From positions 1-33,386 of the forward strand of contig NVTD01000007.1 of the NCBI GenBank assembly GCA_002401445.1: DNA of 33,386 nt, written 5' to 3'. Source of the DNA: Candidatus Wolfebacteria bacterium. GTDB lineage: Bacteria > Patescibacteriota > Minisyncoccia > Phycocordibacterales > GCA-2401445. Of the stretch, positions 1 to 33,386 are shown one piece after another. Both the position numbers and the translations under genes were made by a program. The notes beneath the pieces are model-generated. The model did not search any database, had not been told where the DNA came from, and was given only the letters and a program-made list of their open reading frames with translations. Positions within the stretch are counted from its first letter, which is position 1. Each line of letters begins with the position of its first letter.

Positions 1-99
1 TATCTCTTTACAAAAATAGTGATTTTTCTTGCACCTTAACTCAAAACATGATTAAATCACCCCAGAAGGGAATATCGCTCATGAAGGGCGTTGCACATT

Positions 100-327
100 A
101 TGACAAAATCAATTCAAGCATGTGTTGGTAGATTCACAGATATGTTGAGAGATGAGGGATCAGAAAAAGTATTAGAACAATTTGTACGAGTTGTTGCGTC
201 AAGGAGTCTGCTCTTTCCAAGAGATGTAATTATTGCATACAGAGACGCTAAGGAATTATGTGTATCTAATGGGTCAATACCCCAAAATATTGGTCTGGAT
301 CCAAATTTTCATTTTAATTCGAAATAG
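100..327 (+). CDS. Small hypothetical protein (75 aa)
   Basis: I do not recognise this protein. It is hydrophilic, with no membrane segment or signal peptide. I prefer the ATG at 100 over the in-frame TTG at 91; GAAGGG at 83-88 could be a ribosome binding site. It stops 16 bases before a strong hairpin with a T-rich tail, which supports a real transcript ending here. The middle part (EKVLEQFVRVVASRSLL) loosely recalls the helical ATP synthase delta subunit, but the length is far too short and I do not make that call. It could be a remnant of a larger gene. Confidence 0.4.
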   Translation: MTKSIQACVGRFTDMLRDEGSEKVLEQFVRVVASRSLLFPRDVIIAYRDAKELCVSNGSIPQNIGLDPNFHFNSK

Positions 328-343
328 CAATATTCCAAGTATC

Positions 344-376
344 CAAAAGCTCTCCTCGGAGAGCTTTTGCTTTTTA
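344..376 (+). terminator. Rho-independent terminator after the 75-aa gene
   Basis: A perfect 12-base inverted repeat (arms 344-355 and 358-369, CAAAAGCTCTCC and its complement) is followed by CTTTTTATT. The T tail is on the plus strand, so it ends the small plus-strand gene. The tail touches the trxB stop codon, and the minus strand has no good T run after the hairpin. Confidence 0.75.
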
Positions 377-1300
377 TTACTTCGCGTGGATGAATTGGTA
401 GATGTCTTCGAGTGCTTTAACAGCATCTCCTGCTGCAATGTTGTTTTGGTGGTATAGACCATCTGTACAATCACCAGCAGCCCATACTCCGTCTACAGAT
501 GCGCGCTGGTTTCGTGGGTCCACAACAATTCGATTGAATTCATCTAACTTAACAAGATCTTTTACGAATCCTGTTGTTGGTACAGATCCAATTTCTGCAA
601 AAATTCCAGTTGTTTTGATTGAGGTTTCTTCTCCATCATCACCAATTTTATATATAAGTTCGTTAACAAATTTGTCTCCCTTAATCTCAACAAGTCGTGT
701 GTTGGTGAGGCCGGTCATATTTGGGTGAGAGAGAACTTTCTTTACAGTCACAGGATCAGCACGATACTCTGAACCACGCTGAAATAGAGTGACGCTTTTT
801 GTATATGCAAGTAATTGAGCTGCAGTTTCAAATCCTGCATTTCCACCTCCAATCACAACAACGTCCTGCCCGCTGAATAGGGGACCATCACATGTTGCAC
901 AGTAAGTTATGCCTTTGTTATCAAAAATTTCCGCTCCTGTAACCGTTAGCTTACGTCTGTGACTTCCTGTCGATATAAGCACTGTTTTGGCCGTATACTC
1001 GCCTTTGTCTGTCTTTATGTTAAAGCCGCCATCAACTTTGGTTACCGTAGTTATCATCTCGCCCTCCTTTATTTCTACTATATCTCCGGCGTATGCCTTG
1101 AGATGTGTTTCAAAAGATTTTGCTAAGTCAGCTCCAGAGATCTTTGGAGTACCAATCCAGTTTTGTACTTCTTCTGAAACAGCACTTTGACTCTGGTAAT
1201 CCTTAGTAATAAATATTGTTTTCAATTGTTTTCGTGATGCATATACACCCGCTGATACTCCAGCTGGTCCACCACCTAAAATTGCTAAATCGTAATTCAT
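377..1300 (-). CDS. trxB: Thioredoxin reductase (NAD(P)H-dependent flavoprotein)
   Basis: Low-molecular-weight thioredoxin reductase, which passes electrons from NADPH via FAD to a redox disulfide that reduces thioredoxin in the cytoplasm. At 307 residues it has the usual length. Visible in order: FAD-binding GGGPAG near residue 9, redox motif CATC (Cys134 and Cys137), NADPH-binding GGGNAG at 151-156, and the late FAD motif WAAGDC. I start it at the ATG ending at 1300 (MNYDLAILGG), which fits the family N-terminus and has AAGGA about 10 bases upstream; the longer reading to 1396 adds 32 unrelated residues. No thioredoxin gene is in the window, so the partner is unknown. Confidence 0.93.
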   Translation of the reverse strand: MNYDLAILGGGPAGVSAGVYASRKQLKTIFITKDYQSQSAVSEEVQNWIGTPKISGADLAKSFETHLKAYAGDIVEIKEGEMITTVTKVDGGFNIKTDKGEYTAKTVLISTGSHRRKLTVTGAEIFDNKGITYCATCDGPLFSGQDVVVIGGGNAGFETAAQLLAYTKSVTLFQRGSEYRADPVTVKKVLSHPNMTGLTNTRLVEIKGDKFVNELIYKIGDDGEETSIKTTGIFAEIGSVPTTGFVKDLVKLDEFNRIVVDPRNQRASVDGVWAAGDCTDGLYHQNNIAAGDAVKALEDIYQFIHAK

Positions 1301-1351
1301 ATGTATAATTTCCTTAGAAGTTAAACCATTATAACATAGGAAGGCTGATAA

Positions 1352-1513
1352 ATGCTGACTGCAAGATATATCAAAAAAGTAAGGGATTTTAATCAACAGT
1401 GTTCGAGTATACGGCGACCAAAGTTGATTATATCTCCCGCACTTCGAAAATCACATGAGGAATTAAAAAAGTTTCGAATTCGTCATTTACCAAAAAGAAG
1501 GCATATAAAGTAA
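1352..1513 (+). CDS. Small basic hypothetical protein (53 aa)
   Basis: This short ORF begins with ATG at 1352, preceded by AGGAAGG at 1338-1344 (7-base spacing), one of the better Shine-Dalgarno sites in the window. The product is strongly basic, rich in Arg, Lys and His, ending in KRRHIK, with no hydrophobic segment. Such composition suits a nucleic-acid-binding or ribosome-associated peptide, but I cannot name a family. It is divergent from trxB and ends 22 bases before a terminator hairpin shared with ftsZ, so an orderly gene boundary surrounds it. It could still be a chance ORF. Confidence 0.45.
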   Translation: MLTARYIKKVRDFNQQCSSIRRPKLIISPALRKSHEELKKFRIRHLPKRRHIK

Positions 1514-1534
1514 AATACAAATATTTCAAAAACA

Positions 1535-1568
1535 CCCCGAATCGGTTACGATTCGGGGGATTTTTTTT
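1535..1568. terminator. Bidirectional terminator between the 53-aa gene and ftsZ
   Basis: Arms CCCCGAATCG (1535-1544) and CGATTCGGGG (1549-1558) around loop GTTA, followed on the plus strand by eight T. On the minus strand the hairpin is followed by TGTTTTTG, so it can end ftsZ as well. Confidence 0.8.
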
Positions 1569-1574
1569 ACAAAA

Positions 1575-2774
1575 TTACTTCTTGTTTCGTCTTAGAAACG
1601 CCGGTACAACACCCCAATCATCATCCTCTTCCTCTGCAGGAGCAATCTCCTTCTTTATTTCAGGCTTTGCTACTGGTGCCGGCTCTATAGAATTAGATAC
1701 AGGAGCGCTTTGAGATGGCGAACTTATGTCGTTGTATATTTTACCTTTTTGTCTTTGCTCCTTTTTCATCAGTGGTTGCATGTCCGGTTCATCAGAGAAA
1801 AGAGATTTTTTTATTCCACCTTCTGGAAAACCGCTTGCAATACAAGTCACTTTAACCTCTCCCTTTTTTAGCTTGTCATCTCGAATTGCTCCAAAGATAA
1901 CCTTTGCATTTGGATCTATAGATTCGGTTATAACTTTTGCAGCTTCTTGAACTTCAAGCATGGTGAGATCGTCGCCCCCAGCAACTGCAAAGAGTACACC
2001 TTTTGCACCAGTAATATCAATTTCAAGAAGAGGGGAATTAATCGCTGCTCGCGCTGCGTCTTGTGCGCGTGTGTCTCCGGTTGAAATACCAATTCCCATA
2101 AGAGCGTCACCAGCATTCTTCATGATTGAACGTATGTCAGCAAAGTCGACATTAATAATACCCGGAGTGGTTATTAAATCCGAAATACCCTCTACTGCAT
2201 TCTTGAGTACTTCATCACATATCGCAAATGCGTTTAGCATTGAAGTTTCCTTTTCAACGATTGCTAGAAGTCTATCATTTGGAACTATAATAATTGCATC
2301 TACTTCACGACGAAGATCCTCTAAGCCATGGTCTGCAATTTGCATACGTTGAACACCTTCAAAACTAAATGGCTTTGTGACAATTGCAACAGTAAGTGCG
2401 CCGCTCTCGCGTGCGGTCTTTGCAACTATGGGACTCGCACCTGTTCCTGTTCCACCGCCATATCCGCAAGCGATGAATACCATGTCAGAGCCTTTGATTA
2501 CTTCTTGGATTTCTTCTTTTGTTTCTTCTGCTGCGCGACGCCCAAGTTCTGGGTTCATTCCGGTTCCAAGTCCACGCGTTAGGTTTTTACCAACGTGAAT
2601 TTTTTTCTTTGCGAGAGAGTTATGAAGATCTTGCGCATCAGTGTTTACCACGACAAATTCAACTCCTTTTACTTTTGAATTTATCATGTGATTAACCGCA
2701 TTGCGTCCAGAGCCACCGACACCGATGACCTTTATTCGTGCGAATGCTTCTACTTCAGGTGTGATTTTTTTCAT
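1575..2774 (-). CDS. ftsZ: Cell division GTPase FtsZ
   Basis: Tubulin-like GTPase that polymerises into the Z ring. It is 399 residues with the complete fold: N-terminal GVGGSGRNAVNHM nucleotide-binding loop near residue 18, tubulin signature GYGGGTGTG at 104-112 (tyrosine where many bacteria have methionine), the T7 synergy loop NVDFADI that completes the neighbour's GTPase site, a disordered linker from about residue 325, and a C-terminal peptide ending WGVVPAFLRRNKK that normally docks FtsA. It lies downstream of ftsA, separated by a terminator, and has its own probable promoter and the structured element at 2775-2899 instead of a Shine-Dalgarno site. Confidence 0.97.
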   Translation of the reverse strand: MKKITPEVEAFARIKVIGVGGSGRNAVNHMINSKVKGVEFVVVNTDAQDLHNSLAKKKIHVGKNLTRGLGTGMNPELGRRAAEETKEEIQEVIKGSDMVFIACGYGGGTGTGASPIVAKTARESGALTVAIVTKPFSFEGVQRMQIADHGLEDLRREVDAIIIVPNDRLLAIVEKETSMLNAFAICDEVLKNAVEGISDLITTPGIINVDFADIRSIMKNAGDALMGIGISTGDTRAQDAARAAINSPLLEIDITGAKGVLFAVAGGDDLTMLEVQEAAKVITESIDPNAKVIFGAIRDDKLKKGEVKVTCIASGFPEGGIKKSLFSDEPDMQPLMKKEQRQKGKIYNDISSPSQSAPVSNSIEPAPVAKPEIKKEIAPAEEEDDDWGVVPAFLRRNKK

Positions 2775-2899
2775 CCCGTTAGAAATAGGAAATGCTAGGC
2801 ATTTCCGTAAATTACTGATAATGGTGTCAAAATTGTTTTAATTTGGGTTTTCATATCTATGTAATAAAATTTGCAGCTCGTATTTCTAACGGGATTCAT
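2775..2899 (-). promoter_or_regulatory. Structured leader element, copy A (upstream of ftsZ)
   Basis: On the minus strand this 125-base element begins ATGAATCCC (2899 downward) and ends directly at the ftsZ ATG. Its terminal arms, CCCGTTAGAAATA and TATTTCTAACGGG, pair perfectly over 13 bases, and over 15 if the neighbouring AT and the AT of the ftsZ start codon are included. An inner hairpin GGAAATGC-CTA-GCATTTCC sits just before the 3' arm. The start lacks any Shine-Dalgarno sequence. Two related copies occur at 16070-16198 and 17505-17634. I infer a cis-acting RNA element or a repeat that became a leader. Confidence 0.7.
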
Positions 2900-2938
2900 A
2901 TCTGATATCTATCTACTCCCGCCTTTATTAGTTGCTCT

Positions 2939-2944
2939 ATCATA
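2939..2944 (-). promoter_or_regulatory. Probable extended -10 promoter for ftsZ
   Basis: The minus strand reads TGGTATGAT, an extended -10 box (TGn then TATGAT at 2944-2939). It lies about 40 bases upstream of the structured leader, giving a predicted transcript start near 2932 and a leader of about 157 bases. A -35 box is not convincing. Confidence 0.4.
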
Positions 2945-3003
2945 CCAGAGAGTGATAGCCCAAGGAAACTTTACAGGCCTAAAAAACGACGTGTAGATAA
3001 GTA

Positions 3004-3035
3004 AAAACCCAGCATCTTGCTAGATGCTGGGTTTT
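3004..3035 (-). terminator. Terminator of ftsA
   Basis: Arms of 14 bases (AAAACCCAGCATCT at 3004-3017, complement at 3022-3035) with loop TGCT. On the minus strand the hairpin is followed by a T-rich run. It lies 19 bases past the ftsA stop, so ftsZ needs its own promoter or readthrough. Confidence 0.75.
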
Positions 3036-3053
3036 GGCTAAAAATCAGTATCA

Positions 3054-4232
3054 TTAAGGCAAAAATTGTTTAATCCACGTCATTAGGTTGGTTTTTGCTT
3101 TACCAAAAGTATTTCCAGTTATGGATGCAGCGTCACCGCCAGTAAATCCCCAAATGCATAGACCGTATGCAACAGACCAAGTTGAGTCTATGATGTGGCC
3201 TTTTGCGCTTGTGGCGACATGTAGTTCACCTATCTTGGAAGGGAGCCTTAGTGAAGCTTTTGCCAAGTCCTCAATGGTCGTAATTCCTGATCCTCCTCCA
3301 GTGAGTATGATTCCGGCAGGAAGTAGTCCGTTTCTGCCAATCTTTTTGAGGTGAGCTTCTATGAGCTCAAAAATATCTGAAAGACGTGCCACTATGATTT
3401 CCTCAAGTTTTTTACGCGGTATTGCTCCTGTTCCCAAACTGCCTAGTTTTACTTGCTCAGCTTCTTCGAGTGGTATGCGTAACCCGAGAGCGATATCGTT
3501 TGTAATGTCCGTTGATCCAATAGGGAATATCTTTAATCCAATAGGTATATTATTTTCAAATATTGCGATTGAAACAGTTGCTGCACCAATGTTTGCCAAC
3601 ACGCATCCAGCCATTTTTTGTGCTTTGTTCAATACCACTAGACTCGCTGCAAGTGGGGAAGCCATAACATCTTCTACATCGATCCCAGCGCTTTCAACTG
3701 CTTGTATTAAATCATCGAGGTGTTGTTCCAGACAGGTGATGAAAAGAGTGTTGATCTCTAGTTTCGTTCCCTTCATTCCGATTGGATGTCCAAGAACTTC
3801 GTGACCGTCTATGACATAGCTTATTGGTATTGTGTGAAGAATTCTTCGGTTCACTGATAATGAACCAGGAATATTCCTCTCACTATCTGAAAGTGCATTA
3901 TCAAGATCAAGCTCAGTTACTTCTGAATCGCCGCGAGAGATAATAACTTTTCCCGTCGCAGTTGTTGTTTCTACACTGACGCCACCAATACCTAAGTAGG
4001 CCCGCTTTATTTGTATTCCGGAAGAACTCTCTGCTTGTGCTATGGCTAATTTAATCGATCGAGTAGCGTCATGTGAGTTGATGATATATCCATGTCGAAT
4101 CCCTTTTGACTCTGAAAAACCAGTACCTAAAATACGAGGAGCATTTCTCTCACCGTTGTTACCATATTCAGCCACTACCACTTTTATTTGGTAGGTTCCG
4201 ATATCTATTCCAACTGCAATGTTTCTCGCCAT
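3054..4232 (-). CDS. ftsA: Cell division protein FtsA (actin-like membrane tether)
   Basis: Actin-fold ATPase that anchors FtsZ filaments to the membrane. At 392 residues it fits the family. The N-terminus (ARNIAVGIDIGTYQIKVVV) is the phosphate-1 loop; ANIGAATVSIAIF is the phosphate-2 region; ILTGGGSGI is the adenosine motif. The C-terminus ends in LMTWIKQFLP, which looks like the amphipathic membrane-targeting helix. I use the ATG at 4232; the alternative GTG at 4268 adds 12 residues without family support. It follows ybeY after about 100 bases and precedes ftsZ, the usual ftsA-ftsZ order. Confidence 0.93.
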   Translation of the reverse strand: MARNIAVGIDIGTYQIKVVVAEYGNNGERNAPRILGTGFSESKGIRHGYIINSHDATRSIKLAIAQAESSSGIQIKRAYLGIGGVSVETTTATGKVIISRGDSEVTELDLDNALSDSERNIPGSLSVNRRILHTIPISYVIDGHEVLGHPIGMKGTKLEINTLFITCLEQHLDDLIQAVESAGIDVEDVMASPLAASLVVLNKAQKMAGCVLANIGAATVSIAIFENNIPIGLKIFPIGSTDITNDIALGLRIPLEEAEQVKLGSLGTGAIPRKKLEEIIVARLSDIFELIEAHLKKIGRNGLLPAGIILTGGGSGITTIEDLAKASLRLPSKIGELHVATSAKGHIIDSTWSVAYGLCIWGFTGGDAASITGNTFGKAKTNLMTWIKQFLP

Positions 4233-4332
4233 AATAATATGCGAGGAGATTACTATATGGAAAATCACTCATCACTCATTTCCAACTACTTATGAAAGTA
4301 TTCAAAAATGAAAGATGAAAAATTCAACCAGA

Positions 4333-4737
4333 TTAAACGTGCGGAAAAAATTTCCGCATATATTTCTTCTCCTCACTATTCATTCTACTACCGTGGGCGA
4401 AACCTTTCAAATGAAGTAATGCGTGGATAAATAAATAGCCAAGATGTTCCGGGATTGTATGGTCAAATTTCGATGCTTCTCTTTGTGAACGATTAGGATC
4501 TATAAATATGTCTCCAGAATTCTTTTCTGATTGAAAAGCCAAGACATTAGTTGTTTTGTCCTTGTTTCGGTATGTTCGATTCAAGGTTCTCATTCGTGTG
4601 CTTCCTATAATGCCGAGGCTTATATAAGATTTCTCACCTACAACAGCATTCTTAATCGCAACAAAAGGTACACGGGGTAGTGTACCTTTTGTTTTCTGTA
4701 TTATTGAGAAAGTGTCTCCAGACGGTTTTTTAACCAT
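4333..4737 (-). CDS. ybeY: Endoribonuclease YbeY
   Basis: Metal-dependent single-strand endoribonuclease for 16S rRNA 3' maturation and ribosome quality control. The metal-binding signature is present as HALLHLKGFAH, keeping the three histidines of the family pattern HGxLHLxGYDH, although the glycine and aspartate positions differ. At 134 residues it is at the short end. Its start codon overlaps the stop codon of rpsU (TAATG), so the two are translationally coupled, a sensible pairing since both act on the 30S subunit. Confidence 0.88.
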   Translation of the reverse strand: MVKKPSGDTFSIIQKTKGTLPRVPFVAIKNAVVGEKSYISLGIIGSTRMRTLNRTYRNKDKTTNVLAFQSEKNSGDIFIDPNRSQREASKFDHTIPEHLGYLFIHALLHLKGFAHGSRMNSEEKKYMRKFFPHV

Positions 4738-4988
4738 TATCGACGTTTGTTTCGACGTTCATCAGGATTGATTTTGCCAAGTTTTATCAGTATTCGAGTT
4801 TTTGCCTGCCGAACAAGACGAGTAAGAGTCTTCTTCTTTCGCATTCCCGGTGATTTCGCTCGTTCATAGAAACGTAAACTCCGAACACGGTTAAGTATAC
4901 CTGCGCCACGAACACGCTTGCTGAATCGTCGTATTAGATTGACGTTATTCTCGCTTGAGTTTTTTGTTACTTCTACGTTTGTTGCCAT
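4737..4988 (-). CDS. rpsU: Small ribosomal subunit protein bS21
   Basis: Basic 83-residue ribosomal protein that sits next to the anti-Shine-Dalgarno end of 16S rRNA. The family pattern is seen in LIRRFSKRVRGAGILNRVR and YERAKSPGMRKKK. It has an N-terminal extension of about 15 residues and an Arg/Lys-rich tail (NPDERRNKRR). No Shine-Dalgarno motif precedes the start. It follows the HisRS-like gene by 43 bases and is coupled to ybeY by a one-base overlap. Confidence 0.9.
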   Translation of the reverse strand: MATNVEVTKNSSENNVNLIRRFSKRVRGAGILNRVRSLRFYERAKSPGMRKKKTLTRLVRQAKTRILIKLGKINPDERRNKRR

Positions 4989-5031
4989 CGAGGCATAATA
5001 ACATAGTTTTTGTAAGTACTCAAGAGGTACA

Positions 5032-6243
5032 CTAGCACTTTGCCACAGTGTGTAGATACTTGGACAGGTCGGCTACGGATACGCTTTCTTGTGATCGAGT
5101 GTCCATATTACGTACGATAACAGTCTTTTCTAGAGCCTCTCTTTGTCCGATTATGATTGTGTATGGAATCTTCATTGATTCTGCCTGCAGGAGTTGATTC
5201 CCGAGGCGGTCTCGTGAAAGAGACTGCTTCATCTCTATATTCTCCTTTCTCAACATATTAATAACCTTGAGGCTGAGTAATTTTGCACTAAAGCCAATTT
5301 GTATAAGAAATATACGGGGTTCAGGTCTTTTTCTAATTTCTCCTGCAGCACACTTTGGACATTGCGTATCAAGCGGGAACGATATTCCTATTGCTGGTAG
5401 ATTCCTTCGGAACCCAATTTTGCGTGGTAGTTCATCATATCTTCCACCTTGAGCAAGAAGAACATTTTTAGCGTTCTCTTCTTCGGAGTCAGAAATAAAT
5501 CCCGCATATATTTCAAAAACAGTCTTTGTGTGGCATTCATGCGTTCCCATGAGTGTCGTGTTTATTCGATAGGGTATATCAATGTTTTCTAAATACTCTA
5601 AAACTTCTTGGAAGTGATCACGACTTTCATCAGATAAAAAGTTTAGTGGTTTTGGAGCCTCCTCTTGTATGAGAATACATTCCTTATGTTTTGTGCAATG
5701 CATAACATCAAGCATGTTTCGGCGTAGAGCATCTTTGCATTCTGCTGGAAGGTCCTGCATGTGTTTTCTGTAGTATGCTGAGCATTCTTTGATAAACAAT
5801 AGCTTTGACTCTTGATCACCAAGACTGTTTATTTCTACGTATATATCTTTGTGGCCAGCCTCGCTGAGTATTGTTGCAGATGTTTGAATTATTATTGCTT
5901 CCGCAACACTTTTTGTGGTGCACATTATGTCGAGACCAAAATATGTTGGTGCTTCTTTCTTCGCTGTGTCTGTGTCATGGTGAACAAAAAGAGGGGTAGG
6001 GGAGTTTATTATTCCAACATCAATGAAAGACTTCAGAACGCGGTATCTTTCCGTGTCGTAGAATTCTGGACGATCTCCGGTTGTAGATGCTTTTGGTAAT
6101 TTCGGAAGAACTGGATTTTTCTTGTGCTTTGCGCGCTCCTCTTTCACTTTTTCTTCGAGTGCGGAGAATCCATAAAAAGATGCAACTTCTTGTGCGTGAG
6201 CAATGAACAATTTACGATCACTTGATGAAATTGGATTGTGCAT
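5032..6243 (-). CDS. Histidyl-tRNA synthetase-like protein, catalytic residues eroded
   Basis: The 403-residue protein clearly descends from histidyl-tRNA synthetase. The class II core is recognisable (INSLGD near 138, FLSDESRDHF near 202, TKTVFEIYA near 239, GGRYDEL at 266-272), followed by a complete anticodon-binding domain (about 310-400). However, the N-terminal ATP-binding motif-2 arginine region (FRYERP in true enzymes) is replaced by a short stretch ending YFGLDIMC, and the arginine of the RGLDYY loop is absent (MGTHECHTKT). A CPKC pair at 295-298 might bind zinc. So it may be a non-catalytic paralogue, HisZ-like or tRNA/ribosome-binding. No histidine-biosynthesis gene is nearby. I chose ATG 6243, which follows the lepB stop by one base; an in-frame TTG at 6255 is possible. 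Confidence 0.75.
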   Translation of the reverse strand: MHNPISSSDRKLFIAHAQEVASFYGFSALEEKVKEERAKHKKNPVLPKLPKASTTGDRPEFYDTERYRVLKSFIDVGIINSPTPLFVHHDTDTAKKEAPTYFGLDIMCTTKSVAEAIIIQTSATILSEAGHKDIYVEINSLGDQESKLLFIKECSAYYRKHMQDLPAECKDALRRNMLDVMHCTKHKECILIQEEAPKPLNFLSDESRDHFQEVLEYLENIDIPYRINTTLMGTHECHTKTVFEIYAGFISDSEEENAKNVLLAQGGRYDELPRKIGFRRNLPAIGISFPLDTQCPKCAAGEIRKRPEPRIFLIQIGFSAKLLSLKVINMLRKENIEMKQSLSRDRLGNQLLQAESMKIPYTIIIGQREALEKTVIVRNMDTRSQESVSVADLSKYLHTVAKC

Positions 6244-6244
6244 A

Positions 6245-6850
6245 TTAGTTGTCAAAAGTTAAAAATTTCCCCGGCTTATAATTGATGTCAGATATAGGTA
6301 AGAGACGTAATAGTGCCGAACCTATAATGTTACTTTTTGGAAGTGGTCCCCAAGCTCGAGAGTCGGAACTTCCTCCGCGGTTGTCTCCAAGCACAAAATA
6401 TTCATCACTAAGCAATTGTGTCGTTGTCCTCGTATCGTGTCCTGGTAGTGTTACGTATGGTTCTACGAGGCGTATCCCGTCTGTATGTCTGTCGTTAAAA
6501 ATTGTCACAGAGTTTCCTTGTATCACAATACGTTCGTTGGGAAGACCTATTATTCTTTTGATAAAGAATTTGCTTGGGTCTATTGGATATCTAAATATGA
6601 TTACGTCACCGCGCTCGGGTTCAGAAAAACGATATGATAGCTGATCAACTATTAAATAATCTTTGTCTTGGAAAGTTTCGTCCATTGAAGCACCACTCAC
6701 AACGAATGGCTGCGCTATAAAAGTCCGTATAGGAAGTATTACGAGTAGTGCGATGAGTGTGAACTGAAATAGCTCTTTAAAAAAATAAAGTGCACTCCCG
6801 TCAACTTCTTTTGGCGGTGTTGTTTCAGTTTGTGAATGAGAACTTTGCAT
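6245..6850 (-). CDS. lepB: Signal peptidase I
   Basis: Membrane serine protease that removes signal peptides from secreted proteins outside the membrane. It is 201 residues with one N-terminal transmembrane helix (about 26-45). The catalytic serine is Ser55 in SGASMDET and the general-base lysine is Lys98 in FFIKRIIGLPNE; the conserved GDNRGGSSDSRAWGPL box follows near residue 155. It heads the minus-strand run into the HisRS-like gene, with one base between the genes. The secreted pilin-like and solute-binding proteins in this window would be natural substrates. Confidence 0.94.
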   Translation of the reverse strand: MQSSHSQTETTPPKEVDGSALYFFKELFQFTLIALLVILPIRTFIAQPFVVSGASMDETFQDKDYLIVDQLSYRFSEPERGDVIIFRYPIDPSKFFIKRIIGLPNERIVIQGNSVTIFNDRHTDGIRLVEPYVTLPGHDTRTTTQLLSDEYFVLGDNRGGSSDSRAWGPLPKSNIIGSALLRLLPISDINYKPGKFLTFDN

Positions 6851-7000
6851 GAAGTGATAAGAGCGATGTACGTTGTTGAATACATTGTATTACAATTGAA
6901 CTGATTGACACAAGCGTTTAGTGTATGTTCTGTGCTTTTTGTACAAATCGGATGTGTATTGATACAATGGCAATGTTACCGTTATTAGAGAATTGAAATT

Positions 7001-7131
7001 ACAAATAATAATATCCAAATTCCAAACAATATCTTATGACCAAAATACAAATGTTCAAAACGATGTTTTGGTATTTGAAAATTGGGGTTTGGGATTTGTT
7101 TGTAATTTGGTAGTTGGTGCTTGTGATTTTT
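7001..7131. repeat. Degenerate inverted repeat in the lepB-pth intergenic region
   Basis: The 288-base gap between divergent lepB and pth holds an imperfect palindrome. The left side begins AAATTACAAATAATA and the right side ends GATTTGTTTGTAATTT; the centre is CAAAAC-GAT-GTTTTG. It is made almost wholly of variants of CCAAA/TTTGG words. It runs to within about 10 bases of the pth start and probably forms most of the pth leader. No gene is visible here. Confidence 0.5.
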
Positions 7132-7138
7132 AAAAGGT

Positions 7139-7729
7139 ATGTATACAATCGTTGGTTTAGGAAACCCAGGTGAGGAATATGAAAACAGTCGTCATAATGT
7201 TGGACGGGCTGTTTTGGAGGGACTTGCGGCGGATCTAGAATTAGGTCCGTGGAAGAAAAGTAAGCCTCATTCTGGAATGATTGTGAAAGAAGAGGTAGGT
7301 GGTGTAAAAATAACTTTAATACTCCCAGATACATTCATGAATCGTTCCGGATTGTCTGTTAAAAGTTTTGCTGGCTCAAAAGCAAAGATAGGAAAGCTGA
7401 TTGTTGTTCATGATGATCTTGATTTACCAGTAGGCGGTTTAAAAATAGTGAAAAATAGAGGGGCAGGTGGGCATAAAGGCGTTCTGTCTGTTATGTCTGC
7501 GGTTAAGAGTAAGGATTTTACTCGTATACGGGTTGGTATTGTTCCAACGACACCAACAGGAAAGCTTAAAAAACCAAAAGGTGAAAAAGAGGTAGAAGAT
7601 TTTGTATTAGGAACTTTTAAAAAGAAAGATGCGGAAGTTATTGAAGAGAGAATAAAGAATAGTGTGGACGCTATAAAGATTATTGTGACAGAGGGGATTG
7701 AGCAAGCGATGCAGAAATATAACCAGTAA
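7139..7729 (+). CDS. pth: Peptidyl-tRNA hydrolase
   Basis: Cleaves the ester bond of peptidyl-tRNAs released by stalled ribosomes. At 196 residues it matches the family. Visible: GLGNPGEEYENSRHN with Asn9 and catalytic His19, TFMNRSG near 65, HDDLD at 91-95 with the catalytic aspartate, and GAGGHKGVLS near 108. In E. coli the last motif is GGHNGL; the asparagine there contacts substrate, so the lysine here (Lys113) is a departure. AAAGG lies very close to the start. The gene is alone between a divergent lepB block and a convergent transporter. Confidence 0.93.
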   Translation: MYTIVGLGNPGEEYENSRHNVGRAVLEGLAADLELGPWKKSKPHSGMIVKEEVGGVKITLILPDTFMNRSGLSVKSFAGSKAKIGKLIVVHDDLDLPVGGLKIVKNRGAGGHKGVLSVMSAVKSKDFTRIRVGIVPTTPTGKLKKPKGEKEVEDFVLGTFKKKDAEVIEERIKNSVDAIKIIVTEGIEQAMQKYNQ

Positions 7730-7734
7730 GTAGT

Positions 7735-7765
7735 ATTTAGTAATTGGTAGTTAGTACAAATAGTA
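7735..7765 (+). repeat. TAGTTAGTA low-complexity repeat, left of the EamA gene
   Basis: The sequence after pth contains TTTAGTAATTGGTAGTTAGT, the inverted counterpart of the longer ACTAACTAC tract at 8937-8985. Together they flank the transporter gene. The rest of the 190-base gap has no gene. Confidence 0.5.
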
Positions 7766-7919
7766 ATATCCTTGTGTTGATATGCAACCCACTTGTCTAG
7801 GAGTGGAACGCGACTTTATTTTCTTACGAACGAAGGGAGTTAGTAAATAAGAAGTACTCTAGTAGTAACAAGTAGCAGTCCTTTGGAGGGTTAGAACCTG
7901 CTTTGCCGACTGATCTGTT

Positions 7920-8825
7920 TTACAATAAACTAATCAAAATAATCCCAGTAGAGATTATGAGGATGCCAAGAAGCTTTTGAGAAAATTCTGATTTAGAGAT
8001 ATTCTCCTTAATGATTTTAGGCATAAATAATGTGAGTAAGGTTCCTAGTACTAGAACATAGAAAGGTTGTACACCAAGCACCACGGAAGCAAGAGCGGCA
8101 CTTGGAGCTGATATGAGTGCAAATGTGTAGAAAATATGTCCTGCCATGTCAAAACCGTCGTTAATAAAATACAATAAGTATTTGGGCGGACGAGCTTCCT
8201 TAATACCTTTAATAATTGTCTTTCTCCAAGGAGAATACAAAAGAAGGGAGATACCTGCTAGTGAAAAACCAACAAGATCATAAGTAAAAAATGTAATAAA
8301 TGAGACACTCTCGAGTACATGGTCAGCAAGAAGTGTTGATACAGCAATCATTAAAGAAGATGGAAGCATTAGCCAAAATCCTTTATTAATCTTAAACTTC
8401 CTTAGAACAGATCTATCTATTGTGAGAACAAGACCTCCCACAAATACAACAAAAAACCCTATAAACTGAGCTTTTGAGATTAATTCATCAAAAAACAAAA
8501 ACCCGAGAACAAGAACAAAGATAGGAATTGTCTGGAAAAGAGGAACAACACTACTCGCGTCTGCTTTCTCTAGGGCTTTGGCGTAGAAAATATATGAATA
8601 GTTGATTAGAGCTCCTCCTAAAATTGCGAGAACGAGTAGGTTATTAGAAATGGGTCCCAGATTAGCAAACGATAGGAGCGAGAGCACAACGACAAAACTA
8701 CCCATTGTTCCAAAGAAAATAAAGTCGGGGATGTTTTTGGAAACTCTATCAAGAGCATACTTGTCAAACAAATTTGAAAAAGCCCAAAATAAAGGTGCAA
8801 TCAGTGCTAACACTATCCAAGTCAT
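7920..8825 (-). CDS. EamA-family (DMT superfamily) membrane transporter
   Basis: A 301-residue integral membrane protein with about ten hydrophobic helices in two repeated halves, the layout of drug/metabolite transporters. FWAFSNLFDKYAL at the first helix and the SSVVPLFQTIPIFVLVLGFLFFDE stretch, seen as helix 4 leading to an acidic loop, are typical. The substrate cannot be told from sequence. I use the ATG at 8825 (MTWIVLAL); the reading from GTG 8915 adds a cysteine-rich 30-residue stretch that does not look like a membrane protein start. It is flanked by inverted TAGTTAGTA-type repeats, which may mark it as an inserted cassette. Confidence 0.85.
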   Translation of the reverse strand: MTWIVLALIAPLFWAFSNLFDKYALDRVSKNIPDFIFFGTMGSFVVVLSLLSFANLGPISNNLLVLAILGGALINYSYIFYAKALEKADASSVVPLFQTIPIFVLVLGFLFFDELISKAQFIGFFVVFVGGLVLTIDRSVLRKFKINKGFWLMLPSSLMIAVSTLLADHVLESVSFITFFTYDLVGFSLAGISLLLYSPWRKTIIKGIKEARPPKYLLYFINDGFDMAGHIFYTFALISAPSAALASVVLGVQPFYVLVLGTLLTLFMPKIIKENISKSEFSQKLLGILIISTGIILISLL

Positions 8826-8936
8826 AATAAAAAGTATAACAGGTCCTGGTTCGATACATTCGGCAAGCTCAGTACAAGAAAACTCACCACAGGTAAGTTC
8901 TATTGGGGCACACAAAAAAGCACACTAAATTACAAT

Positions 8937-8985
8937 TAGTACTAACTACTAACTACTAACTACTAATTACTAATTACTAACTAAT
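8937..8985. repeat. ACTAACTACTAACTAC low-complexity repeat
   Basis: Seven or more tandem copies of ACTAACT/ACTAATT, about 7 bases each, run from 8940 to the stop codon of the thrombospondin-repeat gene. The inverse orientation of this motif occurs at 7735-7765 beyond the EamA gene. Confidence 0.7.
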
Positions 8986-10010
8986 TAGTAATCATATTGT
9001 CGCCCACGAACGAGTCGTATAATCACACGAATTATCAGGAATAGGGTTGCACCAATAGCGATATATAGCGCTATTGTGTTGCTCATAACCCATAGAACTG
9101 ATTTGTGTAAGAACAAAAGTATTATTGCTATAGGTTTATCAAGTGTACTAAATCTATCAAAACTAGATTTTTTCGTTGTTGAATCCGTTGTTCCCGAGGT
9201 TGTTGTCGCAGTGTCGTCTCTGATGAGAGAAAGTCTATCTTCTAGGCCCGCTATTTTTTTTGTTAACCGAGTAATTTCTCTTCCTCTGAATGAATCGACT
9301 GTATGTGTCGTTGCATTGATTACTTTCGCAGTTTTAGGAGAGTATTCTGCAACTTTTTTTGCAAGTGCACTGTCTACAACGTCCGGCGAAGTTCCCAGTT
9401 GTATTGGAGTGGTAAATTTCTGTGAAGGTGAACCAGAAACGAGAGGATCGTCATCTGCTCCGTCAATAACACCATCACCATCAGAGTCTGGGTTGAGAGG
9501 GTCAGTTCCAAGGGCTAGTTCTCTTTCATCGCTTATCCCGTCATTGTCATCATCGTCGTCACTTTTGTTTCCAACATTATCTCCGTCAGTATCAATATCT
9601 ATAAACCGCACACTTTTACCAGTTTCGTTATCTACAAGTGTAATTGCTACCTCTCTTCCACCAGGAAGAGACATTTTTGTTTCGCTCATCTTTGCGGATA
9701 TAGTTGAGTCACCAGTTTGCGCATTCCAATCAATCCAGACATCTTGAACACGATTATGTGCTAAGGAAAAGTTAGTTGATCCTATCGGGGTTGTGTCCTT
9801 GTAGAATGTAACAATACCAGTTATGTCTTTGTCACTGCTGTTGCGAATTATTGTATATATACGTATTGCATCACCTTCAAAAAAAGGCTCTACTGAGTAC
9901 CAAATATCACTCGAGACGAATCCTACATTAGTTATAGTTTCTTGTGCCAGTAGTTGTGACGGCGCCAGAAATAATACTAAATACAGTAGGATTGTGGCTA
10001 GTCTATTCAT
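8985..10010 (-). CDS. Secreted membrane-anchored protein with thrombospondin type-3 calcium repeats
   Basis: The 341-residue protein has a signal peptide (MNRLATILLYLVLFLAPSQL, likely cut after LLAQ), an extracellular beta-rich domain to about residue 140, then a short calcium-binding array of DxDxDG-type repeats (DIDTDGDNVGNKSD, DDDNDGISDERE, NPDSDGDGVIDGADDD). A coiled segment follows (LTKKIAGLEDRLSLIRDD), then a Ser/Thr-rich linker and a C-terminal transmembrane helix ending in VRGRQYDY. It is probably a surface protein held at the membrane by its C-terminus. The start at 10010 is supported by the signal peptide and by a -10 box only 6 bases upstream. Its exact role is unknown. Confidence 0.8.
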   Translation of the reverse strand: MNRLATILLYLVLFLAPSQLLAQETITNVGFVSSDIWYSVEPFFEGDAIRIYTIIRNSSDKDITGIVTFYKDTTPIGSTNFSLAHNRVQDVWIDWNAQTGDSTISAKMSETKMSLPGGREVAITLVDNETGKSVRFIDIDTDGDNVGNKSDDDDDNDGISDERELALGTDPLNPDSDGDGVIDGADDDPLVSGSPSQKFTTPIQLGTSPDVVDSALAKKVAEYSPKTAKVINATTHTVDSFRGREITRLTKKIAGLEDRLSLIRDDTATTTSGTTDSTTKKSSFDRFSTLDKPIAIILLFLHKSVLWVMSNTIALYIAIGATLFLIIRVIIRLVRGRQYDY

Positions 10011-10016
10011 GCGAGT

Positions 10017-10022
10017 ATTGTA
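10017..10022 (-). promoter_or_regulatory. -10 box for a leaderless mRNA (TSP3-repeat gene)
   Basis: The minus strand reads TGTTACAAT, an extended -10 (TACAAT), ending 6 bases before the ATG. Transcription would start at or within a base or two of the start codon. Confidence 0.55.
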
Positions 10023-10214
10023 ACATGTGTCATGAAATGAGAAGCGAAAAGTATTTGTAGAATGCTTATATATGTGATATATTTGACTTTGCCACACACG
10101 TGTTTGCCTTCCACGAACAGCAGAGATTTTCGAGTTTCTTCTGTCCCGGCCGACATTTGTGTGGCTTTTTTTTGCCAAAAAACAAGGAGTATGGCGACTA
10201 TGTTTTTCTATACA

Positions 10215-10396
10215 AGAACCCATCCACGATCTCACCGAACCGAACAACAACTAAACTTGCCGACTGAAATCACAAAATATGCACCACACATCATCTATTT
10301 TTCCTCAACAATGTATAACATTGCTTTGTCAAAATATATAATTTGTAGTACAAATTTTAATAATTTCAGCACGACATGAGATCGTGGATGGGCTCT
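10215..10396. repeat. MITE-like element with long terminal inverted repeats
   Basis: In a gene-free gap of about 430 bases, CCCATCCACGATCTCA (10219-10234) has its exact complement at 10377-10392; after one mismatch three further bases pair, giving near-perfect 20-base arms around about 180 bases. Inside are smaller hairpins (AATTTGT-AGT-ACAAATT near 10340, CAATGT-ATA-ACATTG near 10309) and CTGAAAT/ATTTCAG pairing near 10263 and 10363. It has no coding capacity. It is either a decayed miniature element or a structured RNA. Confidence 0.55.
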
Positions 10397-10400
10397 AATA

Positions 10401-10435
10401 AAAAAACCGCATCGTGTTGATGCGGTTTTTTTGTT
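10401..10435 (-). terminator. Terminator of the S1 gene
   Basis: Arms AAAAAACCGCATC (10401-10413) and complement (10419-10431) around GTGTT. Runs of A on one side and T on the other make it work in both directions; it follows the S1 segment on the minus strand by only a few bases. Confidence 0.8.
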
Positions 10436-10441
10436 ATCTAT

Positions 10442-10912
10442 TTATTTACCTTCTCCGTATGTCAGAGCCATCTTCTGCTCTTTTGGATCAAATAGAGTGA
10501 TTGTAAATGGATATTTCTTTCCAAGCTCAAGAGTTGCGCGTAATTTGTCGTCTGTACCAAATTCGCTTACATGTACGAGCCCTGCAACACCTTCTTCGAT
10601 ACTAGCAAGTGCGCCATGTTTGTTGTATTTGATAATAACGGCATCAACCTTTTGATCTTTTGAATATTTCTTGTCAGCATCTTTCCATGGATTATCTTTG
10701 AGAGCCTTGATTGAAAGTGAAATCTTTCCATCTTTAATCTCGATAATTCGTGCTTTAAGTTTTTCGTTAACCTTAAACAGTAATCGTGGATTTTCAACAA
10801 GTGACCAATCCATTTCACTGATGTGTACTAGTCCCTCTAAGCCTTCCTCAATCTTTAGGAACAATCCAAAGTCTACGATTCCAGTAACTTCTCCGTCAAC
10901 ATCATCTCCCAC
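10442..10912 (-). CDS. rpsA: Ribosomal protein S1-like, C-terminal segment (S1 domains 3-4)
   Basis: A 156-residue piece with two S1 RNA-binding domains: GDDVDGEVTGIVDFGLFLKI...LVHISEMDW and KVDAVIIKYNKHGALASI...GLVHVSEFG. It is in the same reading frame as the upstream ORF (10931-11539) and is separated from it by one TAA and six codons (I I E K Y Q). Those six codons continue the S1 homology, since IIEKYQVGD fits the usual start of a domain. So this is the second half of one S1 gene, made by readthrough, by reinitiation at GTG 10912 or at ATT next to the stop, or the gene is broken. The start is therefore uncertain. Confidence 0.8.
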   Translation of the reverse strand: MGDDVDGEVTGIVDFGLFLKIEEGLEGLVHISEMDWSLVENPRLLFKVNEKLKARIIEIKDGKISLSIKALKDNPWKDADKKYSKDQKVDAVIIKYNKHGALASIEEGVAGLVHVSEFGTDDKLRATLELGKKYPFTITLFDPKEQKMALTYGEGK

Positions 10913-10930
10913 TTGGTACTTTTCAATAAT

Positions 10931-11539
10931 TTACTTTTTTTCTTTCTGTTCTGGATTTTTCTCTGAGAAGATAAGCTTTCCTTCCTTCGGTGAAGCTGAA
11001 ATTATTACTACTGCTATACGTTCACCAATCAATTTCTTTAGTTCTTCAAGAATGCGATCTTTGTCACCGTCCTCAACACGAGGGTAGTGTTCTGTTTTTA
11101 ATTGTGAAGCTGGAAGGAATCCTGAAATACCTTGCCAATCAAGAATAAGTCCTCCTTTGTTAGCTTCCTTCACAGGCAATTCAAGAATAGTCTTGTCTTT
11201 TATTAATACTTCTGCTTCGCTCCAGAGTAGCGCTTGACGTGCTTCGCGTAGAGAAAGCTCTATATATCCCTGGTCATTGTCGGTATCAACAACTTTTGCA
11301 TTGATAACGTCACCGATGCTGGTGTGTTTAACAATGTCACGTGCGTTTATAAATTCACGTCCATAAATAATACCTGTTCCAAATGGGACAAGATCTATAT
11401 AAATAGCGTTTTTGTCTATAGAAATAACTGGACCTTCAACAAGCTCACCAGTATTTGGTGGGGCAGGAGAGTCGGCAATTATTTGACTCATTAAACTCTC
11501 ATTTTTTGGCTCTTCTTCTTTTAGTATTTCTTCTGTCAT
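10931..11539 (-). CDS. rpsA: Ribosomal protein S1-like, N-terminal segment (S1 domains 1-2)
   Basis: The 202-residue ORF carries two S1-type OB folds: GELVEGPVISIDKNAIYIDL...GYIELSLREARQ at about 31-108, and a divergent second domain containing GGLILDWQGISGFLPASQL at about 128-195. S1 binds mRNA and delivers it to the 30S subunit, and the first two domains normally dock on the ribosome. The ORF stops at TAA 10933-10931 just after an A-rich stretch (EQKEKK). The next S1 domain continues in the same frame, so the full product would be about 365 residues with four domains. The ATG is preceded by a leader holding a strong hairpin. Confidence 0.85.
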   Translation of the reverse strand: MTEEILKEEEPKNESLMSQIIADSPAPPNTGELVEGPVISIDKNAIYIDLVPFGTGIIYGREFINARDIVKHTSIGDVINAKVVDTDNDQGYIELSLREARQALLWSEAEVLIKDKTILELPVKEANKGGLILDWQGISGFLPASQLKTEHYPRVEDGDKDRILEELKKLIGERIAVVIISASPKEGKLIFSEKNPEQKEKK

Positions 11540-11552
11540 AATATAATATTTT

Positions 11553-11583
11553 GCCCCCGAAACAGCTTCGCTGTTTCGGGGGC
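11553..11583 (-). promoter_or_regulatory. Hairpin in the S1 leader, possible autoregulatory site
   Basis: A 13-base stem, GCCCCCGAAACAG (11553-11565) with its complement (11571-11583), sits 14 bases before the S1 start. A second CGAAACAG occurs near 11613 in the same leader, so its complementary strand could compete with this stem. There is no T run after the hairpin on the minus strand, so a translation-level role is more likely than termination. Confidence 0.45.
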
Positions 11584-11667
11584 CTCACAATATCGTTCTC
11601 GGAGCGGGTGGACGAAACAGTCTCACCGAGGGTTACGCTATTGCTTGGCTAATAAACTAATCTTCTT

Positions 11668-11695
11668 ATTCTACATATCTTTTGATATTTGTCTA
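11668..11695 (-). promoter_or_regulatory. Possible S1 promoter
   Basis: The minus strand has TAGACA (11695-11690) and TAGAAT (11673-11668) 16 bases apart, predicting a transcript start near 11661 and a leader of about 120 bases. It is divergent from the promoter of the neighbouring beta-lactamase-fold gene. Confidence 0.4.
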
Positions 11696-11740
11696 GTATC
11701 TCTGTAAGTAATAGATCTGTTGTTTTTCAACATATTTTGC

Positions 11741-11746
11741 TACAAT
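11741..11746 (+). promoter_or_regulatory. -10 box close to the start of the beta-lactamase-fold gene
   Basis: TTGCTACAAT contains an extended -10 (TGC then TACAAT). It ends 9 bases before the ATG at 11756, predicting an almost leaderless mRNA. Confidence 0.55.
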
Positions 11747-11755
11747 AGCCTTCAT

Positions 11756-12391
11756 ATGATCATTACTTACCATGGAGTAGAGGCAGTTAAGGTTCAATTT
11801 GGAGATACAACTCTGGGATTTAACCCCGTCTCAAAGAAGTCAAAGGCAAAAGGAACACGATTTGGTGCAGATATTGCATTACAGACGCTTAATCATCCGG
11901 ATACAAACGGAGTAGACAGTCTTCAGTATGGAGACAAAGAAGTATTTTCTATAACGGGTCCAGGTGAATATGAGGTAGGAGGAGTATTTATCAAAGGATT
12001 TCCATCAAAATCGAATTATGGAGCAAAGGAATTAATCAATACTATATATACAGTGGCTCTTGAAGGAATGAATATTTGTTTCTTAGGGGCTCTTAGTTCT
12101 ACAGAGCTTGATCCAAAAGTTCGTGAATCACTCGATTCGATAGATGTTTTGTTTGTTCCTATCGGAGGAGAGGGAGTTCTTACCGCTGACGAGGCATATA
12201 AATTTTCAATTAGTTTAGGTCCAAAGATAATCATCCCTATTCACTATGGAGATGTTGGAGATAAAGATGCACTAAAAAATTTCCTAAAAGAGGGTGGGGC
12301 AGAAAAAAACGGAGCTGTTGAGAAACTTACATTAAAGAAGAAAGATCTTGCGGACAAAGAGGGTGAGATTATTGTACTGAATACTGTATAA
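11756..12391 (+). CDS. Beta-lactamase-fold protein, UlaG-like, lacking the metal motif
   Basis: The 211-residue protein resembles COG2220-type metallo-hydrolases: MIITYHGVEAVKVQFGDTTLGFNP at the start, GPGEYEVGGVFIKGF in the middle and PKIIIPIHYGD near residue 155-165. The HxHxDH metal-binding signature that should follow the third strand is replaced by LQTLNHPDTN, with only one histidine left. It may therefore be inactive as a hydrolase or act on another principle. I chose ATG 11756, which begins the fold and lies just after a -10 box. It is followed after 15 bases by a small membrane protein gene. Confidence 0.75.
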   Translation: MIITYHGVEAVKVQFGDTTLGFNPVSKKSKAKGTRFGADIALQTLNHPDTNGVDSLQYGDKEVFSITGPGEYEVGGVFIKGFPSKSNYGAKELINTIYTVALEGMNICFLGALSSTELDPKVRESLDSIDVLFVPIGGEGVLTADEAYKFSISLGPKIIIPIHYGDVGDKDALKNFLKEGGAEKNGAVEKLTLKKKDLADKEGEIIVLNTV

Positions 12392-12406
12392 TAAAGACAT
12401 TAGTTT

Positions 12407-12724
12407 ATGTTTTCTCATATTCAAAAAATAAGAGAGAAACCAAAGGCCCAACGACATGCTATCCAGTGGGGCAGTACCGTTGCCATAATGTCGGTTATTG
12501 TATTTGTGTGGGTCACCAGTCATGTTGTTGATTTCAATGATGATGTACCCGTTCTTGCTGTGGCAAGTGATGGTGCAGTTTTCGTTGGTGAAAGAGAGAG
12601 GGTTACGGGGAACAGTCCCGTTACTGTTTTGACCGCAACTGTATTCGAAGCGGGGAAAGAAATAGGAGAAGTATTCAATCAAGCAGTCGATGTGTTTGTT
12701 GATTTTCGAGATCGGAATTTCTAG
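12407..12724 (+). CDS. Hypothetical single-pass membrane protein (105 aa)
   Basis: I do not recognise a family. The first 22 residues are basic (KIREKPKAQRHAIQW), then one transmembrane helix at about 23-41 (STVAIMSVIVFVWVTSHVV), then a soluble part of about 65 residues, so the likely topology is N-terminus inside. It lies 15 bases after the beta-lactamase-fold gene and probably shares its transcript. No terminator is obvious before gyrA. Confidence 0.65.
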   Translation: MFSHIQKIREKPKAQRHAIQWGSTVAIMSVIVFVWVTSHVVDFNDDVPVLAVASDGAVFVGERERVTGNSPVTVLTATVFEAGKEIGEVFNQAVDVFVDFRDRNF

Positions 12725-12803
12725 GTTGGGGAGCTGGAGTACATTATTAAAATCACCGTAAATCAGGAGTAAATATTAAGATTCACTTCACAAACAATTC
12801 TTC

Positions 12804-12889
12804 ACAAATGTAGCTGCACAGTACTTACTTTTCGTCGATGAATCATATAATTCACCTCCTCAAAAAGCGTACTGTTCGCGTACATTTGT
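12804..12889 (-). promoter_or_regulatory. Inverted repeat enclosing a strong Shine-Dalgarno and a 14-codon ORF
   Basis: Arms ACAAATGTA...CAGTAC (12804-12824) and the near-complement at 12869-12889 can pair over about 21 bases with internal mismatches. Between them the minus strand reads AGGAGGTG, 6 bases, then ATG and a 14-codon ORF (MIHRRKVSTVQLHL) that ends in the second arm. This is the only perfect Shine-Dalgarno I noticed. It lies in the 251-base gap before gyrA, which holds no other gene. Confidence 0.4.
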
Positions 12890-12975
12890 AAAAAATTTAG
12901 TCGTGATGATATTAATAATGTACTCCCTAAATACTTTTAATTCACTGTATTTCATGATAGAATACAGGTTACTTT

Positions 12976-15459
12976 ATGGCTAAGAAAAAGGCTGAAAACA
13001 GCGAAAACGCACCTGGAAATCCGGCAGAAAAAATGGCTGGGGGACAAGTGGTACAGCACAATATTGTGGCAGAAATGAAGGATTCGTATCTTGATTATGC
13101 GATGTCTGTTATTACGATGCGTGCTCTTCCTGATGTACGTGATGGTTTAAAACCAGTACAAAGACGAGTGCTTTTTGTGATGCATGAACTTGGACTTTCT
13201 GCTGGTGCAAAGTTTCGTAAATGTGCAAAGATTGCTGGAGATACTTCTGGTAACTATCACCCACATGGTGAGACAAATGTATATGGAGCTCTGGTAAATC
13301 TCGCACAAGATTTCGGAATGCGTTATAAACTCATCCAAGGACAAGGTAACTTTGGTTCTGTTGATGGTGATCCTCCTGCAGCTATGCGATATACCGAGGC
13401 ACGTCTGACACGGATTTCTGGAGAATTGATTCGTGATATTGATAAAAATACAGTCGATTGGAGACCAAACTATGACGGCACCAGAAAAGAGCCAATTGTT
13501 CTTCCTGCATCTGTTCCCAATCTACTATTGAATGGAACGCTTGGTATTGCTGTTGGTATGGCAACAAATATCGCTCCGCACAACCTGAGGGAACTAATAG
13601 ATGCATCTGTGTACCTTATTGATAATCCAAAGGCTTCAACAGAGGATCTATTTCAGTTTGTGAAAGGTCCTGATTTTCCAACAGGAGGAATGGTATTTAG
13701 TGAGAAAGATATACATCACGCGTATGCAACAGGACGTGGAGGTGTTGTTACTCGTGGCCATGCAGAAATAATAGATGAAAAAGGTAATTCACAGATTGTG
13801 ATTACTTCTCTTCCATATCGTGTCAATAAAGCAACTTTAATCAAAGCGATTGCTGATTTAGTCCGTGATAAAAAGATAGAGGGGATTAAAGGACTGAATG
13901 ATCTTTCTGCAAAAGGGGATACTCTGGTTGTGGTTGACTTGCGTTCAACTGCTCATCCTCAAAAAATACTTAACTATTTATATAAGCACACACAACTAGA
14001 AGATACATTCCACTTCAACATGGTGGCTCTTGTTAATGGTATACCGCAGACTCTTTCTCTAAAGGCAATGCTCCAAGAGTTCATTGCACACCGATTAGAT
14101 GTCGTGACGCGACGTACTCAGTTTGAATTAGATAAAGCAGAGGCTCGAGAGCATATATTGCTTGGATTGAAAAAAGCACTTGATAATATCGACAAGATTA
14201 TCAAATTGATTCGTGCTGCGAAGGATGCACCTGATGCGCATGCTCAATTAATGAAAGCCTTCAAATTTAGTGAAAAACAAGCGACAGCTATTCTGGAAAT
14301 GCGACTGCAAAAGTTGGCTGGATTGGAGCGAAAGAAAGTTGAGGATGAATTGAAGGAGCTGCAGAAAATTATTGCAGATCTTAAGGCACTTCTATCAAGT
14401 CCAAAAAAGATTTTTGCCGTTATCAAGAAAGAACTTGCTGCTATCTATGAGAAGTATGGTGATGATAGAAAAACAAAAGTTATTAAGCATGGAATCAAGT
14501 CTATTTCACTAGAAGATCTAATTCCGGAAGAGGAATCTGTTTTGGTGCTTACTTCAGGTGGATATTTGAAGCGTACAAATCCAGATGAGTATCGTAAACA
14601 AAAACGTGGCGGTGTAGGAGTTATTGACCTTAATACTAAAGAGGAAGATTTTGTAACACAGCTTTTGACCACCAATACTCATAGTGACTTGCTGTTCTTT
14701 ACTGACACTGGAAAGGTGTATCAGATCAAGATGTATGACGTTCCAGAAGGAAAGAGAAGTACACGAGGAAAGTCTGTAATGAACTTCTTATCACTTTCTG
14801 CAAATGAAAAAGTGAGCTCTGTGATTGCAATGCCAAAATCTATCAAAGAGAAAGATCAGTCTTTGATGATGGTTACAAAACAGGGAGTAGTAAAACGTGT
14901 TGCTGCAAAGAGTTTCCATGACGTTCGAGTGAGCGGTATTATTGCTATTAAATTGGCAGATGGAGATGAACTTATTTCAGCATCTTTTGTAAGTGCTGAT
15001 GACACTGCTATTCTCGTGACACAAAAAGGACAGTCAATACGATTCAAGATTGCAGATATAAGAGAAATGGGGCGTAGTGCCGGGGGTGTTCGTGGTATTA
15101 ATCTCGGAAAGGATGATGCTGTGGTGAGTGCTGGCGTTATAAAGGAAACATATGACAAACCGCATCTTTTGGTGATTAGTGAACATGGGTATGGAAAACA
15201 GACTAAGTTCTCTGAATATAAAATACAAAAACGTGGAGGAAGTGGTATTAAAACAGCACAAGTAACCGCAAAAACAGGAAAGATCATATCTGCACAGGTT
15301 ATATTTGAAGAGGGAAGTGAGATCGTTGCTATGTCTCAAAAGGGACAAGTGATACGTACTGATGTCGAAGGGGTTGCTACATTAGGGCGACAGACACAAG
15401 GTGTCCGAATTATGAAGCTTCGAGCTGGAGATTCATTGGCGTCGCTCATTTGCCTTTAG
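12976..15459 (+). CDS. gyrA: DNA gyrase subunit A
   Basis: Breaks and rejoins DNA in the GyrA2GyrB2 gyrase that introduces negative supercoils. It is 827 residues: winged-helix/tower domains with YLDYAMSVI and DGLKPVQRRVLF, the catalytic tyrosine Tyr139 in AAMRYTEARL, then a C-terminal beta-pinwheel. The GyrA-box region reads QKRGGVGV rather than QRRGGKG; a second QKRGGSG follows near residue 755. The quinolone region reads HPHGETNVYG where E. coli has HPHGDSAVYD. gyrB is not in the window. A possible extended -10 (TGATAGAAT) lies 12 bases before the ATG, and a strong terminator follows the gene. Confidence 0.96.
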   Translation: MAKKKAENSENAPGNPAEKMAGGQVVQHNIVAEMKDSYLDYAMSVITMRALPDVRDGLKPVQRRVLFVMHELGLSAGAKFRKCAKIAGDTSGNYHPHGETNVYGALVNLAQDFGMRYKLIQGQGNFGSVDGDPPAAMRYTEARLTRISGELIRDIDKNTVDWRPNYDGTRKEPIVLPASVPNLLLNGTLGIAVGMATNIAPHNLRELIDASVYLIDNPKASTEDLFQFVKGPDFPTGGMVFSEKDIHHAYATGRGGVVTRGHAEIIDEKGNSQIVITSLPYRVNKATLIKAIADLVRDKKIEGIKGLNDLSAKGDTLVVVDLRSTAHPQKILNYLYKHTQLEDTFHFNMVALVNGIPQTLSLKAMLQEFIAHRLDVVTRRTQFELDKAEAREHILLGLKKALDNIDKIIKLIRAAKDAPDAHAQLMKAFKFSEKQATAILEMRLQKLAGLERKKVEDELKELQKIIADLKALLSSPKKIFAVIKKELAAIYEKYGDDRKTKVIKHGIKSISLEDLIPEEESVLVLTSGGYLKRTNPDEYRKQKRGGVGVIDLNTKEEDFVTQLLTTNTHSDLLFFTDTGKVYQIKMYDVPEGKRSTRGKSVMNFLSLSANEKVSSVIAMPKSIKEKDQSLMMVTKQGVVKRVAAKSFHDVRVSGIIAIKLADGDELISASFVSADDTAILVTQKGQSIRFKIADIREMGRSAGGVRGINLGKDDAVVSAGVIKETYDKPHLLVISEHGYGKQTKFSEYKIQKRGGSGIKTAQVTAKTGKIISAQVIFEEGSEIVAMSQKGQVIRTDVEGVATLGRQTQGVRIMKLRAGDSLASLICL

Positions 15460-15472
15460 ACGGTTTCTTAGT

Positions 15473-15510
15473 AAAAAGCCCCGCTGGCTCGTGGCCAGCG
15501 GGGCTTTTTA
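15473..15510 (+). terminator. Terminator of gyrA
   Basis: A perfect 16-base stem (AAAAAGCCCCGCTGGC at 15473-15488, complement at 15494-15509) around TCGTG, ending in a T run. Confidence 0.9.
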
Positions 15511-15524
15511 CATTATAATTGTGC

Positions 15525-15530
15525 TACAAT
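15525..15530 (+). promoter_or_regulatory. -10 box for a leaderless methyltransferase mRNA
   Basis: GTGCTACAAT holds an extended -10 (TGC then TACAAT). Six bases (ATTTTT) separate it from the ATG at 15537, and it lies directly after the gyrA terminator, so a new transcript starts here. Confidence 0.6.
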
Positions 15531-15536
15531 ATTTTT

Positions 15537-16070
15537 ATGGTTAGTTTTTTAGATCCCAATACAGCTTTGAATGAATTTGGAGTTGAGCCGGGTATGTTTG
15601 TAGCAGACCTTGGATCAGGTTCGGGATATTATACTTTAGAATCAGCGCGACGCGTTGGCACTGATGGACGTGTTTATGCGGTAGATGTTCAGAAAGAAAT
15701 GCTTGATCGCGTAAAGGATTTTGCTGCAAAGGAGCGACTTTTTAATGTAGAAATTATCTGGGGAGATGTAGAAAATATCGGTGGCACAAAACTGCGTGAC
15801 GGAATGATTGACCGAGCTATTGCATCAAATGTGTTGTTTCAGCTAGAAGACAAGGAGACTTTCTGTAAGGAAGCATATCGTATATTAAAACAAACAGGAG
15901 AGATTCTTGTTTTAGATTGGGCAGAATCATTTGAGAATACTGGTCCAGAGCCAGGATCCATCGTTCCGGAATTTGAGGCAAAGACTTTGTTTGAACAACA
16001 TGGATTTAGTTTTGTGAAAAATGTTACTGCAGGAGCACATCATTACGGATTAGTATTTAAAAAAGGATAA
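15537..16070 (+). CDS. Class I SAM-dependent methyltransferase
   Basis: A 177-residue Rossmann-fold methyltransferase. Motif I is DLGSGSGYY at 24-32, followed by the acidic VYAVDVQKEML that holds the ribose of SAM, and WGDVENI at about 76. The small size and lack of extra domains leave the substrate open; UbiE/MenG-like and rRNA or small-molecule methyltransferases all share this pattern. The start at 15537 is set by the -10 box six bases upstream. Its TAA stop shares a base with the ATG that opens structured element B, so the solute-binding gene may be cotranscribed. Confidence 0.85.
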   Translation: MVSFLDPNTALNEFGVEPGMFVADLGSGSGYYTLESARRVGTDGRVYAVDVQKEMLDRVKDFAAKERLFNVEIIWGDVENIGGTKLRDGMIDRAIASNVLFQLEDKETFCKEAYRILKQTGEILVLDWAESFENTGPEPGSIVPEFEAKTLFEQHGFSFVKNVTAGAHHYGLVFKKG

Positions 16071-16198
16071 TGAATCCCGTTAGAGACCTAACAGTCTGAC
16101 TCGTCACAATATGGTAGAAAGAAAAACAAAAAGTAATACATTGAATCCATTATCAGTAACCTACGGAAACGATAGTATCGTTTCCTGTCTCTAACGCG
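16070..16198 (+). promoter_or_regulatory. Structured leader element, copy B (upstream of the solute-binding protein)
   Basis: This 129-base copy starts ATGAATCCCGTTAGAGAC and ends GTCTCTAACGCG directly before the ATG at 16199. The terminal arms pair over 14 bases with one mismatch and include the AT of the start codon. The inner hairpin is GGAAACGATA-G-TATCGTTTCC (16165-16185), preceded by the conserved ATTATCAGTAA word. The opening ATG would encode a nine-residue peptide (MNPVRDLTV). Confidence 0.75.
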
Positions 16199-17503
16199 AT
16201 GAAAAACACAAGTAAATTTCAGTTAATCTTTCTCGCAATACTTCTCGTATTTGCTGTTATTGGCGTTGCAATATTTGCTCTTTCTGGAGGAGGAAGTCAG
16301 ACAACAGAAGAAGGTGGGACCGCTGGTCCAGTATACGTTTGGGGTACGTTTGATGGGGGAGTTATAAATGATTTGATAAAAGCTGTAAAAGTAGAAAATA
16401 AAGAGTTTGATGTGACTTATACCGAATTACCAGAGAACGGGTTTGACAGGCAGGTAGTTGAAGCAATCGCCAGCGGAAACGGCCCTGATGCAATACTTGT
16501 ACCGCAAAGTTTTTTGGGTAGGTTTAGCGATAAACTGCAACCTCTTTCTTATGAATTTATCTCTGAGAGATCATTTCGTGATGCATACATAGATGGAGCT
16601 GAAATATATCTTGGTGTTGATGGCATATCGGGAATGCCAGTTGCGGTGGATCCTTTGGTAATGTACTGGAACCGTGATCTTGTTGCTGCTGCTGGATTAC
16701 CACGTCAACCAATAACATGGGAAGAATTTCGCAGTGTTGTTTCTCGCTTAACAAAATATCATTCTACTGGGAGTATTACACAAAGCGGTGTAGCGTTTGG
16801 TACATATGACAATATTCTTCATGCAAAAGATATTCTTTCTACATTAATATTACAGACAGGAAATTCTTTGGTCGCTATGGAAGGAGGTAAATATAAATCA
16901 ATTTTAGCTCGTTCATCTTCTGCTGTGTCTTCTCCTTCTGAGTCCGCTCTGACTTTCTACACGGAATTTTCTGATCCAGTAAAGCCAACATATAGCTGGA
17001 ATTTGTCATTAGCAGAGGATCTAAGTAGATTTGTTTCTGGAGATCTGGCACTATATTTTGGATATGCGAGTGAACTTCCAGAAATACAAAAACGGAATCC
17101 AAATCTTAATTTTGATGTGGCATCAATACCTCAACCGGAAGACACTAATAGTCCTCGTGTATTTGGTAATATTTTCGCACTGATGCTTTTGAAAACAGCC
17201 AACAATACTCCTGGCGCTGTTGTTGCTATGCAGTCACTTTCTAGTCAAAGCGCATCTGTTTTCATATCTGGAGCAACTGTATTGCCACCTGTGCAGCGTA
17301 GTTTGCTAGCCGTCCCACAAACTAATAGTTTTGATCCTGTGTTTTACGATTCAGCACTTATTACTCATGGTTGGTATGATCCAAATCCCTCTGACAGCAA
17401 TCGAATTTTTAGAGATATGATACAGTCTGTAATATCAGGGAGAGTAAGGACCTCACGCGCTGTTCGCACAGCAGATGGTGAGCTTAATTCATTGTTGAAC
17501 TAA
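16199..17503 (+). CDS. Extracellular solute-binding protein (ABC family 1 type)
   Basis: A 434-residue periplasmic-binding-fold protein. The N-terminus has one hydrophobic helix (about 8-29) followed by a Gly/Thr linker, so it is membrane-tethered; there is no lipobox cysteine. VYVWGTFDGGVINDLIKAV, ASGNGPDAILVPQSFL and VMYWNRDLVAAAGLP...TWEEF are typical of sugar-type binding proteins. No ABC permease or ATPase lies nearby, so the substrate route is unknown. It sits directly upstream of nine pilin-like genes, and both it and the first of these follow copies of the same structured leader. It may work with that locus rather than with a transporter. Confidence 0.85.
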   Translation: MKNTSKFQLIFLAILLVFAVIGVAIFALSGGGSQTTEEGGTAGPVYVWGTFDGGVINDLIKAVKVENKEFDVTYTELPENGFDRQVVEAIASGNGPDAILVPQSFLGRFSDKLQPLSYEFISERSFRDAYIDGAEIYLGVDGISGMPVAVDPLVMYWNRDLVAAAGLPRQPITWEEFRSVVSRLTKYHSTGSITQSGVAFGTYDNILHAKDILSTLILQTGNSLVAMEGGKYKSILARSSSAVSSPSESALTFYTEFSDPVKPTYSWNLSLAEDLSRFVSGDLALYFGYASELPEIQKRNPNLNFDVASIPQPEDTNSPRVFGNIFALMLLKTANNTPGAVVAMQSLSSQSASVFISGATVLPPVQRSLLAVPQTNSFDPVFYDSALITHGWYDPNPSDSNRIFRDMIQSVISGRVRTSRAVRTADGELNSLLN

Positions 17504-17504
17504 T

Positions 17505-17634
17505 ATGAATCACTTTAGAGATACCAGTGTTACTATACTTAATATCTGTTATGAAAAAAGTAAAGAAAATGATTTTGTATACCAATTATTAATAAACTAT
17601 GGAAACGACATAGTCGTTTCCTATCTCTAACGTG
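17505..17634 (+). promoter_or_regulatory. Structured leader element, copy C (upstream of the first pilin-like gene)
   Basis: The 130-base copy starts ATGAATCACTTTAGAGATA and ends TATCTCTAACGTG before the ATG at 17635. The terminal stem has one mismatch; the CAC/GTG pair replaces CCC/GGG of copy A. The inner hairpin is GGAAACGAC-ATA-GTCGTTTCC (17601-17621). The opening ATG starts a 41-codon ORF ending at 17630, five bases before the next start, which could couple translation. Confidence 0.75.
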
Positions 17635-18018
17635 ATGAAAAAGATACTAATTACATTTTTTATACTGTCCTTGTTCGTACTGCCATTGGTTGTGGGTGCT
17701 GAGGAACATAGATTGGTCCCTTGTGACGATGATTGCGGGTTTAATCATTTGGTTGAACTCGTTAACAATATAATCAATTTTCTAATTTTTTATGTATCTA
17801 TACCGGTTGCGGCAATTGTCTTTGCTGTTGCAGGATTTAAATATGTGACCGCCGCTGGGAATGAGTCAAAAATAAAGGAGGCACATGGAATGTTTTCAAA
17901 AGTAGTTGTAGGACTTATTATTGCATTGTCGGCATTTTTGATAGTTGAATTGATTACGTCTAATCTGCTCGGTGATGACGTCAACATTTTCCTAAGAACT
18001 AATTTTATTGGTGGATAA
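17635..18018 (+). CDS. T4SS-pilin-like membrane protein 1
   Basis: 127 residues: a signal peptide (MKKILITFFILSLFVLPLVV, likely cut after GAE), a short region with CDDDC, then two transmembrane helices separated by a charged loop (AGNESKIKEAHGMFSK). The helix-loop-helix with a GxxxKxxxA-like loop resembles the CPR family called type IV secretion pilin (VirB2/TrbC-like). I use the ATG at 17635 rather than the overlapping GTG at 17632, because the structured element ends there. It opens the nine-gene array and may set its transcription or translation. Confidence 0.7.
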   Translation: MKKILITFFILSLFVLPLVVGAEEHRLVPCDDDCGFNHLVELVNNIINFLIFYVSIPVAAIVFAVAGFKYVTAAGNESKIKEAHGMFSKVVVGLIIALSAFLIVELITSNLLGDDVNIFLRTNFIGG

Positions 18019-18036
18019 ATTAATTGTTGGCTTTGA

Positions 18037-18042
18037 TATACT
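18037..18042 (+). promoter_or_regulatory. -10 box close to pilin-like gene 2
   Basis: TTTGATATACT contains an extended -10 (TGA then TATACT). It ends 7 bases before the ATG at 18050, again suggesting a leaderless transcript. Confidence 0.5.
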
Positions 18043-18049
18043 TTAATGT

Positions 18050-18460
18050 ATGATGAATACTAAATTTTCTTTTGTGAATAAATTACTTGTAGGTCTGAGT
18101 ATTTTCGCTGTACTGGTGGTCTTGGTTTTTCCTGCTTTGGCTATAGCTACCGAACATGATCTTCCTGATGGAGGCGACACTAGTCCTTCTGGAATAAGCA
18201 ATCCACTAAATGACATAACGAGTATCCCACAATTCCTAGAGAAAATATTTGAGAAAATTGTTATACCAATCGGATTCTCTATCGCAACTCTGATGATTAT
18301 ATATTCGGGATTTCTATTTGTAGTAGCCCAAGGTAATCCTACGAAACTAGAAAAAGCCAAAACAGCATTTCTGTGGACTGTTATTGGTACGGCAGTTTTA
18401 CTCGGATCGTGGGCTATCGCGAGCGTCATAGAGGCAACAATAAATGATATCCGTGGGTAA
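18050..18460 (+). CDS. T4SS-pilin-like membrane protein 2
   Basis: 136 residues. An N-terminal hydrophobic helix (LLVGLSIFAVLVVLVFPALA) acts as signal or anchor; then a linker with ISNPLNDITSIPQFLEKIFEKI and two further helices joined by the loop AQGNPTKLEKAKTAFLW. The NPL...ITSIPQFLEKI linker before the first helix pair is the pattern I associate most strongly with the CPR T4SS-pilin family. Two adjacent ATG codons open it and either may be used. It overlaps the next gene by 17 bases. Confidence 0.7.
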   Translation: MMNTKFSFVNKLLVGLSIFAVLVVLVFPALAIATEHDLPDGGDTSPSGISNPLNDITSIPQFLEKIFEKIVIPIGFSIATLMIIYSGFLFVVAQGNPTKLEKAKTAFLWTVIGTAVLLGSWAIASVIEATINDIRG

Positions 18461-18893
18461 ATTTTTATTAAAAAAATCTTTGCTGGTTGTAATGAGTACT
18501 TTTTTACTCATCATTTTTCTAGGTCCTTTAACGGCTAATGGTCAAAATTCAGGAGTTGTAGAGGGGAGACAACCCTTTGATGGTGATAGAAACTCTACTT
18601 TTATAGGGGTCGGAGGAGCACCTGGAACTGGTTCTACTCTCGAAACGGTTGTCGATCAATTTCTTGTTACTGTAAACCTTCTCATACCTGTGGTAGTCTC
18701 ACTTGCATTACTGGTGTTTTTCTGGGGACTTGCCAAATTTATGTTGTCTGCCGGAGACGAGACGGGTGTACAAGAGGGCAAACAATTAATGTTGTGGGGT
18801 ACAATCGCTCTTTTTATAATGGTGTCAATTTTTGGTATAGTAGGTCTTATTGCAGGTGATTTCGGAGGAGATACACTAATACCCCAATTATAA
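18444..18893 (+). CDS. Pilin-like membrane protein 3
   Basis: 149 residues: N-terminal hydrophobic segment, a Gly-rich extracellular stretch (GVGGAPGTGSTLETVVDQFL), then the array's common pair of helices with FFWGLAKFMLSAGDETGVQEGKQLMLWG in between. The start is uncertain: ATG 18444 overlaps the previous gene, and GTG 18453 is also possible. From here on the paralogues share the FFWGLA hallmark rather than the AGN loop of genes 1-2. Confidence 0.65.
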   Translation: MISVGKFLLKKSLLVVMSTFLLIIFLGPLTANGQNSGVVEGRQPFDGDRNSTFIGVGGAPGTGSTLETVVDQFLVTVNLLIPVVVSLALLVFFWGLAKFMLSAGDETGVQEGKQLMLWGTIALFIMVSIFGIVGLIAGDFGGDTLIPQL

Positions 18894-18897
18894 TATT

Positions 18898-19242
18898 ATG
18901 AAATACTTACTTACCACACTTTTAATATTCCCAACAGTACTCTATGCAGAAGAACCTTCGGGTGACGTTCTAGAGCTAGTTCTGCAGCTCCAGGACCTTG
19001 TAACGGCATTGATACCTGTAGCGTTTGCTGCTGCATTTTTGTTCTTTTTCTGGGGATTGGCAAAATTTATACTTGGAGCAGGGGATGAAGAGAAAAAGGC
19101 TTCAGGAAAGGCTATTATGATGGGCGGTATATTTTCACTATTCCTTATGGCAAGTATTCTGGGAATCATTGATTTTATCGGAGGTGCACTAGGAATAGAG
19201 CAAGGAGGAACTCTTATTACTCCACATGTTGAGACTAACTAG
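18898..19242 (+). CDS. Pilin-like membrane protein 4
   Basis: 114 residues with a short signal peptide (MKYLLTTLLIFPTVLYAEE) and two helices carrying FFFWGLAKFILGAGDEEKKASGKAIMMGG. It starts four bases after the previous stop. The C-terminal tail ends in THVETN. Confidence 0.65.
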   Translation: MKYLLTTLLIFPTVLYAEEPSGDVLELVLQLQDLVTALIPVAFAAAFLFFFWGLAKFILGAGDEEKKASGKAIMMGGIFSLFLMASILGIIDFIGGALGIEQGGTLITPHVETN

Positions 19243-19255
19243 ATAATATATTTTT

Positions 19256-19498
19256 ATGAATAATGCAAATGATTTAATTATCGCAGTAGGGAAACTTATT
19301 GGACAATTGATTCCGGTTGCATTTTCGGCTGCTTTGTTGCTCTTTTTCTGGGGGATTGCGAAATTCATATTGTCTGCAGGTAGTGAGGAAAAACAGAGTG
19401 AAGGGAAAAGTATTATGTTATGGGGGGTTATTGCCCTATTTGTGATGACTAGTATATGGGGTATTGTGCGTTTCCTTAGTCAGTCATTAGGTATATAA
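19256..19498 (+). CDS. Pilin-like membrane protein 5 (no signal peptide)
   Basis: Only 80 residues, the core unit of the array without a signal peptide: helix one (LIPVAFSAALLLFFWGIAKFIL), loop SAGSEEKQSEGKSIM and helix two (WGVIALFVMTSIWGIVRFL). It shows the minimal conserved module. It follows gene 4 by 13 bases. Confidence 0.6.
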   Translation: MNNANDLIIAVGKLIGQLIPVAFSAALLLFFWGIAKFILSAGSEEKQSEGKSIMLWGVIALFVMTSIWGIVRFLSQSLGI

Positions 19499-19561
19499 TA
19501 CCCATAATTATCTGGTAGGCAGTTCGATTAGTTTAAATGCTTTAAAAATAATATATTCAAC

Positions 19562-19987
19562 ATGAAAAAAATTATTATACTCACTCTAGCTATTCTTCCT
19601 TCTGTCGCTAATGCACAGAGTGGATTTGGAGGTCTGCAAAATGTTGAGAATATAGTCTATGGTGTTGATAGAATAGTGTTCTTGTTGGTGCCAATTGCAT
19701 TCACGCTTGCTGTAGCCCTATTTTTCTGGGGACTAGCATTGTATATATTTGCACAAGGAAGTGAAGATAGACAAGACCGAGGAAAAGGGATTATGACGTG
19801 GGGAGTAATTGCAATATTTGTGATGTCTAGTATCTGGGGCATCGTTAATTTTGTAGCATGGTCACTTGGGGTCCAAGGAATAAGAAGTCGTGTTGTCCCT
19901 CGAATTACTGATACTAACCGTGTTATACCTACTGCTCCGTATGATTCGAATCTCCCACCGTACTATGATCCGAACGCTCAACCGTAG
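19562..19987 (+). CDS. Pilin-like membrane protein 6
   Basis: 141 residues: signal peptide (MKKIIILTLAILPSVANAQS), two helices with FFWGLALYIFAQGSEDRQDRGKGIMTWG, and a longer C-terminal tail of about 35 residues rich in proline, ending PPYYDPNAQP. The tail is absent from the other copies and may be surface exposed. A 198-base gene-free gap follows. Confidence 0.65.
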   Translation: MKKIIILTLAILPSVANAQSGFGGLQNVENIVYGVDRIVFLLVPIAFTLAVALFFWGLALYIFAQGSEDRQDRGKGIMTWGVIAIFVMSSIWGIVNFVAWSLGVQGIRSRVVPRITDTNRVIPTAPYDSNLPPYYDPNAQP

Positions 19988-20163
19988 TATCCCTAGTAGA
20001 TAGTCTTAATCTAAACTACATAAAACCTTGTGCATGAGGTGATAACTGTTTATTTGTAAAAAATAAGTATTTCTTTTATGGTTATGGTGAGTGACGCTAT
20101 CCCCACGCGTTATTGCTTGATTTTCCACATTTTGTATCATTTATGATATATAAGACAGTAGTT

Positions 20164-20169
20164 TATACT
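20164..20169 (+). promoter_or_regulatory. Conserved -10-like box before pilin-like gene 7
   Basis: TTATACTTAATTTATAC lies 16 bases before the ATG at 20186. The same arrangement (TTATACTTAATTAATAC) precedes gene 8 at 20539, so the two genes share a copied upstream region. Nothing else is visible in the 198-base gap 19988-20185. Confidence 0.4.
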
Positions 20170-20185
20170 TAATTTATACACATAC

Positions 20186-20524
20186 ATGAAAAAGTTTATT
20201 ATTACATTGAGTGCACTTGCTTTACCGCTTGTTGCTAGTGCGCAATTGAATAACGTTTCACTTCTAGTCGCTGGTATTGATAGTATTTTTGATCTTTTGG
20301 TACCAATCGCATTTACCGCAGCTGTAGTGTTCTTCTTCTGGGGCCTCGCTCTATACATTAGTGCACAGGGAAGCGAAGACAAGCAAGACCGAGGAAAGGG
20401 TATTATGACTTGGGGAATAGTTGCGATCTTTATCATGTCGAGTATCTGGGGGATTGTGAACTTTATTGGAAATGCTTTAGGTCTTTCTGAGGTTCCCGCT
20501 GCAAACGTTCCACAAATAAGGTAG
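20186..20524 (+). CDS. Pilin-like membrane protein 7
   Basis: 112 residues: signal peptide (MKKFIITLSALALPLVASAQ, AxA cleavage site), then the helix pair FTAAVVFFFWGLALYISAQ and IVAIFIMSSIWGIVNFIG joined by GSEDKQDRGKGIMTWG. It is the closest relative of gene 8, in both protein and DNA, including the upstream TATACTTAATT box, so the two arose by recent duplication. Confidence 0.65.
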   Translation: MKKFIITLSALALPLVASAQLNNVSLLVAGIDSIFDLLVPIAFTAAVVFFFWGLALYISAQGSEDKQDRGKGIMTWGIVAIFIMSSIWGIVNFIGNALGLSEVPAANVPQIR

Positions 20525-20563
20525 TAGTTAGTGAGTCGTTATACTTAATTAATACATACATAC

Positions 20564-20905
20564 ATGAAAAAATTTATTATTACAATGAGTGTGTTCGCAT
20601 TGCCACTTATTGCAGGAGCTCAGGGACTTGAGAATGTGGAAAGCATTGGAATTCAACTAAAAGCGATTGTTGCATCTTTGATCCCGATAGCATTCACCGC
20701 AGCAGTGCTGTTCTTCTTCTGGGGTCTCGCTCTATACATTAGTGCTCAAGGAAGTGAGGACAAGCAAGACAAGGGAAAAGGTATTATGACGTGGGGAATA
20801 GTTGCGATTTTTATCATGGCAAGTATCTGGGGGATTGTAGCATTCATTGGTAGTGCGTTAGGGATCGGACAAGGGACAGGCGTTACTGTGCCAGTTGTCT
20901 TCTAA
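20564..20905 (+). CDS. Pilin-like membrane protein 8
   Basis: 113 residues, with a signal peptide (MKKFIITMSVFALPLIAGAQ) and core almost identical to gene 7 (FFFWGLALYISAQGSEDKQD then KGKGIMTWGIVAIFIM). The short mature N-terminus (GLENVESIGIQLKAI) and C-terminus (GTGVTVPVVF) are where it varies, as across the whole array. Confidence 0.65.
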   Translation: MKKFIITMSVFALPLIAGAQGLENVESIGIQLKAIVASLIPIAFTAAVLFFFWGLALYISAQGSEDKQDKGKGIMTWGIVAIFIMASIWGIVAFIGSALGIGQGTGVTVPVVF

Positions 20906-20950
20906 ACAATTAATTTAAGTTTATAGTAATTGGATTAAATAGTGTAATTT

Positions 20951-21193
20951 ATGGATTTGCTTGAAAGTATTGATAAGGTTATTATCAATCCGATTATATT
21001 GCTCTTGTTTGGACTTGCGCTACTTTTCTTTCTTTGGGGAGTGATGCAATTCATTCTCAATATGAGTAGTGATGACAAACGAACAGAAGGGAAGCAACAT
21101 ATGATATGGGGCATTATAGGTCTAACTATAATGTTCTCGGTGTGGGCGATAATAAAGTTCATCAAAGGAACAATTCAGCAATTCTTAGTATAG
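20951..21193 (+). CDS. Pilin-like membrane protein 9 (no signal peptide)
   Basis: 80 residues, again without a signal peptide: helix one PIILLLFGLALLFFLWGVM, charged loop SSDDKRTEGKQHM, helix two WGIIGLTIMFSVWAIIKFI. The tryptophan-glycine pairs align with the other copies but the sequence is the most divergent of the FWG group. It ends the array; a strong terminator follows its stop codon. Confidence 0.6.
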   Translation: MDLLESIDKVIINPIILLLFGLALLFFLWGVMQFILNMSSDDKRTEGKQHMIWGIIGLTIMFSVWAIIKFIKGTIQQFLV

Positions 21194-21230
21194 AAAAAAC
21201 ACTCGACCTCTCAGTCGAGTGTTTTTTGTT
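21194..21230 (+). terminator. Terminator of the pilin-like array
   Basis: Perfect 14-base stem (AAAAAACACTCGAC at 21194-21207, complement at 21214-21227) with loop CTCTCA and a T run. It begins at the base after the stop codon of gene 9. Confidence 0.9.
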
Positions 21231-21248
21231 CGTTTTTTGGTAAAAAAG

Positions 21249-21275
21249 AAGCCGCATCCCAAAAGGGTGCGGCTT
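21249..21275 (-). terminator. Terminator of the SPFH/membrane-protein operon
   Basis: Stem GCCGCATCCC-AAAA-GGGTGCGGC (one wobble), followed on the minus strand by a CTTTTTT run. It lies just past the stop of the 216-residue membrane protein. Confidence 0.8.
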
Positions 21276-21287
21276 TGTTAGTTTTCT

Positions 21288-21938
21288 TCATGGAGTTGTG
21301 GTCGCGATTCGAATTGTAGTGTAATTCGTTGTGAGCGATTGAAATCCATATGCGACGATATTTTTTCTTGAGGGAGTCGAGGAAGGTTTACCCTTTTCTC
21401 TAGTGGAGAAATATTTTTCTCCACTAGAGTCCTCTGCGTACATATCTACTAGGTAGTACTCGTCAGTTCCTGGATTGAACCAGTAGACTGTTTTAATCCC
21501 ACCTCTTTTTAGTTCTATTTTGCCATAACCAGTCTCTGGTATGGAGTTGATAGTGATATTGTAATACCTGACTCCGCCTATAAGTTGGGAGTTAGCAGGG
21601 TGAGGTTGTTGTGTGTGTACTTGTCTCACTGATGTCTGCGAAGACTTTGTGAGTGGGCGAATAATGTATGCGTATACCATGTATAATCCTATGCATGATA
21701 TTACTAATCCGACTACCCATTTGGGTGGTTTTAGACCAGTAGAACTACTAAACAACTTCCATATACCGATTACCAGAGCAATCAATAATGTAATGCCAAT
21801 AGTCCAATAGAACCACGTTGGTGTAGTTGCACTTTGACGCTCTGCTTCTGACGGCCAGAGTCGATACAGTATGAATATTGCTGTAAAGAACATGATAGAC
21901 AAACTAAGCCAAATCAGTCCCAATTGTTTTTTATTCAC
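21288..21938 (-). CDS. Hypothetical membrane protein (3 TM plus soluble domain)
   Basis: 216 residues, no recognised family. Three hydrophobic helices occupy about 7-27, 43-62 and 73-92; a soluble, beta-rich domain follows from about 100 to the end (GGVRYYNITINSIPETGYGKIEL, TDEYYLVDMYAEDSSGEKYF) and would face outward. AAAGGA about 10 bases before the ATG is a fair ribosome binding site. It lies 27 bases downstream of the SPFH gene and ends at a terminator, so the pair form an operon and may form one membrane complex. It is the one gene here that clearly ends in TGA. Confidence 0.65.
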   Translation of the reverse strand: MNKKQLGLIWLSLSIMFFTAIFILYRLWPSEAERQSATTPTWFYWTIGITLLIALVIGIWKLFSSSTGLKPPKWVVGLVISCIGLYMVYAYIIRPLTKSSQTSVRQVHTQQPHPANSQLIGGVRYYNITINSIPETGYGKIELKRGGIKTVYWFNPGTDEYYLVDMYAEDSSGEKYFSTREKGKPSSTPSRKNIVAYGFQSLTTNYTTIRIATTTP

Positions 21939-21965
21939 AGTTGTCCTTTCTTGAATTATTTATGT

Positions 21966-23108
21966 TTAATGAAGGTTTATTCTTGGTTTGACTACTGAAT
22001 TACCTTCAACATATGTGGTTAAATCACTTTCGGATAAAACACGCAATTCTTCGATGCGTGTGTCTCCATGTGATGCAGAAAGTGACTCTTTTAGTACAGC
22101 ATTTCTAGCTTCACCTACCTCCTTTATACCCTTTGCCTCCGCCTGTTTCTTCAGCAAATCAACTTCAGCTTCTGCTCTACCTTTGTCAAGAATTGCAGCA
22201 GCTTCTTGTTCAGCAAGGAACTTTTTCTCTGCCGCCGCAACTAATTTGTCTGAAAGAGTGAAGTTGATAAACTGCACAGATTCGATAATGACTCCGTAAG
22301 TACTAATTTCAGTATCGTTATCAGGCATAAGTGTGTCCGAAAAACTTATGATTTTTTCTGAAGCACGAATGCCATCGGACTGTTTGTCTGGATCTTCGTG
22401 TTTGTAAACACGAAACTTTTCAATACCAGATTTTTTAATTCTAGCTGTAGAGTTTTCTGGAGTGGCATCACCGGGTATTGGTTCTGTATCGGTGGGATTG
22501 AATTGAGCCACATAAGCACGAACTCTTTTTGTAGCAATGCCGAATACCTGTGTAAGGTATGCTGATTGCACAACAAGAGCTTCTCCTAGATGCACGGATT
22601 CTATATTAATCACAAATGTGATGTCTATCCGGTTTCCGCCCAGGTCCACCGAAAGTTTTCTTGCGTAGGGGTATCTAAATCTTATGTGGTCCGTAGTTTC
22701 TGTTTTCTGAGTTGGATCACGTGGATAGTTAAGTAGACTTGTTCCATCATCATCGAGCTTGGCCCATGCTTGTTTGTAAGTACCTACTTTATAGATTGGA
22801 TAAATACCAATCCACACGAAACCCCATAATTTCTTATTAATTTTTTGCCAAAATCCCAATATTGGGCGTGGGTGTTCGTCTGATGCAGTGAGTATTTTTC
22901 CAGTTAATGGATGAACCCATTTATCTGGAGCAGGGTCACCATAATATCTGTGAGCGATACCATTTTTCTTTACGACAAATGACTGCCCAGAAATAATTGG
23001 TACCCAGAACATTTTTTTATTTCCTGACTTATTTATACCGAAGTATAAAATAAGTGGTATAGATACAATTATTAATGCCACTACTATAAATGGTATGAAT
23101 GCGGTCAT
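21966..23108 (-). CDS. SPFH/band-7 domain membrane protein
   Basis: 380 residues: one N-terminal transmembrane helix (about 2-23), a divergent SPFH/prohibitin-like domain through about residue 290, then an alanine/glutamate-rich coiled region (AAAEKKFLAEQEAAAILDKG, AEAEVDLLKKQAEAKGIKEV) typical of stomatin and flotillin families that oligomerise into membrane scaffolds. I start at ATG 23108 (MTAFIPFIVVAL), just before the helix; GTG 23141 would add 11 charged residues. Its partner gene 21288-21938 follows. Role in the cell unknown; membrane-domain organisation or protease control is typical of the family. Confidence 0.8.
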   Translation of the reverse strand: MTAFIPFIVVALIIVSIPLILYFGINKSGNKKMFWVPIISGQSFVVKKNGIAHRYYGDPAPDKWVHPLTGKILTASDEHPRPILGFWQKINKKLWGFVWIGIYPIYKVGTYKQAWAKLDDDGTSLLNYPRDPTQKTETTDHIRFRYPYARKLSVDLGGNRIDITFVINIESVHLGEALVVQSAYLTQVFGIATKRVRAYVAQFNPTDTEPIPGDATPENSTARIKKSGIEKFRVYKHEDPDKQSDGIRASEKIISFSDTLMPDNDTEISTYGVIIESVQFINFTLSDKLVAAAEKKFLAEQEAAAILDKGRAEAEVDLLKKQAEAKGIKEVGEARNAVLKESLSASHGDTRIEELRVLSESDLTTYVEGNSVVKPRINLH

Positions 23109-23250
23109 TTTGTGTCTTTCTATTTTTGTGTCAAAGATCACGAGATCTTTAAACGTTGTTTTTGTTTAAATTGTTTCTGGTGAGAATAGTAACATTAAAA
23201 GAGGTAAAAGTCAAGGTATCCATGCATGGGTTGTGTGGTAGGGGAGATAT

Positions 23251-23284
23251 AAAAAACCGCCCCAATCTCAGAAGAGAATGGGGC
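23251..23284 (-). terminator. Terminator of the response-regulator gene
   Basis: Stem GCCCCAATCTC/GAGAATGGGGC (one mismatch) with loop AGAA at 23259-23284; the minus strand continues into GGTTTTTT. It separates the receiver gene from the SPFH gene downstream. Confidence 0.8.
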
Positions 23285-23299
23285 AATATAGGTCTTTAT

Positions 23300-23695
23300 T
23301 TAGGCGTTTACTGGTTTCGTTAGTTCCTGAATCATAGCTGATAATTCCCTTAGACTAAACGGTTTAGACAGAAAGCCGTTTATGTTATACGGTAGTAGTT
23401 CATTTTCGGTGACTTGGGCGTCCATGCGTCCTGATATCACGACTACAATCAGGTCTGGATGTTTCTTGCGTGCCATCTCTATTAGCTCCTTCCCAGACAT
23501 TCTAGGCATATCGAGATCCGTAACTAAGACATCAAAGGGTGTCTCGGGGGAGGTCTTTGATAAAATCTCCCAAGCCTCTTTGCCGTCAGAAGCGGTGGTA
23601 CAGAGTACTTCTTTGTTGGCCTGGAGGCTCCTTTTTAAGGCGTCTAACAGAGATTTGGTGTCGTCAGCTATAAGAATATTAATTTTTCCACTCAT
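23300..23695 (-). CDS. CheY-like single-domain response regulator
   Basis: 131 residues, only a receiver domain. Acidic pocket Asp11-Asp12 (IADD), phospho-acceptor Asp60 in VTDLDMPRMSG, the switch serine Ser88 in VISG, and Lys111 in LSKPF are all present, so it should be phosphorylated. No output domain and no histidine kinase occur in the window, so its partner is elsewhere. AAGGAAAGG upstream of the ATG, with a TATAAT box further up, gives it a conventional leadered start. It is monocistronic between two terminators or tRNA regions. Confidence 0.9.
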   Translation of the reverse strand: MSGKINILIADDTKSLLDALKRSLQANKEVLCTTASDGKEAWEILSKTSPETPFDVLVTDLDMPRMSGKELIEMARKKHPDLIVVVISGRMDAQVTENELLPYNINGFLSKPFSLRELSAMIQELTKPVNA

Positions 23696-23946
23696 TTTTC
23701 CACGTACCTTTCCTTTATCTCTATATCATTATAGAGAAGTTCAGCCCATAACATAGCATATTATTAGGTATTGTCAAGGGGTGTGCCAAGAGGGATAGGT
23801 TGGTAGAGATTTCTCTATGTATAGTAAGGTTTTGCTTGTGCTTATTTATCTGATACTATAGTATACGTTCACATGAACTGTCCTGCCGGTACTGTGGGTA
23901 GGGAAGTTACAATAATTAGCGAGCGGATTGAACATAAAACATCTAT

Positions 23947-24019
23947 CCGCCTATAGCTCAGTTGGTAGAGCATCCGACTCTTAATCGGCAGGTCGTAGGT
24001 TCGAATCCTACTGGGCGGA
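23947..24019 (+). tRNA. tRNA-Lys (anticodon CTT)
   Basis: Acceptor CCGCCTA/TGGGCGG, D-arm GCTC...GAGC, anticodon loop CTCTTAA with CTT at 23980-23982, T-arm GTAGG-TTCGAAT-CCTAC, discriminator A at 24019. The CCA is not encoded. Anticodon-stem pair 27-43 is T-C. A run ending in TACAAT at 23908 upstream may be its -10 box. Confidence 0.93.
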
Positions 24020-24030
24020 CAAGCGTTAAG

Positions 24031-24056
24031 AAACCCTGCCCTGCGGCAGGGTTTTA
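24031..24056 (+). terminator. Terminator after tRNA-Lys
   Basis: AAACCCTGCC-CTGC-GGCAGGGTTT, ending in GTTTTA. An outer pair, GGACAAGC (24017-24024, including the tRNA 3' end) and GCTTGTCC (24057-24064), can extend the hairpin, which may compete with the acceptor stem. Confidence 0.75.
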
Positions 24057-24182
24057 GCTTGTCCGAGGCGGAGCGCTGTGCGAGTTTGACTCGCTCGATA
24101 GCGAGGAAAGGCGAACACCGCGAGCCGGGGTCGCGGAAAATTACCGTCAGGGAATTTATCTGTGACGGCAAGTCCGCCCTTT
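24057..24182 (+). ncRNA. GC-rich segment with predicted multi-hairpin fold
   Basis: This stretch between tRNA-Lys and tRNA-Leu is much more GC-rich than its surroundings. GGCGGA (24067-24072) can pair with TCCGCC (24173-24178), enclosing three perfect hairpins: CTCGCT-CGAT-AGCGAG (24090-24105), CCGCGA-7-TCGCGG (24118-24136) and CCGTCA-13-TGACGG (24144-24168). The ORFs crossing it look spurious. It may be a small structured RNA or the remains of an element inserted at the tRNA. No known RNA family is recognised. Confidence 0.4.
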
Positions 24183-24273
24183 CTCTTAAGGAAATCACTA
24201 GTGACCAAACCCTACACGATGCAACACTTGTCCCAACAACGTACCTATGCTAAATTGGCATAGTACTATCCCT

Positions 24274-24355
24274 GCCGGGGTGGCGTAATTGGTAGCCGCG
24301 TTAGTCTTAGGAACTAATGGAGTAATCCGTGGAGGTTCAAGTCCTCTCCCCGGCA
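24274..24355 (+). tRNA. tRNA-Leu (anticodon TAG)
   Basis: Acceptor GCCGGGG/CCCCGGC, anticodon loop CTTAGGA with TAG, stem TTAGT/ACTAA, long variable arm (TGGAGTAATCCGT), T-arm GGAGG-TTCAAGT-CCTCT with one wobble or mismatch, discriminator A. The CCA is not encoded. A terminator follows directly. Confidence 0.93.
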
Positions 24356-24361
24356 CAAATA

Positions 24362-24388
24362 AAAAACCGCTTAAATGCGGTTTTTTTA
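24362..24388 (+). terminator. Terminator after tRNA-Leu(TAG)
   Basis: AAAAACCGC-TTAAAT-GCGGTTTTTTT, directly downstream of the tRNA. Confidence 0.85.
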
Positions 24389-24402
24389 TTTAGAACAAAA
24401 GC

Positions 24403-24430
24403 AAAACCTTGCGATATATCGCAAGGTTTT
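24403..24430. repeat. 28-base palindrome, copy 1 (3' of the TrpR-like gene)
   Basis: A perfect palindrome whose half is AAAACCTTGCGATA. It lies just past the TrpR-like gene and is a plausible terminator for it. The identical sequence is repeated on the other side of the gene at 24879-24906; ATTCTATAA beside this copy is also mirrored by TTATAGAAT near 24860. Confidence 0.85.
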
Positions 24431-24433
24431 ATT

Positions 24434-24835
24434 CTATAATTTGTCAACAAATTGTTTAAATGAATGTGTACGTCCTGTAAACATGAGGGACAGTAAAGAT
24501 TTGACGAACTCATTGTGTGAACCTTCTTTTGTATATTTAAATACCCACTTGGATGTACGCTGATATTTTTTCAAGTGTACATCTCGCAAGAATCGATTTG
24601 CTGTTGACGCACTTACTCCTAGTAAATCACTTATCTTGTATAGTGATACACCTTTTTTTATGAGAAAAATCATACCTATGCGCTTTGCGAGCATGATTTT
24701 TTCTGTAGGGGTTAATAACTCATCAAAAATTTGCACACGAGCTTTTGAATCAGTGTCACGAATTATTTGTAGTAAATGCTTCTCAAGGTCACGCTTTGTT
24801 TTTGCTGTTAATTTTGATTTAGATACGTGTGGCAT
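24434..24835 (-). CDS. TrpR-family (YerC/YecD-like) DNA-binding regulator
   Basis: 133 residues, mostly helical. The Trp-repressor superfamily pattern is clear: LLTPTEKIMLAKRIGMIFLIKKG followed by the helix-turn-helix SLYKISDLLGVSASTANRF (about 67-85). A basic C-terminal region (KKYQRTSKWVFKYTKEG) extends beyond the usual fold. No trp gene is close, so a role in tryptophan control is not supported. It is flanked by two identical palindromes, one about 45 bases upstream of its start; these could be its operators. It sits among tRNA genes. Confidence 0.85.
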   Translation of the reverse strand: MPHVSKSKLTAKTKRDLEKHLLQIIRDTDSKARVQIFDELLTPTEKIMLAKRIGMIFLIKKGVSLYKISDLLGVSASTANRFLRDVHLKKYQRTSKWVFKYTKEGSHNEFVKSLLSLMFTGRTHSFKQFVDKL

Positions 24836-24875
24836 AAATGTATCAATTATCTTTAAATCTTATAGAATAATATAC

Positions 24876-24909
24876 CACAAAACCTTGCGATATATCGCAA
24901 GGTTTTGTG
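24876..24909. repeat. 34-base palindrome, copy 2 (5' of the TrpR-like gene)
   Basis: Contains the same 28 bases as 24403-24430, extended by CAC/GTG on both ends to a 34-base perfect palindrome. Located 41-74 bases upstream of the TrpR-like start codon. It could be an operator, a terminator of transcription coming from tRNA-Leu(TAA), or the end of a small inserted cassette. Confidence 0.85.
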
Positions 24910-24947
24910 TGGATATATTATAAGTGTAATAGTTTTACTTATGTTTT

Positions 24948-25041
24948 GTGCCCGGAGTGGGACTTGGTCACTCTCATGGATTTTTATTTCGTCTTTCAGA
25001 CTTATAAAAATCTCATTCCATTGACCTCCACTCGGGCGCAC
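24948..25041 (-). repeat. Long imperfect hairpin carrying a copy of the tRNA-Leu 3' end
   Basis: GTGCCCGGAGTGGGA (24948-24962) is an exact copy of the 3' end of the tRNA-Leu(TAA) gene (25140-25154). It can pair with TCCACTCGGGCGCAC near 25027, and the inner part continues with GATTTTTAT/ATAAAAATC and GTCT-TTC-AGAC at the tip. The whole 94-base segment folds as one long stem. GC-rich sequence continues to about 25095. The ORFs here look spurious. Confidence 0.55.
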
Positions 25042-25140
25042 AGCTCGTACCTCGCTGGCTTAGCGCGCCCTCGGTTCAATTTCCATCCGTACACTAAAAA
25101 TCAAATAGAAAATATTTCATATTTTCTACTAATTTTTATG

Positions 25141-25224
25141 TGCCCGGAGTGGGAATTGAACCCACATCCGCATTTGCGGACAACATTTTAAGTGTTGCGC
25201 GTATACCGATTCCGCCATCCGGGC
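25141..25224 (-). tRNA. tRNA-Leu (anticodon TAA)
   Basis: Minus strand: acceptor GCCCGGA/TCCGGGC, anticodon loop CTTAAAA with TAA and stem CAACA/TGTTG, variable arm GTCCGCAAATGCGGAT, T-arm GTGGG-TTCAATT-CCCAC, discriminator A. The CCA is not encoded. Confidence 0.94.
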
Positions 25225-25269
25225 AATTGTACATAAAATAAGTAATACAAAGTATTAATATTCTACATG

Positions 25270-25343
25270 AGGCCTAGGCCGGGTTTGAACCGGCGCATAA
25301 CGGTTTTGCAAACCGCCGCGTTAACCAACTTCGCCACTAGGCC
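25270..25343 (-). tRNA. tRNA-Cys (anticodon GCA)
   Basis: Minus strand: acceptor GGCCTAG/CTAGGCC, anticodon loop TTGCAAA with GCA, stem GCGGT/ACCGT, T-arm GCCGG-TTCAAAC-CCGGC, discriminator T, which is the known identity base for cysteine. Its 5' part is duplicated at 25441-25465. Confidence 0.94.
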
Positions 25344-25523
25344 ATGTTTTATTCCAGATGTTCTATTGGTGATTATATACTATTGCACAACAAGTGGCGG
25401 TTCCGCCACGCCTGCCCGTCCGTAGCCAAAGCGAAGGCGGGTTAACCAACTTCGCCACTAGGCCATATTTTATTTCAGATGTTCTATTGGTGATTATATA
25501 CTATTGCATAGCAAGCGGCGGCT
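25320..25523. repeat. Duplicated 83-base unit containing the 5' end of tRNA-Cys
   Basis: Bases 25320-25402 recur with few changes at 25441-25523 (offset 121). Each copy begins with GTTAACCAACTTCGCCACTA, the 5' part of tRNA-Cys on the minus strand, so the second is a tRNA fragment. GC-rich repeats (GGCGG-CCGCC, GCGAAGGCGG, GAGCTTGTCGAAGGG) separate the units. A third, more decayed fragment (GTTAAC...CTCGCCACCCGGGG) lies at 25554-25594. Confidence 0.7.
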
Positions 25524-25553
25524 CCGCCACGTCTGCCCTGAGCTTGTCGAAGG

Positions 25554-25594
25554 GTTAACCTGCCTGCCGGCAGGCCTGACTCTCGCCACCCGGG
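25554..25594 (-). pseudogene. Decayed tRNA 5' fragment
   Basis: On the minus strand, CCCCGGGTGGCGAGAG, then a CCTGCCGGCAGG-type palindrome, then GGTTAAC. This keeps the spacing of the start of a tRNA D-arm but is interrupted by a GC-rich palindrome. Only the 5' region is present, right before the rbfA stop. Confidence 0.3.
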
Positions 25595-25596
25595 GA

Positions 25597-25920
25597 TTAA
25601 CCTTCGTTACTTATCTCTTCAATACGTTGTCTATTTTTCTCACCCGCATCTAGTTCTACCCCAAAGAAGGGGATACGTGCAAGTCTTGTGTTTTTCTTAA
25701 TGTAATTACGTAAATCAGACAATCTACGTAATGCAAATTCAATCACTGAGCGTTCTCTGTTTTCTGGGAGTACACTCAGAAGTATTGTAGCGTGTTTCCC
25801 ATCTTTTGAAACCCCAATGCGTGTCACAGTGATAAGAGCACCACCACTTGATTCTTTTTGAAAAAAATCTGCAACAGTTCGCATAAGTATGTCTTTGGCC
25901 CGTTCGTCTTTGATATTCAT
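25597..25920 (-). CDS. rbfA: 30S ribosome-binding factor RbfA
   Basis: A 107-residue KH-type protein that helps 30S maturation and processing of the 16S rRNA 5' end, best known for cold growth. ITVTRIGVSKDGKHATILLSV and RLARIPFFGVELDAG match the family. Its ATG at 25920 follows the infB stop with one base between (TAATATG), the conserved infB-rbfA order. It lacks the longer C-terminal tail of some homologues. Confidence 0.9.
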   Translation of the reverse strand: MNIKDERAKDILMRTVADFFQKESSGGALITVTRIGVSKDGKHATILLSVLPENRERSVIEFALRRLSDLRNYIKKNTRLARIPFFGVELDAGEKNRQRIEEISNEG

Positions 25921-25921
25921 A

Positions 25922-27430
25922 TTATTTTCTAACAACAGTAATAGCAGTAAGACTGTCACCTTCGGTGATTTCTACTTTTGATTCAATCATCATTCCGAAT
26001 TCACCACCATCATTAACTTCTTCTGTTTTCTTTTTTTGCTGCTGTAGTTCTAAGATCTTACCTTTTCCAATATTGTTCCCACGACGTTCCACATTTACAG
26101 TATTTCCAACTGCTAATATTCCAGAATTTATTTTGCCACCCATAACCTGTTTGTCTTTTGTTTTGCTGAACGTTCTAATAATCTTCGCTTCTCCAACTAT
26201 TTCTTCAGTCTCTTGAACAGGTGTACGTTCAACTATTTTCTCTTCTAGCCATTCTGTTAGTCTGTATATGATATCGAATGTATGTATGACAACTCCAACT
26301 CTTTCTGCCATGTGCTGTGCTACGTTACCAATTTTTACATTAAATCCAACCACGACTGTATTTGGGTTTCCTGCGACAGATTTAATGTCTCCTTCAGAAA
26401 TAGCACCAATCCCAGTCTGTACTATTTTTATAGATACATTATCTGTTTTAATTCTATCTATTTCATGAATGATCGCATCGATACTTCCAGATACATCAGC
26501 CTTAATTACAATAGGGATCACAACAGAATCAGTAGGAGGTCTTGATGGAGGTGTATTTGAGGGTTCTGGGATTGCAACACTTTTTGCGGCTTGTTCAGCA
26601 TCTTTTTTCTTGTTGAATACTTTAAACGGAGAACCTACTTTTGGAGCTTCACTCCATCCTGTAATACGAATAGGTGTCGATGTTCCTGCTCGGGTTATTT
26701 TTTTACCTTGAAAGTCTTCCATAATACGCACAGGGGCAAGTGCTCTACCTGATGCAATCACCATACCTTGTTCTATAGATCCCGTTGTCAGTATTAATGT
26801 AGCAGCGATTCCTTTCTTTGGATCAAGATTTGCTTCGAGTACGTATCCTGTTGCAGGGTCATTGGAAGTACCTTTTAAGTCTTCTAATTCAGCAGCAAGC
26901 AACAAAAGAGAAAGAAGGTCAGGAATACCTTCGCCAGTCTCGGCTGATATAGAAACCACAGGTACACTACCACCAAGACCTTCAACAAATATTTCATGTT
27001 CCATTAGGTCTCGTTTTACTTTTTCAGCGTCAGCGCTTGGTTTGTCGATTTTATTTATCGCAACAATAAAAGGCACATTTGCATCTTTAATTGCTTTGTA
27101 AGCCTCCAGTGTTTGCGGTTTTACTCCATCATCAGCAGCGATTATCAAAATGACCACGTCAGAAATATCAGCGCTTCTTTCTCTCATTGCTTGGAATGCA
27201 GCGTGTCCGGGCGTATCAAGAAAAGTTATATTTTTTTCTTCTCCGGCTTCATTTTTGTGAGTGACCATGTATGCACTCACATGTTGTGTGATTCCACCAG
27301 CCTCTCCTTCAACAATCTTTGTTTTTCTTATGTAATCAAGAAGGCTAGATTTTCCATGATCAATATGACCCATTACTGCGACAATAGGTGCTCGTGTTTC
27401 TGTATTCTTTTGTGCAGTAGTTTCTTTCAT
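25922..27430 (-). CDS. infB: Translation initiation factor IF-2 (short form)
   Basis: GTPase that places initiator tRNA on the 30S subunit and drives subunit joining. At 502 residues it starts almost directly at the G domain, lacking the long N-terminal region of E. coli IF-2. G1 GHIDHGKSS (21-29), G2 GGITQHV, G3 DTPGHAAF, G4 NKID and G5 SAETGEG are intact; domains II-IV follow, with [18 protein letters not shown] and GFNVKIGN in domain III and the C-terminal initiator-tRNA domain present. No Shine-Dalgarno is visible. It is cotranscribed with rbfA. Confidence 0.95.
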
Positions 27431-27510
27431 TATTTTAAAAGTAAAACTGCCAAATGGCAGATCTGAAGATAAGTGCGAGATTTGTATATGCGTGTACTAC
27501 ATGTTTTAAA

Positions 27511-27981
27511 CTAACTTTTCTTTGCCTTTTCGATAACCCCTTTTTCCTCAGAGGTTAATTCAACTGATGAAGAAAATTTGGATACTGGCTTTGAGAAAAT
27601 AGTTATACGATCTCGTGCGTATAAACTGGAAAGAACGACTCCATCACCAGATTCATTTAGAAGCGCAGTTGCAAAGCTTTGGTTTCCTCCAGAACCACTT
27701 CCTTTAAATGGATTGAATCTAACCGTTTCGACATGTTGCACACTTTTTCTCAAACGTTTTTCAACTGAGGTGAGATATGTACTCATTTCACCTTCAAATT
27801 TTTTATGTGCATCAAGCGATTGCTTTGTATGTCGTAGTGAATCCTCTAGGTTGAGAGAATCCTTTCCGACCAAGAATCTATTCATTTTCTTCCATAATAG
27901 AACAACAAATACCAATAGGACGATAATAAGCACGCTTTGTACTAAAAGTATTGTTGACACTATCTCTTCACTCAGATTCAT
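27511..27981 (-). CDS. DUF4446-family membrane protein
   Basis: 156 residues: one N-terminal transmembrane helix (about 9-31), a helical segment (about 40-85) and a conserved C-terminal domain with VRFNPFKGSGSGGNQSFATA and GVVLSSLYARDRITIFSKP, the hallmark of DUF4446. Function unknown in the family. ATG 27981 is set by a TATAAT box only 7 bases upstream, so the longer reading to 28023 is rejected. It is divergent from the cysteine desulfurase gene, 64 bases away, and lies upstream of infB. Confidence 0.8.
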   Translation of the reverse strand: MNLSEEIVSTILLVQSVLIIVLLVFVVLLWKKMNRFLVGKDSLNLEDSLRHTKQSLDAHKKFEGEMSTYLTSVEKRLRKSVQHVETVRFNPFKGSGSGGNQSFATALLNESGDGVVLSSLYARDRITIFSKPVSKFSSSVELTSEEKGVIEKAKKS

Positions 27982-27988
27982 GGCTTGG

Positions 27989-27994
27989 ATTATA
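27989..27994 (-). promoter_or_regulatory. -10 box for a leaderless DUF4446 mRNA
   Basis: The minus strand reads GGTATAAT, consensus TATAAT, ending 7 bases before the ATG. Confidence 0.6.
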
Positions 27995-28033
27995 CCTCTA
28001 AAATGTACTTTTGCCAATCCCACTAGGAAAGTA

Positions 28034-28039
28034 TATACT
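28034..28039 (+). promoter_or_regulatory. -10 box for a leaderless cysteine desulfurase mRNA
   Basis: AGTATATACT contains TATACT ending 6 bases before the ATG at 28046. It faces the opposite way to the DUF4446 promoter 40 bases away. Confidence 0.6.
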
Positions 28040-28045
28040 CGTCAA

Positions 28046-29191
28046 ATGAACAGAATATACCTTGATCATGCATCTACTACCCCAGCAAGTTCTGCTGTAA
28101 TAAAAGCAATGCGACCTCTCTCTGCGCAGTTTTTTGGTAATCCAGGGTCAATTCACGCTGAGGGAGTAAATGCGAGTAAAACACTCAAATCTGCAAGAAC
28201 GTCTGTCGCCAGGTTTTTTAGTTGTCAGACAGACGAGGTTGTGTTTACAGGGAGCGGTACACTTGCGAATAACCTCGCTCTTTTTGGAGTAGTCGAATAT
28301 TTGCAGAAACATGGACGCAATTATTCGGATATGCATATTGTTACTACAGGAATAGAACATTCTTCTGTTCTGGAAGTGTTTAGAGAATTAGAGAGATTGG
28401 GTGTTTTGGTTTCTTATATTCCTGTGAGATCAAATGGTTTGGTTGATCTCGAGCGTGTTCTATCTGTATTAAATGATAAAACCGTTCTTGTGTCAGTGGG
28501 ATATGTAAACGGTGAGATTGGAGTAATACAACCAATTGGAAAAATAACTAATATAATCAGAAAGTATAATTCTGAAATAAAAATACATATTGATGCGAGC
28601 CAAGCACCAGAATACCTTTCTTTGCCAGTAAATACTCTTGGTGTTGATCTGTGTACAATCGATGGGCAGAAAATGTATGGACCAAAAGGTGTTGGAGCTT
28701 TGTTTGTAAAACAAGGTACAAAATTGAATCCTATATCTTTTGGAGGCGGACAAGAAAAAGGTCTCTATTCTGGAACAGAGGCAATACCACTTATTGTTGG
28801 ATTATCTGTGGCATGTACAGAGGTAGTGAAGAATCGTGCAAAGGAGTATGCTCGCATGAAAGAATTACAGGACTACACATTTAAATATATTGGAGAGAAA
28901 TTGCCCAAAGCGGTAATCAACGGAAGCATAGATAGACGAATACCTAATAATATTAATATTTCGTTATCGGGAGTTGATACAGAATTTCTTGTGATACAGT
29001 TGGATCAAAAGGGGATTGCTTGTGCAACTAAAAGTGCTTGCGATGCGGACAAAGTACACTCACATGTCGTTCATGAGATTGATCCAGAGAATATAGATCG
29101 TGCCAAATCGACCCTCAGATTTACTTTTGGCAGAAGTACAAGGAAAAGACATATTCGTCGAACAGTCAAAGAAATCTGCTTAGCTTTGTAA
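28046..29191 (+). CDS. Cysteine desulfurase (NifS/IscS family)
   Basis: PLP enzyme that takes sulfur from cysteine for Fe-S clusters or tRNA thiolation. 381 residues: YLDHASTTP at the start, His105 in EHSS (stacks on PLP), DASQAP at 183-188, Lys209 in DGQKMYGPKG (PLP lysine), and Cys332 in CATKSAC (persulfide). Departures from the family: TSGATEANN reads TGSGTLANN, the histidine before the PLP lysine is Gln208, and GLRSGTE reads GLYSGTE. So activity is likely but the substrate site is changed. No IscU/SufU gene is nearby. ATG 28046 is set by the family N-terminus and the -10 box. Confidence 0.88.
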   Translation: MNRIYLDHASTTPASSAVIKAMRPLSAQFFGNPGSIHAEGVNASKTLKSARTSVARFFSCQTDEVVFTGSGTLANNLALFGVVEYLQKHGRNYSDMHIVTTGIEHSSVLEVFRELERLGVLVSYIPVRSNGLVDLERVLSVLNDKTVLVSVGYVNGEIGVIQPIGKITNIIRKYNSEIKIHIDASQAPEYLSLPVNTLGVDLCTIDGQKMYGPKGVGALFVKQGTKLNPISFGGGQEKGLYSGTEAIPLIVGLSVACTEVVKNRAKEYARMKELQDYTFKYIGEKLPKAVINGSIDRRIPNNINISLSGVDTEFLVIQLDQKGIACATKSACDADKVHSHVVHEIDPENIDRAKSTLRFTFGRSTRKRHIRRTVKEICLAL

Positions 29192-29207
29192 TTTTCAAAT
29201 CCCTTGG

Positions 29208-29213
29208 TACTAT
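29208..29213 (+). promoter_or_regulatory. -10 box for a leaderless mRNA (trypsin-fold protein)
   Basis: TTGGTACTAT contains an extended -10 (TGG then TACTAT) ending 6 bases before the ATG at 29220. Confidence 0.5.
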
Positions 29214-29219
29214 TGTTCT

Positions 29220-30092
29220 ATGGAAGACCTTACCAAGCACCAAATAGTTTTGCTCACATTACTCATTAGTTTTGTGACCTCTATCGCCACTGGTATTGTT
29301 ACGGTCACTCTTATTGATCAAGCTCCTCAAGGAGTAACACAAACTATAAACAGAATTGTTGAAAGAACCGTTGAACGTGTTGTTCCTGCGGAAAGCCAAG
29401 CGGCAAGTATTATAACAAAGGAAGTTACTGTTGTTGTAAATGAGGATGACTTAGTAATAGAAACGGTTGCAACAGGATCAAGGAATGTCGTTCGTATATT
29501 CGAGAAATCAAATTCTGGAGATGAAACATTTATGGGTCTTGGGGTAGTTATAACATCTGATGGTGTTATAGCCACCGACATTACTGTCGGCAAAAAAGAA
29601 AGTAGTTTGTCTGCCATATTCCAAGACGGAGTCGCATACGATATTGTATTTTTGGCAAGTAGTGATGACACTCAGTTAGCGCTTATGTATATTGAAAAAG
29701 ATGATTCTGCAGATGTTACTTTTGCTGCTTTGGAAACAGCATTATCACGAACAATAAAGCTAGGACAGGGTGTTGTTTCTTTGGGAAGTAGTGAGGGAGC
29801 TGCTGTATCAACAGGAATCGTTTCCAAATTACCTATTGAAAACACCGTCATTCAAATAGAACAAGAGGATGGTTCTATTGCAACATCGACTCGGACTAGG
29901 ATAGTGGGAATTCATTCGAGTGTTTCTCCACAAAAGGATGTGTTTGGCGGACCTCTGTTTACTTTCTTTGGTGAGATAATAGGAATACATACGAATACAC
30001 AGAACGGTATTGCTATATACGCACCAATAGATAATGTGTATGCATTAATCAATGAATACAGAGCTGAAAGAATAGCCGAGACAGAAGAGTAA
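29220..30092 (+). CDS. Membrane-anchored trypsin-fold protein without catalytic triad
   Basis: 290 residues: one N-terminal transmembrane helix (about 9-32), a linker, then a chymotrypsin-like fold of DegP/HtrA type (about 86-285). The blocks are recognisable but each active residue is gone: GLGVVITSDGVIATDITV has no histidine where GSGVIISxxGYILTNxHV has one; DDTQLALMYI replaces DLAVLKI; and DVFGGPL has Phe242 where GNSGGPL has serine. There is no PDZ domain. I read it as a pseudoprotease facing the outside, perhaps a binding or sensor protein. It lies between the desulfurase and clpB-type genes. Confidence 0.75.
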   Translation: MEDLTKHQIVLLTLLISFVTSIATGIVTVTLIDQAPQGVTQTINRIVERTVERVVPAESQAASIITKEVTVVVNEDDLVIETVATGSRNVVRIFEKSNSGDETFMGLGVVITSDGVIATDITVGKKESSLSAIFQDGVAYDIVFLASSDDTQLALMYIEKDDSADVTFAALETALSRTIKLGQGVVSLGSSEGAAVSTGIVSKLPIENTVIQIEQEDGSIATSTRTRIVGIHSSVSPQKDVFGGPLFTFFGEIIGIHTNTQNGIAIYAPIDNVYALINEYRAERIAETEE

Positions 30093-30097
30093 GAGTC

Positions 30098-30125
30098 TTG
30101 ACAAAATAGAATAATATCGTATCCT
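30098..30125 (+). promoter_or_regulatory. Promoter of the Clp ATPase gene
   Basis: TTGACA (30098-30103, perfect -35) and TATCCT (30120-30125) with 16 bases between. GTATC and GATAC words (30119-30123, 30131-30135, with another GATAC near 30142) just after the -10 form a possible operator. No CIRCE motif is seen. A TTATAT close to the ATG is a second option. Confidence 0.5.
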
Positions 30126-30195
30126 AAAGTGATACAACGCGATACAAATAAACAAACAAAACAGACGGGTTCTTAGTATTTAATTATATATTTGT

Positions 30196-32892
30196 ATGCC
30201 ACCACCATTTAGTAATTTTACTACAAAAGCAAAAGAGGCTGTACGCAAAGCACACGAACTCGCAATAGAAAGAGGGCAGAATCACGTTAATCCTTTACAT
30301 CTTTTGACTGCTCTTATTTTACAAGAAGAGAGTATGGTTTTTTCTATACTTGATCGTTTAGAAATAGATACTGTTTTACTTACTGATTCATTACTCGAGA
30401 TGATAGAGAGCCCAGAATCTGGGTCAGTATTATCTCCTTCATATCAAATATATTTAACTCCAGAATTTGCACAGTCTCTAGAAAGTGCTGCAAAAATAAC
30501 ATCAGACATGCAAGATGAATTTGTATCAACCGAGCACTTGTTCTTGGGGCTTATGAATACACCTGGCGCTGCACAAGATTTTCTTAAGAAGTTTAAATTA
30601 ACATCCGAAACAGTTGTTCCAATAATAGAGGAAATGAAAAACTCTACTGATTCTGAGGTTGGTGGGGGACAATCAAAACGTCGTGCTATTTCAAAATATA
30701 CTCGTAGTTTAACTGGACTTGCTCGGGAAAACAAACTCGATCCTGTTATTGGACGGGATACAGAAATATCACGTATCATGCAGATACTTTCTCGACGCAC
30801 AAAGAACAACCCACTTTTGATTGGAGAAGCTGGTGTTGGTAAGACTGCAATTGCAGAAGGTCTTGCTAATCGTATTGCACAAAATGATGTACCAGAATCT
30901 CTGCGTGACAAAGACATTGTATCTCTTGATTTGGGACTTCTTATTGCTGGGACAAAATATCGTGGAGAATTTGAGGAGAGGCTAAAAGCTTTGATGAAGG
31001 AAATAGAAGCAGCTGAAGGAAAAATAATTTTATTTATCGACGAGATCCACACCATAGTAGGAGCGGGTTCGTCTGAGGGATCATTGGATGCCTCTAATAT
31101 GTTAAAGCCAGCGTTAGCACGAGGAGAATTGCGCGTGATTGGAGCTACAACCCTTAAAGAATATCAAAAGCACATAGAGAAAGACCCCGCTCTGACAAGG
31201 CGTTTTCAGCCTGTTCTAGTAAACGAGCCATCACTTGATGACGCCGTTGCGATTATGCGTGGTCTGAAAGAAAAGTACGAACTGTATCATGGTGTGCGTA
31301 TTACGGACGATGCCTTAATATCGTCAGTGCATCTTTCTAGTCGATACGTCACCGATCGATTTTTGCCTGACAAAGCTGTAGACCTTATTGATGAAGCTGC
31401 TTCAGCATTGAAAATTTCTCTCGAGAACATGCCTCCTGTTTTGGAAGAAACACATCGAAAGATAATGCGTCTTGAGATTGAGAAAGAAGCCCTGAAAAAA
31501 GAAGCACAAGAAGCATCTGGAAAGAAGGCACGAACACGTATTCGAGCAATTGATAAAGACATTGCAGACCTGAAGGAGAAGACTTCGGAGCTAGAACTCA
31601 AATGGAAGAATGAAAAGGAAATACTCACTTCAATTCGAGAGATTAAAAAGGAATTAGAAGAGTTGCGTATTGATGCAGAGAGTGCAGAAGCAATTTCAGA
31701 CCTTTCTACTGCCGCGGAAATTCGCTACGGGAAAATTCCCACGAGAGAAAAGGATCTAGATGTAAAAACAAAGAAGTTACGAAAGTTACAAAGTTCACGA
31801 CGTATACTAAAAGAAGAGGTAACGGAGGAAGATATCGCTGACGTTGTTAGTCGTTGGACAGGTGTGCCAGTAACACGAATGCTTGAAGAAGAAGTATCTA
31901 AATTGAGACGTATGGAAGAGACTCTTAAGAGTCGACTCGTTGGTCAAGATGAGGCGATTGGACGTGTGAGTGACGCTGTAAAGCGAAGCCGCGCTGGTGT
32001 ACAAGACCCAGACAGACCCATAGGTTCGTTTATTTTCCTTGGACCAACAGGTGTAGGAAAGACAGAACTTACAAAATCTTTGGCAGAGTTCATGTTTGAT
32101 GATGAAAAGGCGTTGATACGTTTGGATATGTCTGAATATACGGAGAAACATTCTATCTCAAAAATGATTGGTTCACCTGCTGGATATGTTGGATATGATG
32201 AAGGGGGTCAATTCACTGAGCTTGTGCGCCATCGACCATATTCAGTAATTCTGTTTGATGAGATCGAAAAAGCAGATCCAGAAGTATTTAATATACTTCT
32301 CCAGGTTCTTGATAATGGACAGCTCACCGATGCAAAAGGCCGTGTAGTAAATTTCAAGAATACAATTATTATAATGACTTCAAATATTGGATCACAATAT
32401 ATTGATAAAATGGAATCGATTGGTTTTGCTACTGCGACTGGAGAAGCTGGAGATACAAAAAATTATGAAGACGCAAAGGATAAGGTCATGACAAGTTTGA
32501 AAGAGCAGTTTCGTCCTGAGTTTTTGAATCGCCTTGATGAGGTTCTTATTTTTGATATTCTGAAACCCGATGCAATTACTGAGATTGTTCGATTACAATT
32601 GGAAATCGTTAAAAAGAGATTGCTTGCGAAAGAGATAACTCTGGATATAGGCAGTAAGGTCGTAGAGTACCTTTCAAAGGAGGGGTATGATCCGCACTAT
32701 GGTGCGCGTCCTTTGAAGCGATTGATTCAAAGCAAGATTCTTACTCCTGTTGCGTCGCTTATCATTGATCAAAATCTTAAGTCCGGAGGGACTGTTATGG
32801 TTAATGTCGTAGACAAAAAGTTTACGTTCAATGTGAAGAAAAAATCATCTATTCGTGAGCCAAAGAAGAAGAAAGAGAAGGTAGCTGCATAA
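30196..32892 (+). CDS. Clp/Hsp100 AAA+ unfoldase, ClpB-type M domain with ClpP-type loop
   Basis: 898 residues: a double Clp N domain (1-150), AAA1 with Walker A GEAGVGKT at 210-217 and [11 protein letters not shown], a long coiled middle domain (about 400-545: [35 protein letters not shown]), and AAA2 with [12 protein letters not shown] at 616-627, FDEIEKAD and a C-terminal D2 small domain. The middle domain is ClpB-length and ClpB-like, pointing to a disaggregase. Yet after TSNIGSQYI it has ESIGF (IGF at 742-744), where ClpA/ClpC carry the tripeptide that docks on ClpP and ClpB does not. It may thus be a disaggregase able to pass clients to a protease. The C-terminus is lysine rich. Confidence 0.9.
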
Positions 32893-32893
32893 T

Positions 32894-32935
32894 AAAAATA
32901 GACGAGCATTCATTTGAATACTTGTCTATTTTTTG
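32894..32935 (+). terminator. Terminator of the Clp ATPase gene
   Basis: AAAAATAGACGAG and CTTGTCTATTTTTT pair over 13 bases with wobbles, and ATTC/GAAT pairs inside. It follows the stop codon by one base and has a strong T tail. Confidence 0.8.
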
Positions 32936-32951
32936 ATATGGTGTAGATTAC

Positions 32952-33034
32952 GCGTCGATGGCAGAGTGGTCAATTGCAGGAGACTGTAAATCTCCCGGTC
33001 TTAGACCTACGTAGGTTCAAATCCTACTATTCCT
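32952..33034 (+). tRNA. tRNA-Tyr-like gene (anticodon GTA) with mismatched acceptor stem
   Basis: The body is normal: D-arm GCA...TGC, anticodon stem GGAGA/TCTCC with loop CTGTAAA (GTA), variable arm GGTC-TTA-GACC, T-arm GTAGG-TTCAAAT-CCTAC ending at 33027. But the 5' acceptor strand GCGTCGA (32952-32958) should meet TCGACGC, and the sequence after the T-arm is TATTCCTG. Only the innermost pair and one or two others can form. So either the gene is cut at 33027 by an insertion or rearrangement, or it is a pseudogene. No alternative 5' strand is visible. Confidence 0.55.
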
Positions 33035-33225
33035 GTTAGGGTTATTTTAAAAGAATAAATACCACTGGGAAGGTAGGCTCCGAACATCGGTTAAAAGGAC
33101 CTTTTAAACAGAAATCTCTTATTACTCATTTCTCAGAAATTGAAATAAATTTCTATGGTGTCCTTTGTCCTGCGTTTGCCAGTTATTGCAGAAAATATGA
33201 TGCAGCAATCCGATAGGATGTAAAT

Positions 33226-33297
33226 TGACTGTTATTACGAGCGTAGTGCGGCAATCTGAAGGTTGTCATTGCGAGCGTAGCGCGGCAATCTGGTTGT
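33226..33297. repeat. Two copies of an ATTxCGAGCGTAGxGCGGCAAT repeat
   Basis: TTACGAGCGTAGTGCGGCAA (33235-33254) and TTGCGAGCGTAGCGCGGCAA (33269-33288) are in direct orientation, 34 bases apart. Each is part of a GC-rich word in an AT-rich gap. The 350 bases after the tRNA-Tyr-like gene contain no gene. Confidence 0.7.
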
Positions 33298-33311
33298 TGT
33301 TTAGCACCGAA

Positions 33312-33343
33312 AAAAATCAGGGTCATGAAAAATCAGGGTCATG
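33312..33343 (+). repeat. Tandem 16-base repeat
   Basis: AAAAATCAGGGTCATG occurs twice in a row (33312-33327 and 33328-33343). No coding role is visible. Confidence 0.9.
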
Positions 33344-33386
33344 TATATTGTATAATATTAATGGCTTTGTTATAACCGTCCATGTC

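Follow-up and report, generated by a model that had tools for sequence, protein, structure and literature searches.

The three structured repeats that precede unrelated genes in a contig of a Candidatus Wolfebacteria bacterium (33,386 nucleotides, the whole of which is called the window here; the source genome comprises 1.12 Mb) are most likely, with a probability of about 0.8, non-autonomous and internally deleted derivatives (MITEs) of a compact mobile element of Patescibacteria. Judged on its sequence, the repeat is a MITE-like mobile element lying inside start codons, not a leader that evolved in place. An earlier note on this DNA had proposed selection for RNA structure, possibly in a leader, and had named a mobile palindrome as the alternative; it is the alternative that proves correct.

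The copies had been described as running from ATGAATC to the ATG of the next gene, and all three are present in the window at 2899-2772 (minus strand), 16070-16201 and 17505-17637. Their hosts are confirmed as three unrelated genes, namely ftsZ, a solute-binding protein gene and a T4SS-pilin-like gene (Table 1). The copies thus stand, but their extent does not: the element proper is shorter, 121-126 bp, and the left ATGAA is duplicated target. The element starts 5 bases after the beginning of the left ATG, with TCCCG (TCACT in copy C), is bounded by the inverted repeats TCCCGTTAGA...TCTAACGGGA, and has as its final base the A of the next gene's ATG. TGAA stands on both sides of all three copies. 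The right end of copy B is mutated (CGCGA) and its left ATGAA shares bases with the TAA stop codon of the methyltransferase gene that precedes it (TAATG), while copy C is the most decayed of the three.

Table 1 Element copies in the window, their parts and host genes, and the further copies in the same genome
Feature	Coordinates	Strand	Remarks
Element copy A, 121 bp, TCCCGTTAGA...TCTAACGGGA	2774..2894	-	ends at 2774 with the A of the ftsZ start codon
Copy A, left ATGAA	2895..2899	-	contains left TGAA target-site duplication, 2895-2898
Copy A, right TGAA duplication	2770..2773	-	within ftsZ start (ATGAAA)
Copy A, inner hairpin GGAAATGC/GCATTTCC	2788..2806	-	
Element copy B, 125 bp	16075..16199	+	ends with the A of the start codon of the solute-binding protein gene
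Copy B, left ATGAA with left TGAA duplication	16070..16074	+	
Copy B, right TGAA duplication	16200..16203	+	
Copy B, inner hairpin	16165..16185	+	
Element copy C, 126 bp, TCACTTTAGA...TCTAACGTGA	17510..17635	+	ends with the A of the start codon of the T4SS-pilin-like gene
Copy C, left ATGAA with left TGAA duplication	17505..17509	+	
Copy C, right TGAA duplication	17636..17639	+	
Copy C, inner hairpin	17601..17621	+	
Host gene ftsZ (Tubulin/FtsZ GTPase, FtsZ_C)	1575..2774	-	
Host gene, extracellular solute-binding protein	16199..17503	+	
Host gene, T4SS/TrbC-like pilin	17635..18018	+	
Own-genome copies outside the window, tandem pair	contig C3		before M16 peptidase gene
Own-genome copy outside the window	contig C30		before acylphosphatase gene

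A covariance model was built from six own-genome copies, and its search of the genome returned exactly six strong copies (E 3e-16 or lower), three of them in the window, which is contig C40 of this genome. The suspicion that the repeat is widespread was borne out: of 59 relatives in other families of the order, 16 gave matches, or 17 of 60 genomes with the source genome included, at up to 23 copies per genome. The MNPVR N-termini that the earlier note had mentioned for Parcubacteria proteins have the element as one of their sources (ATGAATCCCGTTAGA). An Rfam search of the window returned tRNAs only and no family for the element. Elsewhere in the source genome (G000:C41, near 26009), partial GGCCCTATCGTCTAACGG repeats beside a tRNA-like gene resemble a duplication left by insertion.

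GTDB genomes were scanned with the pattern TCCCGTTAGAN{88,118}TCTAACGGGA, free of ATG, whose exact ends favour young copies; at least 88 distinct elements were obtained, mostly in Patescibacteria. Among the matches listed, TG directly follows the element in 83 of 88 copies and completes an ATG with its final A, and 75 of these 83 copies lead into an ORF of 60 aa or more, as judged by crude ORF calls. Copies therefore nearly always end at a start codon, as the earlier note had described, although its suggestion that many such matches would speak for a leader is misleading because start codons are where the element inserts. The right flank is repeated at the left in TGAA, TGAG, TGGA, TGCG, TGGG and TGTA pairs: at the 80 non-tandem sites among the matches listed, a perfect 4-bp target-site duplication (TGNR) was found in 54, and the variable NN bases of the duplication agree in 59 against 28 expected. 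Former GTG starts, that of own-genome copy E among them, now read ATG, so the A of the rebuilt start codon comes from the element.

Insertion has also been repeated. Some elements are re-inserted in tandem into the ATG made by an earlier element, and one genome (G372) carries copies 84-98% identical at five unrelated start codons. The secF start is empty in that genome and occupied in its relative G261, where the left duplication has eroded. At one start codon (L058:5898-6279) three elements with two end types are stacked in tandem, and in another locus (L094) several copies are spread across a ribosomal-protein (spc-like) operon with secY. The GTDB genomes also hold a second MITE subfamily, CGCGATCGC...GATCGCGATC, without the inner hairpin and with the outer stem extended past a bulge; at least 7 of 9 pairs form in 27 of 77 tested among the matches listed.

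The same pairs of terminal inverted repeats, with the duplication, also bound elements of ~280 bp (271-282 bp). The ends of these full-length elements are the inverted repeats TCCCGTTAGA[AG][AG][TC], with a second inverted repeat inside, and a scan of 384 genomes of the class turned up versions of 260-290 bp in 33, with 0 control matches. When 30 loci were examined, 24 carried an intact GIY-YIG ORF of ~80-95 aa; two of the other six are non-GIY-YIG (the own-genome tandem pair and one in genome G340), and four look like damaged versions. The ORF, the only one of the full-length element, encodes a single-domain GIY-YIG nuclease (PF01541 in Pfam, E 7e-17 and 3e-18), and its nearest solved structure is 1zg2 (UPF0213, BH0048; E 1.4e-6). 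Its consensus, ..pvr..m.yvYvl.s.k...wYTG.t.DlRKRf.eHn...wTk.rgP..liYyEac.n..DAr.RE.yLKsGmGKRYlkNRLkRFLsLTG*, conserves the Y-Y, YTG, R, H and E of the GIY-YIG catalytic domain. The ORF is under purifying selection, with dN of ~0.08-0.28 at dS of ~0.6-3 and dN/dS of ~0.1-0.2.

The position of this ORF was compared in 29 full-length elements, which comprise the 24 intact-ORF loci and five from elsewhere. The length of the element holds it in frame with the original start codon on the left in 23 of the 29, and the M at that codon still begins the ORF in 14 (MNPVR, MSPVR or MDPVR). The duplicated ATGA provides TGA as the stop in 28 of 29, against 57 of 80 MITEs (p = 0.004). The hosts of full-length elements, as far as their proteins can be read by inspection, are presumably murG, grpE, secF and a transaldolase.

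The window-type elements are internal deletions of this full-length element, as follows from a 127-bp intermediate (L281, genome G160): set against the full-length element of genome G130, it joins 98 bases from the 5' part to 28 from the 3' part. The intermediate still has an open frame (MNPVRDQNLVFYTYIIKSQKSNKWRIGIINNLRKCSKHFLSLTG*) and TGAA duplications, and copy A of the window is identical to it at 90 of 104 aligned positions. Former coding sequence (TNDLRKR and KRFL) accounts for the conserved word ATTATCAGTAA-TTACGGAAA and for the CGTTTCC arm, and in full-length elements the arms of the copy A inner hairpin are coding sequence of the GIY-YIG ORF (LRKR, KRFL). Short elements occur in 21 of 31 genomes with full-length elements against 57 of 353 without (p = 2e-9, shared ancestry ignored); in 10 of the 31 no exact-ended MITE was found. 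The source genome holds no full-length element with the ends of the window copies, and the two of its GIY-YIG genes examined as autonomous partners bear no such ends. A transposase that acts in trans and lacks these ends is possible. A viral vehicle was not seen, given that IMG/VR held no exact-ended copy of the element and the phage collection no protein related to the GIY-YIG ORF.

Taken together, we propose that the GIY-YIG nuclease mobilises itself and its deleted derivatives. Insertion at N^TGNR duplicates TGNR and supplies an A, whereby the downstream gene regains its ATG. The ORF of the full-length element, in phase with the left start, could then use the initiation signals of the host gene, and its stop at the TGA of the duplicated ATGA would hand translation to the host gene by stop-start overlap. 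MITEs have kept the ends and the hairpin and lost the ORF, and in their mRNA the closed stem would place the native initiation region beside the rebuilt ATG; duplication, hairpin and ATGA coupling together would keep host genes expressed. It is likely that the staggered cut of 4 bp comes from the nuclease and that this enzyme also serves MITEs in trans, although we know of no GIY-YIG homing enzyme that leaves 4-bp duplications. For translation through ATGA coupling in full-length elements and through the closed stem in MITEs, we see an even chance.

The target reads N^TGNR, that is, insertion falls between the first and second base of the start codon. Codon 2 has a pyrimidine as its second base in only 1 of 80 sites among the matches listed, against 42% of 574 background starts (p = 7e-18). 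The start position itself, taken by 75 of 83 copies among the matches listed, would be expected for ~27% under neutral non-coding insertion (p = 7e-34). These numbers tilt the balance towards start codons being actively targeted and not merely tolerated. At somewhat under even odds, the position could instead be due to selection only, with insertion at any NTGNR and loss of gene-breaking insertions from a compact genome, a reading that agrees with ours except for targeting. The genomes are indeed dense (12.5% unannotated), and the duplication keeps both genes intact even at ATGA overlaps, which host 8 of 47 insertion sites. Nevertheless, the same loci offer ~914 non-coding ATGNR sites against an estimated ~330 at starts, and insertions into non-coding DNA between convergent genes should do no damage. 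Targeting of promoters or transcription start sites, considered on account of AT-rich upstream sequence, was rejected: 21 of 47 sites are operon-internal and lie at most 30 bases from the end of the upstream gene.

Short terminal repeats with a fixed 4-bp duplication are the classical signature of DDE transposases, and both features of the element fit it. The MITE might accordingly be moved by such an enzyme, with the GIY-YIG ORF a mere passenger. We regard this as unlikely, since no transposase was recognised between pairs of terminal inverted repeats in ~0.9 Mb of loci, the GIY-YIG ORF is the sole protein of full-length elements (24 loci) and is kept by purifying selection, and related GIY-YIG ORFs occur with other end sequences. 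Intervals of 1-3 kb between terminal inverted repeats were tried as transposase carriers and contain host or housekeeping genes instead, which by eye we take to be secY, ribosomal proteins, dnaJ, recR and rnf-like genes.

Much less probable still is an origin of the element at these genes as a cis-regulatory RNA leader (riboregulator) whose stem occludes or exposes the start codon. Such a leader would account for the strong fold (RNA folding z-scores of -6.4, -3.9 and -5.0 for the window copies), the location at start codons with the A of AUG within the stem, and the paired changes, which the earlier note had listed correctly throughout. In the six own-genome copies 93.8% of cells pair over 24 pairs, 7 of the 24 pairs change on both sides, and the covariation score was reached by 0 of 500 shuffles. 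Selection on RNA, however, should prefer G-U over A-C. Across 150 copies, a Watson-Crick pair is present in 140-150 at each of the terminal positions 1-13, and the non-Watson-Crick cells there are ~20 G-U against ~22 A-C. Because G-U is in no excess, the paired changes of the terminal stem look like matching of the ends of a DNA inverted repeat, not like selection on RNA. In the inner hairpin, 518 of 531 cells are Watson-Crick with varied pairs, and the exceptions are few (5 G-U, 3 A-C). A leader is further contradicted by target-site duplications that covary with each gene's own first codons, by re-insertion in tandem and near-identical copies at unrelated starts, by hosts as unrelated as ftsZ, murG, grpE and secF, and by an inner loop that ranges from 3-5 nt up to the nuclease ORF. 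A secondary benefit of the RNA stem is plausible, in that it may bring the native initiation region near the new ATG.

The least credible reading takes the copies for degenerate introns of group I or II, or for spliced elements of another kind, for although CPR rRNA genes are intron-rich (PMC11270868) and the stem brings the ends together, the window gave no Rfam intron match, introns do not normally make target duplications, 121-126 bp is too short for a known core, and a published survey of rRNA genes likens its GIY-YIG insertions to neither type of intron (PMC11270868).

MITEs, GIY-YIG nucleases and palindromic elements are all known already. As far as we can tell, an element bounded by terminal inverted repeats, with only a GIY-YIG nuclease and a start-codon duplication, is new; literature on palindromic repeats, start-codon MITEs and GIY-YIG transposons did not describe it, which is not proof of absence. 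The chances are about balanced that it represents a new transposon class, in which a lone GIY-YIG nuclease encoded in ~280 bp would cut start codons with a 4-bp stagger, the duplication would rebuild the start and supply the stop, the host initiation site would be borrowed and translation handed back through ATGA coupling, and deleted hairpin derivatives would leave the host translatable. UPF0213 or YazA-type proteins share the single domain (B. subtilis YazA is 42% identical to the ORF), whereas the ORF here fills an element bounded by terminal inverted repeats and takes its stop from the target duplication; to our knowledge such proteins have not been recognised as parts of mobile elements. 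HEARO/IscB elements may insert close to ATGA. The full-length element has no Y1 ORF and does have a target duplication, unlike RAYT/REPIN or IS200/IS605, and homing to the homologous site of one gene was not seen among its hosts, which are unrelated and share no flank beyond NTGNR.

Like the bacterial MITEs Correia/NEMIS, ERIC and RUP, the short element has no functional ORF, terminal inverted repeats, a target-site duplication and many copies (PMC2229807); it differs from them in lying in start codons instead of being TA-targeted, and in deriving from a GIY-YIG element and not from a known IS. Rickettsia palindromic elements of 105-146 bp are likewise short, palindromic, mobile and tolerated in genes, including those for tmRNA and RNase P RNA (PMC2229807). 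They are, however, translated inside proteins, and that paper gives no parent or target motif, whereas the element here sits at the start codon and has a parent with a nuclease gene. Translation also makes inserts tolerable in yeast mitochondria and in phage T4 gene 60, whose bypass insert has a link to a homing endonuclease (PMC5009743); those inserts, however, lie within coding sequence and need ribosome hopping, whereas the element here occupies a start codon that is rebuilt. Penelope-like elements also combine a GIY-YIG endonuclease with a transposable element (PMC5718144); they are retroelements with a reverse transcriptase, whereas the 271-282 bp element has none beside its single ~80-95 aa ORF. 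A 2024 survey of CPR rRNA genes reported GIY-YIG ORFs outside a homing context, in insertions unlike either intron group (PMC11270868), which fits the element described here, although the survey covers rRNA genes only and does not mention inverted repeats, target-site duplications or start codons.

If the proposed reading is true, a gene can survive an insertion into its start codon, and the duplication would make the element nearly invisible to its host, even in operons and before ftsZ, murG, grpE and secF. It would then be a minimal transposon of ~280 bp moved by a nuclease class that we have not found described as a lone transposition enzyme. The reading would also explain MNPVR-like N-termini, imply that the element can mislead gene-start annotation in Patescibacteria, and point to what may serve as a tool for placing DNA at start codons.

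The element class may be wider, because related GIY-YIG ORFs with other ends turned up before tRNA genes, within 16S rRNA and within an apparent RNase P RNA. Four loci (L197, L200, L207 and L210) have single-domain GIY-YIG ORFs directly before tRNA genes, with no clear inverted repeats and with 10-13-bp direct repeats of the tRNA start in their flanks, e.g. ATATTCCTCGGTA. Two further loci (L198 and L203) show one GIY-YIG ORF inserted in an apparent 5' part of 16S rRNA (inverted repeat ATGCCACACCTC) and one in an apparent RNase P RNA (inverted repeat CCACGTGAGATAA). Within the source genome (L199, G000:C21:17858-18058), a GIY-YIG gene ends directly at a tRNA-Leu-like gene. GIY-YIG elements with the other ends TCCCGTACGAAAT, TCCCGTAGTAGAATTTT and CCCTGTTAAATAA were seen at L192, L196, L214 and L204, and some of these likewise occupy start codons and have TGGA or TGAG duplications.
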